Part shown: positions 1 to 64,000 of the stretch, one piece after another
Layout: the number at the start of each line of letters is the position of its first letter
Numbering within the stretch: the first letter of the stretch is position 1
Origin: Candidatus Methanoplasma cognatum
Lineage (GTDB): Archaea; Thermoplasmatota; Thermoplasmata; Methanomassiliicoccales; Methanomethylophilaceae
Length of the DNA: 64,000 nt
Assembly (NCBI GenBank): GCA_009777615.1
Contig: WRLM01000003.1
Coordinates: 62,001 to 126,000, forward strand
Direction: 5' to 3'
Position numbers and translations under genes: made by a program
The notes under the pieces: generated by a model
What the model saw: the letters and a program-made list of their open reading frames with translations, nothing else
Database searches by the model: none
What the model was told of the DNA's origin: nothing

Positions 1-317
1 TCAAGCTGCATCATACATTTCCTCGCGATATTCCGGCTCCCTTTGACCGCCCTGTTGGGCATCGAACCCTTATCAGCGGACCCGCCGTATTCGGCGGCGA
101 GCTTGGAGGACCCTAAGGGCCCCTTTACATAGAGCTTCCTGAGAATGGAGGCGGCCCTTGTGTACCACCAGTCCTCCTGCGTAGGCGCCCTTTCGGTGTG
201 CCTGCCGGTCTTTGCGAACTCCGCCCAGCTCGGAGGGGTGATCTTATCGTTTCCCTTCAGTTTCTCCGCTGTTTTGAGTATGAGTTCGTCGGCAGGAACG
301 TCATAGACTGTTACCAT
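1..317 (-). CDS. rps19e: Ribosomal protein eS19 (partial, 3' end cut by window)
   Basis: First ~105 residues of the archaeal/eukaryotic small-subunit protein eS19. Family hallmarks are visible: an N-terminal MVTVYDVPADELI, the PPSWAEFAKTGRHTERAP stretch, then DWWYTRAASILRK, and a glycine-rich KGPLGSSKLAAEYGG loop. An ATG six bases further upstream is also in frame, but the GAGG Shine-Dalgarno lies about 8 nt before the ATG at 317 and only 2 nt before the other, so 317 is preferred. A TATA-like element lies at 384-392 on the same strand. The C-terminus lies outside the window. Identification is firm. Confidence 0.93.
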   Translation of the reverse strand, partial: MVTVYDVPADELILKTAEKLKGNDKITPPSWAEFAKTGRHTERAPTQEDWWYTRAASILRKLYVKGPLGSSKLAAEYGGSADKGSMPNRAVKGSRNIARKCMMQL

Positions 318-383
318 ATTCATTCCTCGTATTTTGTCAGGAAGCGTGTCCCCGACAATCACGGACTTTGGTATAAGGGATGT

Positions 384-392
384 TATATAAAA
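384..392 (-). promoter_or_regulatory. TATA box of rps19e
   Basis: TTTATATAA-type box read on the minus strand. It predicts a transcription start near 361 and a leader of about 44 nt carrying the GAGG ribosome-binding site. Inferred from spacing only. Confidence 0.5.
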
Positions 393-425
393 GCATAGCT
401 GACTGAACATAATGTAAAACCGACC

Positions 426-473
426 CCGCACGTCCGGCCAGGCCCCCGTGCGGCCTGCGGGAGAAATTCCCGC
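426..473 (-). terminator. Twin stem-loops downstream of the DUF2207 gene
   Basis: Two consecutive inverted repeats: CCGCACG/CGTGCGG (426-432 with 447-453) and GCGGGA/TCCCGC (457-462 with 468-473, loop GAAAT). They lie downstream of the minus-strand gene ending at 587 and are followed on that strand by a short T run. The rest of 318-586 holds the rps19e promoter and nothing else I can name. A small structured RNA is an alternative reading. Confidence 0.4.
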
Positions 474-586
474 CACGGCATGAAAGATAAGCGTCCTTCA
501 TGATATCCGTGGGAAGGAGTATCTTATCGAAGTATATGAATTGAACTGTTACCCCCGTTCTCTACGATGCCGGTAGCGGGCCATGA

Positions 587-2464
587 TCACCTGTGGCCTC
601 CGCCCCCTCCTCCAAAACCTCCGCCTCCGCCGCCGGTAAATCCACCTCCGCCGCCGCTGCTGAAACCTCCTCCGCTGCTGCCTCCCCCGCCTCCGCGGAC
701 GAATGCCGTATACGAGGCCTGGTTGATCGAAGAGATACTTTGAGAGAGTCCGCCGACACTGTGGAGCACGTACATGTAGGTGAGAGTGTTCAAGCTCGAG
801 CCGTACATTCCTGGCTCGGCGAACCGCACGTCCAGCTCCTTGATCACCTTGTCGGCCGCTCCGAGGGCAGCCGCATAGACCAGATGCTGTTCCCAGAGCG
901 GGAGTTCCATGGCCCGTCTTTCTTTCATCAGCGTCATGTCTGTGTAGAACTTTTTCAGCGCAAGGACCTTTGCGCGTTCATCCTCGCCCTTGACGGTGAG
1001 GGGGCGGGATGTCCTTTCTGCGACGGCCGCCGACAACACGGCGATGATGAAAGAGATAAAGATGGCGGCCGGAATATAGTCAAAGAAATCAATGAAAGCG
1101 GCGATGCCTATGACCGGAACCGTCAGGATAAGCGGTATGAGAGGGATAATCTTCCACTTCGAATTCCGCCTCCCCAGAGCGTCATCGACATAACTGCCCG
1201 CATTGAATTCCTGTCTGTCGATCTCCGACAGCCGTATGTGATCCGCCGAGCCGCCTGCAACAGCTTTCTTTACCTGACTGAGCGTGATCCTGATATCGTC
1301 CTGTCCTTTCACGGTGCAAAAGAGCATGTTGTAAACGCCACGTTCGAATCTTGTCATAGGCGCGTCCCCGTTGAGGGAAACGAAAACGATCTCCTTTCCC
1401 GCGCCCGCCTCGATCGCAATTATTTTCTGAACCGCTAAATTCAGAACGGTGGCGGTTATCCTGTTGCCGAAACCGGTCCTTGCCAGTTTATAGTAGCCTC
1501 CCAATTGCGCCGCGATGTTCGGTTTGATCGAGGGCAGCTCGCGCAAATACGGCTGATTGAAATTCGGTTTGTTGCGGGGGAGAAGTTTGACCGTTAACAC
1601 AAGGAGCAGCAATGCTGCGGACACCATCGCAACGATAAGCCACATCTGGATGTTTGCCAAAAGGATGACCAGTTCCGTATGCTCGCGGAATTTTCTTTCC
1701 TCATCAAGTATCGAACCGAAGGTTTTGTCCGTCCTTACCGGAGTTATGGAGTACAGTTCCGTCTGCTGGTTGACAACGCGGATCTCGAACATGGTGTATG
1801 CCTGCAGATTTGAACTTTTGAAAACAGCGTTCGCGGTGCCGCCTGCGAACTCGCAGTAGCCATTCGGATCTCCGTGGCCGAAGATGCGCGTTGCTGTCTG
1901 CGTACTGCCCGGCGGCATGGTGACGGTGACCGTCAGATCCTTAAGGTCATCTGAGAAATAGGTGAACACCTTGTAATAAAAATCAACGCAGTCGGAGTAC
2001 CTGCCGACCACGTTCGCAAGTTCGTACTGAAAGACCACCGTATGCTCGCCTGACGCGGCTCTCTTGTAGAAAGCGTTCATCTCCCACTCGCCCGAAAGGG
2101 CATTCATGCCGTAGGAATAGAGCGCCATACCGCTGCCGCCCATGTACGTTGCCTGGCTGCCTGTTTCGTAGGAGACCAAATCAGCCGCCGTCCCGTCTAT
2201 GATACAGCTGACGGACGATCCTATCAGCGCATTTACTTTCTCATCGGGGAATGAGATGTACATCTCGCCGCTGCTTATGCCGGACCACCTGAAATTGTAA
2301 GTTTCCGCTACTGCCACGCTGCCGTCCGCGCGGACCTCGATGTCCACATCTGTTTTGTAGTGATCGAATTCGTAATCCGGATCGTCCGGCAGGAAGGTTG
2401 CCAGAAGGATCACTACGAAAATAATACAAAAAACCGCGACCACGATCTTTTCTGTCCTTTTCAC
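587..2464 (-). CDS. DUF2207 domain membrane protein
   Basis: A 625-residue predicted membrane protein of the DUF2207 (YciQ-like) family, whose function is unknown. An N-terminal membrane segment (about residues 7-24) is followed by a large extracytoplasmic beta-rich region (DVDIEVRADGSVAVAETYNF, typical of the family start), a second membrane helix near 270-295, a cytoplasmic portion and two closely spaced helices near 440-485. The C-terminus is an extreme glycine tail (from about 590, runs of G interrupted by S, F and H), common in this family and probably disordered. It follows the LemA gene by 45 nt on the same strand; LemA and DUF2207 proteins are often neighbours, which suggests a joint role in the cell envelope. 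Confidence 0.85.
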   Translation of the reverse strand: MKRTEKIVVAVFCIIFVVILLATFLPDDPDYEFDHYKTDVDIEVRADGSVAVAETYNFRWSGISSGEMYISFPDEKVNALIGSSVSCIIDGTAADLVSYETGSQATYMGGSGMALYSYGMNALSGEWEMNAFYKRAASGEHTVVFQYELANVVGRYSDCVDFYYKVFTYFSDDLKDLTVTVTMPPGSTQTATRIFGHGDPNGYCEFAGGTANAVFKSSNLQAYTMFEIRVVNQQTELYSITPVRTDKTFGSILDEERKFREHTELVILLANIQMWLIVAMVSAALLLLVLTVKLLPRNKPNFNQPYLRELPSIKPNIAAQLGGYYKLARTGFGNRITATVLNLAVQKIIAIEAGAGKEIVFVSLNGDAPMTRFERGVYNMLFCTVKGQDDIRITLSQVKKAVAGGSADHIRLSEIDRQEFNAGSYVDDALGRRNSKWKIIPLIPLILTVPVIGIAAFIDFFDYIPAAIFISFIIAVLSAAVAERTSRPLTVKGEDERAKVLALKKFYTDMTLMKERRAMELPLWEQHLVYAAALGAADKVIKELDVRFAEPGMYGSSLNTLTYMYVLHSVGGLSQSISSINQASYTAFVRGGGGGSSGGGFSSGGGGGFTGGGGGGFGGGGGGHR

Positions 2465-2509
2465 TCTGCCGCCCCCGCTGGTGATCGCATACGTTATCTC
2501 GGTACCGGC

Positions 2510-3073
2510 TCAGAAACTGACCCTGACATTTTCCAGCTCGGCTTCCGGTGCGTCAAAGAACTCTGCTTCCTTGAATTTGAGAATGGAGGCGAAGACGTTG
2601 CCCGGGAATGTCCTAACGGCTTTGTTATAGATCATGACCGTATCGTTATAGAAACTGCGTGAGACCGCAATGGTCCTTTCGATCTCCGAGAGCTCGTCCT
2701 GGAGCTTTACGAAGCCGATGTTCGCCTTAAGGTCCGGGTATTGTTCGCCGAGCGCGAACAATTTGCTGAGAGTTTCCGTAAGCTGATTGTTAGCTCTCGC
2801 AAGGTCGCGAACGCTGTTCGCCGAAGCTCCCGCGCTGCGGGCTGTGGTCACATTCTCAAGCGTTTCTTTCTCATGCTTGGCATAGCCTTTCACTGTCTCG
2901 ACGAGGTTCGGCACGAGGTCGAACCTCTTTTTGCATTGTATCTTTATCTGACTGAAACTATTCTCGACCTTCAGTTTCTTTGCGACAAAGCTGTTGTAGA
3001 ACAGTATCATCGCTGCGGCCGAGGCGACCAAGAGCAGACCCAAGATGATCAGACCAGTCCAAAGCGGCGACAT
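2510..3073 (-). CDS. lemA: LemA family protein
   Basis: A 187-residue LemA protein: an N-terminal membrane helix (about residues 5-27) and a long helical domain facing outside. The family signature region KRFDLVPNLVETVKGYAKHE and the downstream ENVTTARSA are present, as is the LQDELSEIERTIAVSRSFYND stretch near the C-terminus. The biochemical role of LemA is not established. It is the first gene of a two-gene minus-strand operon with the DUF2207 protein. The start at 3073 is preceded by a purine-rich GGAAGGGGGAAG ribosome-binding region. Confidence 0.9.
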   Translation of the reverse strand: MSPLWTGLIILGLLLVASAAAMILFYNSFVAKKLKVENSFSQIKIQCKKRFDLVPNLVETVKGYAKHEKETLENVTTARSAGASANSVRDLARANNQLTETLSKLFALGEQYPDLKANIGFVKLQDELSEIERTIAVSRSFYNDTVMIYNKAVRTFPGNVFASILKFKEAEFFDAPEAELENVRVSF

Positions 3074-3238
3074 TTTTACTTCCCCCTTCCTTACGCCTTT
3101 TGTTATGCGCGCTGCTGTATTTATATCCGCCCCGTGAAAAGGATGCCGGAGAAGATTAGTGTATTATATAGAACAGACAATATCAATCTGTAAGCAGACC
3201 GGCAGCTCCGGACTGTCCGGCTAAATGGGGAGAGACAC

Positions 3239-4552
3239 ATGTGGGGAAAGAACAGATATGGTATGGTAGCCCTCTCCGCCCTGGCAGTGCTGGCGATGGT
3301 CCTGCCGGCGGTCTCGGTGGCATCCGGGGAGGAAGGGTACGCGGATGGCGGGGAAGGTTTTGTCGTCACAAGCGCGGGTCTCCTTTTGGCGCCAGGAGAG
3401 AGCCCCCTCGCTGTAGGAGCCGTCCTCCTGATGCTTGGCGGCTCAGGCGAGCTGATATGGTCTAAGGACATCGAATGGTCCGGCGGCGGATACTCCGGCT
3501 TCCGATGGAACGATGTGCACTTGGTCCGCTCGGCCGCTGCAGTAGCGGACGGCTTCATCGCCGTCGGGGAACTCGTGGAGAAGTATGACACGGCGGGCAA
3601 CCCCGTGTGGCAGAAGAGCTTTGACGAAGCGGGTGCGACCTTGTTCTTTTCGGTGACAGGGACGGCGGACGGCTTCATCGCAGCCGGGAACAGGGACGGC
3701 GACGGGATCATCATGAAGTGCGACGGCGAAGGCACGGTGATATGGGAGGCGAGCCTCGCCGCCCCCGGCAAGCGGTTCATATTCCAATCCGTGACGGTTG
3801 CCCCCGACGGGCTCGTTGCTACGGGATACTCCCACGACGCCACCTTCTTCGACGACAACTGGTCGGCCGGCCCCCGCAATACGGTCATCGCGAAGTTCAA
3901 CGATAATGGCACGCTCCTTTGGAGCGATGAGCGCAGCATGCCTTACGACGCCACCTTCTGCTCGGTTGCGGCGGTTCCGGGCGGGGCGGTCGCCGTCGGC
4001 GGCTCGATCGGCAACCCGCTCATAGTGAGATATAGCAACAGCGGGGCCGTGCTGTGGGAGAAGGACGTCGTCGGTATGTCATCCGTTGAGTCGGTGATAG
4101 CCGTGCCGGGCGGGTTCGCGGTCGTGGGAGAAGCGTACCATGGCCCCACGTGGGACCGCGATGCGGTCATCGCGATGTTCAGCGACGCCGGCGATATCGT
4201 CTGGCGGAAAGACTTCGGCGGGGCGGACGATGATTCTTTCAGGTCCGTCGCCGCGGTGGAGGGCGGGCTGATCGCCGTTGGCTACTCGTATAAAGGATCG
4301 TTCGGCAACGGCGACCTTGCCGGCATAGAGTCGAAGAGCACGAGGGACACTATCATCGTGATGTTCGACGACACCGGCGGCGCGGCATGGGTGCAGAATA
4401 CTCCCTGGGGGATTTCCGCCATCATCAATACGGAACCGGATATGTCGGGGGTGTGGCTGTGGATGGGCGCGTTTTCAATCGCCTTCGGGCTGGCATGCGG
4501 GGCAGCGTTCCTGCTCTCGGCAAGGAGACAGGGCGGACATGGCGCAGAATGA
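3239..4552 (+). CDS. Secreted, membrane-anchored repeat protein (probable beta-propeller)
   Basis: A 437-residue surface protein. Residues 1-30 form a signal peptide (basic start, then ALSALAVLAMVLPAVSVASG). The body holds about six or seven repeats of roughly 45-55 residues, each built around a W-x-K strand, a SVAAV-type strand and GFIAVG, a pattern that usually folds as beta-propeller blades. One transmembrane helix near 405-428 (WLWMGAFSIAFGLACGAAF) followed by a basic tail anchors it outside-in. A GGGGAG site sits 6 nt before the ATG, and a TATA-like element lies near 3161-3170. It is a paralogue of the next gene. The ligand is unknown; an adhesin-like role is a guess. Confidence 0.75.
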   Translation: MWGKNRYGMVALSALAVLAMVLPAVSVASGEEGYADGGEGFVVTSAGLLLAPGESPLAVGAVLLMLGGSGELIWSKDIEWSGGGYSGFRWNDVHLVRSAAAVADGFIAVGELVEKYDTAGNPVWQKSFDEAGATLFFSVTGTADGFIAAGNRDGDGIIMKCDGEGTVIWEASLAAPGKRFIFQSVTVAPDGLVATGYSHDATFFDDNWSAGPRNTVIAKFNDNGTLLWSDERSMPYDATFCSVAAVPGGAVAVGGSIGNPLIVRYSNSGAVLWEKDVVGMSSVESVIAVPGGFAVVGEAYHGPTWDRDAVIAMFSDAGDIVWRKDFGGADDDSFRSVAAVEGGLIAVGYSYKGSFGNGDLAGIESKSTRDTIIVMFDDTGGAAWVQNTPWGISAIINTEPDMSGVWLWMGAFSIAFGLACGAAFLLSARRQGGHGAE

Positions 4553-4713
4553 TGAGAGCGAGTGAGTAAGGCACATACTCCTTCGCAGAGACACCGTGGT
4601 TGCCATTGCGCCTAATAATAGTATTATACTGAGCCAGATATATACATCTATAACCACGGTTATTGGCCTCTTCCTAGGGGGGGGGAACGGCCTGGAGCAA
4701 GGAGGGAACACAC

Positions 4714-5997
4714 ATGCGCAATATGAGTAGGGGGGTTTTGGCGGTCTTGTCCGCGCTGGCGGCACTGGCTATGATCGTGCCCAGTGCTGCGATACTGTCT
4801 GCGGAGGAGGAGGGATTTGTTAATGGGGAAGACGATCCTGGCACGGATCTCTTTACGCCGACTGCGGCAACCGAAAGTTATGTCGCTGCAGGGACCATCA
4901 TAATGAAGCTCAGCAGCACGGGCGAACTGTTATGGGGAAAGAATCTCTTGTTATCTGGTTTCAATCTATTTATGTCTGCGACAGTGGTCCCCGACGGCTT
5001 TGTGGCTGTGGGAAGTTCGATCGCAAAGTACAACAACGCAGGCGACCGGGTATGGCAAAGGACATCCGGTTCCCTTATACTCAGTGCTGTGACGGCGGCC
5101 TCCGACGGATTTACCGCAGCCGGAAGCAGAGGCAACGATGCGGCCATAGCGAAGTATGATAACAGCGGATCAAGGATATGGGATAAGACCTTTGGCGTGC
5201 CCGGTTCGAACGTGTCCTTCCGTTCAATAACGGCTGTCTCCGATGGTTTTGTAGCTGTGGGAACCTCAAATGAGATCATCCGCAACGGCAATACTACGTG
5301 GTATGGTCCTGCAGACGGAATAATTGTGAAATACAGCGGAACAGGCGATGTGGTGTGGCAGAACAGTTTCGGTGGGGACAGCAGCGATTACTTCAACTCG
5401 GTGGCGGCAGTACCTGGCGGAGTGGTCGTTGCAGGAGAGTCGGCAGGTTACGCGAACATCGTGAAATATGGTGACGACGGCGCAGTAGTGTGGCAGAAGA
5501 GCCTTAGCCGGGAAGACGCAGATTCATTTAAGTCAGTGGCTGCGGTCCCCGGAGGGTTCGTCGCGGCGGGAGATGTATACCATAATACCTACGGCAGCAG
5601 AGACGGCGCCGTAGTGAAGTTCGATGACATGGGAGAAGTGATCTGGAAGAAGAGCTTCGGCGGAGTGGAATCAGACTATTTCGAATCGGTAGCAGCCACG
5701 GAAAGCGGTTTCATCGCCATAGGAGACTCATACTACAGATCTTTTGGGACCGGAGATCTGGTCGGGGTTGAATCGAAAGATGACTCGGTGAACTTCATCG
5801 CAGTGAAGTTCAATGACATAGGAGAGGCAGAATGGGTGTATAACTTCGGCGGAATAGACATTAAGGGCATGCTCTCCAGCTTGACTGCTGGCATTTGGCT
5901 TTGGTTTGGGATCTCTGCTGTAGTCGCAGGCGTGCTGATCGGAGGCATATTATTGTTTTCGTTGAGAAAGCCAAAGGGAGCAATGCCTGGAAAGTGA
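4714..5997 (+). CDS. Secreted, membrane-anchored repeat protein, paralogue of the upstream gene
   Basis: A 427-residue protein with the same architecture as the gene at 3239: a signal peptide (to about residue 32), propeller-like repeats with W-x-K-S-F-G-G, SVAAVPGG and GFVAVG or GFIAIG motifs, and a single C-terminal helix (WLWFGISAVVAGVLIGGIL) with a basic tail. An AAGGAGGG ribosome-binding site at 4699-4705 fixes the start. Its own AT-rich upstream region (about 4619-4650, several TATA-like elements) suggests separate transcription. The two copies have diverged clearly at the DNA level, so the duplication is not recent. The repeat unit reappears once at the N-terminus of the large protein at 9238. 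Confidence 0.75.
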   Translation: MRNMSRGVLAVLSALAALAMIVPSAAILSAEEEGFVNGEDDPGTDLFTPTAATESYVAAGTIIMKLSSTGELLWGKNLLLSGFNLFMSATVVPDGFVAVGSSIAKYNNAGDRVWQRTSGSLILSAVTAASDGFTAAGSRGNDAAIAKYDNSGSRIWDKTFGVPGSNVSFRSITAVSDGFVAVGTSNEIIRNGNTTWYGPADGIIVKYSGTGDVVWQNSFGGDSSDYFNSVAAVPGGVVVAGESAGYANIVKYGDDGAVVWQKSLSREDADSFKSVAAVPGGFVAAGDVYHNTYGSRDGAVVKFDDMGEVIWKKSFGGVESDYFESVAATESGFIAIGDSYYRSFGTGDLVGVESKDDSVNFIAVKFNDIGEAEWVYNFGGIDIKGMLSSLTAGIWLWFGISAVVAGVLIGGILLFSLRKPKGAMPGK

Positions 5998-6003
5998 AGC
6001 AAT

Positions 6004-6732
6004 ATGAAGCACAAAGATCGCTACGACGACGAATATGTCCTCGATCTTTCTTTGAAGATACACTCAGTAATGCCGGGTTTTGATAAAGATGCTTTTTCAA
6101 ACGGTCTGATAGGCCGCCTTGATGATAAAGAATTGTTTGCGAGGCTCGACATTATCGTCGACGCCATGGAAAAAAGCATGGGGATTGACTACTCAAAAAA
6201 TATCCAAGTGTTTTTTAATATGCTTGGCCCGGAATTGACCCAACCTGAGGGGATGTTCACCTCAGGGTGGTGGCTGTGGCCCGTTGGCAGGTATGTCGAA
6301 CGGCATGGGAATGAAGATTGGAAGCTGTCTCTGCCCTTCCTGAAGGAACTGACGAAGCGGTTTACAGGAGAGTACGCCATCCGCCCTCTTCTGAAAGAGC
6401 ACCCGGAAGAAGTGATGGATGAGCTTATAGCGTGGACGAAGGATGAGAACGTTCATGTCCGGAGGCTTGCAAGCGAGGGGGTCAGGATACGTTTGCCGTG
6501 GGCGGAGAAATTGACCGTCGCTTTGGACGAGCTCGAAAGGTATGCGGTCATCCTCACGAACCTGAAGGATGATCCGGAAAGGTTCGTACAAAAAAGCGTC
6601 GGAAACAATCTGAACGACCTGTTCAAAGAGTCGCCTGAAAAAGCAAAGCGGATCATCGAACAATGGGAAAAGACGAAGGAAAGCAAAGCACGGGAATGGA
6701 TCGTAAAGCACGGCATGAGAAATCAAAAATGA
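6004..6732 (+). CDS. DNA alkylation repair protein, AlkD-like HEAT-repeat family
   Basis: A 242-residue all-helical protein matching the AlkC/AlkD-type DNA alkylation repair family: HEAT-like repeats with the typical VHVRRLASEGVRIRLPWA segment (about residues 150-167) and a second repeat FVQKSVGNNLNDLFKESPEKA. Members excise bulky or cationic alkylated bases, binding DNA without base flipping. It begins 6 nt after the repeat-protein gene and may be read through from it. It converges with a uracil-DNA glycosylase gene, giving two repair genes side by side. The family call is fairly secure; the exact substrate is not readable from the sequence. Confidence 0.8.
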   Translation: MKHKDRYDDEYVLDLSLKIHSVMPGFDKDAFSNGLIGRLDDKELFARLDIIVDAMEKSMGIDYSKNIQVFFNMLGPELTQPEGMFTSGWWLWPVGRYVERHGNEDWKLSLPFLKELTKRFTGEYAIRPLLKEHPEEVMDELIAWTKDENVHVRRLASEGVRIRLPWAEKLTVALDELERYAVILTNLKDDPERFVQKSVGNNLNDLFKESPEKAKRIIEQWEKTKESKAREWIVKHGMRNQK

Positions 6733-6755
6733 CCGTTTTACAAAAGACCAAGTGC

Positions 6756-7355
6756 TCAGCCGAATATCGCGCTATGGACCGCGCCCCTTACTTCAGGCAT
6801 TCTCTTCTTCTCGAACATGGGGTGTTCCTTGAACCATCTGACGTTCAGAGGCGATGGGTGCGGTATCACGAATGCGGGTTTACCTCTTATCCTTTGATCG
6901 GAAAAGACCAGTTCCGTGAAATCATACTTAGGGAAGAAGAAATCCGCCGCTGCCTTGCCGACCAGGACGAAGATATCATTGTTCACAAGCTCTATCTCTT
7001 TGCTGAGCCATTTCTGCGCGCATATCTTCGGCGGAGGGTTGTCCCCTTTGTTCTTTGACTTCCCCGGATAGCAGTGCCCGACGGATGTTATGTAAAAGAT
7101 GTCTGGATCATAGAACACCTCCTCGGATATGCCGTACCAATCGTTCCTTAATCTCCTGCCGCTTATGTCGTTGAACGATCTTCCGGTATTGTGCACATGT
7201 ACCGACGGCGCCTGGCTGACCTGCACTATCTTCGCGTCGGAGTTCCCCATGCAGACAGGTCTGGGCTCAAAACCGAAAAGCTCTCTGCATTCTCTGCAAG
7301 CTAAGAGCTTCGTTTTTAGTTTTGCTAGGTCATCCATGATAACGTCATCATTCAT
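6756..7355 (-). CDS. Uracil-DNA glycosylase family protein (Fe-S type)
   Basis: About 199 residues. The N-terminal CRECREL and a later pair of cysteines (HCYPG and KICAQKW) are positioned like the 4Fe-4S ligands of family 4/5 uracil-DNA glycosylases. Motif A appears as GNSDAKIVQVSQAP and motif B as HPSPLNV near the C-terminus. The enzyme would remove uracil produced by cytosine deamination. The reading frame is open well upstream, but that part has no similarity to the family. The ATG at 7355 is chosen; an ATG at 7337 lies about 30 nt from a TATA-like element (7365-7372) and could be a leaderless start. Family number and exact base specificity are uncertain. Confidence 0.8.
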   Translation of the reverse strand: MNDDVIMDDLAKLKTKLLACRECRELFGFEPRPVCMGNSDAKIVQVSQAPSVHVHNTGRSFNDISGRRLRNDWYGISEEVFYDPDIFYITSVGHCYPGKSKNKGDNPPPKICAQKWLSKEIELVNNDIFVLVGKAAADFFFPKYDFTELVFSDQRIRGKPAFVIPHPSPLNVRWFKEHPMFEKKRMPEVRGAVHSAIFG

Positions 7356-7463
7356 TTCGGCATTAATATAGGTTCGATTCAAGTTGAAAATAAATGATGA
7401 CAGTTTGTCTGTAATACTAACTGTAATGAGGAAATATGTAAACAAGCAACGGCTGAAACGTTC

Positions 7464-8330
7464 ATGATGATTAAGAATAAGACCAGCATTATCACGGTAC
7501 AGGATGTTCACGTCACGATAGCATCTTTCGACATTGACGATTATATTTGCATAACAGACATGGCAAAGGCTAAAGAGGGCGAGTCTCGTGCTGCGGATAT
7601 AATCAAAAACTGGATTCGCAACCGCACCACTCTGGAATTCTTGGGCACCTGGGAGATGATGCATAACCCTAACTTCAAAGTGGTCGAATTTGACCACTTT
7701 AGAATGCAGGCAGGATTGCCGACCTTCGTCCTAAGCGCGAAACAATGGGTTGAAAAGACCAATGCGATCGGAATCTTCGTTCAATCCGGCAGATACGGCG
7801 GTACGTATGCGCACAAGGATGTTGCATTTGAATTCGGCTCTGCAATCAGCCCGGTGTTCAAACTATACTTGTTAAAAGAATATCAGCGGCTGAAGGATAT
7901 AGAGAACAACAGCCATAAGCTGGAATGGGATGCCAAACGGTTCCTGTCCAGGACCAATTACCTGATACACACCGATGCTGTGAAGAAATATGTCCTGCCG
8001 CTTAGTGATTATACAGAACAGACGGAGTGGCTGGCATACGCAGACGAGGCTGACCTGCTGAATGTGGCAATGTTTGGTTGTACAGCAAAACAATGGCGTA
8101 ATGAAAATCCAGAACTGGCAAAAAATAACAACATCCGTGATTTTGCATCTGTGAATGAACTGGCGGTCTTGTCCAATCTTGAAACACACAATGCAGAATT
8201 GATAAAAGCAGGGAGACCCAAGACAGAACGGTTCCAAACACTGCTGGAGATTGCTAGGTATCAGATAGCTTTGCTTGATGAGGCAGAGCGCATGAGGTCG
8301 GCGAAAAGCGGAAGAACGCTGCCGGAATAA
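7464..8330 (+). CDS. KilA-N domain protein
   Basis: A 288-residue protein with an N-terminal KilA-N DNA-binding-type domain (about residues 25-150: DDYICITDMAKAKEG, then the NPNFKVVEFD segment, then YAHKDVAFEFGSAISPVFKLYL). This domain is common in phages and large DNA viruses and in scattered host-associated bacteria and archaea. The C-terminal half (about 160-285) resembles the tail of stand-alone chromosomal KilA-N proteins and includes HNAELIKAGRPKTERF. No integrase or other phage gene is nearby, so this looks like a single acquired gene. Function unknown. Confidence 0.8.
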   Translation: MMIKNKTSIITVQDVHVTIASFDIDDYICITDMAKAKEGESRAADIIKNWIRNRTTLEFLGTWEMMHNPNFKVVEFDHFRMQAGLPTFVLSAKQWVEKTNAIGIFVQSGRYGGTYAHKDVAFEFGSAISPVFKLYLLKEYQRLKDIENNSHKLEWDAKRFLSRTNYLIHTDAVKKYVLPLSDYTEQTEWLAYADEADLLNVAMFGCTAKQWRNENPELAKNNNIRDFASVNELAVLSNLETHNAELIKAGRPKTERFQTLLEIARYQIALLDEAERMRSAKSGRTLPE

Positions 8331-8523
8331 ACCCCTAAACGTAAGCGTCCAACAAATCCCTAAGAACCTGTGTATCTCATCGAATGAAGACTCTCAGTCA
8401 TTGTGGAGAAAGCATTTTCCTGTTTCGGTTGTTTTTCCTACGGATTCGGCAGTATTATGTCATTACGACAAAATCTATGCGGTCTGCCTCCGACCGTCAT
8501 TTCACACAAAATCTGAAAGAGCC

Positions 8524-8533
8524 AAAATTATAT
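8524..8533 (+). promoter_or_regulatory. TATA box, leaderless promoter of the zinc-ribbon gene
   Basis: AATTATATAG element about 25 nt before the ATG at 8554, so the transcript would begin at or next to the start codon. The rest of 8331-8523 shows no gene. Confidence 0.5.
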
Positions 8534-8553
8534 AGAAAAAATGCACTGTTGTC

Positions 8554-9108
8554 ATGATAAAAATGGAAGAACGATCATCCTCGAATTTTTGTATGAAATG
8601 CGGAGCCCCGTTACGCGAATCCGATACTTTCTGCACAACCTGCGGTGAGGCGATAGGCAGTACCTCCCAAGCACAGCCGTATTCGCAATATGGGTACCCA
8701 CAGAATAAAAGCAACAGATTGAGGAATATGGCAATCCTATCGGCTGTCTGGGCCGCAATCGCATTAGTGTTAGGCTTATTCTTTATTCTTGGAGCAGACT
8801 ATATAATGGGTATATTCGATTCAACCCCCGATTTTTGGAATATTATGGAAGATACATATGGCTACACTCGTGATGATATTGCATATTCACTCTTTGTGAC
8901 AGGCGCGGTCATAGCAGCTAGCGGTGCATTTGCGGCGGTCACAGCGGTGCTGTCCATGACAAAGAAATTCCACTTCGTGGCATTGATAGCGTGCATAATC
9001 TCCTCTTTACTTGGACTTATAATACTGGTGGGCGCTATCGGGTTCATAGTAGCATACTTCATATACAAAGCAAAGGACGAGTTCAAAAGTAACAATCAAA
9101 AAATATAA
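8554..9108 (+). CDS. Zinc-ribbon membrane protein
   Basis: A 184-residue protein. An N-terminal zinc ribbon has two CxxC knuckles (FCMKCGAPLRESDTFCTTCG, residues 11-30). A short polar linker leads to three or four membrane helices (about 52-75, 105-130, 140-165). No enzymatic motif is visible. Its stop codon is the first base pairs of a perfect hairpin (see 9108). It and a similar protein at 12838 bracket the large surface-protein gene. Such ribbon-plus-helix proteins are common in Methanomassiliicoccales and have no assigned function. Confidence 0.7.
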   Translation: MIKMEERSSSNFCMKCGAPLRESDTFCTTCGEAIGSTSQAQPYSQYGYPQNKSNRLRNMAILSAVWAAIALVLGLFFILGADYIMGIFDSTPDFWNIMEDTYGYTRDDIAYSLFVTGAVIAASGAFAAVTAVLSMTKKFHFVALIACIISSLLGLIILVGAIGFIVAYFIYKAKDEFKSNNQKI

Positions 9109-9151
9109 GCCGAGCGGGGACATCTTCGTGAGAGGATGTCCCCGCTCGGCT
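9108..9151. terminator. Perfect 17-bp inverted repeat between convergent genes
   Basis: AGCCGAGCGGGGACATC at 9108-9124 is matched exactly by its reverse complement at 9135-9151. The stem can extend three more pairs with one GU, leaving a GTGA loop. It starts at the last base of the upstream stop codon and lies 86 nt from the end of the convergent surface-protein gene. Most probably a bidirectional transcription barrier or 3'-end stabiliser; no long T run follows on either strand. Confidence 0.6.
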
Positions 9152-9237
9152 AGAGTTTATAAATAAAACGCATTTCGGCACACTGCTCATGAGTCTGCCG
9201 AAAATTTAGCTATTCATCGCCCAAGGTATTATTGTAC

Positions 9238-12200
9238 TCATTGCTGTTCGATCATGTAACCTCCAATTAACCCACCGGGTGTTTTTGCTACGACTAATAG
9301 TATGCCATTTTTATTCACATCCTTGTCAATCATCTCATTTAATATATTATTAATAATCACAAAGTTCCACATATCAACTATAAGGCTCACATATCCCAAC
9401 ACAGGCACGAAATAACTAATTGCCTCGACGGTAATTGCAACAGCGAGACCCTCTACATCTGACGGAGGAAGTCCCATTTTTATTGCTTGGTTGACTTTTG
9501 CAATTGTGTCTGATTCGATATACATCGTCTCTACGACAACATGTGGGGTAAGCCACCTAAGCCATTCTGCAGGGATTGGGATTATATCAAACATAGGACT
9601 CACATATTCAGTAGGTAAAACAGCCGTTATTCCGCCATCTTTTGCATACACTATTTCTATTGTATGGTCACTCGTCACATTATTGAATATGTAGGATCCT
9701 CGATTTTTCTCTGCATATGACAAAGCCACTCCGTCAACCTTTACTTCGAATACAAAATGTTCTGGTTTCTTAGCGAAAGAGACACTAACCCAGCCTCCTT
9801 TATTAACTTCCTTGACAGAGCTATCAAGTGTCGTATATACAAGGCCACTTTTAACTTCTAAATTAGTTACCGTAATTGAATAGTCAAATGGGCCCGGGAG
9901 AGTGGTGGTCGACACTTCGATAGTATGGTTCATATTCACGCTACGGAATGTGTATTGTCCCCGTGCTATCTCTTCCTGAGACAAAGCCATTCCGTCAACC
10001 TTCACTGAAGAAAAATAGCCGTATAGAGTGTATCCTGCATTTACGGCAAAGGTGAAGGTTTGGCTGGTGCCTTTCTCCACTGCTATTTTTCCGCTGGGAG
10101 ATATCGTTGCTCCAGGGTCAGAGGTTGCAGTGATGTAATAGTATGTAGGAGGCGTACGGATACTCTTAACATCTATTGTGTGATCGGCCGTCACATTCGA
10201 GAATGTATAGGATCTGGCAGTCATCTGCGCAGATGTCAATGCAGTTCCATCTACCGTCACCGAAGATAGAGTATATCCTGCATTAGCGGAGAATATGAAC
10301 GTTTGGCTGGACCCCGGCTGCACCGACACTGCACCGCTCGGCGAGATCGTCGAGTTGGAGTCGGCGGTCGCAGTTATGATAGGGAGCAGGGCGCTCTTCA
10401 CATCTATCGTATGGTCGCCGGTCACGTTGGAGAAGGTGTAGCTACCTCCGAATCTCATCTCCGTCTCAGATAGAGACAGAACGATCCCGTCCACAGTCAC
10501 GGAGGACATATAATGTCTTGTGTTGGGGTAGAATGAGAATGTCAGGCTGGACCAAGATAGCACCGACACTGTTCCGCCGGGATATACCATCGAGCTGGAG
10601 TCGGCGGTTGCGGTGATGGTAAAGTATGGAACCACGGAACTCTCCACATCTATCGTATGGTCGCCGGTCACGTTGGAGAAGGTGTAGCTACCTCCGAATC
10701 TCATCTCCGTCTCAGACAGAGACAGAACGATCCCGTCCACAGTAACGGAAGATATATAATATCCCGCTTTGGGCCGGAATGTAAATGACTGATTCATTCC
10801 GTACTGCACAGCCGCGGTCCCGCTCGGCGATATCGTCGAATTGGAGTCGGCGGTTGCGGTGATGATCGGAAGCGGAGCGCTCTTTACATCTATCGTATGG
10901 TCGCCGGTCATGAGGGGGAAGTCATAGTTGCCTCCGAATCTCATCTCCGTCTCAGACAGAGACAGAACGATCCCGTCCACAGTAACGGAAGATATATAAT
11001 ATCCCGCTTTGGGCCGGAATGTAAATGGTTGGCCTGATATGTGTGTTATTGTCACGATTCCGCTCGGCGATATCGTTGAATTGGAGTCGGCGGTTGCTGT
11101 GATGACTGGGAGCGAAGCGCTCTTCACATCTATCGTGTGGTCGCTAGTCACGTTGGAGAAGGTGTAGACTCCACTGCTCATGTCTGCCTGAGACAGAGGT
11201 ATATCGACTCCATCCACAGTCACGGAAGATATGAAATATCCGGCACTGGGCCGGAACGTAAATGACCGGCTCGATCCGTTCTCTACCGTCACGATCCCGC
11301 TCGGCGATATCATCGAGTTGGAGTCGGCGGTTGCGGTGATGATCGGAAGCGGAGCGCTCTTTACATCTATCGTATGGTCGCCGGTCACGTTGGAGAAAAT
11401 ATAGATGCCTTCGAGTTCCATCTGCCCTCGTTCAAAAGACAAAGCAACCCCATCCACCATCACGGAAGATATGAAATATCCTGTATTGGGGAAGAAATAA
11501 AAGTATTGGGTTGATCCGCTCCACACTGCCACAGATCCGCTTGGATATACCATTGAGTTGGAGTCGGCGGTTGCGGTGATGATCGGAAGCGGAGCGCTCT
11601 TCACATCTATCGTATAATCGCTTGTCATAACTACAAGGTACATTTCTTCATTGTGCATCGTATATTGGGTCAAAGGCCGATCGACCCCGTTCACTGTCAC
11701 GGAGGATATGTAATGTCCCTCATTGGGTGAGAATACAACATTTAGGAATGCTCCGTACTCCACGGTCATGGTGCCGCTCGGCGATATCGTCGAGTTGGAA
11801 TCGGAGGTTGGGGTGATGGTTGGGAGAGGGGCGCTCTTCACATCTATCGTATGGTCGCCGGTCATGTTGGAGAAGGTGTAGCCACTTCCATTGTTCATTT
11901 GCACCTCATACAAAGACAAAGCGACTCCGTCTACAGTCACGGAGGAAATGTAATATCCTGCGTTGGGGGTGAATGCAAAGTATTGGCTTGTTTCGGAGAA
12001 CACCGGTACTTCTCCGCTCGGCGTTATCGCCGAATTGAGATCGGAGGTCGCGGTAATGTATTTGATTTGAGCAGGATTGACAAAGATAGTAAAGTCTTTT
12101 GTATAAGGAGTGCCGACCCCTTTGCCGTTTGATATGGTCGCAGTCACCGTGACCGTACCTGTCGCAGTTGTAGATAACACATCCCCGCTGATGGTCGCTC

Positions 12201-12633
12201 CTGTTGTCCCCGCGTTCTTTACGGACCAAGTTATGGTCTTGTACGAGGCGTCAGACGGGAACACCGTTCCTGTCAGGGTCAACGGCGTTCCGGCAGTAGC
12301 CGCCGAAGGCACCTCGGTTATGTCGGTCACACTGATGTCGGTGACTGGAATCACATGCTTCGCGATGATTGCATCCTGGTCGCCTCTCGCCGCGGTGCCG
12401 GTCCAATCGCCGTTGCCGAATGATCCTTGCTGTGAATACCCCGCGGCAACAGCGTCGCCAGGTACTGCCGCCACTGATTGAAAATAATCAGCAACAGAGC
12501 CGCCAAAATTCCCTTTAAATGTTAATCCGTCGTCCCCCCCCCCCTCCGCTGTGGAAGCAGTGAAGGCGGGTACAGAGACCAGCACTGTTACAACCAGTGC
12601 AAGGAGTACTAAAATGCCCTTTTTATTCTTCAT
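9238..12633 (-). CDS. Large secreted surface protein with divergent InlB-type repeats
   Basis: An 1131-residue protein with a signal peptide (residues 1-28). One unit of the propeller-like repeat seen in the genes at 3239 and 4714 follows (about 33-92, including DYFQSVAAVPGD and GSFGNGDW). Next comes a bacterial Ig-like domain (about 95-190) and then ten repeats of about 75-85 residues (about 190-1000). Each repeat runs ITATADSNS-TISPSG-, then FTF-P-AGYYISSVTVDG-, then YTFSNVTGDHTIDVKS, matching the divergent InlB B-repeat family. The C-terminal ~130 residues contain hydrophobic stretches (AISYFVPVLGYVSLIVDMW) but no sorting motif that I recognise. Likely an adhesin-like protein; the partner is unknown. 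Confidence 0.8.
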   Translation of the reverse strand: MKNKKGILVLLALVVTVLVSVPAFTASTAEGGGDDGLTFKGNFGGSVADYFQSVAAVPGDAVAAGYSQQGSFGNGDWTGTAARGDQDAIIAKHVIPVTDISVTDITEVPSAATAGTPLTLTGTVFPSDASYKTITWSVKNAGTTGATISGDVLSTTATGTVTVTATISNGKGVGTPYTKDFTIFVNPAQIKYITATSDLNSAITPSGEVPVFSETSQYFAFTPNAGYYISSVTVDGVALSLYEVQMNNGSGYTFSNMTGDHTIDVKSAPLPTITPTSDSNSTISPSGTMTVEYGAFLNVVFSPNEGHYISSVTVNGVDRPLTQYTMHNEEMYLVVMTSDYTIDVKSAPLPIITATADSNSMVYPSGSVAVWSGSTQYFYFFPNTGYFISSVMVDGVALSFERGQMELEGIYIFSNVTGDHTIDVKSAPLPIITATADSNSMISPSGIVTVENGSSRSFTFRPSAGYFISSVTVDGVDIPLSQADMSSGVYTFSNVTSDHTIDVKSASLPVITATADSNSTISPSGIVTITHISGQPFTFRPKAGYYISSVTVDGIVLSLSETEMRFGGNYDFPLMTGDHTIDVKSAPLPIITATADSNSTISPSGTAAVQYGMNQSFTFRPKAGYYISSVTVDGIVLSLSETEMRFGGSYTFSNVTGDHTIDVESSVVPYFTITATADSSSMVYPGGTVSVLSWSSLTFSFYPNTRHYMSSVTVDGIVLSLSETEMRFGGSYTFSNVTGDHTIDVKSALLPIITATADSNSTISPSGAVSVQPGSSQTFIFSANAGYTLSSVTVDGTALTSAQMTARSYTFSNVTADHTIDVKSIRTPPTYYYITATSDPGATISPSGKIAVEKGTSQTFTFAVNAGYTLYGYFSSVKVDGMALSQEEIARGQYTFRSVNMNHTIEVSTTTLPGPFDYSITVTNLEVKSGLVYTTLDSSVKEVNKGGWVSVSFAKKPEHFVFEVKVDGVALSYAEKNRGSYIFNNVTSDHTIEIVYAKDGGITAVLPTEYVSPMFDIIPIPAEWLRWLTPHVVVETMYIESDTIAKVNQAIKMGLPPSDVEGLAVAITVEAISYFVPVLGYVSLIVDMWNFVIINNILNEMIDKDVNKNGILLVVAKTPGGLIGGYMIEQQ
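9640..12065 (-). repeat. Ten tandem ~240-bp coding repeats
   Basis: DNA encoding the ten InlB-like repeats. Units near 10440-10510, 10685-10755 and 10930-11000 are almost identical (shared block encoding VTVDGIVLSLSETEMRFGG), while the outer units have diverged. This points to recent duplication or gene conversion in the middle of the array. Confidence 0.8.
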
Positions 12634-12712
12634 TTTTACACCTTTTTTATATTGTCTCCGATCAAGATGAGGCCCCCCACCTAGTCAGAGCAAAATAAAG
12701 ATGAATATATAC

Positions 12713-12723
12713 TCTATATAAAC
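12713..12723 (-). promoter_or_regulatory. TATA box of the large surface-protein gene
   Basis: GTTTATATAGA on the minus strand, about 90 nt before the start codon at 12633; it predicts a ~57-nt leader with an AAAGGTG ribosome-binding site. A second AT-rich element is adjacent at about 12702-12711. Confidence 0.5.
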
Positions 12724-12837
12724 CCGTTCTAGTCGGAAGCGGAAACAATATACATTCTCCGCAGAGGCAGGCAGGAAATAACGCTACAATGAAAACTGTA
12801 TGAAAAAAGATTGCGGCCGCAAAGGGCCGTTTCAGGT

Positions 12838-13305
12838 TTATGAACGGAAATAGCTACGCTCGTTCTTCAGCACAAAATAGAGAATAATGCCTATGATGCC
12901 GAAGATAATAGTAACCAAAGCCAATATCGACCCTATCAAACAGTAGGTGCATGCTTGCTGGTGCCCTTCTTTTTTATGGATGTTCATGCAGCAGAGGAGG
13001 GCAAATATTCCACTCATTATTAGGGCAATTCCAACGGCGAAGTTAATCGCGCCGGATATCAAAAGACCTCCGACTGCCATGTTCGAAATGCCAGCTAAAA
13101 TAGCTACTATTGCCCATATGCAACCCAGAACGAATATGATTGTGAGCGATCCACCCATGCTCTGGTTTTGGTTATTATTCTGATTGTAGCCGCCACTGTT
13201 GTAGCCGCTACCGCTTCCTTGGCTCATGGTGTCGAATCCGCAAGCGGGACAATATCTTGTCCCCTCAACGACGTCTTTACCACAGTTTGAACAGTAAGAT
13301 GCCAT
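12838..13305 (-). CDS. Zinc-ribbon membrane protein
   Basis: A 155-residue protein with an N-terminal zinc ribbon (YCSNCGKDVVEGTRYCPACG, residues 4-23). An S/G/N/Q-rich linker (about 30-50) precedes three or four membrane helices (about 52-78, 83-108, 120-150). The plan is the same as the protein at 8554, though the sequences differ, so the two are at best distant paralogues. A TATA-like stretch (about 13330-13345) lies 25-40 nt before the ATG, suggesting a leaderless or short-leader mRNA. Function unknown. Confidence 0.7.
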   Translation of the reverse strand: MASYCSNCGKDVVEGTRYCPACGFDTMSQGSGSGYNSGGYNQNNNQNQSMGGSLTIIFVLGCIWAIVAILAGISNMAVGGLLISGAINFAVGIALIMSGIFALLCCMNIHKKEGHQQACTYCLIGSILALVTIIFGIIGIILYFVLKNERSYFRS

Positions 13306-13529
13306 GATAGCAACAACAGGATTGCGTATATTTAATTATGTATGGTCATATCTTTTATTGTTCGCTCCGCATTGAATAGTTATATACTGATGTCACTATA
13401 TACCCACGGGATGCTCTCTAAAAAAATCATCTGTTGATCCGAGCATGTCGTTGTGCTGTCTGGTACATTGTGCCACCTTCTTTTTGACGGCGTCCGTTCC
13501 GAAGGCCGTGGGAATAAGAGATTAAAAGT

Positions 13530-13544
13530 GGCGGGAAGCCCGCC
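13530..13544 (-). terminator. Hairpin after the rubrerythrin gene
   Basis: GGCGGG-AAG-CCCGCC, a perfect 6-bp stem with a 3-nt loop, starting 3 nt beyond the rubrerythrin stop codon and followed on the minus strand by ACTTTTAAT. Typical placement for a terminator. The remaining interval 13306-13529 shows TATA-like elements but no gene. Confidence 0.5.
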
Positions 13545-13547
13545 GGT

Positions 13548-14087
13548 TTACCAGTTCTGAGCCTGTACTTCAAAGAACGACTGCGGGTGCTTGCAGGTCG
13601 GACACAGGGCTGGAGCTTCCTCTCCGACATGGAGGTATCCGCAGTTTTGGCATTTCCATACCACTACCTTGTCCTTCTTGAACACTTTGCCGCTCTTTAT
13701 GTTCTCGTAGAGTTCGAGATATCTCTTCTCGTGCACTGCCTCGATGTCACCCACCAGTTTGAATTGGTCGGCGATCTGGTTGAATCCCTCTTTTCTGGCC
13801 GTCTCCTCGAACTCTTTGTACATGATGTTGTGCTCGTAGTTCTCTCCGCCGGCCGCGTCCTGGAGATTGGCAAGCGTCTCGGGTATGCAGCCGCCGTGAA
13901 GCGCCTTGAACCAGAGCTTTGCATGCTCTTTCTCGTTCTCGGCGGTCTCCATGAATATGTCCGCTACCTGGTTGTATCCTTCTTTTCTTGCCTGTGATGC
14001 GTAGTAGGTATATTTCGTCCTTGCCTGGCTCTCTCCCGCGAAGGCGGTCATCAGATTTGCTTCTGTCTTGGATCCTTTCAGTTCCAT
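13548..14087 (-). CDS. rbr: Rubrerythrin
   Basis: A 179-residue rubrerythrin, the non-haem di-iron peroxidase that protects anaerobes from hydrogen peroxide. The ferritin-like domain (about 1-140) carries the metal-binding glutamates in the FAGESQARTKYTYY, ENEKEHAKLWFKAL and DIEAVHEKRY segments. The C-terminal rubredoxin-like domain shows its two CxxC knuckles, CQNCGY and CPTCKHP. Length and domain order are standard. It is transcribed alone, with a terminator hairpin directly downstream. Confidence 0.95.
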   Translation of the reverse strand: MELKGSKTEANLMTAFAGESQARTKYTYYASQARKEGYNQVADIFMETAENEKEHAKLWFKALHGGCIPETLANLQDAAGGENYEHNIMYKEFEETARKEGFNQIADQFKLVGDIEAVHEKRYLELYENIKSGKVFKKDKVVVWKCQNCGYLHVGEEAPALCPTCKHPQSFFEVQAQNW

Positions 14088-14159
14088 TTGTTCACCTCAT
14101 TTCCGGAACCGGTTCTGTTTTTAAAGCGGTTTCGCCGCCGCTTTTTCAAAATGAACCGG

Positions 14160-14780
14160 TCACCTGCGGAACAACGTCCTTTTCTTCAGCTTTCCTTCAG
14201 AATCGAACTTCTTTTCCATCAAAAGATCATAATTCTTCTTTGCGGGAATGTCCCCAGGGTCGAGCTTCAAAAGCGTCTCAAGCTCCCCCCTAGCTCTTTC
14301 GTAATCTTTCAGATCATTCAGCAAAAGGACCGCGTAGTTCCGACGGTAGATAGGTTCCATAGGGTTTAAAGATATCGCCTTTTCGTAGTATTCGGCGGAT
14401 CTCTTGAAATCGGTCATCTGGATCCTCAAAAATATGGCGTATGCGTTATATAGGTCGGCGTCCGGAGATGTCTTTAACAATTTTTCATATATCCGCACAG
14501 TCTCTTTGTTATTCTTTTTGTGTTTGGCAAGGACCGTCACCATAGCTTTCATCGCCTCGACATTCTCCGGTTCCAGGTCAAGTATGACGTTCATCTGCAT
14601 CAGACCGGCCTCCATGTCCTTCAGATCATAGATGAGCGTCCTGGCCAGCTGCATCCTCACCTTCGTGTTGTGGGGATCGTTCTCCAAAAAAGACTCCAGG
14701 GTCTTGACGGCGCCGCTCGGGTTGCCGCTTTCGGCCTGCCTTTTCGCTTTGGAAACGGCTTCGTACTCCGGATCCTTCAT
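14160..14780 (-). CDS. TPR repeat protein
   Basis: A 206-residue protein made almost entirely of tetratricopeptide repeats: about five 34-residue helix pairs with the usual A/G-x-Y and A-P spacing (for example SAEYYEKAISLNPMEPIYRRNYAVLL, split here by the usual turn). No other domain or membrane segment. TPR proteins are scaffolds; no partner can be read from the context. It lies between rubrerythrin and a membrane-protein gene on the same strand, with gaps of 72 and 44 nt. Confidence 0.8.
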   Translation of the reverse strand: MKDPEYEAVSKAKRQAESGNPSGAVKTLESFLENDPHNTKVRMQLARTLIYDLKDMEAGLMQMNVILDLEPENVEAMKAMVTVLAKHKKNNKETVRIYEKLLKTSPDADLYNAYAIFLRIQMTDFKRSAEYYEKAISLNPMEPIYRRNYAVLLLNDLKDYERARGELETLLKLDPGDIPAKKNYDLLMEKKFDSEGKLKKRTLFRR

Positions 14781-14824
14781 AGAACAATGAACACGGCGGC
14801 ATTAATAATGATTATGAACCGAAC

Positions 14825-15976
14825 TCATTCTTCCTTTGACAGAAGATAGCTTTTGATGATGCCGTTCTTGAACCCTTTGTAGTAAGTGTTCACGTAGACG
14901 AAGGATGTTATCATAGACACGATTCCCATGAACGCGACATATCCCAGATATGTGTTGAGGATCCTCATGAAATCCATTCCCAGGTATACTGACAGCGTCA
15001 GAAGCATCATGAAGAACGTGACTGCAAAGAACCCCTGGTACAGTCTCCCTCTCATGCCCTTCCAAAGGTAGAAGTCGCGGGGCGCATCGGATGTCACCTT
15101 AGCGCCAATGGACTTGACTATGCTCCACGGGATGACCAGCGGAGATATGAAAAGTGACAGCAGCATTCCGATCAGAAGCATGTCTTCGGAGGGGATTATC
15201 TGAAGGAACAGCGGATTTATGAAAATATATGAGCAAATCACGATCCCCAGCGCGAACAGGCTGAAAGCGGTGTTCAGGAAAAGTTTGGTGTTGAATTTTT
15301 CGTCATCGGCATCCGGCTCGAACTCTATCGTTTTTATATCGATGATCTCAGGTATCTGGAACAGCCATTCCGGGACATGGTTCTTCCTCTCTTCCGGCGG
15401 ACGCTCCAACGCTCTAAGTATTCTGTAGAAATAACTTCTGAAATACCCCACTATGACCGAGACTACGCCATATGCAACGAAGAAGGTCATCAACGTTATG
15501 GAATATGTGCTCACCATAAGGGCGACAAGGTCTGTGTTCTCTCCGAAAACGTCGAAGTATTTCACTATGAATTCGTTGAAACCTATGTCAGACCCCACTA
15601 TGGACAGAATGACCGCGACCAGCGCAGGCAGCAGCGATACAATCGGAACGACATACTTCCAGGTTATCACGCCCCTGTCTGAAAGAAAGACGCAGGCCAT
15701 CCCCAGCATTAAGAACCCCAGGGCGAATCCGAGACATATTCCGAACAGTATCCCCGTGAAGGAGTAATTTTCAAGATAGATCGTCAGAATAATTGTGAAT
15801 ACCGAGCATATGACCAGGAAATACGGGAATATCCCTGTGATGAGTCTGTCAAGCTTGTCGTGCCTCGTGTCCTCGTTGAGGTTGATTATCGTCCTAAGAT
15901 ATGTCATGGGTTTAGGGACCATGTTCTTTATCCTGTCGGACGTTTCGCTCATAACCGATGATAGGCCGTTCCACAT
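14825..15976 (-). CDS. Polytopic membrane protein, unrecognised
   Basis: A 383-residue protein with about eight predicted membrane helices in two groups: four or five between residues 45 and 175, a cytoplasmic loop rich in charged residues (about 185-235, EFEPDADDEKFN), and four between 240 and 375. The helix-loop-helix plan loosely recalls archaellum/pilus platform proteins (FlaJ/TadC), but I see no signature and no pilin or ATPase gene nearby, so I leave it unnamed. It shares a 45-bp divergent promoter with HMG-CoA reductase; its ATG is about 20 nt from the AT-rich core. Confidence 0.6.
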   Translation of the reverse strand: MWNGLSSVMSETSDRIKNMVPKPMTYLRTIINLNEDTRHDKLDRLITGIFPYFLVICSVFTIILTIYLENYSFTGILFGICLGFALGFLMLGMACVFLSDRGVITWKYVVPIVSLLPALVAVILSIVGSDIGFNEFIVKYFDVFGENTDLVALMVSTYSITLMTFFVAYGVVSVIVGYFRSYFYRILRALERPPEERKNHVPEWLFQIPEIIDIKTIEFEPDADDEKFNTKLFLNTAFSLFALGIVICSYIFINPLFLQIIPSEDMLLIGMLLSLFISPLVIPWSIVKSIGAKVTSDAPRDFYLWKGMRGRLYQGFFAVTFFMMLLTLSVYLGMDFMRILNTYLGYVAFMGIVSMITSFVYVNTYYKGFKNGIIKSYLLSKEE

Positions 15977-15984
15977 ATTTAATG

Positions 15985-16001
15985 TTCGATAATTATATTA
16001 T
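15985..16001. promoter_or_regulatory. Compact divergent promoter, membrane protein / hmgA
   Basis: The whole intergenic space is 45 bp. An AT-rich core (GATAATTATATTATC, roughly symmetrical) at about 15988-16002 can act as a TATA box in both directions. It lies ~27 bp before the hmgA ATG (16022) and ~20 bp before the ATG at 15976, implying leaderless transcripts on both sides. Confidence 0.45.
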
Positions 16002-16021
16002 CAGAAAGATAATGTAGTGAC

Positions 16022-17176
16022 ATGGAAGAAAAGAGGGGTCTGAAGAACAGAGGATACTCTCATGCCGATGTCGATGAAAGACGGAAAGCGGTTGAAGAAT
16101 TCACTGGAGCCAGCCTCGAAAGCATCTCCAAATACTGTTTTGATTCGGAGAAAGCGTCCAAGAACATTGAGAATATGATCGGTGCAACGCAGATCCCTCT
16201 GGGATTCGCTGGTCCGATCGTCATCAACGGAGACCATGCTAAAGGGGAGTTCCTCGTTCCGCTGGCAACCACCGAAGGCGCGCTTACCGCATCAATATCG
16301 AGAGGGATGTCCGTCATCAATGACGGAGGCGGCGCCAGAGTGAAGATCTTTCAGGACGGTATGACCAGAGCGCCTGTTTTCAGAACGGACGGAGTGGACC
16401 ACTGCAAACAGATCATGGAATGGATCGACCGAAACATGGGACTTCTTGCGTCGGTGGTGGACACCACGACGAACCACGGAAAACTCCTTTCCGTGGAATC
16501 ATATCCGGCAGGAAGGAACCTCTTCATCCGCTTCACATACGGAACGGGAGACGCGATGGGAATGAACATGGCTACGATCGCCACTGAAGCGGTCTGCAAA
16601 GAGATCGAGACCAATACAGGCGCCGTGATGGTGTCCGTATCCGGGAATATGTGCAGCGACAAGAAGCCGGCGGCGATCAACATGATCAGAGGCAGAGGTA
16701 AGACCGTCATCGCTGAAGCGCTCATTCCGAAAGAGATAGTCGAAAAGAGGCTTCACGCCTCCACAGACTCGATCGTGGAGACCAATACGAGAAAGAACCT
16801 TCTAGGAAGCTCGCTGTCCGTGACCCTCGGGGCTAACGCTCATGCCGCGAACATGCTCGCCGCTGTGTACATCGCAACGGGGCAGGACCCGGCGCAGGTG
16901 GTCAGCGGAAGCATGACCACGACCATGTGTGAGAATATCAACGGCAATCTCTACATATCGGTGAGGATGCCGTCGGTGGAGGTCGGGACGGTCGGCGGAG
17001 GCACCAGGCTGCCTTCGCAGTCGGAGGCGCTCAGCATTATCGGGTGCCTCGGGGATGAAAAAGCCAAGAAATTGGCCGAGATAGTCGCGGCCACCGTGCT
17101 TGCGGGGGAACTGTCGACCATATCCGCCCAAGCGGCCGGCCACCTCGGGAAGGCGCATCAGGAACTCGGACGCTGA
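16022..17176 (+). CDS. hmgA: 3-hydroxy-3-methylglutaryl-CoA reductase, class I
   Basis: A 384-residue enzyme making mevalonate from HMG-CoA with NADPH, the committing step of archaeal isoprenoid lipid synthesis. Family blocks occur in order: ENMIGATQIPLGFAGPI, TTEGALTASISRG (catalytic Glu), the GDAMGMNM cofactor motif, DKKPAAIN (catalytic Lys), GANAHAANMLAA, GTVGGGTRLPSQ and the C-terminal GHLGKAH with the catalytic His. No membrane domain, as usual in archaea. pheT begins 4 nt after its stop, so the two are probably co-transcribed. The start is probably leaderless. Confidence 0.96.
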   Translation: MEEKRGLKNRGYSHADVDERRKAVEEFTGASLESISKYCFDSEKASKNIENMIGATQIPLGFAGPIVINGDHAKGEFLVPLATTEGALTASISRGMSVINDGGGARVKIFQDGMTRAPVFRTDGVDHCKQIMEWIDRNMGLLASVVDTTTNHGKLLSVESYPAGRNLFIRFTYGTGDAMGMNMATIATEAVCKEIETNTGAVMVSVSGNMCSDKKPAAINMIRGRGKTVIAEALIPKEIVEKRLHASTDSIVETNTRKNLLGSSLSVTLGANAHAANMLAAVYIATGQDPAQVVSGSMTTTMCENINGNLYISVRMPSVEVGTVGGGTRLPSQSEALSIIGCLGDEKAKKLAEIVAATVLAGELSTISAQAAGHLGKAHQELGR

Positions 17177-17180
17177 TAAG

Positions 17181-18836
17181 ATGCCGGTCATCAATTTCAA
17201 ATACAGCGACCTTTGCTCCCTTTTGGGCAAAGAGGTATCTCAGGAGGTCCTGATTGAGAGGATACCTCTGATCGGCGCCGATATGCACCAGACCGAGGGC
17301 GGCGCGGACGACATGTCCGTCGAATTCTTCCCTGACAGGCCCGACATGTTCTCGGCGGAAGGGCTAGCAAGGTCGCTCCGGGCATTTCTGGGCATAGAGC
17401 CCGGACTGAAAAGATATGCTTTGGGGGATTCGGACATAGTCGCCGTGACGGAGGCGCCGGTGCTTGACGTGAGACCGCATTTCGCTTGCGCCGCGGTCAG
17501 GGATATCAGCATGACCGACGATCTCATAAGATCTCTGATGGAGCTTCAGGAGAAACTCCATATGACCATCGGCAGAAAAAGAAGCAAACTTGCCATCGGA
17601 GTCCACGATCTGGACAAAGTGGAGCCGCCGTTCAGATATACTGCAGTGAGACCAGACGAAGCATCATTCGTTCCTCTTAACTGCGCCGAGGAAATGGATC
17701 TCCGCACGATATTGAAGGTCCATGACAAAGGAAAGGAATACGCGCACCTTCTGGAAGGAAAGGAAAGATATCCTATAATTTTCGATAAGAACGGCGAAGT
17801 GCTGTCATTCCCGCCGATAATAAACGGCACTTTGACGGCTGTCAGGCCGGATACGAAGAATATTTTCATAGACGTTACCGGCACAGACCGAAAGGTCGTG
17901 AAGGGGGCGCTCGATATCGTAGCGACCGCATTGGCGGAACGCGGCGGCAGGATATGCAGAGTAAGAATGGAGGGCTGCGAACAGCACTGCTCCCCCGATC
18001 TGAGCGGAACGCGATCCGTAATATCGGTGAAAGAATGCAACAGGTTCCTGGGCTTGGACCTGTCCGGAAGCGGGATGAAGGAAGCGATCGAAAAGATGGG
18101 GATGGCCGCTACCGTCGAGGGGGACGCGATAGAAGTGCTGATCCCGTCAACGAGACTGGATATAATGCACGAAGTGGACATCTTTGAAGACGTCGCCATA
18201 GGCTACGGGTTCGGACGCTTCGGGGGCCCTTACACATCGCGGCAGACGCCTGGAAAATTGGGGCCGGTGACATCATTCTCCGATAAGACGAGGGACATCA
18301 TGATCGGCCTGGGCTTCACTGAGGTCACAACGCTGACGCTTAGCAACCAAAAGGATGAGTTCGACATCTCCGGACTTCCTGTGAAGATATCCACGCGCAT
18401 CACCAACCCCATAACTGAGGACCACACCTGCCTGAGGTCATATCTTATGCCCAGTCTGATGAGGATACTCCGCCACAATAAGCACAGAGACCTTCCGCAG
18501 AAGATATTCGAGATCGGTTTTGTCTCAGACGAGCACCGCACAGCCCCCCGTCTCTGCGGGATGATCACCTCATCAAAAACATCTTTCACCGAGATAAAGT
18601 CGATCACGGAATCCGTCGTCAGAGAGATGGGCATGAAGTACAGCATATCTCCCTGCGGATACAGGACGTTCATCGAGGGGAGAGGGGCCTTCGTTTCTTC
18701 GAAAGATGACAATATAGGATTCTTCGGAGAATTATCTCCCAAAGTCATAACCGATTATGAGATAACACATCCCGTCGCGATGTTCGAGATCGATCTGTCC
18801 CGCATTGCCGATGAGAGGAAAGGGAGCCTGTTCTGA
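17181..18836 (+). CDS. pheT: Phenylalanine--tRNA ligase beta subunit
   Basis: A 551-residue archaeal-type PheT. It starts MPVINFKYSDLCSLLGKE; the B3/B4 editing region is around 90-250 (RKRSKLAIGVHDLDKV), B5 around 270-340 (SVKECNRFLGLDL) and the catalytic-like B6/B7 core near 350-540 (DIMHEVDIFEDVAIGYGFG and ending HPVAMFEIDLSRI). The frame is open upstream into hmgA, but the ATG at 17181 follows the hmgA stop directly and matches family starts. The stop overlaps the start of the next gene (ATGA). The alpha subunit gene is not in the window. Confidence 0.95.
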   Translation: MPVINFKYSDLCSLLGKEVSQEVLIERIPLIGADMHQTEGGADDMSVEFFPDRPDMFSAEGLARSLRAFLGIEPGLKRYALGDSDIVAVTEAPVLDVRPHFACAAVRDISMTDDLIRSLMELQEKLHMTIGRKRSKLAIGVHDLDKVEPPFRYTAVRPDEASFVPLNCAEEMDLRTILKVHDKGKEYAHLLEGKERYPIIFDKNGEVLSFPPIINGTLTAVRPDTKNIFIDVTGTDRKVVKGALDIVATALAERGGRICRVRMEGCEQHCSPDLSGTRSVISVKECNRFLGLDLSGSGMKEAIEKMGMAATVEGDAIEVLIPSTRLDIMHEVDIFEDVAIGYGFGRFGGPYTSRQTPGKLGPVTSFSDKTRDIMIGLGFTEVTTLTLSNQKDEFDISGLPVKISTRITNPITEDHTCLRSYLMPSLMRILRHNKHRDLPQKIFEIGFVSDEHRTAPRLCGMITSSKTSFTEIKSITESVVREMGMKYSISPCGYRTFIEGRGAFVSSKDDNIGFFGELSPKVITDYEITHPVAMFEIDLSRIADERKGSLF

Positions 18837-19303
18837 TGGAAGTGAACGACAGATTCCCGGAATTCACTCTCAGGGATGAGAACAATGAGCTGTTCGACAG
18901 CAGATCCCTGGATGGCATAAGGTATGTCATTTACTTCTATCCGCGGGACGGGACCTCCGGCTGCACTAAAGAAGCGCTTGATTTCTCTTCTTTGTATCCT
19001 AAATTCATGCTGAGGAACATACCTGTCATCGGGGTAAGTAAAGACAGCGCCGCTTCGCACCAAAGATTCAAAGAGAAGAACTCGCTGAAAGTGAAGCTTC
19101 TGAGCGATCCCGATCATGACCTGACGGAAAGGGCGGGGGCATGGGGCACCAAGATGATGTACGGCAAAGAGGTCCGGGGAACGATAAGATCCACATTCAT
19201 TGTCGGAAGGGACGGCGTCGTAGAAGCTGCATGGAAAGGCGTGAAGGTCCAGGGACATGCAGAAAAGGTGCTTGAAAAGGCAATATCGCTGACAAAGACC
19301 TGA
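18836..19303 (+). CDS. Peroxiredoxin, BCP/PrxQ type, 1-Cys
   Basis: A 155-residue thioredoxin-fold peroxidase. The P-x3-T-x2-C active site is present (FYPRDGTSGC, peroxidatic Cys43). The resolving cysteine that most BCP proteins have five residues later is replaced by leucine (CTKEALDF, Leu48), and no other cysteine is present, so the enzyme must work by a 1-Cys mechanism with an external thiol. C-terminal RSTFIVGRDGVVEAAW is typical. The start overlaps the pheT stop, so it is translationally coupled to an apparently unrelated gene. Confidence 0.9.
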   Translation: MEVNDRFPEFTLRDENNELFDSRSLDGIRYVIYFYPRDGTSGCTKEALDFSSLYPKFMLRNIPVIGVSKDSAASHQRFKEKNSLKVKLLSDPDHDLTERAGAWGTKMMYGKEVRGTIRSTFIVGRDGVVEAAWKGVKVQGHAEKVLEKAISLTKT

Positions 19304-19307
19304 TAAC

Positions 19308-20264
19308 TTAAAGCGGCCGCAGATCCCCCATGCGCGGTATCATTGCGGCGATCACAGATTGTTCTGTCAATGCCTTCCTGTCAAGCAACCCTTTGCTCAG
19401 CAACCCGACCGCCCCCTGTTTATTCCCTATGTCGGGATCACCGTAAAGTCTGTGCACGGCCTCCCCCACAGTCATGCCGTCCGACACCAGCGCGGCGACG
19501 TCATCGGGGTACCTGAAGCCTGGGCCTATTCCTACCGTCATCCTTCCGTCCTTGTCGAGTATGGCGCAGTATTGGAAATCATAGAGTCCGTCATCCGTAG
19601 GAAACACGCCAGCCTCTATCCCGACGGAAAGGTCGCGGTCCCCTAAAGCGGCCGCGGCGCGGTTGACCGCACCCGTGCGTGTATCGAGTTCCCACGGCTG
19701 TTCGGGAACCCCGCTTTCCGTATCAACCGGTATGACGATAGCGCTGCCGAATATTCCCTCCATCACGGCCCTTACCGCCTCGATCTTGACCCGGTTCACG
19801 GACCCGACCGCGATCCTCACAGTGTCACCGCGCCCCTCTCTGGAATATCCGCCGCTCATTATGCCGGTAGAGCTTATCTTCTCGCCGTTGTAGGCGTTCA
19901 CAAGCGGTAAAACGACTATCTCAAACGGCCTGACGCCTCTTGACATTCGTTCACGGTTCACTTCTTCGGCGTTCTGTGCGGTCTCTTCTGACACAACGAG
20001 GATGTCAGCGGCGTCCATCTGTTCTCTCGGTCCATAGATATCGCTGATCTCGACCATCTCCCAGGGTTTGTCCATACCGTTCAGGAAAGCCTCCAGCTCC
20101 TTTTTTCTGAGGTAGATGGGGATGTAGCCGCCCCCCTTGCGGGATGCCATGCCGTCTGCCGTTATCCCTATCAGTACTTCATCTCCGACCTCGAAGGCTC
20201 TTTTTATCAGCTGTTTATGGCCTTCGTGCAGGATGTTGAAAGTACCGGCCACAACAGATCTCAT
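19308..20264 (-). CDS. Bifunctional phosphopantetheine adenylyltransferase / NTP phosphatase fusion
   Basis: A 318-residue fusion. Residues 1-145 are an archaeal phosphopantetheine adenylyltransferase (coenzyme A synthesis): GTFNILHEGH with the HxGH nucleotide-binding motif (13-16), and the ISSTGIM block near 135. Residues ~150-318 match the DUF84/YjjX inosine-xanthosine triphosphatase family: VGSVNRVKIEAV, GVPEQPWELDTRTGAVNRA, LSVGIEAGVF. The ATG at 20264 has GGAGG about 8 nt upstream; the upstream in-frame GTG overlaps that site and is rejected. It is the last gene of a minus-strand run from srp54. Both domains look intact. Confidence 0.9.
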   Translation of the reverse strand: MRSVVAGTFNILHEGHKQLIKRAFEVGDEVLIGITADGMASRKGGGYIPIYLRKKELEAFLNGMDKPWEMVEISDIYGPREQMDAADILVVSEETAQNAEEVNRERMSRGVRPFEIVVLPLVNAYNGEKISSTGIMSGGYSREGRGDTVRIAVGSVNRVKIEAVRAVMEGIFGSAIVIPVDTESGVPEQPWELDTRTGAVNRAAAALGDRDLSVGIEAGVFPTDDGLYDFQYCAILDKDGRMTVGIGPGFRYPDDVAALVSDGMTVGEAVHRLYGDPDIGNKQGAVGLLSKGLLDRKALTEQSVIAAMIPRMGDLRPL

Positions 20265-20313
20265 AAGACACACCTCCGGCCTATAACGGAACCTCGGAAT
20301 AAGACAGCTCCCA

Positions 20314-20517
20314 TTATAGATAAAACAGGGCTATAGCGGCGATCGTCGCAACAATTATTGCGATCCAGATGAAGAAAAGCTTCCTCACTTTTTTCTTCGC
20401 ACCTGCGCCGGCCGAATTTTTGCATCCTTCATTGCAGAACTCTCCCTCGCCGACGAAGGCTTTGCCGCAGCCGCGGCAGTGTCTGTGCTGAGGTATCCTT
20501 TCAGGTTGATCCGCCAT
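20314..20517 (-). CDS. Small DUF2116-type zinc-ribbon membrane protein
   Basis: A 67-residue protein: an N-terminal zinc ribbon (HCRGCGKAFVGEGEFCNEGC) followed by a basic stretch (AKKKVRKL) and one C-terminal membrane helix (FIWIAIIVATIAAIALFYL). This fits the archaeal DUF2116 family of tail-anchored zinc-ribbon proteins, whose function is not known. The frame extends upstream, but similarity begins at MADQ. It sits in the srp54-trmY-PPAT gene run, 32 nt after trmY, which is compatible with a role at the membrane or ribosome. Confidence 0.75.
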   Translation of the reverse strand: MADQPERIPQHRHCRGCGKAFVGEGEFCNEGCKNSAGAGAKKKVRKLFFIWIAIIVATIAAIALFYL

Positions 20518-20549
20518 ATGACATAATCTCCCGTCAAGCATAAAAGGAT

Positions 20550-21140
20550 TCAGGAGTGGTTTCTGTCTATTTCGTTGTGGATCAGTATGATGCAGTGGTC
20601 CGCATGGAGGCTGTGAGGCCCGACCGATACCTTCTCGGGACAATGCTCCGACAGAACACGCTCCTCGTCTTCCGTCAGGTCCGAATTGTCGCTCATCACG
20701 AACACGGGATCATCGGGCAGCCTGCCGTCCTTTACATCGGCCCCGTCCTCTTTCAGGTAGACTATCTTCCCTTTTTCCGAGAGCATCCTTATCACCTCTG
20801 CAAAGGACATCTTGGAAACGGATATCCCCGGCGACGATCTCGTCTCTGCCCCCTCTATCTTTTTCATGAGGGCGTTCCTTATGAGAGATGACGTACTCCT
20901 TTCGTCCGGGTTGAGGTATCTCAGTTCGTTCCCGGAGAACCTCACTGTCTTCGGGGGGTCATACCCTCCCTGAAGCACAAGGAACAGTTCAGTGTCCCGT
21001 CTTATGTCATGGCTGAGGAAGAATGCTGAATTGACGCACCTCACAAGTATGTCCAGTCTTCCGGCGCCGCCGGCGATGTCGTCAAGTTTGAAATCTCCGG
21101 TGGTCACTGCCTTGTGGCCGACGATCACAAAGTATCTCAT
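20550..21140 (-). CDS. trmY: tRNA pseudouridine(54) N1-methyltransferase
   Basis: A 196-residue SPOUT-class methyltransferase that makes N1-methylpseudouridine at position 54 of archaeal tRNA T-loops. Family features are visible: MRYFVIVGHKAVTTGDFKLDDIAGGAGRLD at the N-terminus (first strand and dimer face), FLVLQGGYDPPKTVRFSG, and the knot region DPVFVMSDNSDLTEDEE and VSVGPHSLHADHCIILIHNEID that binds S-adenosylmethionine. Its start is 4 nt after the srp54 stop, so the two are likely co-translated. Confidence 0.93.
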   Translation of the reverse strand: MRYFVIVGHKAVTTGDFKLDDIAGGAGRLDILVRCVNSAFFLSHDIRRDTELFLVLQGGYDPPKTVRFSGNELRYLNPDERSTSSLIRNALMKKIEGAETRSSPGISVSKMSFAEVIRMLSEKGKIVYLKEDGADVKDGRLPDDPVFVMSDNSDLTEDEERVLSEHCPEKVSVGPHSLHADHCIILIHNEIDRNHS

Positions 21141-21144
21141 CTGA

Positions 21145-22497
21145 TCACTGCGCGTCCTCTAGGTCGTCCATATCTATGTTTCCCATCTGCTTCATCAGCT
21201 GTTTGCGCAGTTTACGGTCTTTGCCGAACGAGCCCATCATCTTTTTGCTCTGATTGTACTGCTTGAGGAGTTCCCTGACATCGTGCGTCGGGACCCCGGC
21301 CCCCTTGGCGATTCTTTCTATGCGTTTCCCCTTTATCAAGTTGGGTTCGTCTTTTTCTTCCTTTGTCATGGAATCCATTATCACTCTGAATTTAGAGAGC
21401 CTCTTTTGAGATTCTTCGTAGTCGATCCTGTCCCCCATATTGCTGAAACCCGGTATCATGGACATGACCTTCTGGAGCGGCCCCATCTTGGTGACGGCGG
21501 CCATCTGCTGATACATGTCCGAGAGGGTGAACCTTCCTGACATCATGTTCCTCGCAAGCTGCTCCATCACCTCATCGTCGCCTATCTCGTCCTTTGCCAT
21601 TCTCACCAAAGAAGCGAGGTCACCCATTCCCAACAGCCTAGATATGAATCTGTCGGCATTGAATGGTTCGAGGTCGCGTATATGCTCCCCGGTACCGATG
21701 AATATTATTCTTGCTTCGGTCTTTGCAACGGCGGATAAAGCGCCGCCGCCCTTTGCGGTGCCGTCCATTTTCGTCAGGATGACCCCGGTCACGCCGACCG
21801 CCTTGTGGAAAGCGTCCGCCTGCGGCCCCGCCTGCTGCCCCACCTGTGAATCCAGGACCAATACCCTCTCATCGGGTTTCGATACCTCTGCGATGTCTTT
21901 CAGTTCTTTAATGAGGTCGTCCTCCAGTGCATGCCGCCCGGAGGTGTCGATGATCACTATCTTCTTGTCAGAGAACTTCGCCTTCCCGTTCTTCACGATC
22001 TCCGCCGCGTTGGTGTTCCCGGGTTCGCCGTAGACCTCCACATTGACCTTCTCTCCCAGCTGCTGGAGCTGGTCCAAAGCGCCTGGCCTGTAGACATCGG
22101 CGCCTATGAGCCCCACGCTGAATCCTTTCTTAGAAAGATACAGGGCGAGTTTTCCGGTGGTAGTGGTCTTTCCTTGGCCGTAGAGACCCACCATCATGAT
22201 GGTCTGCGGCTTCAGGGGCAGACCTTCGCCGTTGTCGAGAAGGGATACCATCTCTTTGTAGATTATTTGGATGATGTGGTCCTTTGTGCTCTTCCCTGCA
22301 GGAGGCTTCTCGTTCAAAGCGCGCTCCTGGATCCGGTTAGTGATCTCCAGAACCAGTTGGACATTGACATCCGCTTGCAGCAGAGCGCGCTGAAGCTCTT
22401 TTGATATCTCTCTGATGAGTTCCTCGTCGATAACGGAAGAACTTCCTATGCGCGCGATCACATCCCTAAGAGATTTTCCCAATCCATCCAGAACCAT
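21145..22497 (-). CDS. srp54: Signal recognition particle 54 kDa protein
   Basis: A 450-residue SRP GTPase, which with 7S RNA targets membrane and secreted proteins to the translocon. N domain ~1-90; G domain with GLYGQGKTTTTGKLA (P-loop), DTSGRHALEDDL (G3) and TKMDGTAKGG (G4); methionine-rich M domain from ~300 (MMSGRFTLSDMYQQM, then KQLMKQMGNIDMDDLEDAQ at the end). An in-frame GTG lies 9 nt upstream; the ATG giving MVLDGLGKSLRD matches the family. It heads a minus-strand run with trmY, the DUF2116 gene and the PPAT fusion. Confidence 0.97.
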   Translation of the reverse strand: MVLDGLGKSLRDVIARIGSSSVIDEELIREISKELQRALLQADVNVQLVLEITNRIQERALNEKPPAGKSTKDHIIQIIYKEMVSLLDNGEGLPLKPQTIMMVGLYGQGKTTTTGKLALYLSKKGFSVGLIGADVYRPGALDQLQQLGEKVNVEVYGEPGNTNAAEIVKNGKAKFSDKKIVIIDTSGRHALEDDLIKELKDIAEVSKPDERVLVLDSQVGQQAGPQADAFHKAVGVTGVILTKMDGTAKGGGALSAVAKTEARIIFIGTGEHIRDLEPFNADRFISRLLGMGDLASLVRMAKDEIGDDEVMEQLARNMMSGRFTLSDMYQQMAAVTKMGPLQKVMSMIPGFSNMGDRIDYEESQKRLSKFRVIMDSMTKEEKDEPNLIKGKRIERIAKGAGVPTHDVRELLKQYNQSKKMMGSFGKDRKLRKQLMKQMGNIDMDDLEDAQ

Positions 22498-22719
22498 GAG
22501 ATACACACGCTATTGCTTCAATTATATTTAGAATGTGGTAAGTGCGGGAACAGGCCAGCCAGTCAGAAGGGATGGGATGCACTCTACAGAACTGACCTTT
22601 TTCCCCGATTGTACGGATTGGCAAGGAAGCTATATAAGTGTTTCTAAATCTAACCGGCAAAAAACGGCTCTTTTATCTGTTATAGATAGAATATTTATAT
22701 ATTCTTCTCCGCCCCGTCC

Positions 22720-22826
22720 GGAATAAGCGAATAAACAACCCGGCGGAGTGGGAAGAGCCAATGCCGTATCTGTAAGCTTGGTTCCCGTCACTGATGCATT
22801 TCGGAAGGTTGAACGGCAATCGTTTT
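22720..22826 (+). ncRNA. Candidate structured non-coding RNA
   Basis: Within the 394-bp gene-free interval 22498-22891. A strong TATA-like element (TATTTATATATTC, 22690-22702) predicts a transcript starting near 22725, and another (GCTATATAAG, 22629-22638) lies upstream. The transcript has two interleaved helices: GGGAA...CCAA pairing with TTGGTTCCC (3-nt bulge), and TGCCGT pairing with ACGGCA, arranged as alternative folds or a pseudoknot. It ends in TCGTTTTAA. I could not match it to tRNA, 5S, SRP or RNase P RNA. It could also be the long leader of the small gene downstream. Confidence 0.35.
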
Positions 22827-22891
22827 AATAACGCACACCTGTATTTCATTCCGGTGATAATATAGCGGTCAAGGATGATGTCTTGAATGTA

Positions 22892-23044
22892 ATGAGAAAG
22901 AGCGGAAAACCTATGAGTGCGGGTGAAGTGGAGAAGGAGCTCGGCATAGACAGAAAAGAAGTCGACAAGGCCTTCAAAGAACTCAAAGCGGAAGGCGCAA
23001 TACTCTCCCCTGTGCGCTGCAAATGGGAACCCGCCAAAAAGTGA
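22892..23044 (+). CDS. Small winged-helix/MarR-like DNA-binding protein
   Basis: About 50 residues from the ATG. The sequence [31 protein letters not shown] is a typical helix-turn-helix plus start of a wing, ending [10 protein letters not shown]. The frame is open back to 22832, and residues just upstream of the ATG ([14 protein letters not shown]) look like the first helix of the domain. The real start may therefore be a non-ATG codon around 22862-22868, a few bases after a GGTGAT site at 22853-22858, or the TTG at 22883. Probably a small transcription regulator; target unknown. Confidence 0.65.
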
Positions 23045-23060
23045 CCTTTCAAACGATTTC

Positions 23061-23125
23061 GTTAAAAGTGACCTCTCGTCTCTTTGATATGTTTCGTTTC
23101 AACGAAGCGAGATGTCGCTTTTAAC
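23061..23125. repeat. 65-bp interrupted palindrome
   Basis: GTTAAAAGTGAC (23061-23072) is complementary, with one GU, to GTCGCTTTTAAC (23114-23125). Inside, TCTCG pairs with CGAGA, and TTCGTTTCAACGAA forms its own small hairpin. The AAAAGTGACCT motif also occurs once more just upstream, over the end of the small gene. It lies between convergent genes and could be an RNA 3'-end structure or a protein-binding site. Confidence 0.5.
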
Positions 23126-23154
23126 GCAGGAAAAATTGATAAAATGTTTGGGAA

Positions 23155-23175
23155 CCCTGCTAAGCAGGGGTTTTT
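23155..23175 (+). terminator. Stem-loop with T tract
   Basis: CCCTGC-TAA-GCAGGG followed by GTTTTT: a 6-bp GC-rich stem with a T run, reading on the plus strand, just before the convergent COG1340 gene ends. It would stop transcription of the small winged-helix gene. Confidence 0.65.
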
Positions 23176-23177
23176 GT

Positions 23178-24566
23178 TTAAAGGTAACCGGATTTCTGAA
23201 GAGCCATCAGGTTCTCTGTGCTGAGCTTCTCTCCCGCTTTGAAACGCTCGAAGATGTCCTTTGCCTCCTTCTTGTATTCGGAGTCCACTCTCTTCTTCTT
23301 TGCAGCGGTCTTTTTGTTCCTTATTCCGGCGACATCCTTATCCATTTCGTGGACGGATTTGATCTGCTCGATGTGCTTCTTGTGCTCCTCATCGGCAGCC
23401 TGTTTGCACTCGATGAACTTTGCCTGAGCCGCATCCGCTTCTTTTCTCAGCGTATCCGCCTCTTCGTAAAGCTTCAGCATCTTGTCGTGCGAGGACTGAG
23501 CGGCCTCGGCGTGCTCTGACACCTGACGGTGGGCGGTCTCCGCCTGCACTTTTGCTTCCTTGAGCTGCAGTATGACCTCTTTGATCTCTCCGTTCTGCTC
23601 AAGGTTCTTCTCTCTTTCGTCTATTTGTTTTGCGATGACAGATATCTGTTTGACGATCTCGTTCTCTTTATCTTTGCCGAGGGATTCCGTCTGTTGTCTA
23701 TACTCCAGGTCTTTAAGCTGCTTCTTGAGTTGTTTCACATTGACCTCATTCTTATCCTCGCTCGGCCTCTCGGGTCTCAACTGGGCGATCTGTTCTTTCA
23801 GAGCGGTTACTCTCTGGTTCTTCTCATCCCTGATGACCTTGGTCTCTCTCACTTTCTGGTTGAAAGAGTCCCTGTCCTCCCTGCATTTTCCAGCCTCATC
23901 TACAAGCTCGCGGACCCTGACGTTCAGGGCGTCCCTCTTCGCTTTCCATTCCTTGGTCTGGTTATTCAGTTCGTCCCGGAGGCGCCTGTGCCTTTCGGCG
24001 TCGTTATTAAGAATGCTGCGTTTTTGTTCAAGGCTCGCGAGTTCGTCCGCAGACACCTGCCTCTCTTCCTGGGGCGCGTCTCCTCCGTCGGGGGCCGCTT
24101 CGGTCTCTGTCTCTACGTCTGCTACTTTTGCTGTTTCTTCAGCTACCGCATTTTCAGGTGCTGCTTCAACTGCCACTGCTGTTTCTTCAGTCTCTGTTTC
24201 TACAGCCACCGTTTCTTCAGCTACCATCTCTTCGGGCGCTGCTTCAACTGCCACTGCTGCTTCCACAACTTCCGTTGCTTCTTCAGTCTCTGTTTCTACA
24301 GCCACCGTTTCTTCAGCTACCATCTCTTCGGGCGCTGCTTCAACAACCACTGCTGCTTCTTCAGCTTCCGCTTCTACAGTCTCCGCTGCTTCCACGATCT
24401 CCGCCGATTCCTCAGCTACTGCTTCTTCAGGTGTTATTTCCGCGGTCTCCGCTGCAGACGTTTCGATCACTGCTGCCTGTTCTTCAAGAGCGTCAGCGTT
24501 CTGTGACGCTGACTCCTGTGCTTCCTGAGAATCAACCTGTTGTATTTCCTCCTCAAATTCATCCAT
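23178..24566 (-). CDS. Archaeal coiled-coil protein, COG1340 family, with acidic repeat N-terminus
   Basis: 462 residues. The first ~165 are almost only E, A, V and T in imperfect repeats (EEMVAEETVAVETETEE occurs twice), expected to be disordered or a weak coil and strongly acidic. From ~170 to 440 there is a long heptad coiled coil rich in K, E, R and Q (AELASLEQKR-like start, RDELNNQTKEW, KQLKKQLKDLEYRQQ), matching the archaeal COG1340 coiled-coil family; the C-terminus FERFKAGEKLSTENLMALQKSGYL (spaced over 24 residues) is the conserved end. Function is not established. It is transcribed alone from a TATA element near 24630. Confidence 0.75.
   Translation of the reverse strand: MDEFEEEIQQVDSQEAQESASQNADALEEQAAVIETSAAETAEITPEEAVAEESAEIVEAAETVEAEAEEAAVVVEAAPEEMVAEETVAVETETEEATEVVEAAVAVEAAPEEMVAEETVAVETETEETAVAVEAAPENAVAEETAKVADVETETEAAPDGGDAPQEERQVSADELASLEQKRSILNNDAERHRRLRDELNNQTKEWKAKRDALNVRVRELVDEAGKCREDRDSFNQKVRETKVIRDEKNQRVTALKEQIAQLRPERPSEDKNEVNVKQLKKQLKDLEYRQQTESLGKDKENEIVKQISVIAKQIDEREKNLEQNGEIKEVILQLKEAKVQAETAHRQVSEHAEAAQSSHDKMLKLYEEADTLRKEADAAQAKFIECKQAADEEHKKHIEQIKSVHEMDKDVAGIRNKKTAAKKKRVDSEYKKEAKDIFERFKAGEKLSTENLMALQKSGYL
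24183..24344 (-). repeat. 66-bp exact direct repeat, 96-bp period
   Basis: The block at 24183-24248 recurs at 24279-24344 inside the acidic N-terminal region of the COG1340 gene; it encodes the duplicated APEEMVAEETVAVETETEE segment. The identity at DNA level indicates recent slippage or unequal recombination. Confidence 0.75.
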
Positions 24567-24725
24567 AAATCATCACTCATTCGTTCGACTTAGCCATAAG
24601 CAAAAGTATGGCCCACTTCGAATCGTTATATAAGGGTATTATTTATAAAGATTTCTAAGGGGCATCAACCACCCTGAAAGACCGAAGCCGGCGAAGCATC
24701 CGTCGACAAATAGATCTGGCCGCTG

Positions 24726-26303
24726 TCACATTCTGCTGAGCAACAGTTTTACAAGCATGTCATTGTTCTTTTCCGCTGCGATATCCAGCGCGGACTTGCC
24801 TGCGTTGTTTACAGCGCCGGCCTGCGGGTCGCCGAAATCAAAAAGATTCTCCGCCATTTCTTTTGCGGCTTTTGCGTTAGAGTTGCCCGCCGCATAAATA
24901 AGCGGCGTATTTCCGTCTTTATCTTTGGCGGCGGCATGTGCGCCCTTCTCAAGCAGCAGAATCTGGATATCATCTGCCATACGCATACCGTGACTGGGAT
25001 TTCCGGCGCATGCGAGCATGACGGGGGTTTGTCCCAGGATATTCGACTTGTTCACGTCGGCGTTGTGACCGATCGCAGATTTTATAACGTACCAGCGAAG
25101 GGTCTCGCGTGTTGAGAAGGTCTCCATGTCGCTGCTGTCGCGGAGGGCCCATGTAAGCAGGGTGTTAGACAGATCATCTACGGACGCGTTGATGTCCATT
25201 CCGGAAGCGACCATAAAGTCTATTATCATGGAGGGATGACTTTCACTGAAGCTGTAAGGATCCTTCCCTCCTCTGAGCCAGGTTATGGCGGTTCGCCCCT
25301 CGCCTGTCTTCAGGCCGGGGTCTGCCCCAAGTTCCAGCAGAAGCCGCGCCGTTCCGGGGTCGCAGTTCCTGCAAGCCTCTGCGAGCGGCGATCTTTCTCC
25401 GTAACCATACAGATCCTCTAATGCATTGACGTCGGCCCCGAGCCCGACCAGCGCGCGTATCGCTTCGTGATCGCCTCCCGATGCGGCCCTGACCATCGTA
25501 AGTCCCCCCGCTTTCGCAAAGAGTTCCTCGTTCGGCCCCCCGTCGCTCAAGTTTCCCTTCAGAAGGGCGCCGATCTTTTTCGCACCGCGCCGTTCCGCCA
25601 AAACGTGGGCGGTCTCACCCATGCTATTTTTGTCATCGGGGTCCACGCCTGAGTCGAAGAGTGCTTTTACGCCGACGAATGCCTCATTTAGGTAAAAATC
25701 CATTTTTTTGCCGTATTCGTCCACCAGATGTTTGTAATGTTCAAGCGTCTCCGGCGATGCGCCCGCGGATTCGCTTTTTTTGTATCTTTCGACGGCGAGC
25801 CTGTGATTGTTAATGTGACTGTATAAGGATTCGATGAGCAGATGTATGCCATTATTCCCTCGCTCGTCGGCTCTCGAGATGCGTATGCCTTTGTCGAAAA
25901 GCGCTTTGATGAACTCGCCGTTACCTGCTTTCGCCGCGACCAGATAAGAGAGATCGCCGTTTTTGTCTTTTACAGCCGCGTTCGCTCCCGCATCCAGCAG
26001 CGCCATGGTTATCTTATATGCGGTCTCGGCGGGGCGTGTGAGCAAAAGTTGTTTTTGCCCGGCGACGAGCATCAGAGGAGTCTTTTCAGAACTATTGTTG
26101 ATGTTCGGGTCGCATCCGCTTTCCAGGAGGTACTGCACAGCGGAAAGATGTAACATTTCGGAAGCCAGATGCAATAATGTGTTGCCGCCGTCGAAAAGCG
26201 CTTTTTTATCCGGCATATTCCTGATCATATCAAGAATGTTCTCCAGTGTTTCTCTGCCGTATTCGGCGCCATTGTAGGCTGTCCGCAGTTTCATAAATTC
26301 CAT
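24726..26303 (-). CDS. Ankyrin-repeat protein
   Basis: 525 residues built of ankyrin repeats across the whole length, about 12 units in three blocks: 35-150 (GNTLLHLASEMLHLSAVQYLLESG), 225-345 (GETAHVLAERRGAKKIGALL; RSPLAEACRNCDPGTARLLL) and 370-525 (GQTPVMLACAGNPSHG; GNTPLIYAAG; GKSALDIAAEKNNDMLVKLLLSRM). A charged, helical insert (about 155-215) separates the first two blocks. No signal peptide or membrane helix, so it is probably cytoplasmic and mediates protein binding. It is a paralogue of the protein at 28948, with which it shares its C-terminal LLLSRM ending. Confidence 0.85.
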   Translation of the reverse strand: MEFMKLRTAYNGAEYGRETLENILDMIRNMPDKKALFDGGNTLLHLASEMLHLSAVQYLLESGCDPNINNSSEKTPLMLVAGQKQLLLTRPAETAYKITMALLDAGANAAVKDKNGDLSYLVAAKAGNGEFIKALFDKGIRISRADERGNNGIHLLIESLYSHINNHRLAVERYKKSESAGASPETLEHYKHLVDEYGKKMDFYLNEAFVGVKALFDSGVDPDDKNSMGETAHVLAERRGAKKIGALLKGNLSDGGPNEELFAKAGGLTMVRAASGGDHEAIRALVGLGADVNALEDLYGYGERSPLAEACRNCDPGTARLLLELGADPGLKTGEGRTAITWLRGGKDPYSFSESHPSMIIDFMVASGMDINASVDDLSNTLLTWALRDSSDMETFSTRETLRWYVIKSAIGHNADVNKSNILGQTPVMLACAGNPSHGMRMADDIQILLLEKGAHAAAKDKDGNTPLIYAAGNSNAKAAKEMAENLFDFGDPQAGAVNNAGKSALDIAAEKNNDMLVKLLLSRM

Positions 26304-26417
26304 GATATCTGTTCCCCCGCCTTAATCCAGAATCCGAAGGCCTTTGCGGACCGGATCGATTGTGATATGCAGTAAAAAATATAATATAATGTTATTCAAT
26401 CCGACATCCGATATCAA

Positions 26418-27785
26418 ATGGATGGCTCTATTTGTCCCCTTGATTACAGGTACGGTCGCATCGAGATGAGAGGCGTCTTCTCCGAAGAAGGCCGCATCTT
26501 ATATCAGATGAAAGTCGAAGCAGCTCTCGCAAAAGCGCATGCGGCAATGGGAACCATCGGTAAAGACGAGGCAGATGAGATCGCAAGGGTCGCATCGCTG
26601 GACGTCGTCAATATAGGCCGTATCAAAGAGATCGAAAGTGAGACCGGCCATGATGTCATGGCGTTGATCAGAGCGATGACCGAACAATGTAAAGGTGACG
26701 CGGGGAAATATGTGCATCTCGGCGCGACATCAAACGACATTGTCGATACTGCCTCCGCCCTTCAGATAAAGGATGCGCTGGAGATCATCCAGGACGACAT
26801 GGACGAACTGCTGTATACGTTTGCGAGGATAGCTAAAAAAGAGAGGGATACGCTGGAGATCGGAAGAACGCACGCGCAGTTCGCGATCCCCATCACCTTC
26901 GGCTTCAAGATAGCGGGATACATCGCAGAGATGATCAGGCACAAGGAGAGACTCTTCGAGATCGCGCCCCGCGCCTGCGCCGGCAAGATGGCCGGAGCCG
27001 TGGGCACCGGCGCAGCCTTCGGCAAGAACTTCAATACGATCCAGATACTTGTGATGCGGGACCTTTGTCTTACATACGAACCGGCTGCGACGCAGGTGGT
27101 AGGCCGCGACAGATATACCGAACTTATCTGTCTTTTAGCAAACATAGCGACCTCTCTCGAAAGGTACAGCACAGAAGTTAGGAACCTTCAGAGGTCCGAG
27201 ATAGGGGAGGCATCGGAGCCGTTCGACGCGGAGAAGCAGGTAGGAAGCTCGACAATGGCTCAAAAGAGGAATCCTATAGGCTCGGAGAACGTCACCGGGC
27301 TGGCAAGGATCGTCAGAGGGTTCGTCATACCCACTTTTGAGAACCAGGTGCTTTGGCACGAAAGAGATCTTTCGAACTCGGCCGCGGAGAGATTCACTAT
27401 ACCTCACACGTTCATACTTCTGGACGAGATGCTCCTGAAGATGAACAAGATCTTCTCAGGACTGGAGGTGCACGCCGATAAGATGCTGGAGAACATCGAA
27501 TCATCCAAAGGTCTCATCATGGCCGAACCGGTGATGATGATGCTTACAACGAAGGGCGTCGGCAGGCAGGATGCGCACGAGATGGTAAGGGAGGCGTCAG
27601 TGGCCGCCGTCGAAGGGGGCGTCAGCCTAAAGGAGGCTCTTCTGGAAAGGGCGGACGTCAGGGAAGTGGTCTCGGAAGAAGAGATCGCTTCGGCGATGGA
27701 TCCGGCTAACTACACGGGCGACGCGAAGGAGATCGTGGACAAAATGGTCTCAGCGGCGGAAGAACTGCTCGGCAGGAAGGTGTGA
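26418..27785 (+). CDS. purB: Adenylosuccinate lyase
   Basis: A 455-residue fumarase/aspartase-superfamily enzyme that acts twice in purine synthesis: it splits SAICAR to AICAR and adenylosuccinate to AMP, releasing fumarate. Signatures in order: the N-terminal DYRYGRIEMRGVFSEE, KYVHLGATSNDIVDTA, GRTHAQFAIPITFGFK (catalytic His) and the mobile-loop signature VGSSTMAQKRNPIGSENV (catalytic Ser). Length is normal. It is followed 2 nt later by a small membrane-protein gene, probably in the same transcript. Confidence 0.96.
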   Translation: MDGSICPLDYRYGRIEMRGVFSEEGRILYQMKVEAALAKAHAAMGTIGKDEADEIARVASLDVVNIGRIKEIESETGHDVMALIRAMTEQCKGDAGKYVHLGATSNDIVDTASALQIKDALEIIQDDMDELLYTFARIAKKERDTLEIGRTHAQFAIPITFGFKIAGYIAEMIRHKERLFEIAPRACAGKMAGAVGTGAAFGKNFNTIQILVMRDLCLTYEPAATQVVGRDRYTELICLLANIATSLERYSTEVRNLQRSEIGEASEPFDAEKQVGSSTMAQKRNPIGSENVTGLARIVRGFVIPTFENQVLWHERDLSNSAAERFTIPHTFILLDEMLLKMNKIFSGLEVHADKMLENIESSKGLIMAEPVMMMLTTKGVGRQDAHEMVREASVAAVEGGVSLKEALLERADVREVVSEEEIASAMDPANYTGDAKEIVDKMVSAAEELLGRKV

Positions 27786-27787
27786 AC

Positions 27788-27973
27788 ATGGTATCAGAGA
27801 GAAAGAAAACCAACATGAAATACGGCGCTATCATCGGCGCCGCCGTCGGCGTAGCGATATTTGCATTGACATACACCCTGAATCCCAGCTGGGCATATCT
27901 TATGTTCATACCCTTGGCGGCGGCCATGGGCTGGGGCATACAATATGTGAAAGACGAGAATATCGACGATTGA
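27788..27973 (+). CDS. Small membrane protein
   Basis: 61 residues with a basic N-terminus (SERKKTNMKY) and two hydrophobic helices (about 14-30 and 35-52), ending acidic (KDENIDD). No recognisable family. The ATG lies 2 nt after the purB stop, so it appears translationally coupled to purB, but nothing links it to purine synthesis beyond position. Confidence 0.6.
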   Translation: MVSERKKTNMKYGAIIGAAVGVAIFALTYTLNPSWAYLMFIPLAAAMGWGIQYVKDENIDD

Positions 27974-28061
27974 TGCGGGCGTTCGGTTCGGGATCTGACA
28001 TAACACTGCAATGAAAGATGCAGAGGCCCGCAGACGGCTTGCCAAATCATTCATTGAAAGA

Positions 28062-28087
28062 TTTTATAAGACACGGATGCGGTGTCT
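28062..28087 (+). promoter_or_regulatory. TATA box with adjoining inverted repeat
   Basis: TTTTATAA (28062-28069) is followed at once by AGACAC-GGATGCG-GTGTCT (28069-28087), a perfect 6-bp inverted repeat with a 7-nt centre, lying between the TATA box and the expected transcription start of the C_GCAxxG gene. A repressor bound here would block initiation. Confidence 0.4.
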
Positions 28088-28165
28088 TTAATGACGCCTG
28101 AGATCTGTTCGGAGGGAACATTTTGTGAACGCAGGCGGGCAGCATAATGTCAGGAGGTAACGGGA

Positions 28166-28582
28166 ATGAGCGATAACGTCGAGAAAGCATCCGAGCTCTT
28201 TGGAAACGGGATGTACTGCTCCCAGGCGATATTGGGTGCTTTTTGTGAGAGATACGGGATGGATAAGGAAACCGCCTTCAAGATCGCGTGCGGATTGAAC
28301 AGCGGATCCAGATGCGCCGAGATCTGCGGAGCGGTCTCCGGAGCGATAATGGTCATAGGCTTAAAATACGGTAACTCGAAGGACACATGCAACCTGAGAA
28401 CGGAAGAGTTCATTGAGAGATTCAGAGAAAAGCACGGCGAAGTAACCTGCCGCGGCCTTCTGGGATGTGATATTTTCACACCCGAGGGAAGAGCTAAAGC
28501 CATTGATGAGGATCTTTTCGGGACTGTGTGCAGAGGTGCTGTCATCAGTGCGGCACAGGTACTCAGCGACCTCGGGTACTGA
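28166..28582 (+). CDS. C_GCAxxG_C_C family protein (probable redox protein)
   Basis: 138 residues of the C_GCAxxG_C_C family. The conserved cysteines sit in the GMYCSQAILGAF, IACGLNSGSRCAEICGAVSGAI and VTCRGLLGCDIF blocks, and a C-terminal VCRGAVISAAQVL segment follows. The family name describes this spacing. Members are small, metal- or disulfide-bearing proteins of anaerobes; a role in redox or metal handling is assumed, not shown. A strong AGGAGGTAACGGG ribosome-binding site precedes the ATG. It has its own promoter with an inverted repeat. Confidence 0.85.
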   Translation: MSDNVEKASELFGNGMYCSQAILGAFCERYGMDKETAFKIACGLNSGSRCAEICGAVSGAIMVIGLKYGNSKDTCNLRTEEFIERFREKHGEVTCRGLLGCDIFTPEGRAKAIDEDLFGTVCRGAVISAAQVLSDLGY

Positions 28583-28700
28583 ACGTCCTGCCGCCCTGAC
28601 GGTTTAGCGGGCATACGCAGGAGGCTTTCGTTCCCTTCATTGCTCCTCTGTCCTGTGTGAAAGATTTATATCTATTGCGACAATGAGCATGTACCCATAT

Positions 28701-28774
28701 GGGCAGGTAAATCAGCCCGGTAGATTGCTACCTTCGCAAGGTAGAGGCCGCGAGTTCGAATCTCGCCCTGTCCA
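28701..28774 (+). tRNA. tRNA-Ala (anticodon CGC)
   Basis: A 74-nt cloverleaf. The acceptor GGGCAGG pairs with CCTGTCC and includes the G3:U70 pair that identifies alanine tRNAs. The D stem is AATC/GATT, the anticodon arm CTACC-TTCGCAA-GGTAG, and the T arm GCGAG-TTCGAAT-CTCGC; discriminator A73. CCA is not encoded and there is no intron. A TATA-like TTATATCT lies about 30-35 nt upstream. No other feature is visible between 28775 and 28947. Confidence 0.95.
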
Positions 28775-28947
28775 CTCTTACTCTCACTTTGTAACAAAGG
28801 AAAAGTAAAGATATTGTTCTCGACATCTTACCATTCGCAGAGAAGATAATATGAGCTTTAGCACGAACATATTGAACGGTGAGGTGCAGACCCGATGTCA
28901 TTTCATGTCAGGAGACAAGCACCTCTGGCGGACCGGAGTGTGAGAAG

Positions 28948-30570
28948 GTGGACCAATACAGCATCCAGAGGATATACCGAGACAAAGGATATGATGCGGC
29001 ATTGCCGGCATATGTCCAGGCGATCGAGGAGGTCAGAGGCAACGAGGCCAGAATGAATGCGCTTGCCTTCTTTGCGTCGGACTGCGCACACGCCAAAGCG
29101 CTGAAGCTGCTGTTCGACGCGGGGGTGTCCCCCATGGTGACCGAGAACTACGGATACACATTGCTCCATCGTCTCGCCATACGCAAAGAAGGGCGCTTCG
29201 AAGACATACCGCCCGGTGCGGTCGCGGAGACGACGGCATTCCTGCTTGACAATAAGGTCAGCGCCCTGAAAAGGGATGAGAACGAGGGAATGACATGCTA
29301 TCACTTTGCGGCGCGCAGAGGGATCGCCGAGATGGTCGAAAAACTGGCGGAACGTGGTGTCAAGCTCAACTTATCAGACAGGAACGGAAACACGGGCCTG
29401 CACCTCGCCTGCCAGTACGTAAGAAGCGCCATAGGCAGGATAGATTCGGAGAAGAAAAGGCTCGATCGTGTTTTGAAAGAATGCGAGGAGACGACAAAGC
29501 GTATGAAAGAGTCCGGCGCGTCCGACGAGAAGATATATGATCATCTGAGAAGCAGTGAGTTCACCGACCCCGATAGGGCGCAGAGGGAATACGACAATGC
29601 AGTGCGGCTTGTGGAAGACTATTTCCGCACGGTCAAGGCCTTCGCGGACGGCGGCGTGGATAAAGACCATAAGAACAACTACGGCATATCGGCGCTGGAT
29701 GTCGCCGTCCAAAGCGACGCTAAAAAGATCGCGGCTTATCTATCCGGCACATTGTCTGATGACGGCGACGATTCGGCCATAGCGGCCGGCGGCATGACTC
29801 TGCACCAGGCCGCCCAGAAGGGCGACGAGGAAGCGATCAGAGCCATAGCGGCGGCGGGTGCAGACCTTAATGGTCTGAAAGACGGGAGAGAGGACCAGTT
29901 CGGAGGGTGTACTCCTTTGGCGATAGCTATCGCTTTTCTCAAAGATAAAGCGGTCGACGCGTTGCTCTCATGCGGGGCCGACCCCGTGTACAAGGACGGG
30001 AAGGGCCGGACGGCGCTGTACTATCTGCCTCATCCCGACCTTGCGTCATCGCTTAATGACAGCGTTTACAAGGAGAAATGCGTTTCCAATATACTCAAAG
30101 CCGTTATCGGCGCCGGGCATGACCTTGACCGATCAGCGGATGACGAGGGGAACACCGTGCTGATACTGGCCTGCAAAGCTCCTATGGGCGTTGAGTTCAG
30201 GGGCTACAACATGAAACGCGAGGTCCTTAACGAAGTGCTGAAGCATGATTTCGACGTGAACAAAGCCAACAGATTCGGCGAGACCGCATTGATGCACGCA
30301 AGCTCCAGGGATTTCAAGATCATGGAGAACATACAGACGTATCTTCTTGAGAGAGGAGCCGACGTATCCGCGGCCGATAAGAACGGCGACACTGCGCTGC
30401 ATTATGCCTCGCGCTACTTTGACAAATCGGCTGCGCGTACCTTCTGCGACATGCTCCTTGAGTTCGGCGCGGACCCGAACGCCGTGAACAACTCAAGGAA
30501 AACGGCTTTGGATCTTGCTGTCGAGCGGAACAACGAACCCCTCGCCAAACTGCTTCTGAGCAGGATGTAA
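28948..30570 (+). CDS. Ankyrin-repeat protein
   Basis: About 540 residues, ankyrin repeats throughout: the first block at ~25-160 (YTLLHRLAIRKEG; MTCYHFAARRGIAEMVEKLAERG; GNTGLHLACQYVRSA), a charged helical insert (~165-230, SEKKRLDRVLKECEE), a second block ~235-360 (GMTLHQAAQKGDEEAIRAIA) and a third ~390-540 (GETALMHASS; GDTALHYAS; KTALDLAVERNNEPLAKLLL). The frame opens at a GTG at 28879, but GGAG at 28934-28937 favours the GTG at 28948 (VDQYSIQRIY) as the start. No export signal. Same layout as the protein at 24726, so the two are duplicates about 2.6 kb apart on opposite strands. Confidence 0.82.
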   Translation: MDQYSIQRIYRDKGYDAALPAYVQAIEEVRGNEARMNALAFFASDCAHAKALKLLFDAGVSPMVTENYGYTLLHRLAIRKEGRFEDIPPGAVAETTAFLLDNKVSALKRDENEGMTCYHFAARRGIAEMVEKLAERGVKLNLSDRNGNTGLHLACQYVRSAIGRIDSEKKRLDRVLKECEETTKRMKESGASDEKIYDHLRSSEFTDPDRAQREYDNAVRLVEDYFRTVKAFADGGVDKDHKNNYGISALDVAVQSDAKKIAAYLSGTLSDDGDDSAIAAGGMTLHQAAQKGDEEAIRAIAAAGADLNGLKDGREDQFGGCTPLAIAIAFLKDKAVDALLSCGADPVYKDGKGRTALYYLPHPDLASSLNDSVYKEKCVSNILKAVIGAGHDLDRSADDEGNTVLILACKAPMGVEFRGYNMKREVLNEVLKHDFDVNKANRFGETALMHASSRDFKIMENIQTYLLERGADVSAADKNGDTALHYASRYFDKSAARTFCDMLLEFGADPNAVNNSRKTALDLAVERNNEPLAKLLLSRM

Positions 30571-30697
30571 GGAGGCGGCGGCCTCGGCGGTTCGGTGACA
30601 TAATATCAAGTACATGCAGTACGCCGACGGCCCGTAAGCCAAGCAGAGCTAAAATTTTTCAACAATTTTTATAGCCTTATAATACATACCCCTCCGT

Positions 30698-31150
30698 ATG
30701 GATGCAACAACGATAGCAATAATCCTTATGATAGCCGGCCTGATTCTGCTGATAATAGAGGCTCTGACGCCGGGATTCTTTGCAGTTGTACCTGGAGCGG
30801 TCCTTGTCGTGGTGGGCGTACTGGGCTACTTCGTCGGCGGTTTCTTCGACACATGGTATCTCCTCGTTGCATCGGTCATCATCGTCACAGTAGTGGTAAC
30901 GGTGGGCACCATAAAATTATACCAGATGCTGGCCAGGCCCGAACCTCCTACCACGACCGTCGTCGATTCTCTGATAGGGCGGGAAGGAGTGGTGATGACC
31001 GACGTAAAGCCGGGAAACCTCAAAGGCAAGGTCAGGATAGGTTCCGACAGCTGGAGTGCGACGTCTGACAACGTGATCAAAACCGGGGCAGAGGTCGTTG
31101 TGTACGCCGCGGAAGGCGTTCATGTGAAAGTCAGGCAAAAAGACCTCTGA
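30698..31150 (+). CDS. NfeD family membrane protein
   Basis: 150 residues: two or three N-terminal membrane helices (about 5-25, 28-50, 55-78) followed by a C-terminal OB-fold domain (~85-150, SLIGREGVVMTDVKPGNLKGKVRIG-type segment, then VVVYAAEGVHVKVRQKD). This is the short NfeD form without a protease domain. NfeD proteins pair with stomatin/SPFH proteins, and a stomatin gene follows 52 nt later. Together they probably organise or guard membrane microdomains. A TATA-like TTTTTATAG lies about 30 nt upstream, giving a very short leader. Confidence 0.88.
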   Translation: MDATTIAIILMIAGLILLIIEALTPGFFAVVPGAVLVVVGVLGYFVGGFFDTWYLLVASVIIVTVVVTVGTIKLYQMLARPEPPTTTVVDSLIGREGVVMTDVKPGNLKGKVRIGSDSWSATSDNVIKTGAEVVVYAAEGVHVKVRQKDL

Positions 31151-31202
31151 GCCGATAACTTATTTTTTATATTCTTCTCTCTATATCCCATTGGTGATAA
31201 TA

Positions 31203-32282
31203 ATGGAAGATTGGTTCTATGGATTGGTTATAGTTATTGCCGCAGCCCTCATTGCCATAATGATGAGCGGAGTGAAGATCGTTCAGCCGTATGAGCAGGG
31301 AGTGTACATGAGGCTCGGGAAGTTCATAAGGATCCTCAATCAGGGATTGAACTTCGTTACTCCTTTGATCAACGTTGTAGTGAAGATCGATCTGCGTACC
31401 CAAGTGTTGGACGTTCCGAGGCAGGAGGTCATTACCAAAGACAACTCCCCGGTGGGCGTTGATGCCATCGTCTATATCAAAGTCACGGATCCCCGCAATG
31501 CGTTTTTTGAGATTGTGGATTACAGGTTCGCTACAATGAATCTCGCGCAGACCACGCTGAGGTCGATCGTCGGAGAGATGGAGCTGGATGAGATCCTTTC
31601 TAACAGAGAAAAGATCAACACGCAGCTCAGGGACATACTCGACGAGAACACCGACAAGTGGGGAGTTAAGGTAGAGAGCGTGGAGATAAGAGAGGTAGAC
31701 CCGGCAAGAAAGGTCAAGGACTCAATGGAGGAGCAGACGTCCGCCGAGAGGAGAAGACGTGCGGCCATCCTTCAGGCCGATGGTCTCAAGAGGGCCGCCA
31801 TTCTGGAAGCTGAAGGCAAGAAGAAGTCAAGGATACTGGAGGCCGAAGGCCTGCAGCAGTCCATGGTGCTTGAAGCGGAAGGCAAGAAGGTTGCTTTGAT
31901 ACTCGAAAGCCAGGGAGAGGCTCAAAAACTGAGGATAATGTCCGTAGGTGCAGCCGCGCTGGATTCCAAGGCACTTTCAGTGCTTTCCATGGAAACGCTG
32001 AAGGTCGTCGGCCAAGGCGAGTCGTCCAAGATATTCTTCCCCATGGAGGTCACAAGGCTCATGGAAGGTATATCTGAATACGTAGGCAGTGCGGTGAACG
32101 TGCCGGATAGGCCCGTATCCACGATGAAGGACATGGAAAAGGTGTTCGGTGACGTGGATGACATCCTCGGCCCCATACCGAAAGAATCGGAGATCAGAGA
32201 CAGGATCGCAAAGGCCGACAGGATAGCCACGGCAGAGCTTGCAGAGACCGCCGATATAACAAACACTATTCCAAAAGGCTGA
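31203..32282 (+). CDS. SPFH/stomatin-like membrane protein
   Basis: 359 residues. An N-terminal membrane helix (~5-22) is followed by the SPFH/Band 7 domain (~25-195; VQPYEQGVYMRLGKFIRIL, DLRTQVLDVPRQEVITKDN, AQTTLRSIVGEMELDEILSNRE: classic stomatin signatures). An Ala/Glu-rich coiled coil follows (~185-250: repeated ILEAEGKKK-type units), then a tail. Stomatins oligomerise at the membrane and partner with NfeD. The ATG at 31203 follows a GGTGAT site; in-frame codons upstream overlap that site and are rejected. The 32283-32378 gap holds only a promoter-like AT stretch. Confidence 0.92.
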   Translation: MEDWFYGLVIVIAAALIAIMMSGVKIVQPYEQGVYMRLGKFIRILNQGLNFVTPLINVVVKIDLRTQVLDVPRQEVITKDNSPVGVDAIVYIKVTDPRNAFFEIVDYRFATMNLAQTTLRSIVGEMELDEILSNREKINTQLRDILDENTDKWGVKVESVEIREVDPARKVKDSMEEQTSAERRRRAAILQADGLKRAAILEAEGKKKSRILEAEGLQQSMVLEAEGKKVALILESQGEAQKLRIMSVGAAALDSKALSVLSMETLKVVGQGESSKIFFPMEVTRLMEGISEYVGSAVNVPDRPVSTMKDMEKVFGDVDDILGPIPKESEIRDRIAKADRIATAELAETADITNTIPKG

Positions 32283-32378
32283 AAAGCCTTCTTTAATTTT
32301 TTCATTAATGTATATTATTGTGCATTAATGTACAAATATTCATATATTATTTGCCCATGTGTCTTTTCGGAAAGGCTC

Positions 32379-33608
32379 ATGGAAGATAAAGGTCATATTG
32401 AAATCAACAAAAAAAGATACATAGTACTACTCGCCGGTATAGCGATACAATTCTGTGCCGGAACGCTTTACATGTGGAGCATATACAACGCGCCAGTTGC
32501 GGAACTCCTGTTCGGCGGCGACAGGAACGCATCGGCTCTGACCGCAACGTTCATGCTTGTGGCATTCGTAGCCGGCATTCTTATCGGCGGACGCATAATG
32601 GATAAGATAGGGCCTAAAAAGATGGCCGTGATCGGAAGCCTGATAATGTCTTCAGGGATACTAGCATCGTCACTGGTGAACTCGGACCACTCATATCTGA
32701 TCTACCTGACATACGGAATAATAGGCGGGTTCGGGGTGGGCACTGTCTACACCTGTACGGTATCCCCTATACAGAAGTGGTTCTTCGACAGACGCGGCTT
32801 CGCTACCGGCCTGATGGTCGGAGCGTTCGGGTTCTCTTTAGTGATATTCGGACCTTTGGCCGATAAGGTCCTCCTGCCAAGCTTAGGCGTGTCCTCCACA
32901 TTCCTTGTATTTGGTGCCGCTTTCCTGCTTATCTGTGTCCCCGCGTCACTTTTGATCGGGAACCCTCCGGATGGTTACGTCATACCGAAAGCGCCTTCCG
33001 CCTGCAGCCAGAAGCAATACACTACAAAAGAAATGCTGAAAACCAGATCATTCTACCTGATAACTCTCTCCCTCTTCTTTATCCTGTCCGCGTTCTTTGT
33101 ACTGAACCCGCTGTTCAAAGACCTCGGAACCGAAAGAGGCCTCGGCGACCTTGCGGTCATGACAGTTATGATAGTGGGAGTATGCAGCGCGTCAGGAAGG
33201 ATAGCGATCACCTGGATATCCGACAACATAGGAAGGATGTCCGGCTTGCTCCTGATATTCGCGCTTACCTTAGCCGGCGTCACGCTTGTGATATTTGCTG
33301 AGAATCTCCTGTACGTTGCGTGCATGGGTCTGATCGCTTTTGGTTTCGGCGGTGCGGCCGGGATATACGCCACGGTGACATCCGATAACTTCGGCACAAA
33401 GAACATGGGTAGCAACTATGGTCTTGTAATGCTTGGTTTCGGTGCGTCGGCGCTGGTAGCTCAGGTGTTGTCAAAAACGCTTGTTTCAGACGGCGACTAC
33501 ACTCTGGTCTTCATAGCGTGTGCGATAACAAGCATAGCGTCTCTTGTGTGCATACTGCTGCTGAGAGCGTTCTCTGATACGAAGAACAGCACGGATATAC
33601 TGGCTTGA
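32379..33608 (+). CDS. MFS transporter, oxalate/formate antiporter-like family
   Basis: 409 residues with twelve predicted membrane helices. The N-terminus YIVLLAGIAIQFCAGTLYMWSIYNAPV (split over the first helix) and the loop GGRIMDKIGPKKMAVIG, then WFFDRRGFATGLMVGAFGFS, are typical of the OFA (oxalate:formate antiporter) subfamily of major facilitators, which carry small carboxylates. The substrate cannot be read from the sequence. GGAAAGG just upstream of the ATG at 32379 supports this start; the frame opens earlier without a credible site. Confidence 0.88.
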   Translation: MEDKGHIEINKKRYIVLLAGIAIQFCAGTLYMWSIYNAPVAELLFGGDRNASALTATFMLVAFVAGILIGGRIMDKIGPKKMAVIGSLIMSSGILASSLVNSDHSYLIYLTYGIIGGFGVGTVYTCTVSPIQKWFFDRRGFATGLMVGAFGFSLVIFGPLADKVLLPSLGVSSTFLVFGAAFLLICVPASLLIGNPPDGYVIPKAPSACSQKQYTTKEMLKTRSFYLITLSLFFILSAFFVLNPLFKDLGTERGLGDLAVMTVMIVGVCSASGRIAITWISDNIGRMSGLLLIFALTLAGVTLVIFAENLLYVACMGLIAFGFGGAAGIYATVTSDNFGTKNMGSNYGLVMLGFGASALVAQVLSKTLVSDGDYTLVFIACAITSIASLVCILLLRAFSDTKNSTDILA

Positions 33609-33719
33609 ATCAAACGGTTTTTAGTTTTGTTAAAAGGGGCTCCCGCCCTTTCTTTTTTGACATGTTGCAGAAACCCGGATAAACAGAACAAATCAACTGT
33701 TTGCGGTAAGCAAGGATTT

Positions 33720-34487
33720 ATGTCTGAATCATATACTGAAAACAAAGAAACCAGGCGGCACATCTTGGAGCAGTATCCGGCGGCGGAAACAATGAGTCTG
33801 AACAACGAGATCACCATTTTATCGAAGCGCGAGGGGGTGAACATAATTGGTTTCGCCGACCTGCGGTGTCTGTCAAAGGAAGTGCGTCAAAATTTTGATT
33901 TTGGGATCGTGTTCGCTTTATCATATACAAAAGAGGCCATGTCTGAAAATAAGGGCGGGTCGCCGCAAAGATACCATGCGGAGCTGAGATCCATAAATAA
34001 ACGCCTGCCGGAACTTGCCGCCATGATCGCGGATCTTTTGATCGGAAGGGGATACAAAGCCTGTATCCGGGTCTCCTCAACAGTCGTGGCGGACGAAGAT
34101 CACCGCACGAACCTGCCCCACAAGACAGTAGGTACACTGGCGGGGATCGGCTGGATCGGTAAATGCGCATTGTTCGTCACGGAGGAGGTCGGTTCGGCAT
34201 TGCGGCTGGGTGTCGTACTGACGAGCGCCGAGCTTGAATGCGGAACGCCTGTAACGAAGTCCCGCTGCGGTACGGACTGCGCATGCTGTGCCGACGCATG
34301 CCCCGGGAAAGCTGTCCTGGGCGGATCGTGGATGACCGGCACAGACAGAGATGAGTTCTTTAATGCCCGTGCCTGCTATTCCGCCGGACATGCCCGCGCA
34401 AGGGCGACGCTGGGTATCGACGAGACCGTCTGCGGGCTGTGCATATCAAGCTGTCCCTTCACAAAACGCGGGCTCGGTTACGAATAA
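33720..34487 (+). CDS. QueG-like double [4Fe-4S] cluster protein
   Basis: About 255 residues. The central region (RVSSTVVADEDHRTNLPHKTVGTLAGIGWIGKCALFVTEE, split by usual turns) matches the corrinoid-binding core of epoxyqueuosine reductase-like proteins. It is followed by two 4Fe-4S motifs (CGTDCACCADACPGKAV and CGLCISSCPFTKRGLGY). Canonical QueG reduces epoxyqueuosine in tRNA using cobalamin. This shorter archaeal form may do another B12/Fe-S-dependent reduction, and its position beside the corrinoid methyltransferase genes makes that worth noting. The start at 33720 is preceded by CAAGGAT; an ATG at 33792 is possible. Confidence 0.72.
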   Translation: MSESYTENKETRRHILEQYPAAETMSLNNEITILSKREGVNIIGFADLRCLSKEVRQNFDFGIVFALSYTKEAMSENKGGSPQRYHAELRSINKRLPELAAMIADLLIGRGYKACIRVSSTVVADEDHRTNLPHKTVGTLAGIGWIGKCALFVTEEVGSALRLGVVLTSAELECGTPVTKSRCGTDCACCADACPGKAVLGGSWMTGTDRDEFFNARACYSAGHARARATLGIDETVCGLCISSCPFTKRGLGYE

Positions 34488-34631
34488 GAACGGCGGCGTC
34501 TTTGCGGGAAAGCGCAGAAGCCGTATCTCCTATTGTACAGCAGATCGAAGGATACCCGCAGGTAATGCAGAGAATATAATAAAAAAAGGGAATTTGGAAA
34601 AAGTTTAAACTCATCAAGAGTAACCGCAGGC

Positions 34632-36029
34632 TTAGAGGCCGTAGTTCTTCTTGGTGTAGTTCGGAACGTCGGCGTACTTCTTGTCGCAGTACTCGAAGAA
34701 CTTGGCTTCCTCAGCGGGGAGTGCCTCGAAGTCTTTTATGATGACGTCGATGGTCTCTTTCTGCTTTACGGTGAGCGGAAGTTCTTTGCTCTCGAATCCG
34801 GCCTTTACGAGCTTGGCTGCGGTAAGTCCTGCTGCCTTTGCGCGGAGGTAGATGTTGTTACCCTCTTTCGCAATTGCCTCTCCGACCTTGTAGGCGTTGT
34901 CGAAGGCGAGCATGTAGCCCTCGGGGCCTCTTGTGCGGTCGGTGATCATGTACAGGTCCCTCAGGGTCTTCTCGTTTCCGGTTGCGATAGCGCAGTTCAT
35001 CAGGGCCACTTCGTAGCCGAGTGATCCGAGCCAGCACTGGACTGACGATCCACCGAATTCGGGGTGGTACTCAACGGACTCGTTCGACCAAACGTCGCAG
35101 ATCTGAGCCATCAGGTTGCCCTGCAGGTCAGCGTGTGCGCACTGGCAGTTCTTTCCCTCTTGGGCTGCAGGCCTTCCGGTGATGGTCTTTATTATGGGTC
35201 CCTCGTATCCGCAGTCCTTGTCGGGTCCGGATGCGCCGCACTCCATTGCAACCATTGTCCTGGCCGCCGATATTGCCCTTGTTACGGTCGAGAAGGTCTT
35301 CTGGACATCCTGGTCGAGCATGCCGCCGGCCATGAACATCGATGTGTTCGCACCGGAACAGTTGGTGTCTCCGCCGCAAACCACTTTGTTCTTCTTCGCG
35401 GTGTTGACGAACTCAGACCATACGAACTCCATGTCGATGGAGCCGAGGTATCCTACACCATAAAGGAACGCTACTGCGTCTCCGGTCGTGACTGCGTGGT
35501 CAGCGAGCTCTTTTCCGCCCATCGTCTCGCATGAGATGAGGTCGGCTCCGTTCTCGCAAGCAACGTCGCAGCATCCGAAGAGTGCCTCAGGGTAGAGGTG
35601 TTTTCCCTTCGCGCCGGGGCGGAGTCCTTCCTCTGCCTCACGCTGGTCAGGCAGGGTCTGCCTTACTGCAGTGCAGATGCCGTACTCCTCGTTGAACTTC
35701 CTGGTGATCTCGCGCTGTCCCTCGACAACGGGGGCCGCGAATTTGGGGTTACCCATCTGGGAAATCCACTCTGTCTCGAGCTGCAGGTCCGGGAATCCGA
35801 GCGTGATGGCTCTGTTCAGTGCGTCTTTCGAGATGTAGTCAACGTACTCTTTCTTCAGTCTTGCCGGGTCTTTCTCAGATCCGGGCCTCGGTCCGTAGTT
35901 GAGCTCGGGTATTACCCTTCCGGCGCCCACTTTTATTCCGCATCCGTAGGATACGGGGGATTTCGCGGTTCCGAATACAACCTCATCAGCACTCGAGTAT
36001 GCCATTTTTGTGAATCTTGTTGCTGCCAT
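34632..36029 (-). CDS. mtaB: Methanol:corrinoid methyltransferase MtaB
   Basis: A 465-residue zinc enzyme that cleaves methanol and transfers the methyl group to the cobalt of MtaC, the entry step of methanol methanogenesis. The zinc ligands known from Methanosarcina barkeri MtaB (Glu164, Cys220, Cys269) have equivalents here at a constant +4 offset: Glu168 (SCETMGG), Cys224 (DTNCSGANTS) and Cys273 (KDCGYEGP). No in-frame UAG, as expected for MtaB. It starts 2 nt after the mtaC stop with GGAGGTG upstream. Downstream, 34488-34631 shows no gene. Confidence 0.97.
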   Translation of the reverse strand: MAATRFTKMAYSSADEVVFGTAKSPVSYGCGIKVGAGRVIPELNYGPRPGSEKDPARLKKEYVDYISKDALNRAITLGFPDLQLETEWISQMGNPKFAAPVVEGQREITRKFNEEYGICTAVRQTLPDQREAEEGLRPGAKGKHLYPEALFGCCDVACENGADLISCETMGGKELADHAVTTGDAVAFLYGVGYLGSIDMEFVWSEFVNTAKKNKVVCGGDTNCSGANTSMFMAGGMLDQDVQKTFSTVTRAISAARTMVAMECGASGPDKDCGYEGPIIKTITGRPAAQEGKNCQCAHADLQGNLMAQICDVWSNESVEYHPEFGGSSVQCWLGSLGYEVALMNCAIATGNEKTLRDLYMITDRTRGPEGYMLAFDNAYKVGEAIAKEGNNIYLRAKAAGLTAAKLVKAGFESKELPLTVKQKETIDVIIKDFEALPAEEAKFFEYCDKKYADVPNYTKKNYGL

Positions 36030-36031
36030 GT

Positions 36032-36814
36032 TTACACACCTCCAACGATGTCGTCCCAGTTTGCCCTGATCTTTCTCCAGTCGTAGCCGGCTTTGACTTT
36101 GTCGGCTATCGGCGGGGTCTGCGGGGCTTTCTCAGAGTATATTCCGAGGTCGAATGACTCGGAGAAGTCTCTGTTCACTGCGCCGCCTGCGGACATGAAG
36201 GGCAGGTTTATTCCCTTCGCGACGAGCTGCTCAGCAGCCCTGGGGAACGCTGTCATCGTCGTCGTCATGAGTGCCGTTCCAGTAACCATCATGGGTTTGG
36301 ATTTGATTACCTCTGCGACCACGTCTTTCACATCGACGTCCTTGCCCATGTCGATAACTGAGTATCCGGACGAGGTCAGCATGACCTTGGCGATGTTCTT
36401 TCCGATGTCGTGGGGGTCTCCCTCTGCAACATGCATGACAACCAGTCCTTTCGTCTCCCTTCCGCCTTTGATCTGTTTCTCGGCGATTGCGATTCCGATC
36501 TCCATGGTCTTTGCGGCCATCATGATCTCGGGGAGATAGTAGATGTGGTCTGCATACAGCTTTGCAACAACTTCCATTCCGATTACAAGTCCGTCGTTTA
36601 TGATGACGAGCGGGTCTTTTGTTTTCAGCGCCTCAGTGGTGGCAGGGCCTACGTCCTTGAATTTCATCCAAACAACGGTCTCTGCGACCTTTTTAAGCAC
36701 CGGATCCTTAGGCAGCATCTTGGCGGCGATAGCTTCCGGGGAAGCCTCGTTCTGTGCTTTGATGTCATACCTTGTGAGGATCTTTGCATAGTCTACTCCT
36801 TTGTGACTAACCAT
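36032..36814 (-). CDS. mtaC: Methanol corrinoid protein MtaC
   Basis: A 260-residue cobalamin-binding methyl carrier. A helical cap domain (~30-115) precedes the Rossmann B12-binding domain (~120-245), whose D-x-H-x-x-G motif lies in EGDPHDIGKN, with His135 as the lower cobalt ligand. The later SxGxxx and GG motifs appear as TALMTTTMTAFPRA and SAGGAVNRDF. It accepts methyl from MtaB-bound methanol and passes it to MtaA/coenzyme M; no mtaA is in the window. A full AAGGAGG site precedes the ATG, after a ~70-nt leader. It forms an operon with mtaB. Confidence 0.97.
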   Translation of the reverse strand: MVSHKGVDYAKILTRYDIKAQNEASPEAIAAKMLPKDPVLKKVAETVVWMKFKDVGPATTEALKTKDPLVIINDGLVIGMEVVAKLYADHIYYLPEIMMAAKTMEIGIAIAEKQIKGGRETKGLVVMHVAEGDPHDIGKNIAKVMLTSSGYSVIDMGKDVDVKDVVAEVIKSKPMMVTGTALMTTTMTAFPRAAEQLVAKGINLPFMSAGGAVNRDFSESFDLGIYSEKAPQTPPIADKVKAGYDWRKIRANWDDIVGGV

Positions 36815-36883
36815 AAGTTTTTCCTCCTTGTTTATGTGTTAGCCGATTTCTCGACCGACACTAATGGTAGAATAAGTCGAACA

Positions 36884-36920
36884 CTATATAACCTGTATCA
36901 AGGATGGATGTTATATCCAT
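36884..36920 (-). promoter_or_regulatory. mtaCB promoter with upstream palindrome
   Basis: TATA box GGTTATATAG (36884-36893, minus strand) predicts a transcription start near 36862. Directly upstream (36904-36920) is ATGGAT-GTTAT-ATCCAT, a perfect 6-bp inverted repeat placed just behind the BRE position; an overlapping CCATT/AATGG repeat extends to 36933. This is a plausible operator for methanol-dependent control. The rest of 36934-37078 is AT-rich and shows no gene. Confidence 0.5.
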
Positions 36921-37078
36921 TCGATATAAATGGTAACACAATGCTTATATACTGTGAACGAAAAAAGTAGATATGTCGCGCCTTGAGAAAGCTATATTGT
37001 TCTACGTATTTCGTAAAAAATGTTTGTTTTTTTGAGGTAAAGTTGACATCCGGCCAAGGTCGAAACGTAATTATGATC

Positions 37079-38437
37079 TCATCTTCTGAAGTAATCGTAA
37101 CAGCTGTCAACAAATCTCCCCGGGATTTTCGGGTTGGATGCGAAATGGATGTGCGTATACCCTGCGATGGTGTTTCCTGCCATCATACCGTCTTTGCCAT
37201 CCTCGATCCCGTTCCCCCTTGTAAGGTCGAATGCATATTCCCTGTGCCCGGCAGGAGAGATGGCCGAATAGTGGAACTCATGCCCTCTGACGGTCCACCC
37301 CTTTTCACATAGGATAGTGTCGGCATTGGAGGTCATTTCCACATACCCCAGCGATCTTCTTCTGTCGTTCATTTTGGATTCCGCTTCCAGAACCCCGCAC
37401 ATCTCATGTCTTCCGCCTTCCGTTAGGCATATGTGCTTGGAGAGGTACATCAGACCGCCGCACTCAGCGTATATCGGCATGCCGTCCTCTGATGCCTTTT
37501 TCACGGCTGACCTCACCTTCTCGTTCTTTTCTAACTTTTCGGAGAATATCTCCGGGTAGCCTCCGCCGAAGTACAGGCCGCTGACGTCGGGGAGGTCGCC
37601 GTCGATAGGAGAGAAGGGCACTATCTCGGCGCCGGCCTCGATCATAGCTTCTATATTATGAATATAATAGAAGTTAAAGGCGCGGTCCTTCGCCACACCT
37701 ATGCGCACCTTGCTCTTTTTCTTGGAGGGAGGATCATATTTTCTTGTGAAGGAGGGGGCGGTTCCCGCTATCTCCACAAGTCTGTCGATGTCCACGCAGC
37801 TTTCCACATGCTCCATTATTTTTTCATACTTACCGCGGTCATAGTTCTCCGCGGCGGGGATAAGACCGAGATGTCTGCTTTCCAATGCCATGCATTCATC
37901 CCTGAGCACTCCTCCGAGGCAGGGTATGTCTTTGAGCGAACGTTCCAATATCCTCAGGTGTTTCTCGCTTCCCACTCTGTTGAAGATCACTCCCGCTAAA
38001 TTTACGTCCGCATCATATTCTTTGAAGCCGAGAGCTATCGCGCCGGCGCTTCTGGCCATTGACTTTGCGTCGATCACGAGGATGACGGGGGCCTTGACTA
38101 TCTTTGACAGATGGGCGGTCGAGCCTTCTTCGCTTGTGCCGTCTATGCCGTCGTACAGCCCCATGACCCCCTCTATTACAGATATTCCCGACCCTTCCGA
38201 ACCTTTTACGAAAAGTCTTTCGGCCTCGTCTTTGAACATCCAGGTGTCCAGGTTCCTGCATTCTTTACCGAGGACCATTGTGTGGTGCATGGGGTCAAGA
38301 TAATCCGGGCCGGTCTTGAAGGATTGAGGGTTCAGCCCTCTTTTCTTCAGAGCCATCAGCAACCCCATGGTTATAGTTGATTTCCCAGCTCCGCTGTGGG
38401 TGCCTGCAATTACGATCCTGGGGACACCGCACGACAT
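37079..38437 (-). CDS. Cobyrinate / Ni-sirohydrochlorin a,c-diamide synthase (CbiA/CfbB family)
   Basis: About 452 residues. The N-terminal ATP-dependent domain has the P-loop-like AGTHSGAGKSTITMGLL and FKTGPDYLDPMHH. The C-terminal glutamine amidotransferase domain has GLYFGGGYPEIF, the catalytic cysteine in YAECGGLMYLS and a His near the end (YTHIHFASNP). The enzyme amidates the a and c side chains of cobyrinate (B12) or Ni-sirohydrochlorin (F430). Both cofactors are needed by a methylotrophic methanogen and the two enzymes are homologous; which one this is cannot be decided here. The ATG at 38437 starts directly before the domain; it is divergent from the CobW gene. Confidence 0.88.
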   Translation of the reverse strand: MSCGVPRIVIAGTHSGAGKSTITMGLLMALKKRGLNPQSFKTGPDYLDPMHHTMVLGKECRNLDTWMFKDEAERLFVKGSEGSGISVIEGVMGLYDGIDGTSEEGSTAHLSKIVKAPVILVIDAKSMARSAGAIALGFKEYDADVNLAGVIFNRVGSEKHLRILERSLKDIPCLGGVLRDECMALESRHLGLIPAAENYDRGKYEKIMEHVESCVDIDRLVEIAGTAPSFTRKYDPPSKKKSKVRIGVAKDRAFNFYYIHNIEAMIEAGAEIVPFSPIDGDLPDVSGLYFGGGYPEIFSEKLEKNEKVRSAVKKASEDGMPIYAECGGLMYLSKHICLTEGGRHEMCGVLEAESKMNDRRRSLGYVEMTSNADTILCEKGWTVRGHEFHYSAISPAGHREYAFDLTRGNGIEDGKDGMMAGNTIAGYTHIHFASNPKIPGRFVDSCYDYFRR

Positions 38438-38550
38438 AATGGATATATGCTCCAACTTGTATTTTAAAGATACACCGCGCGCCGAAATAGGGACGTTCAA
38501 AAATTCCATTGAAAGACTAATATATCATCCTGACTGTTCCCCTTAATCAT

Positions 38551-39138
38551 ATGTATGTTTACATTTTAGGCGGATTCCTCGGAAGCGGGAAAACGACGCT
38601 TTTGATGAAGCTAGCTTCAATGTACAGTAAGAAGGGCGCTAAAGTAGCCATATTAGTGAACGAATCCGGCGAGATCGGAGTCGACGGCGCCACTCTGAAA
38701 GCGGAGGGCTACGACGCCATAGAGCTGCCGGACGGATGCATATGCTGTTCCCTTTCCGGCACGCTGCAGACCGCCCTAAAAAACATAAAAAGAGATATTG
38801 ACCCTGACATAATAATAATAGAGCCCACGGGGCTAGCGCTGCCTCATAAAGTAAAGGATCTGGTCCATATTTCAATGATCAATCCCGACGAAATGTACAT
38901 CATCGGAATAGCAGACATACAAAGGTTCGACGATCTGATCAAGAAAAAGGAGGAATTCTTCAAAAGACAGATGTTCGCCGCGGACTTCATCCTGATCAAC
39001 AAAAGCGACCTCGCCACGCCTGAGAAGATGGAATCGGCCATCAAATGGCTGAAGGGTGAGTATCCGGATAAGCCGATGATCCCTGTGTCCACCAAAACGG
39101 GGGAGAATATGGACAAGGTCTACGAGATGATGCAATGA
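38551..39138 (+). CDS. CobW/G3E-family metallochaperone GTPase
   Basis: A 195-residue G3E-family P-loop GTPase. Walker A is GGFLGSGKT (7-15), the CxCC metal motif typical of CobW proteins is CICC (63-66), Walker B-like IIIIEPTGLALP follows, and NKSD gives guanine specificity. It is shorter than standard CobW (which has an extra C-terminal domain), being just the GTPase domain. G3E proteins insert Ni, Co or Zn into target enzymes using GTP. It overlaps the next gene by 4 nt and begins a cassette with a His-rich protein and a corrinoid activase, suggesting delivery of a metal to that system. Confidence 0.88.
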   Translation: MYVYILGGFLGSGKTTLLMKLASMYSKKGAKVAILVNESGEIGVDGATLKAEGYDAIELPDGCICCSLSGTLQTALKNIKRDIDPDIIIIEPTGLALPHKVKDLVHISMINPDEMYIIGIADIQRFDDLIKKKEEFFKRQMFAADFILINKSDLATPEKMESAIKWLKGEYPDKPMIPVSTKTGENMDKVYEMMQ

Positions 39139-39776
39139 GCGAACATAAACACGACAAGGACTGCCACTGCCGCGAGTGTGAGGACGAGAAAGCGGATACG
39201 GAAAGGACGTCGATCGAGGAAGCGGGCGGCGTCGCCGTCGGCCTGAAAGGACACATACACGGTTTCAACGCGGATGCCGCTGCCCGCATGTCCAACGCGC
39301 TGCTTGCCACAGGTAAATGGGTGGAGAAAGAGTCCGGCTCCCTGCTTGGGCACATAAAGGCCGCCGTCTACAACTCAGAAGGAAGGGGGATAACTTTCAA
39401 CCTGACGGATGTGGGCAACGGGGTCGAACAGCACGGCACGCTGCCCCCCCAGAAAGAGGTCAACTTCAACTTCATGTCCGCCGTACTTGACGTGGACCCC
39501 CATGAATTGGAACACGCAATGATGGATGCCCTTGAGGATACCGGTCTGGACTACCACCTGGAGGGGCAAAGCTGCGATCATGAGCACCATCATCACGAAC
39601 ACGGCCACGATCACGGTCATCACCATGATCATGGTCATGAACATCACGATCATCATCACCATGATGAGAAGGATGAGGTCTGCCACTGCGAAGCATGTGA
39701 GGACCGCAGAAAGGAAGAGGCCGAAAGGGCCGAAAAAGGCTCTTTCTGGGATAAAATAAGGAGGAGGAAAAAATGA
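39135..39776 (+). CDS. His/Cys-rich putative metal-storage or chaperone protein
   Basis: 213 residues. A CHCREC motif near the N-terminus (10-15) is mirrored by CHCEAC near the C-terminus (183-188). Between them is a folded-looking region (~30-145, GGVAVGLKGHIHGFNADAAARM, split by turns, and VDPHELEHAMMDALEDTG). Then comes an extreme His tract (149-176, 19 His in 28 residues, alternating with D, E and G) and a basic tail. Such tracts bind nickel, cobalt or zinc, as in HypB and UreE. I know no named family for the core. It overlaps both neighbours by 4 nt, so all three proteins are probably made together. Confidence 0.7.
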   Translation: MSEHKHDKDCHCRECEDEKADTERTSIEEAGGVAVGLKGHIHGFNADAAARMSNALLATGKWVEKESGSLLGHIKAAVYNSEGRGITFNLTDVGNGVEQHGTLPPQKEVNFNFMSAVLDVDPHELEHAMMDALEDTGLDYHLEGQSCDHEHHHHEHGHDHGHHHDHGHEHHDHHHHDEKDEVCHCEACEDRRKEEAERAEKGSFWDKIRRRKK

Positions 39777-41389
39777 GATACGGTATATCGCTGGACATGG
39801 GTACCAGCGGAACCAGGGCGCACAGCGTGGACCTTTCCGACGGGAAGATACTATCCACGTCTGTAACGGAATGCCACCCGCTGCCGGGTGCCAACATAAT
39901 GGACCACCTGACATTCTGCATCAACATAGGAACGGATATCGCACACAGGATCGTCATGGACACTGTCAACAAAGTGATAAAGACCCTCGACGTCGACCTG
40001 AAGAAGGTCGAAAGAGTCTCAATCTGCGGGAACCCCATACAGCTTTCGCTGTTCCAGGGCATAGGCGTGGAGGACCTTGCTTTTGCGGGAGAGAACGCCC
40101 ACAAAGCGAGAGGCATCAAGGTCCTCGACAGGAACGCCGGAGTGTTCTCCGCCGTGGATGTGGGCCTTGACGTGCCCGACGGCTGCGAGCTGTGCGTTCC
40201 GCCCTCTATCAGACACGAGATCGGCGCGGACGCGCTTGCCATGATGTACAAGAGCGGATTCCTGGAGCAGAAGGATAACTGTCTCGTCACAGACTACGGA
40301 ACGAATGCGGAGATGGCACTGAAGGTCGGCGATGACATATACACAGGTTCCGCCGCCGCCGGACCTGCGATGGAAGGACAGTCCATAAAATACGGTATGC
40401 TTGCCGGCCCTGGGGCCATCAGCGATCTGGAATATGACACCCAGTGGAGATGCCTCGTGCTTGATGAGAACATAATGCCGCAGCCGGGGGACATGGTCGA
40501 CTTCAACCTGAACATGGTCACCTCCGAGGGGCCGATGCACGGCAAGGCGAAAGGTATCACCGGGACCGGCGTCGTCGCCGCTGTCGCAGCGGCTTTGGGA
40601 GGCGGCCTCTGGAAAAGAGGAAAGCTCACCACCGACGGCGAGAAAATGGTCTTCCAGGACGGAGTATACATCGACTCGCACGACATCTCTGAGGCTTGCA
40701 AGGCCATCGGCGCCATGAGGGCGGGACACTTCACGCTCCTTGAGAAAGCCGGGATAAAGTTCGACGAGATGCAGACCATGTATATGGCGGGCGCATCGGG
40801 AACGTATGTGGATGCCGTCAAGGCCAGGGAGGTGGGCCTCCTGCCCCCGTCCTGCAACAAGATATACCAGTACGGCAACACGTCCCTCGCGATGGCTACG
40901 GACATCCTCAGGAACCCGGAGCTCCTTGACGAGCTTCAGGGGATAGCGGACGGCATCAGGGCGAACCACGTGATGTTCGCGTCCGACCCGATATTCGAGC
41001 AGATCTATGTTATGGAACTCGCATACTGGGATGAGGGGATGAGCATGGATATGTACAACACATACAACGAGATGATGGACATACAGCCTCTGCCTAAGGT
41101 CAAAGGTGTGCCTGAGGTCTTCCGCATGGTGGCCCGTGACATACCGGATCTGGGTGCCGGCGGCCTCCGCATAATCCATGACATAGGCACCGAGCTGAAG
41201 GCGCACATGCCGGGATGTACCGGATGCAAGAAGTGTGAGAAAGAGTGTCCGGAGAGGGCTCTTACCGTCACCGATGACAAGCAGATCGTTGTTAAAACAA
41301 AGAACTGCCTGGGAACTGCGTGTTACAGATGCCAGTTCTCATGTCCGGAAAAAGTGTATAAGTACGACCTTCTGAAACTCGACAGCTGA
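39773..41389 (+). CDS. RamA-type corrinoid protein reductive activase
   Basis: 538 residues, the length of Methanosarcina RamA. An actin-like ATPase (ASKHA/DUF4445) body shows SLDMGTSGTRAHSVDLSDG at the N-terminus and DYGTNAEMALKVGDD and GAGGLRII-type segments later. The C-terminal ~57 residues bind two Fe-S clusters (CTGCKKCEKECPERAL and CLGTACYRCQFSCPEKV). RamA uses ATP to reduce inactive Co(II) corrinoid proteins to Co(I). With mtaCB nearby on the opposite strand it probably reactivates MtaC, and perhaps methylamine corrinoid proteins encoded elsewhere. It is last in the cassette and followed by a strong hairpin. Confidence 0.9.
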   Translation: MRYGISLDMGTSGTRAHSVDLSDGKILSTSVTECHPLPGANIMDHLTFCINIGTDIAHRIVMDTVNKVIKTLDVDLKKVERVSICGNPIQLSLFQGIGVEDLAFAGENAHKARGIKVLDRNAGVFSAVDVGLDVPDGCELCVPPSIRHEIGADALAMMYKSGFLEQKDNCLVTDYGTNAEMALKVGDDIYTGSAAAGPAMEGQSIKYGMLAGPGAISDLEYDTQWRCLVLDENIMPQPGDMVDFNLNMVTSEGPMHGKAKGITGTGVVAAVAAALGGGLWKRGKLTTDGEKMVFQDGVYIDSHDISEACKAIGAMRAGHFTLLEKAGIKFDEMQTMYMAGASGTYVDAVKAREVGLLPPSCNKIYQYGNTSLAMATDILRNPELLDELQGIADGIRANHVMFASDPIFEQIYVMELAYWDEGMSMDMYNTYNEMMDIQPLPKVKGVPEVFRMVARDIPDLGAGGLRIIHDIGTELKAHMPGCTGCKKCEKECPERALTVTDDKQIVVKTKNCLGTACYRCQFSCPEKVYKYDLLKLDS

Positions 41390-41398
41390 AACTATCAT

Positions 41399-41420
41399 AG
41401 AGGGGGCGACCCCTCTTTTT
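41399..41420 (+). terminator. Terminator after the RamA-type gene
   Basis: AGAGGGG-GCGA-CCCCTCT followed by TTTTT: a 7-bp perfect stem with a T tract. It ends exactly at the stop codon of the convergent ABC ATPase gene, so it can serve both transcripts. Confidence 0.7.
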
Positions 41421-42235
41421 TAATCGTTCATAACGTTCTCTTTTTCCAGCTCGGTCAGTATCTTTTTCCGGAGGGCGGTGAATTCCAGACATGCGCGGTC
41501 CCTGGGGCGCGGCCAGGGGATGTCTATGATCTCCTTTATGCTCGCGGGACGTTTCGTAAGCACCACTATCCTGTCGGAGAGGAACACCGCCTCATCGACA
41601 GAATGAGTGACAAAAATTATCGTTTGGTCTGTCTTTTCAAGGATATTAAGGAGCTGCACCTGCATAATGTTCCTGGTCTGGGCATCCAAAGCGCCGAACG
41701 GTTCGTCCATGAGGATCACATCAGGATGTCCCACCAGCGCTCTGGCGATGCCCACGCGCTGTTTCATACCTCCGGAAAGTTCGTGGACACGGGCGTCGAT
41801 GAACTTCTCCAGGCCTGCGAGTTTGATGTACTTCTCCGCCCTCTCTCTTCGCTCTTCTTTAGGAACACCGGCTACTTCAAGACCGAACTCCACATTCTTC
41901 CTCACCGACCTCCAGGGGAACAGCGCAAAGTCCTGGAACACCATCCCTCTGTCCGCTCCGGGGGCGGTACACGGCCTTCCGCTTATCCGTATCTCTCCCG
42001 ATGTGGGCTGTATGAGGCCGGCTATAAGCCTGAGGATCGTGGTCTTGCCGCATCCCGACGGTCCGACAAGGGTTATCAGCTCTCCTTTTTTGATATCGAG
42101 AGAAAAGTCCTCCAGGGCGACTGTTTCCACTTCATCCCTTTTGAAAACCTTCCTCAGGCCGCTGATAACAATATGGGTATCCGGAGGTGCTGCGTATTCC
42201 TGCGGTGTTTGTTCCGTTCCTTGTTCGTCATTCAT
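41420..42235 (-). CDS. ABC transporter ATP-binding protein, nitrate/sulfonate/taurine type
   Basis: 271 residues. Walker A GPSGCGKTT, Q-loop VFQDFALFPW, signature LSGGMKQR, Walker B VILMDEPFGALD and switch THSVDEA are all intact. The FALFPWRSV motif and the DIPWPRPRDR tail are typical of the SsuB/TauB/NrtD group. The frame is open far upstream (over the permease gene), but MNDEQ at 42235 is the first sensible start and overlaps the permease stop by 4 nt. It powers import by the permease and binding protein encoded just upstream in the same operon. Confidence 0.93.
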   Translation of the reverse strand: MNDEQGTEQTPQEYAAPPDTHIVISGLRKVFKRDEVETVALEDFSLDIKKGELITLVGPSGCGKTTILRLIAGLIQPTSGEIRISGRPCTAPGADRGMVFQDFALFPWRSVRKNVEFGLEVAGVPKEERRERAEKYIKLAGLEKFIDARVHELSGGMKQRVGIARALVGHPDVILMDEPFGALDAQTRNIMQVQLLNILEKTDQTIIFVTHSVDEAVFLSDRIVVLTKRPASIKEIIDIPWPRPRDRACLEFTALRKKILTELEKENVMND

Positions 42236-43050
42236 ACTTCTATCCCCATCCTCTTTGACAGCAACCTGTGGATATAATCCGCTACGCCTATCGTCAGCAG
42301 CCCCAATACCGCGATTATCACCAGCGCGGCGTAGGCGCCCGGCCAGTATCCCGCTGCCGCTTGCTCGGCAAGATAGAATCCTATGCCTCCGAGAGGCGTA
42401 GCGTATAACTCCGCCGCGACGATACACATCCACCCGATCCCCAGCCCGACCTTGACGCCGTTCATGACATACGGGACGGCGGAAGGCATCATCACTTTGT
42501 AGAATACTTGTATCTGCGATGCGCCCAGCGTCTTGGATGCATCTATCCAGTTGGGATCTATTTTTCTCACCCCGAAGATGACGTTTGTCAAAAGCGGGAA
42601 GAAGATACCGACAAACACCACTAAAACGGGCCCGATCGAATAACCTAACGAAAGCATGAATATCGGAGCCCATGCTATGGGGGCTATCGGCCTGAGTATC
42701 TCGATGACGGGGCTTGCAAAATCCCTCAGGACCTTGGAGTAGCCGAGGATCAGCCCCAATGGCACCGCCACAGCAAACGCCAGAAGGAATCCCTTGATGA
42801 AAGTGGACAAACTGGACGATATGTATCCTCCTAAACTTATTTTGGTCATCCTGTCACCGTTCAGATACAGATCGACCAAAGCATTCCAAGTTTCCAAAGG
42901 GGTTGGGATGGCGGTGCTTTTTGTGATTACTGAGATCGCCCACCATGTAAAAATGAAAATGGACAACGAGATAACAGCTATCAGTACGGTCCTTGCGAAC
43001 CTATGATACTTGTTATTCTCGTCGTATTTTATTCCTAAGATCTGACTCAT
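42232..43050 (-). CDS. ABC transporter permease, nitrate/sulfonate/taurine type
   Basis: 272 residues with about six membrane helices. The EAA coupling loop appears as IDASKTLGASQIQVFYKVMMPSAVPYV (residues ~170-196), and FGVRKIDPNW precedes it. This fits the SsuC/TauC permease family. It lies 4 nt after the binding-protein gene and overlaps the ATPase gene by 4 nt. The substrate is not determined by the sequence; sulfonates such as taurine or coenzyme M are candidates in a methanogen. Confidence 0.92.
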   Translation of the reverse strand: MSQILGIKYDENNKYHRFARTVLIAVISLSIFIFTWWAISVITKSTAIPTPLETWNALVDLYLNGDRMTKISLGGYISSSLSTFIKGFLLAFAVAVPLGLILGYSKVLRDFASPVIEILRPIAPIAWAPIFMLSLGYSIGPVLVVFVGIFFPLLTNVIFGVRKIDPNWIDASKTLGASQIQVFYKVMMPSAVPYVMNGVKVGLGIGWMCIVAAELYATPLGGIGFYLAEQAAAGYWPGAYAALVIIAVLGLLTIGVADYIHRLLSKRMGIEV

Positions 43051-43054
43051 CGCA

Positions 43055-44209
43055 TTAAGCCTTCACGAGTTCTCCGTTTATAACAGTTATCGTAATGGGC
43101 GGCGCTCCCAGCAGACCGAACGATGCCTCGCCGTTCTGTATGGCTGTCGCGACCCCCGGCCCGTTCGTTGCGGGAGAGAACGAGACATTGAGCCCGTAGT
43201 CTTCAAAGAACCCGAGTTCCTTTGCCACATGGACTGCTATCTGGTGTATGTCTCCGGCAATGACGGCCACTTTCAGGCTCGCGGATCCCTCAAAGGTCTC
43301 TCCGCTTGCCAATAACTGAAGCGCTTTTCCGAGGAAGCTTTCATCTATGAACTTGTCTGCGAACTCATCGCCGTTTTCAAACCCAAGGTTCTTGAGTGTT
43401 TTGTTTGTGGCGCCCAGTTCGACCAAGTTCTCTGCTAAGGATGGAATCTCGTTTTTCAGATATGCGAGGGGCGTGCCGCTGTTCTCGCCATAGGTGTACG
43501 TAACGGTCTCCATAGCTTCTTTTATCTCATCCTCTGTGAAATTCGGACCAGCTACATCCTTCGCAATGCTGACCAGCCGAGCATAGTCCTCGCTCGTTTT
43601 GTTGTTGAGCGCACCGTTTACCCAATTGACGGCCTTGACATATGCGGCCAAGAACCTGACGGTCTCATTCTCATGAGTAGAGGTGTATCCGTGGAACCCG
43701 GCAATGACACAGCAAGCGTGTCCTGGGAACAGGTCGTTGGTAAGCGCCAGTTCTTTAAACCTTGTTGTTCCGTCGTCTACTATCTTCTGATACTGGGGCT
43801 GCCACAGCGAACCTCCGTCGATGACATCGTTTCCGAGGGCCAGCCCTGCGTTGGATATGTTTGAGATGAAATACACAGTATTAGGGGCAGAATTATTTCC
43901 CCCCACGGTATACGCCGCGAAGCTCATGCCCATGCCTTCTACGATCGTGAGAAGCTGTACATGCTGTATCGTTGATATTCCGGGCGTTCCGAACACCTTC
44001 CCTTCCCAGCCCGACGGTATCGGTTGGCTGCTGGCGTCGAACATATCGCCTACATTATACTTTTTATCAATATAAATGCCGGAACCTTCTGTGTTGACTC
44101 CGGCAATGATATTGATCTCTTTGTCTTTGTCTTGGAGGAAGAAGTACACTCCGACCCCTGCTACAACAAGGACTGCTATGATTATTACTGCTATGATTTT
44201 GGTATTCAA
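43055..44209 (-). CDS. ABC transporter substrate-binding protein, apparently circularly permuted
   Basis: About 384 residues with an N-terminal membrane anchor (~4-24). The order is unusual. In SsuA/TauA-type proteins the chain starts with a strand-helix unit like LKVAVIAGDIHQIAVHVAKE, runs to GAPPITIT, and continues with IIAGVNTEGSGIYI. Here the second part (from INIIAGVNTEGSG, ~32) comes first, with GTPGISTIQHVQL and GHACCVIAGFHGY in their normal later order. The usual N-terminal 73 residues sit at the C-terminus (~312-384), ending GELVKA, which joins naturally to INIIAG. The start is a TTG at 44209 (or TTG at 44227). It is the first gene of the transporter operon. Confidence 0.82.
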   Translation of the reverse strand: MNTKIIAVIIIAVLVVAGVGVYFFLQDKDKEINIIAGVNTEGSGIYIDKKYNVGDMFDASSQPIPSGWEGKVFGTPGISTIQHVQLLTIVEGMGMSFAAYTVGGNNSAPNTVYFISNISNAGLALGNDVIDGGSLWQPQYQKIVDDGTTRFKELALTNDLFPGHACCVIAGFHGYTSTHENETVRFLAAYVKAVNWVNGALNNKTSEDYARLVSIAKDVAGPNFTEDEIKEAMETVTYTYGENSGTPLAYLKNEIPSLAENLVELGATNKTLKNLGFENGDEFADKFIDESFLGKALQLLASGETFEGSASLKVAVIAGDIHQIAVHVAKELGFFEDYGLNVSFSPATNGPGVATAIQNGEASFGLLGAPPITITVINGELVKA

Positions 44210-44383
44210 ACAACCACGTCCAGGCAAAAAATGTCTACATGATATTTAACCATATTAGGATATTTTATCCTTATTGTGATAAAAATTTCTATGTGCTGTC
44301 ATTGAATGGGCCCCGTCGCGACAAGGCCCTTGGTTCGGCGGCCCCGCGCAAAGAATATGAACCTAAGAACAATAGAAGGGCGC

Positions 44384-45076
44384 ATGAAGGCCCTTGCCAA
44401 CGGCGTCACGATATATTACGAAACAGAGGGTGACGGCCCGCCAGTAATACTGCTGCACGGCAACGGCGAAGACCACAGGATATTCGACCGCCTTACGGAA
44501 AAACTGAAAAAGGACCGCAAAGTGTTCCTGGTCGACACACGCGGGCACGGGCAAAGTGAAAAAGTTGATTCATTCCACTATTCGGATATGGAGGAGGATG
44601 TCGCCGCGTTCATTCGGGAACTCGATATAGTGAGGCCGATCCTTTACGGGTTCAGCGACGGAGGGATCGTCGGGCTGATGCTTGCGGCAAAATATCCGGG
44701 GATGCTGTCCGGTCTCATCGCCAGCGGCGTGAACCTTACTCCCCGGGACCTTAAGACGTCTTTCCGCCTGATGATACGTCTGCAGAACCTTTTCAAAAGG
44801 GATCCTTTGCTGAAACTTATGCTGGAAGAACCCAACATAACAGATAAGGAACTGGAAAGAATAGACGTGCCCGTCCTGATCACCGTGGCGGAAAAGGATA
44901 TTGTCCCCGTCTCTCATGCCGAACATGTCGCCGGCAGGATACGGGACAGCCGCCTGATAGTCGTCCCGAAAGAGGATCATGCCAGCTACGTAGTACATTC
45001 GGATAAACTGTTCCCGCTGATATCGGATTTCATAGAGAGGCCGGAAAATGATCGAGCCGAACGAAATAAAAGCTAA
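44384..45076 (+). CDS. Alpha/beta-hydrolase
   Basis: About 230 residues. The oxyanion region is VILLHGNGEDH (21-31), the nucleophile elbow GFSDGG (Ser91), the acid VAEKD and the base EDHASYV, so the triad is complete. It resembles small lipase/esterase or peroxidase-type hydrolases of the Abhydrolase_1/6 group; the substrate is unknown. The start could also be the ATG at 44357. It overlaps the next gene by 29 nt, so hydrolase, small protein and glycosylase form one operon. Confidence 0.85.
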   Translation: MKALANGVTIYYETEGDGPPVILLHGNGEDHRIFDRLTEKLKKDRKVFLVDTRGHGQSEKVDSFHYSDMEEDVAAFIRELDIVRPILYGFSDGGIVGLMLAAKYPGMLSGLIASGVNLTPRDLKTSFRLMIRLQNLFKRDPLLKLMLEEPNITDKELERIDVPVLITVAEKDIVPVSHAEHVAGRIRDSRLIVVPKEDHASYVVHSDKLFPLISDFIERPENDRAERNKS

Positions 45077-45281
45077 AGCGGAAAGGCTCAAAGAACAAAA
45101 CCTTGACTGCAAGCCCGATGTCTGCGCCGGGTTCCCATACACAGACCGCCCCGGTAGGCTGTCAAGTTTGTACGGCGTTATCGAACACGCAGATGTGTGT
45201 ACCGTTGTCTTTGAAATACTCGAACGGCTTAAAGCGATCTACAGGTTTCGGACGGGATATGACTTTTCAAAAGGAGAATAA
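45048..45281 (+). CDS. Small conserved-looking protein, unrecognised
   Basis: 77 residues, mixed charge, with two cysteines in the NLDCKPDVCAG region and a third at DVCTVVFEILERL. No membrane helix or known motif. A GAGG site precedes the ATG, and the stop is 2 nt before the next start. Coupled to both neighbours, so it is probably translated. Function unknown. Confidence 0.6.
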   Translation: MIEPNEIKAKAERLKEQNLDCKPDVCAGFPYTDRPGRLSSLYGVIEHADVCTVVFEILERLKAIYRFRTGYDFSKGE

Positions 45282-45283
45282 AA

Positions 45284-45862
45284 ATGAGCGAAAGATTCAG
45301 ATGTTTCGGAAACACGCCGCAGTATGCGGATTATCACGACAAAGAATGGGGGCGGCCCGTGCATGACGACAATAAACTGTTTGAAATGCTGATCTTAGAA
45401 GGTGCGCAGGCGGGGCTTTCATGGGAAACTGTATTGAAAAAGAGAGAGGCATACAGAGAAGCCTTCGACGGGTTTGACCCTTATAAGGTCGCTCTATACG
45501 GCGATGCGAAAATTGCAGAACTTATGACGAATGCGGGCATTATCAGAAACCGTTCGAAGATCAACGCCGCAGTGATCAACGCCAAGCTGTTCCTCGAGAT
45601 TATCGCCAAGCACGGGAGTTTTGACAAGTTCATATGGGCTTATGTTGACAACAAGCCTATTGTCGGCCATTGGGAAAAATTTGAGGATATGCCGTTAACC
45701 ACGCCCATATCTGACAAGATAAGCAAGGATCTGAAGAAAATGGGATTCAAATTCGTAGGTTCGACTATCATTTATTCGTTCATGCAGTCTGTCGGCATGG
45801 TAAACGATCATCTTAAGCCATGTTTTGTTTACAAAGAGATACAGAACGGACCGCTTGAATAA
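45284..45862 (+). CDS. tag: DNA-3-methyladenine glycosylase I
   Basis: 192 residues of the Tag family, which excises 3-methyladenine from alkylated DNA. It follows the E. coli enzyme through YHDKEWGRPVHDDNKLFE, LEGAQAGLSWETVLKKRE, AGIIRNRSKINA, the GFKFVGSTIIYSFMQSVGMVNDH block and the terminal cysteine region. The N-terminal zinc-site cysteine is present (RCFGNTPQYADYHD). It is the third base-excision gene in the window, after the AlkD-like gene and the uracil glycosylase. Confidence 0.95.
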   Translation: MSERFRCFGNTPQYADYHDKEWGRPVHDDNKLFEMLILEGAQAGLSWETVLKKREAYREAFDGFDPYKVALYGDAKIAELMTNAGIIRNRSKINAAVINAKLFLEIIAKHGSFDKFIWAYVDNKPIVGHWEKFEDMPLTTPISDKISKDLKKMGFKFVGSTIIYSFMQSVGMVNDHLKPCFVYKEIQNGPLE

Positions 45863-45961
45863 TGCCATCGAATGTTACACATTAGATGTGGCGATCGGGT
45901 GAAAGGTCACCGTTGCCCGCTCATATAATATGGTGGTGAGGGGCGATACGAAGCCGAAAGC

Positions 45962-46444
45962 TTACGTGCCCGGCCTCGGTTTCTTCTTTCCTGTGAAATC
46001 AGCCGAGACTATCTTGTATACGCAGACGGTCTCGGCCTGTTCCGCAGTGAAGACCGCATCCTTACCCGACTGATGCCTGAACATAAAGGACAGTGCTTCA
46101 CATTTTTCTTCCGCATTCTCAATGAAGGCCACCCTCCCGTTCCCGATGATGCTTGAGAAATAATAACCGGAATTGCAAGGTGCATCCGCAAAAAGAGGCT
46201 CCCCTTCGTTCGACATTTCGAAGCAGACCATGTTGTTCTTTTTGAGAATCTCGATCTTCCTTCCTTCATATGCGCTGTGGAAGAACAATTCCAATACGTT
46301 ATCGTTCACGAACCTGTAGCCGAAGCTTAACGGCACCACATAAGGCAGACTGCCGTCCACCATGGCCACATGACATGTCTTGCAAAGGAGTAGGATCTTC
46401 TCCAACTCCTCCCTGTCCTTTATTTCTCTGTCCTTCCTTCTCAT
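45962..46444 (-). CDS. NimA-like pyridoxamine-phosphate-oxidase-fold flavoprotein
   Basis: About 160 residues. The split beta-barrel of the pyridoxamine 5'-phosphate oxidase-like family is shown by CHVAMVDGSLPYVVPLSFGY, the ELFFHSAYEGRKIEIL flavin-binding segment, CFEMSNEG and the C-terminal VYKIVSADFTGKK. NimA-type members reduce 5-nitroimidazole drugs, but most relatives have unknown substrates. The frame extends to 46552; the ATG at 46444 has AAGTGATG just upstream and fits family length. Single gene; the 45863-45961 gap contains nothing notable. Confidence 0.85.
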   Translation of the reverse strand: MRRKDREIKDREELEKILLLCKTCHVAMVDGSLPYVVPLSFGYRFVNDNVLELFFHSAYEGRKIEILKKNNMVCFEMSNEGEPLFADAPCNSGYYFSSIIGNGRVAFIENAEEKCEALSFMFRHQSGKDAVFTAEQAETVCVYKIVSADFTGKKKPRPGT

Positions 46445-46680
46445 TTCATCACTTTCTGACAACAAAGCGGCCATATCGGCATACCTGATGCGGTACACCT
46501 CAAAGGCCCCTTGTTCGTTTATCTTTCTTTCGGCTTTGATAAGTCGCGGCACACTTCAGAGAGGACACATTTAACGGGGTAATTTTGCGAACTAACTCCT
46601 TTACCTCTGCCGCGCGTCTTTTTTCGAATATGCTTTCACATAGAAAAACATAAACAATAAATAATTCATTTACAATTAAG

Positions 46681-46694
46681 TCAATCGTGATTGA
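46681..46694. promoter_or_regulatory. Perfect 14-bp palindrome before the AAA-DUF234 gene
   Basis: TCAATC-GT-GATTGA, 30 nt before the ATG of the AAA-DUF234 gene, in an AT-rich intergenic stretch. Position suits an operator or autoregulatory site. Nothing else was identified in 46445-46724. Confidence 0.35.
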
Positions 46695-46724
46695 GTAAAT
46701 CATGAATAAGGAGTGGTGGCCAGT

Positions 46725-48137
46725 ATGGAAAGATTCTTCGACGGGGGCAGAATACACGAATTAAAATCGCTTGAAGAGCTGTATAAACGCGACGAGTTCA
46801 CCTTCGCCGTCGTGTACGGAAGGCGCCGGGTCGGGAAAACAAGTCTCATTAACGAATTCATAACTCGGGGGGATAAAAAAGCGATAAGGTTCACCGCCAC
46901 AGAAGATACTAATTTAGTAAATCTAGAGAACTTTTCGCAAAGCGTGTTCTCCGCATATCCGGAGATGTCCTTTCTGGGAACTTTCCGTTCCTGGGAAACC
47001 GCATTTGATTTTATCGTTGGTCAGGCCAAAAGTGAGAAGCTGATAATCTTCATTGACGAATACCCATACTTGGCAAAGGCATATCCGCCGATATCCTCTC
47101 AGCTTCAGAGATACATAGACCTTGTTCTTCTGAAGACAGAAATGATGCTCATCCTCTGCGGCTCGTCCATGTCATTCATGGAATATCAGGTGCTCGGCTA
47201 TCAGAGTCCCCTGTACGGGCGGAGAACGGCGCAGTACCGCATAAAGCCGCTTGACTACTATGACGGTGCGGAATTCTTCTGCGATGCCAGTTTGGAAGAT
47301 AAACTCCTCGGATATGCCGTGACTAACGGTATTCCGAAGTACCTTAACGTCATATCCGAAGCAAAAACAGTTAAGGCGGGCATTGCCCGAGCATTCTTTA
47401 CCAAGGACGGATTCCTTTATGAGGAGCCGCACAACCTGCTTAAGCAGGAACTGCGTGAGCCGGCAGTTTATAATGCCATAATCGCGGCAATCGCGAACGG
47501 CGCGACAAAATTGAGCGTCATTGCCGGAAAAGTGGGCGAAAAAGACAGCAAGGTCGCCACCTACATTAAGAATCTCATCGATCTCGGAATACTTAGCAGA
47601 GAAGTGTCAACGCTCGCCCGGAACGACAGGAACGGCATATATACTGTGAAGGACAGCATGTATAGGTTCTGGTATCGTTTCGTACCTAAGGCAGTGACAC
47701 TAATAGAGTGTGAATTCGGAGACATATACACAACGAAAGTGGAGCCGTTCATACCGGACTTCATGGGGCCCGCCTTCGAAGATATCTGTAAACAATACCT
47801 GCTGCGCCTCGGCCGCGTAAACAAGGCGCCGTTCCCGTTCGACAGGATTGGTAAATGGTGGGGCGGCAACCCGGTAACGAAGAAAGAGACGGAGATAGAT
47901 ATCGTCGCAACATCCACTACGGAGAACGACATCATCATCGGCGAATGCAAATGGCAGAACAGGGAAACCGGCGTGGATATCTACAAAGAACTGAGGGGGA
48001 AGGCGGCCCTGTTCGCGGACCGCGATATCCACTATTACATATTCTCAAGATCAGGATTCACGGCGGGGTTAAAAAAAGAGGCGGAGAAAGAAGACAGGCT
48101 GACGCTGGTCAGCCTTGAGGATCTATTCAGGATCTGA
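46725..48137 (+). CDS. Archaeal AAA ATPase with DUF234 nuclease-like domain
   Basis: 470 residues. The ATPase domain has Walker A GRRRVGKT (32-39), Walker B LIIFIDEYPYL (Asp111, Glu112) and sensor LILCGSSMSFM. A winged helix follows (~270-300, AIIAAIANGATKLSVIAGKVG). The C-terminal DUF234 domain has a PD-(D/E)xK-like core, EIDIVA...IIGECKW. This family is widespread and expanded in archaea and gut bacteria, often in mobile or defence regions; its task is unproven. AAGGAG lies 11 nt before the ATG. It opens the accessory block that includes Gabija. Confidence 0.88.
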   Translation: MERFFDGGRIHELKSLEELYKRDEFTFAVVYGRRRVGKTSLINEFITRGDKKAIRFTATEDTNLVNLENFSQSVFSAYPEMSFLGTFRSWETAFDFIVGQAKSEKLIIFIDEYPYLAKAYPPISSQLQRYIDLVLLKTEMMLILCGSSMSFMEYQVLGYQSPLYGRRTAQYRIKPLDYYDGAEFFCDASLEDKLLGYAVTNGIPKYLNVISEAKTVKAGIARAFFTKDGFLYEEPHNLLKQELREPAVYNAIIAAIANGATKLSVIAGKVGEKDSKVATYIKNLIDLGILSREVSTLARNDRNGIYTVKDSMYRFWYRFVPKAVTLIECEFGDIYTTKVEPFIPDFMGPAFEDICKQYLLRLGRVNKAPFPFDRIGKWWGGNPVTKKETEIDIVATSTTENDIIIGECKWQNRETGVDIYKELRGKAALFADRDIHYYIFSRSGFTAGLKKEAEKEDRLTLVSLEDLFRI

Positions 48138-48421
48138 CGGGCGAGTCGGTATGCATAGGTGCAGGAGAGGGGGTTTCGTTGCAATTTTCCGACTGGCAAA
48201 ACCAGAAAATGCTGTAGGCCCTATCGTAATTACTCATTATGATCTTGTTTTTACCCAATCGTGGATTCGTCAACTCGATGATTTTTTAATCGAATAAGGA
48301 GGCCCCATTGCTGGGACCCCCTTATTCAACTGCACTGCTGTCGAGGCCAGGATTCTGGGGCAAAGAGATAAAGAAATCTGTTTCGGAGCGTGCAGACAAA
48401 GTACTCTCGTTTCTGAATTAA
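48138..48421 (+). pseudogene. Possible decayed coding remnant with hairpin
   Basis: A 286-bp interval without an intact gene. Two short reading frames abut near 48290 with a frame change: one ending THYDLVFTQSWIRQLDDF, the next continuing about 40 codons (PPYSTALLSRPGFWGKE, then KSVSERADKVLSFLN) to a stop at 48419-48421. They look protein-like but match nothing I know. An AATAAGGAGG...CCCCCTTATT hairpin (about 48293-48326) overlaps the junction and may be a terminator. Confidence 0.3.
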
Positions 48422-48423
48422 GA

Positions 48424-49962
48424 TTATTGCATTGAAATCAGTTTATCTGGATCTATGCCAGCCTTATAAAACATTTCTAAAAGCCTGTTCTGTGCAGTGC
48501 GGGCACCAGCTATATTTGTATCGACAATAATTAGCTTTGACTCGGCGCGAGTGCAAGCGACATAGTGATTTTTACTGTGTTCTTCTTTCAGTTCCCTGTT
48601 GTGAGCAAAGTCTTCAATAAAAATGATAACCTGTTCAAACTCCAATCCTTTTGATGTGTGTATAGTGAGTGCGCAGTGCCTGGGCCTTTCGGGGTTCAGT
48701 GCAACCGCAAATTTTTTGTCCGTGACGGTTTTATATAGTTCATCAATATGTTCTTTAGGAGTTGTATAACCAAGATAACCAGAAAGCATATTTACTGATT
48801 GGTTGAACGCGTTCTGATTCGCACTCTCAGCGTTTTGTTTTATATCATTGAGGATTTTTTTAATTTCTTTAACTCTGAACGCATCGCTTTCCACAGGGAT
48901 ATCGTTTAAGAAGTTGTATGCAGAATATGTGTCCAATAATACAAAGCTTGCAATGGCATAGTAGATCCATGCCGTATTTGTTGTAATATTTTCTATCGGA
49001 ATTTTTGGTATGAAAATATGTTCTAAACCTTCTTTTGTTAATAGATCCGCACCTGTCTTTGCGTTAGTATTCGTATGCCTAAGTAATGCCGAAGTCTTCT
49101 CGGAATCCAGTAAAGAAATAACTTTGCCTGCCCAGTTGTCGTAGGTCGCCTTGATCCATATTATGTTTCCACAGTTTTGCGGATTGACAACAAGCGGGTG
49201 TGTCTCCTCGAATATAAGGTTTGAATAATCTTGAATCTGCTTATCTGATCGATGATTCATTGTTAATTTTTTATGCGTGAAATTTTCTTTTACAAAAATG
49301 GATTTGAACACTTCGGGGTAGGCTCCCTTCCATTGAAATATAGACTGTTTATCATCGCCCACTATGAATGTCTTAATCTTCAGATCATCGGAGATATGCA
49401 TGAGGAAATTGTGCATATCAATATCACAATCCTGATATTCGTCTATATAAATGGCGCAGTACTTTGCTTGTAAATAAAGGCGGCAAGCAACTGATTTTTT
49501 CAGAATATCCAATGCTAAATCGAAAACGAAGTTTTTCTTGACGTTTTTATATGAATATATTGTGTGGTATTCTTCTATGCTTTTCACGCCTTCATCGAAA
49601 TCTTTTAGTTCACGATTTTTATTGGCATAGTCTGTATCCATCTCAATGTCAAAACTTTCGCCATAGACATCTTTCATAAATGGTTTTATAACTTCATCAG
49701 TAGCGAAATTATTATTTGTTCCGATGAAGCATTGTGATGAGTCGAACGTGAGCCTGTCGCGAATTTCCTGTGTGGCTTTTCTTGTAAAAGTAATGGCCGC
49801 AATCACTTTATGTGTTCTGTTTTCTGACAAATCTTGCATTATTTTGGCAATCATGGTTCGTGTCTTTCCCGTACCGGCACTGGCGCTTACAACTATATTC
49901 CCTGAAGTATTGGTAACAATATCTAATTGCTGAAGCGATAATTCCGCATCAATTGGTTTCAT
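48424..49962 (-). CDS. gajB: Gabija defence protein GajB (UvrD-like helicase)
   Basis: A 512-residue superfamily 1 helicase: Walker A SASAGTGKT (26-34), motif II IDEYQD (173-178), motif III GDDKQSIFQW (202-211), then HTSKGLEFEQVIIF (motif V) and VACTRAESKLIIV (motif VI). The compact size and the pairing with an OLD-family nuclease gene identify GajB of the Gabija anti-phage system, which in studied cases works with GajA to sense or act on invading DNA. It overlaps the gajA end by 14 nt. Both genes are visibly AT-richer than the housekeeping genes, consistent with transfer. Confidence 0.88.
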   Translation of the reverse strand: MKPIDAELSLQQLDIVTNTSGNIVVSASAGTGKTRTMIAKIMQDLSENRTHKVIAAITFTRKATQEIRDRLTFDSSQCFIGTNNNFATDEVIKPFMKDVYGESFDIEMDTDYANKNRELKDFDEGVKSIEEYHTIYSYKNVKKNFVFDLALDILKKSVACRLYLQAKYCAIYIDEYQDCDIDMHNFLMHISDDLKIKTFIVGDDKQSIFQWKGAYPEVFKSIFVKENFTHKKLTMNHRSDKQIQDYSNLIFEETHPLVVNPQNCGNIIWIKATYDNWAGKVISLLDSEKTSALLRHTNTNAKTGADLLTKEGLEHIFIPKIPIENITTNTAWIYYAIASFVLLDTYSAYNFLNDIPVESDAFRVKEIKKILNDIKQNAESANQNAFNQSVNMLSGYLGYTTPKEHIDELYKTVTDKKFAVALNPERPRHCALTIHTSKGLEFEQVIIFIEDFAHNRELKEEHSKNHYVACTRAESKLIIVDTNIAGARTAQNRLLEMFYKAGIDPDKLISMQ

Positions 49963-51709
49963 TGCGTACCGCCCTTAAAGAAGCGAAATTATAGTGTTTA
50001 TAAATTTTCATACAATCATCATCAGACAATTTGCTTGCTAATTCGACCATATTCTGCTGTTTTGAAGACTTCAGAAGTTTAATGGCCTCTTCTGCGGTGC
50101 CTTTTTTCAATAATTCGCAGAAACGTTCTTCTCCTAAGCATTCCAGTAGATCTTCTTCCAGATTACAATGAGATAAAAACAGCGCATATTTTACGCGAAT
50201 TGAATCGAGAGCGGTTTTTTCGTTATCGTAATAAGTTCTTGCTTGCGGAGGTTTGCTCTCACCGACTGATAAATCCGATCTCGCGTTCAAAGATTCTGAT
50301 GCAGAAGAGCCGCCGATATATTTCACAAGATGGTTGATTCTTTCGAATCCTGATTGTCTGTATAGGGCGGGATCACTGTTTTGTATTTTTGTAATGTCAT
50401 TGTCGGTTTTTATAAAATATCGAATGTTCAGCGCAGACAAAACGTCAATGTATTTTTCGAATCCTACTCCTTCCACGCTTAATACATGCACGCCTTTTGA
50501 TTCATAATACGGATCAATCTCAGTTAGCACTCGTTCGAATAATACACACTCGGACTCACCTTCTACCAGCAACACCGAATCCGCAAATATTGATTCGGAC
50601 AACGCACGGTTGAGTTTCTTTTTTGCGGTTTTCCAGACATCGGGAACAACATATGATTCGCTTGAGGCGGTTATTTTGTTCGGGTTATACAGACGGATCA
50701 GATGCAAATCATCCATTTCGCTAAGTATAAACGGTGAGTGAGTGGAGATAAACAGATAGTTTAGTTTGTTGTCGTTTGCTTCGCTGTTGAAAAGGAAATG
50801 CGATAATGCGGATTGCATTGATCTGTGTATGTGCGTTTCAGGTTCTTCAATTAAAAACAGATTTATTTTCTTTTCGGCAGTTTCTTCAGACAAAAGATTG
50901 TATATCGAATATGCCAGAAGCTTCTTGCGGCCTTCCCCTGCGGTCGGATATTCATTATCATCGTTATCTTGTTGAATGAAAGGAACGATGTCAGAGTAAA
51001 GATGGTTGATGGCAAAAGTGGACTTTATTCCGATCGAGACATCCTCATCTCTCATTTTACGGTATGACGGCGTAAGTTTGTTCTGAAATTCTTGAATTCC
51101 GGATAGTTTCGAGATCTCTTGATTGATTTCCTTGACTTTTGTCTTTATGTTGTTTTCTGTCAAGCTGTCCTTTTCTTCTTCGCTTTCTTTGTTTTTGATT
51201 AGTGTGCGTATGTTTTTCTTAAACAGATCTTGGAGGTCGATATAAGAATTGATGTAAATTACGTTGAACACGCTGTCAATGTCAAAGTATCCGTTGTTAT
51301 TTGAGCGTATATCCTTTAACTTCTCGGCATCGCCGCCCCACTGCATAGAAATTTCAGCACAGTTCATTTGATTGTTGTACGAAGCGGTAAATCTGATGAA
51401 TACCTCGGCGTCAGAGCTGCATATGGCATCTTTCATTTTCGCTCTCAGCTTTTCTGTATCGGGGGAATCGGCATCCTTAATGTCGATGCAGGCAGTAATC
51501 TCTATTTTTGTCTCGATATTCCTTTTGTGAAAATCAGATTCCGTTAAATCGAACTTGCGCATGTTTCTGTCGAAAAGACAACGAAGGGCATAAAGAAAAT
51601 TCGTCTTTCCGATATCATTCATACCGAAGAAAACGTTCTTATTGCCTATGTCCACTTTTATGTTATCAAAATTGCGGAAATTTTTGATTTCTATCGATTT
51701 GAATCTCAT
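49949..51709 (-). CDS. gajA: Gabija defence protein GajA (OLD-family ATPase-TOPRIM nuclease)
   Basis: About 586 residues. The SMC-like ATPase domain has MRFKSIEIKNFRNFDNI, Walker A GMNDIGKT (29-36), Walker B IEEPE (287-291) and STHSP (322-326). The C-terminal TOPRIM domain has VEGESE (382-387) and the DND pair (436-438). Known GajA is a DNA-nicking endonuclease held inactive by nucleotides and released when phage replication depletes them. The frame opens at 51826, but the ATG at 51709 matches the family start and has GGGGA upstream. Together with gajB this is a complete system. Confidence 0.88.
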   Translation of the reverse strand: MRFKSIEIKNFRNFDNIKVDIGNKNVFFGMNDIGKTNFLYALRCLFDRNMRKFDLTESDFHKRNIETKIEITACIDIKDADSPDTEKLRAKMKDAICSSDAEVFIRFTASYNNQMNCAEISMQWGGDAEKLKDIRSNNNGYFDIDSVFNVIYINSYIDLQDLFKKNIRTLIKNKESEEEKDSLTENNIKTKVKEINQEISKLSGIQEFQNKLTPSYRKMRDEDVSIGIKSTFAINHLYSDIVPFIQQDNDDNEYPTAGEGRKKLLAYSIYNLLSEETAEKKINLFLIEEPETHIHRSMQSALSHFLFNSEANDNKLNYLFISTHSPFILSEMDDLHLIRLYNPNKITASSESYVVPDVWKTAKKKLNRALSESIFADSVLLVEGESECVLFERVLTEIDPYYESKGVHVLSVEGVGFEKYIDVLSALNIRYFIKTDNDITKIQNSDPALYRQSGFERINHLVKYIGGSSASESLNARSDLSVGESKPPQARTYYDNEKTALDSIRVKYALFLSHCNLEEDLLECLGEERFCELLKKGTAEEAIKLLKSSKQQNMVELASKLSDDDCMKIYKHYNFASLRAVRNETN

Positions 51710-51755
51710 ATGTTTGTCCCCGATATCTTTTTGGTTCGACTCATCTAGGCGTTTT

Positions 51756-52379
51756 TCAACCCATTTGTTGTTTGGTTTGTCTCCGGAACCGTCCTGCCAA
51801 GCAGTACTGCTGATTTTCATCATCATGGTTTTCGATGAAATTCGCCAAGGCGTTTGAAACCTCTCTTATGGTACTCAAAGATTCGTCTATGAACTCCACG
51901 CTGTAATCCATATTCTCGCTTTCGACCTCAAGTGTTTTCCCGATGTGGATGTTGTTACGTAGGTCCTTTGCAGCTACGATGAAGTGCTTACCTTGCTCAG
52001 AAAAATCCAGTGCCCCGATTCTTCTGAGGTATGACCTTATTTCATCGAACCGGATGAAATCTGTCATATCTTTCCTTAAATAGAGTTCACAAGGATCCCT
52101 GCACGTCTCTATCTCATTGCATTGCATCTGGAAGGTCAGAGCGGCACCGAACATTATTCCTTCCAATACTGAAAAAGTGTTTATAAGCAGCTGTTTACAG
52201 GTCATAGCCCTGAGGCTTTTCTGTAAAGCATATGTCTTCAAAAGATCAAGATTGAAGTGTACATACTGGAGTGTGAAAGCAACATTAGCTTTGATAATAT
52301 CATCATGTATTATCTCATCAAGTCTGTATTCCCTGATGATCTCTTTTTTGGTTTCAAGCTTTATGTCCAGTTTCATCAT
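51756..52379 (-). CDS. HEPN-like helical protein upstream of Gabija
   Basis: 207 residues, almost all helical, without membrane segments. Near the C-terminus a RNNIH motif (141-145, in KDLRNNIHIGK) resembles the R-x(n)-H active site of HEPN ribonucleases, though the spacing is one shorter than the usual R-x4-6-H. It lies directly upstream of gajA on the same strand, 46 nt from the gajA ATG, and is equally AT-rich, so it was probably acquired with the system and may be co-transcribed. It could be a toxin, a sensor or an unrelated passenger. Family assignment is tentative. Confidence 0.55.
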   Translation of the reverse strand: MMKLDIKLETKKEIIREYRLDEIIHDDIIKANVAFTLQYVHFNLDLLKTYALQKSLRAMTCKQLLINTFSVLEGIMFGAALTFQMQCNEIETCRDPCELYLRKDMTDFIRFDEIRSYLRRIGALDFSEQGKHFIVAAKDLRNNIHIGKTLEVESENMDYSVEFIDESLSTIREVSNALANFIENHDDENQQYCLAGRFRRQTKQQMG

Positions 52380-52469
52380 TATGTTATACTATGTTCCATG
52401 TATATAATCCCGAACAAAACAGTTCTCTTTAAGAAAAGTTTAGATTACTGCACTAGGTTACATTGATGC

Positions 52470-52763
52470 TTGTTAGAAAAATTCAACCCAGGCGACCCAG
52501 TCGCATTCATGAGAGGTGTAATAAGGGCATCCCTGGAGTTGTATGAAAATTATGAATATTATTCAGTAGCTGAAACTCTTAAAAGCATAAGAAGTAAGAT
52601 AGACGATGGCAAAATGCCGTCCTTAACTATGATTCTGTCTCTATCTGCAAATCTTATAAATGATCTACTGGGGTCCGAACATCATGCGAAGCACGGCAGA
52701 TATGAACACAGATATCCTATAGTGCTCGATGATAGGTTTGAAACACGGGGGCTCACGGAATAA
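52470..52763 (+). CDS. Small protein of unknown function, start uncertain
   Basis: Up to 97 residues from a TTG at 52470 (or 84 from the ATG at 52509). Helical, no known motif; contains AETLKSIRSKIDDGKMPS and ends HRYPIVLDDRFETRGLTE. No clear ribosome-binding site. It is divergent from the HEPN-like gene and precedes decayed coding DNA, so it may itself be a fragment of a broken gene. Confidence 0.4.
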   Translation: MLEKFNPGDPVAFMRGVIRASLELYENYEYYSVAETLKSIRSKIDDGKMPSLTMILSLSANLINDLLGSEHHAKHGRYEHRYPIVLDDRFETRGLTE

Positions 52764-53168
52764 ACATAACAAATCAGATGTTATTCAAAGATTTTATGAA
52801 CACATAGAAAATAATGTTTATCAAAAATTCAGAGCTGCTGGATGCCAAATATTATAAGCGCACGCAAAGTCCTGAAGAAAATTCTCAAGACTTCATGAAA
52901 GACATCGAATAAAATGTGAAAAGAGGAGACTGTGAACGAGCCGCCAAAGACGGTATTCCTTTATTTTTGCTGTATTCGACGGAGCATCTAAACCTATGAA
53001 AAAAGTGTTGAAGAATGCACTTAAAAAAAATTCAGACCTGATCTCCCTGCTAGAGATGTTGATGGTATCACAGAGGGATTTCTTTCTGTCTACGCTATGT
53101 ACGATCATGATGGAAAAAAGATATCCGACTACACGTATGTAAGAAACGCTCTTGCACACCCGCCATAA
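52764..53168 (+). pseudogene. Decayed HEPN-type gene remnants
   Basis: No intact frame, but protein-like stretches in successive frames: DVIQRFYEHIENNVYQKFR; a 32-codon piece from 52814; FIFAVFDGASKPMKKVLKNA; and from ~53030 PDLPARDVDGITEGFLSVY leading to DYTYVRNALAHPP and a stop at 53166-53168. RNALAH fits the R-x4-H motif of HEPN/Apea-like proteins. The last two pieces join if a frameshift is placed in the run of eight A at 53023-53030. The following 53169-53350 shows one short hairpin (CGCTGTT/AACAGCG) and no gene. Confidence 0.45.
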
Positions 53169-53350
53169 AGTAAGGAAAACGGTGCTTTCAGATAGTGTAA
53201 GCCATGCCGGGCACGCAACTGTTAAATGACCTGGCGGTCAGTATTCGGAGCATGAAATGTCGAGGTCAGGATGCACATTTCCAGCAGTCAGAAGACGAAA
53301 AAACCCGCGCTGTTCCGCAACAGCGTTTAGAAAGGTGAGCCAGTATGATA

Positions 53351-53436
<86 letters not shown>

Positions 53437-53553
53437 CTGTGAAGACCTGACAACGCTTTCCGTTATTATCGTTTTCCTTTTTGAATAACAAAGCGCCGAA
53501 CGAAATCCAATTAAGCAGGAGATAGATATACCGGAAAAAGAGGTGTCCCGTTA

Positions 53554-55365
53554 ATGAACATTCTTGAAGAAAGCGGCAAAGGCCTTCTGTTGGGCAACGA
53601 AGCCATAGTGAGAGGCCTTATTGAGGCGGGAGTGAGATTCGCATCCACATATCCCGGTACCCCCTCGTCGGAGATCGGCAATATCCTGGAAGAGATCTCT
53701 GAGGAAGCAGGGATGTATTTCGAGTTCTCATCCAATGAGAAGATAGCGTTGGAAGTGTCCGCCGCCGCCGCTTCCGCCGGAGTAAGGTCCTTCGCTTTCA
53801 TGAAACACGTCGGCCTGAACGTGGCCGCCGATCCCCTCATGACACTGGCATACTCAGGGGTGGTGGGGGGGATGCTCGTGCTGACCGCGGACGATCCCTC
53901 GGCGCACAGCTCCCAGAATGAACAGGACAACCGCTACTTTGCGACGATCTCCCTGTTGCCGATGATAGAGCCGTCCACAGCCGCCGAAGCTAAGGACATG
54001 ATAAAGTACGCTTACGAGATATCCGAGAAGCTGACCCTTCCGGTGATATACAGGACCACCACCAGGATTAACCATGCCAGATCGATAGTCGAATACGGGC
54101 CTAAGATGGAGACGCCTGCAAAGGGGCACTTCAACAAAGACGATAAAAGATTCGTGAACATACCCGCATTCGCCAAACTGAACAGGGTGAGACTGCTTGA
54201 GCTCAACAAAAAAGCGCAGGAGCTGTCCGAGGTCTCGCCTCTGAACCGTATCGAGGGCGAAGGGGAGATAGGCGTCATCACTTCCGGCGTGAGCTACACT
54301 TATGTCAAAGAGTTCACCTCAAAGGCATCGATCCTGAAGATCGGATTCACGAACCCTCTCCCCGAGAAGAAGATCGCCGATTTCATCAGAGGTAAGAAAC
54401 ATGTGATAGTAGTGGAGGAACTTGATCCGTTCCTGGAGGACCAGGTGCTCCGCATATGCGCTCAGAACGGCCTCGGCGTTCCGATATACGGGAAGAGGTC
54501 GGGGCACCTTCCGAGGGAGTGGGAGTACTCCCCGGACACCATGAAAAAACTGAATGGCCTGCTTGAAGTAAAGGATATGCCTACACCTCTTCCCCCGGCC
54601 GATATCAAGCTGCCTAACCGCCCGGCGACACTCTGCGCCGCATGCCCACACAGAGGGATGTTCGCGGCGGCGAAAAGGGCCGTGGGGAAAAGGGATGTGG
54701 TATACTGCACCGACATAGGCTGTTATACGCTCGGATTGCAGCCTCCTTTCCATGCCGCCGATTTCCTGATATGTATGGGAGGCGGAGCCGGAGCCGCCGG
54801 GGGATTCGACAAATCGACAGATCAAAAAGCGATAGCTTTCATCGGAGACTCCACCTTTTTCCATTCCGGCGTGGGGCCGCTGACGTCCTCGATCTTCAAT
54901 AACCACAAGATAGTGATGGTCATCCTCGATAACCGGACAACGGCGATGACGGGACACCAGCCGAACCCGGGGACGGGTAGGGACTTCGGCGGCGTATGCA
55001 CCGAGCCTATCGACATGGAAACGCTGGTCAAAGGACTGGGCATAAAGTTCGTCAGGACAGTCAACCCGTATGATGTTAAGGCGGCAGAAAAGGTAATGAA
55101 AGATGCTCTCGACTTCGACGGCACTGCTGTGGTGGTGTCAAAGTGCCCCTGCCCTCTGGAACTGAAGAGGAACAAGACACTCGTCGTCAAAGAATGCAGC
55201 GTCAACCAGAACAAATGCATACACTGCCATATCTGCGTAAAGACGATCGCATGTCCCGCTCTCATCAAGAAGGGAGAGGTCGTCACGACCGATCCCGCCA
55301 ACTGTATCGGGTGCGGGATGTGCGCTAATGTCTGCCCCAAAGGCGCGATAGAGGTGAGAGAATGA
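53554..55365 (+). CDS. iorA: Indolepyruvate:ferredoxin oxidoreductase alpha subunit
   Basis: 603 residues. It oxidatively decarboxylates aryl pyruvates to aryl-CoA with ferredoxin, in aromatic amino acid catabolism or, in reverse, synthesis. The N-terminal pyrimidine-binding domain is seen in LLLGNEAIVRGLIEAGV and AFMKHVGLNVAADPL. The TPP domain includes YCTDIGCYTLG, MGGGAGAAGGF and IGDSTFFHSG. The C-terminal ~65 residues carry two 4Fe-4S motifs (CIHCHICVKTIACPAL and CIGCGMCANVCPKGAI). Start from AGGTG upstream. The stop overlaps iorB by 4 nt. Confidence 0.95.
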   Translation: MNILEESGKGLLLGNEAIVRGLIEAGVRFASTYPGTPSSEIGNILEEISEEAGMYFEFSSNEKIALEVSAAAASAGVRSFAFMKHVGLNVAADPLMTLAYSGVVGGMLVLTADDPSAHSSQNEQDNRYFATISLLPMIEPSTAAEAKDMIKYAYEISEKLTLPVIYRTTTRINHARSIVEYGPKMETPAKGHFNKDDKRFVNIPAFAKLNRVRLLELNKKAQELSEVSPLNRIEGEGEIGVITSGVSYTYVKEFTSKASILKIGFTNPLPEKKIADFIRGKKHVIVVEELDPFLEDQVLRICAQNGLGVPIYGKRSGHLPREWEYSPDTMKKLNGLLEVKDMPTPLPPADIKLPNRPATLCAACPHRGMFAAAKRAVGKRDVVYCTDIGCYTLGLQPPFHAADFLICMGGGAGAAGGFDKSTDQKAIAFIGDSTFFHSGVGPLTSSIFNNHKIVMVILDNRTTAMTGHQPNPGTGRDFGGVCTEPIDMETLVKGLGIKFVRTVNPYDVKAAEKVMKDALDFDGTAVVVSKCPCPLELKRNKTLVVKECSVNQNKCIHCHICVKTIACPALIKKGEVVTTDPANCIGCGMCANVCPKGAIEVRE

Positions 55366-55949
55366 AGTACACAGTGCAGATCGTAGGCGTAGGCGGACAG
55401 GGAGTGCTCTTGGCGTCCATGGTGCTTGGAACTGCGGCCATGAGGGCCGGCCACCAGGTATCGATGAGCGAGATCCACGGCATGGCCCAAAGGGGAGGGA
55501 GCGTGATATCTACACTGCGTTTCGGCGGCGACACCGTCAGCCCCCTGGAATCGGCGGGCGGAGCGGACCTGATCATGGGGTTCGAGCCGGTAGAGACCTG
55601 CAGGTATCTTTCCCTAGGTAATAAGGAGACGTTCATACTAATGAATCTTGACCCGACATACCCCTCGGCGGTCGCCGCCGGCTTCGAAGAATATCCAGAC
55701 ATTCAGAAGCTGGTGGATTCGGTAAGGTCCAGGACAGATAACCTAAAAACATTGGACGCTACAAAGGTCGCCGTGGCCGCCGGAAAAGCGGTCGCCGCTA
55801 ACGCCGTGATGATCGGAGCGGTCGCGGCGGTGAAAGGCTTCCCATTGAAGAAAGAGCTTCTCAAGGAGGTCTTATTGGAGGTCGTGCCTGAGAACTCCAA
55901 AGAGTTGAATTCAAAAGCATTCGATATGGGTTACGATGCGATGTCATAA
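55362..55949 (+). CDS. iorB: Indolepyruvate:ferredoxin oxidoreductase beta subunit
   Basis: A 195-residue partner of IorA; gamma-type domain of 2-oxoacid:ferredoxin oxidoreductases. Signature IVGVGGQGVLLASMVLG at the N-terminus, SEIHGMAQRGGSVISTLRFG, then PLESAGGADLIMGFEPVET. Length is standard. Overlaps iorA by 4 nt (ATGA), so the subunits are made in balance. A duplicated hairpin terminator follows within 10 nt. Confidence 0.95.
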   Translation: MKYTVQIVGVGGQGVLLASMVLGTAAMRAGHQVSMSEIHGMAQRGGSVISTLRFGGDTVSPLESAGGADLIMGFEPVETCRYLSLGNKETFILMNLDPTYPSAVAAGFEEYPDIQKLVDSVRSRTDNLKTLDATKVAVAAGKAVAANAVMIGAVAAVKGFPLKKELLKEVLLEVVPENSKELNSKAFDMGYDAMS

Positions 55950-55958
55950 ATCAAAGAA

Positions 55959-56066
55959 GGAAGAACTTGGGGGAGGGGGAATCCCCCATTTTTTGATAGT
56001 GAGTTTATGCCCCCGGAGGAAGAACTTGGGGGAGGGGGAATCCCCCATTTTTTGATAGTGAGTTTA
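55959..56066 (+). repeat. 49-bp tandem duplication of a terminator
   Basis: The 49-bp unit at 55959-56007 is repeated exactly at 56018-56066, separated by 10 bp. Each carries GGGGG-AAT-CCCCC followed by six T, a plus-strand terminator for iorAB. The second copy ends with the stop codon of the convergent FtsZ-like gene, so the duplicated unit includes that gene's last bases. Perfect identity implies a recent event. Confidence 0.85.
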
Positions 56067-56774
56067 GACACCTGAGAACAACGGGAGCTCCCGTGTGTTG
56101 CCGACATCCATCTTCTTGGAGTAGACTGTCTTTTGGATTGTGGTTATTTCATCTTTTATCTTCGATGCCAGCGTAGCCGATGTTTCGCCGACGAAGCCCA
56201 TTATGCTTTTGTTGACTGTGCGCATGGCTTCGTTCATTGTAGCGTTCGGCATGAGATCGAGGACCTTGTCGTTCTCTATGGTGAATGTGTTCGGGCATGT
56301 TGCCCTGATCGTTCTTATCCCCTCTCTTGCGATCGATACCTTTTCGGTCTCGAAGAAGAACGGGTTGATACCGATCGTGAATGTCATCATGTTGTTGCGG
56401 CTGCATATCTCCGCCACCACTGACGCCGCGCCTGTCCCGGTGCCTCCCCCGAGTCCGGCGATAATGAAGACCGCATCGTGCCCGATGACCGCCTTCTCTA
56501 TCTCCTCTTCGTGGATCTTGGCGCATTTGTTACCGAGTCTGGCGTCGCCCTTGGTGCCCTCGCCCTTTGTGACCGCTTTGCATATGTAGACTTTCTTATC
56601 TGCGGCTGTTTCGTCCAGGGCCTTTCTGTCTGTGTTGATGGCAATGGTGTCCACTGGTGCAAGCGCTTTGTAGAAACCGCTTACAACGTTGCATCCCGCA
56701 CCTCCGATACCGACCACTGCTATACGAGGCTCGATCGTTATGGATCTTTCAGTTTCCTTTGTGTTCGCTTCCAT
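56064..56774 (-). CDS. FtsZ-like GTPase lacking the C-terminal domain
   Basis: 236 residues of the tubulin/FtsZ superfamily. The nucleotide-binding half is complete: VGIGGAGCN (21-29), AINTDRKAL (45-53), the tubulin signature GGGTGTG (109-115), the FFFETEK loop and the start of the core helix H7. It then ends after about 30 further residues (YSKKMDVGNTRELPLF). The T7 loop that activates GTP hydrolysis in the neighbouring subunit, and the whole C-terminal domain of normal FtsZ (usually 350-400 residues), are missing. There is no downstream remnant, so this looks like a genuine short protein. A CdrS-like regulator lies upstream. Canonical filament formation seems unlikely. Confidence 0.85.
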   Translation of the reverse strand: MEANTKETERSITIEPRIAVVGIGGAGCNVVSGFYKALAPVDTIAINTDRKALDETAADKKVYICKAVTKGEGTKGDARLGNKCAKIHEEEIEKAVIGHDAVFIIAGLGGGTGTGAASVVAEICSRNNMMTFTIGINPFFFETEKVSIAREGIRTIRATCPNTFTIENDKVLDLMPNATMNEAMRTVNKSIMGFVGETSATLASKIKDEITTIQKTVYSKKMDVGNTRELPLFSGV

Positions 56775-56867
56775 TTGTGCATCCCCATTTTTTTAAAGTG
56801 TTTCTATCCGGCGAAGATGTGCATAGCACTTTCCCATCGCCCCGCCGGAGTGTTTCCCATCCCTTCT

Positions 56868-57218
56868 TCATTTCATTTTTGAGGACATCTGCGCAGCCTT
56901 AAAGGAGCGGTTGGCGGAATCCGCTTCGGATTCCGGCGACACGATCCTGTCGGTCACGCATTTTCTGATGTATTCCTCTTCGCTGAAAATGGTCCCATCT
57001 TCCACCATCAGTCTTAAGGTCTCCATCTGTACCTCATTAAAGCGGATGAAGAATCCGCTTCCGGACCCAATACGCCTTTGCGAGCTTATGTGCCCGGCTA
57101 TTGCGTCCCTGATGAAACTGGAGCGGCTGTCGATCTTATTCTCAGCCATGAAGTCCTCCATTTTCTGGATGTCTTCAGTTCCCATCCTGATCGAGATCGT
57201 TATTTCCTTGTCTCCCAT
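56868..57218 (-). CDS. Ribbon-helix-helix regulator, CdrS-like
   Basis: 116 residues. N-terminal ribbon-helix-helix domain: ITISIRMGTEDIQKMEDFMA, then RSSFIRDAIAGHI. A C-terminal half (~55-116) includes SGFFIRFNEVQMETLRLMVE and a charged tail, perhaps a second RHH-like unit. In haloarchaea the RHH protein CdrS is encoded with ftsZ2 and controls cell division genes; here the order RHH then FtsZ-like is the same, with a 93-nt gap. The link is by analogy. An AT-rich promoter region (57240-57420) containing TTTAAA and TATTA elements separates it from leuS. Confidence 0.72.
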   Translation of the reverse strand: MGDKEITISIRMGTEDIQKMEDFMAENKIDSRSSFIRDAIAGHISSQRRIGSGSGFFIRFNEVQMETLRLMVEDGTIFSEEEYIRKCVTDRIVSPESEADSANRSFKAAQMSSKMK

Positions 57219-57445
57219 TCCATCACCTTAAGCTCGCAGAGTCCCATCCCTCCGCGCTCGCAGTATTACTACATGTATTACAAACTATTTAAAGATGTAC
57301 TACAAATGTATTATGTTCCTATTTTGCAGGCTTTAACGCGGCTGTTGTTAAGAAACCCGTATGCGGCTGACCGTTGTCACTATTCCATAAGATATTATTT
57401 TAATAAGGGGACATATTAGAGCGTAAACAACCGCCGAGGGCTCAG

Positions 57446-60319
57446 ATGTCTGATTATGGTGAGATGGAAAGGAAGTGGCAGGCGGAATGGTCCGAGAAAG
57501 GACTGGACCGTGCCGAAAGAGATGTGGGCAGACCGAAATTCATGATCATTTTCGCATATCCGGGAGTCACCGGGTTCCTTCACGTAGGACATCTCAGGGG
57601 GTACACGTATACGGACGCCATCGGGAGATACAAACGTATGACAGGATACAATGTCCTGTTCCCCGTGGGGACGCATGCCACCGGCAACGGCGCGATAACT
57701 CTCGCTTCAAAGGTTTCGGGCAACGATCCCGATTTCATTGATTATCTGATAAGGAACGGCTGCCCGGAAGAGAAGCTGGAGGATCTGAAGGATCCGGTAA
57801 AGGTCATTGATTATTTTAACGGAGTTTATGTGAACGAATATTGGAAGAGGTTCGGATTCCTTGCCGATTGGAGACGGTTCACATGCACGCTGTACCCGGA
57901 CTACGGGAAGTTCATGCAATGGCAGTTCAGAAAGCTGAACGACTGCGGCCTGCTGATACAAAAGCCGTACTACTCTCCGACCTGCCCGGTCCACGGGCCG
58001 GTGGCGGTCGACGCCTCCGAGACCGACATATCCAAAGGCGGCAATGCGGAGGTCCAGGAATACACTCTTTTGAAATTCAGGCGCGGAGATGAGTACTTGG
58101 TCGCCGCTACTCTCAGGCCCGAAACGGTATACGGGCAGGTGTGCTTCTGGGTTAACCCGGATGTAGAATACACACGGATAAAGAAGGGAGAAGAGACATG
58201 GATAGTGTCCAAAGAGGCGGCTGAAAAACTTAGTCTGCAGGTAGACGGCATAACGATACTTTCCCCCGTCGCCGGAAGGGACATGATAGGCTGGATGTGC
58301 GAAGCGCCGATGATACACAGGGAGATACCGGTCTTCCCAGCGTCTTTCTCGGACCCCAACGTGGGAAGCGGACTTGTCACATCCGTCCCCTCGGATGCTC
58401 CGGATGACTGGATCTCGCTGGAGGCCCTGAAGAAGGATCCTGCCCTTACAGAGGAATACGGCCTTCCCAGATCGCTCGTCGATTCTGTAGATCCGATCTC
58501 AATAATATCGATCGAAGGATACGGGGAATTCCCCGCTCATGACGCAATAAAGGAAATGGGCATAACCCAGCCCGGAGACCCGAGGCTCGATGAGGCCAAA
58601 AAGCAGGTTTACAAAGACGGCTACCACATGGGCCGCATGAAAGATATCTGCGGGCCATACTCGGGGATGAGGGTGGAAGAGGCCAAAGAGAAGATGAAGC
58701 AGGCCATGCTCGATTCCGGCGAGGCGGAGATATTCCACGACCTCACGGAGGAAGTGGTCTGCAGATGCGGTATGCCGGTCAGGGTGAAAAGGGTAGACGA
58801 CCAGTGGTTCATCGATTACGGCAACGAAGAGCTCACCGAAAGAACAAGCGAGCACTGCCGCAGCATGGAGCTGTACCCTCCGGAGTTCAACGAGAACGTA
58901 CACGCCACGCTGAGATGGTTCAGGGAACGCGCCTGCGTAAGGCAAGGCAACTGGCTCGGAACAAGGTTCCCCTTTGATGAGAAATGGATAATCGAGGCCA
59001 TATCGGACTCCACCCTGTATCCGTTGTATTACATTATTTCGATGTATGCTAACGACGGGAGGATATCCCCCGATAACATGACGGAGGAGTTCTTCGACCA
59101 TGTGGCGCTTGGCAGGGGAGTTTCCGCTGAAGTATCTGAAAGCACGGGCGTTCCCGAAGATATTCTGAATGATATACGGGAGGACATAATATACTGGTAT
59201 CCGCTGGACATAAATCTGGGCGGCAAGGAGCACATGACCGTGCATTTCCCGGCGTACCTCTTCAACCATCGCGCCATACTTCCTGATGATATGCAGCCGG
59301 GAGGGATCATCGTTAATTGGTATATCACAGGAAGGAAGAACAAGATCTCAAAATCCAAAGGCGGAGCGCAGCCCATCTCCGGGGCAGTGGAGCAATTCGG
59401 CGTCGACCCTCTCAGACTGTATTATGCGCATGTGGCGTCGATGTTCGTGGATGTGGAATGGAACGAGGAGAACGTATTGACGTACTGCCAAAGGCTGGAC
59501 AGGGTCATGGGCACGATCGAAGAACTTCTCTCCTCTGACCGCACCGATGAGAAGAAAGGGATCGACGAGTGGCTGATATCAAGGTTCAACGGCCACTTGC
59601 TGTCTGTGAAGAAGGCGATGGAGAAGTATGACCTGAGGCAGACGGCGACCGCCGTCTACTTCGAAATGCTGAACGATATTAAATGGTACGGAAGAAGAGG
59701 GGGGAAGAACGACAACACCATAAAGGAGGCCATGAGGATCTGGATACCTCTTATGGCGCCTATCACACCGCATGTTGCAGAGGAGATGTGGAACATGGCT
59801 GGGTTCGAGGGCCTCGTGTCGTCGTCACAGCTCCCCGAAACAGGCGGCATATCCGGCTCCGCAGAATACTGTGAGGAGTTCATCAGAGGCGTGATGTCGG
59901 ATGTCATTCAGATCAAGAAAGTGACCGAAACGGATCCGGAGAAAATATTCCTTTACACCTCGCCATCATGGAAGAGGGACATCATGAGGATAGGGTTGGA
60001 GATGAAAGACAACGGCACTTTGGACATCCCCGCCCTCACGAAAAAATGTATGGAGAACGAAGACCTCCGAAAGAACGGCAAGGCTGTGTCTGAGTTTGTT
60101 AAAAAGACCGTTACCGACCTGACAAGGTCCTCTTCCGGAACGATGACAGAGATGGTAATGACGGACGAATACTCTGTCCTGGTCTCGGCGAAAGATTTCC
60201 TGAAAGACGAACTCGGCGCGGAAGTAGAGGTGTTCTCTTCCGACGATACGGGCATCTACGACCCCAAATTTAAATCGAAAGCCGCAGTGCCGGGAAGACC
60301 CGCCATCTATTTGGAGTGA
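57446..60319 (+). CDS. leuS: Leucine--tRNA ligase, archaeal type
   Basis: 957 residues, the normal length for archaeal LeuRS. Class I motifs: HVGH (46-49, in GFLHVGHLRGYTYTD) and KISKSKGG for KMSKS. A long CP1 editing domain is inserted between them (~170-500, with TLRPETVYGQVCFWVNPD and MIGWMCEAP). The zinc-like cysteine motifs CPVHGPV and CRCGMPV are present. The anticodon-binding and C-terminal domains run to the end. It converges with ubiX with only 2 nt between stops. Confidence 0.96.
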   Translation: MSDYGEMERKWQAEWSEKGLDRAERDVGRPKFMIIFAYPGVTGFLHVGHLRGYTYTDAIGRYKRMTGYNVLFPVGTHATGNGAITLASKVSGNDPDFIDYLIRNGCPEEKLEDLKDPVKVIDYFNGVYVNEYWKRFGFLADWRRFTCTLYPDYGKFMQWQFRKLNDCGLLIQKPYYSPTCPVHGPVAVDASETDISKGGNAEVQEYTLLKFRRGDEYLVAATLRPETVYGQVCFWVNPDVEYTRIKKGEETWIVSKEAAEKLSLQVDGITILSPVAGRDMIGWMCEAPMIHREIPVFPASFSDPNVGSGLVTSVPSDAPDDWISLEALKKDPALTEEYGLPRSLVDSVDPISIISIEGYGEFPAHDAIKEMGITQPGDPRLDEAKKQVYKDGYHMGRMKDICGPYSGMRVEEAKEKMKQAMLDSGEAEIFHDLTEEVVCRCGMPVRVKRVDDQWFIDYGNEELTERTSEHCRSMELYPPEFNENVHATLRWFRERACVRQGNWLGTRFPFDEKWIIEAISDSTLYPLYYIISMYANDGRISPDNMTEEFFDHVALGRGVSAEVSESTGVPEDILNDIREDIIYWYPLDINLGGKEHMTVHFPAYLFNHRAILPDDMQPGGIIVNWYITGRKNKISKSKGGAQPISGAVEQFGVDPLRLYYAHVASMFVDVEWNEENVLTYCQRLDRVMGTIEELLSSDRTDEKKGIDEWLISRFNGHLLSVKKAMEKYDLRQTATAVYFEMLNDIKWYGRRGGKNDNTIKEAMRIWIPLMAPITPHVAEEMWNMAGFEGLVSSSQLPETGGISGSAEYCEEFIRGVMSDVIQIKKVTETDPEKIFLYTSPSWKRDIMRIGLEMKDNGTLDIPALTKKCMENEDLRKNGKAVSEFVKKTVTDLTRSSSGTMTEMVMTDEYSVLVSAKDFLKDELGAEVEVFSSDDTGIYDPKFKSKAAVPGRPAIYLE

Positions 60320-60321
60320 GC

Positions 60322-60855
60322 TCATTCCCATTTTTTGTACAGGTTGTGGTCGATGCCCACTCTGTCCAAGCATTTTCCTACTACGAAGTCGACCATATCC
60401 TCAACGGAGGCCGGTCCCGAATAGAATCCTGGGTTGGCGTCCATGATCACCACGCCGCACCTGGCCAGTTTCAGTTCGTTCTCCAGCATTATGGCGCTTT
60501 TAGGCGTCTCCCTTACCACAAGAACGACTTTCCTTCCTTCTTTGATGCAGACAGCCACCGCTCTGGAGATCAGGGTGTCCGAGATCCCCGACGCGAACTT
60601 CGCCACGGAGGATTCGCTGCATGGCGCAACGAACATACAGTCATAGTGAAAAGAACCGGACGATATGGATGCGAAGAGGTCGCCGTCATCGAAGACCTTG
60701 TCGGCCAGCGCCCCCACCTGCTCGACCGACATGCCCGTCTCTCTCGGAATTATCATCTTTGCTATCTTGGACATCACAAGGATCTTCTCACCCGGGAGTT
60801 CCTGAAGGAGACGTATACCATATACGATCCCGGATGCGCCGGTGATAGCTACCAC
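60322..60855 (-). CDS. ubiX: UbiX-family flavin prenyltransferase
   Basis: About 177 residues. Flavoprotein fold with ITGASGIVYGIRLLQEL (4-20), SGSFHYDCMFVAPCSESSVA and IKEGRKVVLVVRETPKS, all characteristic of UbiX, which prenylates FMN to make the cofactor of UbiD decarboxylases. No ubiD gene is in the window. The start is a GTG at 60855, with AGGTGATC ~10 nt upstream, overlapping the end of the aCPSF1 gene. That makes it probably co-transcribed with aCPSF1. Confidence 0.9.
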   Translation of the reverse strand: MVAITGASGIVYGIRLLQELPGEKILVMSKIAKMIIPRETGMSVEQVGALADKVFDDGDLFASISSGSFHYDCMFVAPCSESSVAKFASGISDTLISRAVAVCIKEGRKVVLVVRETPKSAIMLENELKLARCGVVIMDANPGFYSGPASVEDMVDFVVGKCLDRVGIDHNLYKKWE

Positions 60856-60868
60856 TGACCTCAGCCGA

Positions 60869-62773
60869 TCACCTCAGCCTGATCGTCTCAAGATTAAGCG
60901 GTGCTTTGGTCTCGATGTTGAATTTTTTGTATATTGAGGATGCGAGGTCCGTACACTTCCTGTCTTCCCCGTGACCTATTATTATCCTATCGGGTTTCGG
61001 CTCCAGCGAGGAGATGTACTTCATCAGCTGCTTGCGGTCCGAGTGTCCGGAGAACCCGTCCACAGTCACGCGGTTCATATCTATGCTGATCGTCATCGAT
61101 TTCCCCTTGTAACTGAGCGCTATGTCCTGACGCCCCCTCTGTATGGTGCGTCCGATACTTCCCTCCGATTGGTATCCTACGAACAGCAGCGTGTTCTTGG
61201 CGTCGTCCGCCCATTCTCTGAAGTATTCCAAGACAGGGCCGCCGGACATCATTCCGCTCGTCGCGAGGACTATGCATGAATCCGGCGAGTGACATATCTC
61301 TTCTCTCATATCGGCGGTCTCCACCCTCTTGAATATGGGAGACAGGAACGGGTTCTCGTTCTGCTGGAATATCTGCGTCCTGAGCTGACTGTTAAGATAT
61401 TCTGGATATGCGGTGTGGATCGCGGTGGCTTCCCATATCATCCCGTCGAGGTATACGTTCATGGTGGGTATCTTGCCAGTGCGCATAAGCTCCTCGATCA
61501 CGAGCATGACCTCCTGGGATCTTCCGACGGCGAACACAGGTATCAGGACCTTTCCGCCCAGCTCTGCCGCGTGCAGAAGGATCTCTTTCATCTCTTCTGA
61601 GGCATCCATCCTGGACGGCTGTATGTCGTTGTGGCCGCCGTATGTGGATTCGATGACCAATGACTCCAGTCTCGGGAATCTGTTGTTTGCGGGGTTGAAC
61701 AGCCAGGTCTTTTCGTATTTTATGTCTCCGGAGAAAGCGACGTTGTGCAGACCGTCCCCCACATGGAAGTGCGCGATCGCGGACCCCAGAATGTGCCCGG
61801 CATTGTGGAAAGTAAGCCTGACGTCCGGCGAGATGTCCGTCGTTTCGTTATATTTCAGAGTTATGGTGTGCAGTATCTCCTTTCGGACATGCTGCGCCTC
61901 GTAGTGCTGTTTCTTCGCCTCGCCATATCCCAGCTTGATGTTGTCCAGCTGGAGCAGGGCCATTAGGTCCCTCGTCGGAGGGGTGCAGTACACCGGCCCT
62001 TCGTAACCGTATTTGAAAAGCGCGGGCAGCGTGCCGCAGTGGTCGAGATGCGCGTGAGTGATCACCACCGCATCGATATTGTTAAGGGGCTGGGTCTCCG
62101 GTATCGCAAAGTACGGGGTGGCGTCGCTGTTCGGGTCGAGCCCGCAGTCGATGAGGATCCTGCTCTCTCTCGTCGTAAGAAGCGTTGCGGACCTTCCGAC
62201 CTGCCTGAAACCTCCCATGGTGGTCATCCTTACCCACTGCTCTCCTTCCAAAGTGGGCCTGACGAGCGATCTTGCGACGGACTTCAGCACCTTGTGCCTT
62301 TCGTCCATGTTCACTCTGATGTAACCCCTGACATCCGATACCGTCTTAGACGGTATGGGCGGAGCCCTCATGACCTTGATGTTCCACCCCGACTCCTTTT
62401 TTATGTCGGAAAGCAGCTGACCTTCTCTTCCCAGCACCTCATTGGGATTTATCGCTTCTATTATCGCCTCTCCCGTCTCTTCGATGAAGTTTATATCGAA
62501 CACCTCTGCCGATTCGGGTATCATGGAGAGTATCTTCTCCCTTACCTTTTCAGGGTCAGCTAAAGCTGACGGGTCCGGCCTTATGTCCACTCTTCTCTTC
62601 AGGCTCTGGGCGAGCGTTCTCGGTATGTCGTCATTGCCAGAGAATTTATCGTATTCGGGCGTATAGATGATGATGACCGAGCCTTCGAACTCTATCGCCG
62701 ATACGTTCATTTCCTGAGGTACCAGTTTTCTTACCTCTTCTCTTTGGCTTTCAAATAATCTATCTGGGTTCAT
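60869..62773 (-). CDS. aCPSF1/FttA beta-CASP ribonuclease, transcription termination factor
   Basis: 634 residues. Two KH-type RNA-binding domains at the N-terminus (~1-150, including VLGREGQLLSDIKKESGW) are followed by a metallo-beta-lactamase fold with HAHLDH (240-245 motif THAHLDHCG). The beta-CASP insertion (~390-510) follows, then the C-terminal GFSGHSDRKQL and IIGHGED motifs. This archaeal factor cleaves nascent RNA behind U tracts and ends transcription genome-wide. The ATG at 62773 is preferred over an in-frame codon 18 nt upstream because MNPDRLFESQ is the family start. Confidence 0.95.
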   Translation of the reverse strand: MNPDRLFESQREEVRKLVPQEMNVSAIEFEGSVIIIYTPEYDKFSGNDDIPRTLAQSLKRRVDIRPDPSALADPEKVREKILSMIPESAEVFDINFIEETGEAIIEAINPNEVLGREGQLLSDIKKESGWNIKVMRAPPIPSKTVSDVRGYIRVNMDERHKVLKSVARSLVRPTLEGEQWVRMTTMGGFRQVGRSATLLTTRESRILIDCGLDPNSDATPYFAIPETQPLNNIDAVVITHAHLDHCGTLPALFKYGYEGPVYCTPPTRDLMALLQLDNIKLGYGEAKKQHYEAQHVRKEILHTITLKYNETTDISPDVRLTFHNAGHILGSAIAHFHVGDGLHNVAFSGDIKYEKTWLFNPANNRFPRLESLVIESTYGGHNDIQPSRMDASEEMKEILLHAAELGGKVLIPVFAVGRSQEVMLVIEELMRTGKIPTMNVYLDGMIWEATAIHTAYPEYLNSQLRTQIFQQNENPFLSPIFKRVETADMREEICHSPDSCIVLATSGMMSGGPVLEYFREWADDAKNTLLFVGYQSEGSIGRTIQRGRQDIALSYKGKSMTISIDMNRVTVDGFSGHSDRKQLMKYISSLEPKPDRIIIGHGEDRKCTDLASSIYKKFNIETKAPLNLETIRLR

Positions 62774-62819
62774 GTGAAATCCTACTATCAATAATGTCAG
62801 AAAATGTTTGGACGGAGGC

Positions 62820-63455
62820 TCAGCTCGGGTATGTGAATCCGAGCTCCTCGCAGCGGGCCTTGATCTGGTCCTGCGCTATCTCCTCGTAGCCCTTCGGCCC
62901 GATATAGGATATCAGCATGCCGTCCCCCGACGCGCTGTCCCTCTTCCTCGAGGAGTTGAGCGCCGTGATGGCCACGTCTATCGCCTCTTTTTTGGTCATG
63001 TTCTTTTTGTATGAAGCTTCCAGGGAACCCATTGCAAATGTCGAGCCGGAGCCGATCGATATGAAGTCATCCTCAATGTATCCGCCGGCGGCGTCGACAC
63101 TGAACACATGGCTGCCGGTTGAATCGTGGCCGCCGACTATCAGTCCGAGGTAGAAGCCGTTGCGCATGACGTTGCCGACAAGCGTGGCTGCTGCCTTCAC
63201 CGACATGGGCGACCCCCTCTTCATGGAATATATCGACACCTCGCTCTCGATGAATCTTATCATGAGCTGAGCGTCGCCCACGACACCTGCGATCGTCATC
63301 CCGAGGTTGTCTGCCAGAGGATATACCTTCTGGACATCGCTGTGCGCGATGATGTTTCCCATAGTCGCTCTCTGATCGGACGCGAGGATCACGCCGTCTT
63401 TTATCTTCATACCGATGGTCGTCGTTCCCGTCTTAAGAATGTCTTCCTTGCTCAT
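62820..63455 (-). CDS. psmB: Proteasome beta subunit
   Basis: 211 residues. A short propeptide (MSKEDILKTG) precedes the catalytic Thr11 (TTTIGMKIKDGVILASDQRAT), to be exposed by self-cleavage after Gly10. The catalytic Asp27-Lys43-like positions lie in the DQRAT and QKVYPL stretches, and the SGS region appears as SIGSGSTFAMG. It forms the inner rings of the 20S proteasome. GGGGA lies just before the ATG. It heads the minus-strand run with aCPSF1 and ubiX, grouping RNA and protein turnover. Confidence 0.96.
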   Translation of the reverse strand: MSKEDILKTGTTTIGMKIKDGVILASDQRATMGNIIAHSDVQKVYPLADNLGMTIAGVVGDAQLMIRFIESEVSIYSMKRGSPMSVKAAATLVGNVMRNGFYLGLIVGGHDSTGSHVFSVDAAGGYIEDDFISIGSGSTFAMGSLEASYKKNMTKKEAIDVAITALNSSRKRDSASGDGMLISYIGPKGYEEIAQDQIKARCEELGFTYPS

Positions 63456-63925
63456 CTTTTCCCCTCATAGTGAAATGCAGCAAAATGCATCTGTTAGCAT
63501 AACAAAGATGCTATTCCCCCCTATTACCCGCTATATTAAATACTTTGTTAACCAACAATTTGAAACCGTTTCCGGACCATTGTGGCACATTTTGGCCGGA
63601 AAGCGACACTGCAGTGCCGTTACAACATCACGGGATAAAAAGGAAAATATCCGATAATGCGGCCGCATCGACAAAGATCTCGGGTGCTTCAAACGGCGGA
63701 ACGTTTTTTCTATATATAAATTCACAGCACTTACTTAGATAATGTCGCCTGCGAAACTGCCTCAAATGCTTTCCGGCTTCCGACCATTCTCAGAAAACGC
63801 GGTGAGGCGGCTTTTCGGCCTGTTTTTTTATACCTTATCGGTAGAAAGATGCGGGGTGGTTTATCCAACTTTGGGAGGTTTAATTAAAGTGAAATTCATC
63901 CTCTTCTAAGATGGGAGAATGACGC
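63456..63925 (+). other. 470-bp intergenic region with two plus-strand promoters
   Basis: No convincing gene. A minus-strand AT-rich stretch near 63525-63550 probably drives psmB. On the plus strand CTATATATAAA (63710-63720) and TTTTTTTATACC (63823-63834) are TATA-like. Between them lies a GC-rich, foldable stretch ending AGGC...GCCT and seven T, which could be a short RNA with a terminator, or part of a long leader of the gene at 63926. Confidence 0.4.
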
Positions 63926-64000
63926 ATGGAAATTGAAGAATGGCTGGGTGAAGATAACCAATTGGGCATTGATATTTGGCAAAAAAAATACTGTTACAAC
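63926..64000 (+). CDS. Probable adenosylcobalamin-dependent ribonucleotide reductase (5' end only)
   Basis: Only 25 codons are in the window. The sequence WLGEDNQLGIDIWQKKYCYN resembles the N-terminus of class II (B12-dependent) ribonucleotide reductases, which typically begin with an L-G-x-x-I-W-x-K-K-Y pattern. A GGGAG site lies just upstream of the ATG. Class II fits an anaerobic, corrinoid-rich archaeon. The call rests on a short stretch and needs the rest of the gene. Confidence 0.6.
   Translation, partial: MEIEEWLGEDNQLGIDIWQKKYCYN

Follow-up and report, generated by a model that had tools for sequence, protein, structure and literature searches.

Two questions are raised by a gene in the 64,000-nucleotide stretch of Candidatus Methanoplasma cognatum DNA analysed here (the window): whether its substrate-binding protein (SBP), of the SsuA/TauA kind, really carries the first beta-alpha unit at its C-terminus, and, if so, how such an order came about. 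The gene opens a tight operon and is followed by its permease and ATPase genes (Table 1), and the window's own genome holds a single copy of it. An in-frame TTG at 44227 is also possible as its start codon. The NTEGSG, PGxSTIQH, WQP and HACC motifs of the protein all lie within residues 31-310.

Table 1. The importer operon and the parts of its binding protein, in window positions.
Feature	Position	Strand	Basis or remark
Circularly permuted SsuA/TauA-like SBP, register R74, 384 aa, TTG start	43055..44209	-	ORF, profile, BLASTP
N-terminal membrane anchor (hydrophobic helix NTKIIAVIIIAVLVVAGVGVYFFL, without lipobox cysteine) and short linker	44120..44209	-	read from sequence
SBP residues 31-310, the canonical part after the first beta-alpha unit	43280..44119	-	segment order
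SBP residues 311-384, the displaced canonical N-terminal beta-alpha unit (LKVAVIAGDIHQIA ... GAPPITITVINGELVKA)	43058..43279	-	profile, segment order
ABC permease (TauC/SsuC/SaoP-like)	42232..43050	-	4 bases downstream of the SBP stop codon
ABC ATPase (SaoA/TauB-like)	41420..42235	-	ATG at 42235 overlaps the permease stop codon

Judged by the canonical order, with the first beta-alpha unit at the N-terminus, the window SBP fails. Positions 6-62 of the Pfam profile NMT1 (PF09084) matched the C-terminal residues 325-381 of the native protein, whereas the rotated protein gave one stretch (14-149 to 6-132) and 40.1 bits against 34.3 for the native form, both being above the Pfam gathering cut-off of 20.5 bits. 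Rotation likewise raised the SsuA_fam (TIGR01728) score from 30.5 to 35.4 bits and extended the matched stretch from 117-200 to 9-242 (rotated numbering). In BLASTP, the nearest canonical relative (L042, from the same family) aligned in two segments of inverted order, query 299-378 to subject 32-111 with 54% identity and query 25-298 to subject 120-402 with 33% identity, and the inversion was also found against the canonical relatives L053, L116, L117 and L167. A profile built from ten canonical bacterial proteins gave 65 bits and a single domain for the rotated SBP, and 55 bits and two domains, their order reversed, for the native form. The rotation of motifs proposed in the original prediction is thus borne out by all four comparisons, and the moved piece, put there at 73 residues, measures 73-74. 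A full-length alignment in the usual order, which would have contradicted the proposal, is impossible, and the rotated form aligns as one stretch. The window SBP is a natural circular permutant, since it matches its relatives over the full length only once rotated.

To read the order of any relative, the normalised 355-position alignment was written twice and turned into a profile, in which any rotation appears as one continuous match of one turn; the window SBP is a single match at positions 74-430 of this doubled circle. Our survey covered the window's order, relatives from elsewhere in its phylum and Pseudomonadota, other archaeal phyla being outside the sample. An SBP relative was present in 136 of 147 genomes of the order, and in 73 of the 74 with at least 90% completeness and at most 5% contamination. 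The orthologues were single full-turn matches in four registers. R74, the register of the window, occurred in 80 genomes, every one belonging to the window's family (f1); R153 in 34 genomes, none of them in f1, from other families of the order and in some cases from elsewhere in the phylum; and R192 in seven genomes, all in f1. R0, the canonical order, was carried by five genomes: G093 (f1), G013, G135 and G136 (other families of the order) and G185 (outside the order). The operon of SBP, permease and ATPase, with the SBP gene first, is common to all registers. In the Pseudomonadota control a distant relative was found in 14 of 200 genomes and all 14 read as canonical, so the doubled profile does not itself create permutations. 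No SBP relatives were found on viral contigs, and none of the window SBP on plasmids. The predicted permutation is therefore an order conserved in 80 genomes, and the search for relatives of either order in Methanomassiliicoccales returned both. In this regard the case had been understated: an entire family carries the rotation as its fixed order, and orthologous operons contain other rotations as well as the canonical order.

Several peculiarities were noted among these relatives. In G079 and G090 an R192 gene in the operon is accompanied by an R74 paralogue elsewhere, giving two registers per genome; these paralogues (L179, L180) are ORFs of 458-462 codons with the adjoining permease and ATPase genes on the opposite strand. 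In other classes of the phylum (L169, L172, L173, L167) lipobox-like sequences such as LTAGC or LSTGC replace the plain transmembrane anchor, and such relatives outside the order occur in both R153 and R0. Additionally, L079 (G116) has an extra stretch at the new C-terminus of the permuted protein (ORF residues about 440-517), which by eye resembles a carboxypeptidase-regulatory/Ig-like repeat.

The number and direction of the permutation events were read from trees built on order-normalised columns, so that register cannot influence them. The tree of 52 sequences required six register changes, and by this inference the receptor would have changed register at least six times. R192 lay in two separate, well-supported places inside R74, and a single R192 origin was rejected by the AU test (p 5e-47), as was a single origin of the canonical order (p 2e-67). 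The canonical gene of G093, L042, was placed deep inside permuted sequences as sister to an R192 clade (support 100/99), and the permease and ATPase of that genome share 78-94% identity with their counterparts in its R192 neighbours, which argues that the receptor was re-cut in place. Read from the tree, this receptor most simply returned to the canonical order. L042 is the sole canonical gene in its clade; the contig bearing it measures 7 kb, and its genome is about 61% complete. R74 itself is inferred to have arisen at or near the base of f1. In a tree with canonical outgroups, R153 was the earliest-branching register of the archaeal group. For the R0 genes of G185, G013 and G135/G136, return or retention of the ancestral order is unsettled because deep support is weak. 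L104 (G120), whose start is masked and whose end is that of R74, was left out of later trees. The change count of the canonical-outgroup tree is inflated by a row of L112 labelled R0 (278-727, across a tandem junction), and the count of six comes from the 52-sequence tree, which does not use that row.

The conservation of the receptor bears on whether it works. The DxHQ, GxPP, NxEGS, PGxxSIQH, WxP and HxCC motifs, presumed to form ligand loops, are largely kept in every register, and so are the anchor and the reading frame; close pairs of R74, R192 and R153 genes have dN/dS of about 0.04-0.14 (NG86, approximate), which shows purifying selection. The original prediction of an intact operon and a probably functional transporter is supported as far as kept motifs and a dN/dS of about 0.1 allow, function being inferred. 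That the permuted receptor works thus has indirect evidence in its motifs, dN/dS and retained operon, from which folding, transport and expression can only be inferred. None of the three cuts removes a motif, and their alignment with canonical relatives would place all three in loops between secondary-structure elements. The HACC motif stands at the same place in two canonical proteins of Pseudomonadota (L187, L188), and the Cys-Cys pair therefore probably predates the permutations. AlphaFold models of the full protein and of its mature part, made from a shallow alignment of six close sequences, had mean pLDDT of 49.7 and 46.5, too low for the models to be used; the two-lobed class II fold of the window SBP is inferred from homology to TauA/SsuA. 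In class II binding proteins of known structure the sites of the R153 and R192 cuts belong to lobe II or the hinge, whereas the R0 and R74 sites belong to lobe I; the lobe that bears the anchor thus probably differs between lineages, again an inference. The shift of the tether point by the new termini, as had been suggested, follows from the sequence, which does not speak to any functional effect.

A possible route to these orders is offered by in-frame tandem fusions, which were found in five genomes. Four of them, all of one genus, carry R74+R74 fusions (G077, G080, G082 and G087; loci L021, L025, L018 and L027), with two complete and intact units per ORF of 766-793 codons. The fifth, G144, carries R153+R153: its locus L112 (2231-4423) has two R153 units in 731 codons, of which copy 1 has lost ligand motifs (HPGS for HPCC, GDIN for GDLH). 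Its close relative G146, whose ATPase is 95% identical, has one unit, so that of this pair only G144 has the tandem form. Whatever the register, one whole receptor can be read across the junction of a tandem protein: residues 278-727 of the G144 protein, which span it, are read by the profile as a canonical receptor. Such tandem forms are the intermediates predicted by permutation by duplication (PMC3320104). In our trees the tandem clade was not the direct parent of any R192 or R0 gene. The copies of the displaced N-unit were more alike than the remainder in three of the four R74 tandems (98.6% against 82% in G077), as if homogenised.

The reading we favour, at a probability of roughly 0.88, is that of a permuted, membrane-anchored receptor that is one form of a repeatedly re-cut orthologue, with duplication as the likeliest route. 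The chain order and how widely it is conserved, the orthologous operons, the different registers, the tandem fusions and purifying selection are established by the data, while the unchanged fold, transport and the route are inferred. The gene would encode an anchored receptor serving an SsuA/TauA/NMT1-type ABC importer with one permease. Synthesis of this receptor ends with the first beta-alpha unit of lobe I. Its folded domain is presumably still an unchanged two-lobed trap whose ligand loops keep their usual places, and the anchor would join lobe I at a new point, following what is the third helix in the canonical chain. The register would have become fixed at the origin of the window's family or close to it. 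Across the order and related archaea this orthologous receptor would have been re-cut no fewer than six times, the R74 cut being one of them; position 192 would have been cut twice independently, and on the simplest reading the chain reverted to the canonical order at least once. Each change may have begun with an in-frame tandem fusion, after which copy 1 lost its front and copy 2 its back. The changed tether would be either a cause or a by-product of the permutation, which is likewise inferred. We also consider it quite probable that the receptor is freely re-cuttable, having undergone at least six permutations, used one site twice and returned to canonical at least once, through tandem fusions that are still visible.

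Other explanations of the same data differ in how many events they need and how those came about. The orders might have been made by fission and fusion, split pieces being rejoined in another order without tandem duplication. The lack of a partly truncated intermediate (longer than one turn and shorter than two) in the loci examined speaks for this route; it is nonetheless unlikely, as no split-gene stage was seen at any locus and in-frame tandems occur in five genomes and two registers, the G144 tandem standing against the single-unit G146. Few permutation events would be needed if the registers were ancient independent paralogues, swapped in the operon by horizontal transfer or recombination. 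The two registers held by G079 and G090 fit this, as does the presence of R192, with the same cut site, in two separate clades. Yet ancient paralogy would put all R192 genes in one clade, which the AU test rejected, and the tree sets the odd registers among their operon neighbours (L042 with R192, L043/L044 with R74 of a different clade), in agreement with permease and ATPase similarity; we regard this replacement as very unlikely and, on these sequence comparisons, already largely refuted.

An assembly or binning artefact, or a decayed gene, can be given almost no credence. Many of the genomes are draft assemblies, and the sole canonical gene of the L042 clade comes from the short contig and incomplete genome described above. 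Against this stand the 80 genomes sharing the R74 order, among them single-contig ones (G031, G035, G037, G071, G072, G075 and G077), the intact anchor and frame, and the low dN/dS. For the window gene itself an assembly rearrangement, which would have refuted the original prediction, is ruled out by the recurrence of its order.

The cargo of the importer was considered from its genomic surroundings. The window carries a methanol methyltransferase gene (mtaB, 34632-36029) and its corrinoid protein (36032-36814) near the operon. Also in the region 34632-41389 are genes for a cobyrinate synthase-like protein, a RACo-type corrinoid activator, a CobW-type GTPase and a His-rich protein that has no Pfam match; in many relatives the last three are again found next to the importer operon. 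The receptor has invariant His and Cys residues, which would be in keeping with a soft ligand, be it a metal, one of its complexes or a thiol compound. That the cargo is a metal or corrinoid-related is a tentative possibility, the substrate being unidentified. Nor can it be read from the family, because the scores are far below the curated SsuA and TauA cut-offs: against TIGR01728 (SsuA aliphatic sulfonate binding, cut-off 163.5 bits) the window SBP gave the 30.5 native and 35.4 rotated bits mentioned above and the canonical relative L053 gave 144.4, and against SaoX (NF040735, cut-off 300 bits) the window SBP gave 15.5 native and 18.4 rotated. Coenzyme M, considered from the sulfonate-type family, is not favoured as a substrate because three members of the order are reported to encode its synthesis (PMC4153887).

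The wider interest of the locus lies in the closeness of the proteins compared. Most inferences of circular permutation compare distant proteins, in which the sequence of events can no longer be traced. Here close orthologues within the same operon come in canonical, three permuted and tandem-fused forms. A tree can therefore show how many events there were, in which direction they ran and through which intermediates, and the debated choice between duplication and fission and fusion becomes directly testable. The receptors are also a natural experiment on whether the tether position matters for an ABC importer. In addition, order-dependent profiles score permuted SBPs as fragments or weak matches, although nearly all genomes of the order possess this importer. 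If the freely re-cuttable reading is true, the point of membrane attachment would be an evolving trait independent of the fold, moving between lobes.

Among known systems, the SsuA/TauA/NrtA-type SBPs (NMT1, PF09084; NMT1_2, PF13379) are homologous over most of the rotated window chain, and the operon adds a TauC/SsuC-like permease and a TauB-like ATPase; unlike them, the window SBP is rotated by 73-74 residues and has the conserved DxHQ, SIQH and HxCC motifs. The reference structures are PDB 6ssy (TauA), 2x26 (SsuA) and 2g29 (NrtA), and the profile of the window's family matched TauA 6ssy in canonical order (E 2.7e-11). The Sao system supplies the best NCBIfam names for the permease (SaoP, NF040733) and ATPase (SaoA, NF040729), with SaoX as a weak SBP match, but all three proteins fall below the curated cut-offs and SaoX fits canonical relatives better than the window SBP.

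Natural permutation of binding proteins is already known, and the present case is a further instance of it. Tp0684 (TpMglB-2) of Treponema pallidum (Type Ic/Cluster Bc), a tethered ABC binding protein, is circularly permuted in nature, its first N-lobe strands having moved to the C-terminus as in the window SBP, and its authors also raised a link to membrane tethering (PMC4990184). Structures of the glycine-betaine-binding ProX/OpuAC group are likewise related by circular permutation (CPSARST, PMC2395249). The description of such permutation as unusual in this fold is fair, although permuted binding proteins have published precedents. Tp0684 differs in belonging to a Type I sugar-binding class and in having one register common to its homologues, whereas the window's family has several registers in orthologous operons, tandem forms and a nested canonical gene. 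Our profile search of solved structures returned TauA, SsuA, NrtA and CmpA and no MglB, and the window SBP is not of Type I/Cluster B. The ProX/OpuAC relationship was found through structure comparison between groups of low identity and is not recurrent among close orthologues. DNA methyltransferases and saposin/swaposin show permutation by duplication, with permuted orders within one family, and duplicated or partly duplicated intermediates are documented for the methyltransferases (PMC3320104); these have other folds and functions, and the present case concerns one importer receptor in one archaeal order. No paper on permuted binding proteins in methanogens was found in the open-licence literature, most subscription papers being outside the search. 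As far as the open literature shows, what is new here is the recurrence of several registers among close orthologues within a conserved operon, together with tandem forms and a nested canonical gene.
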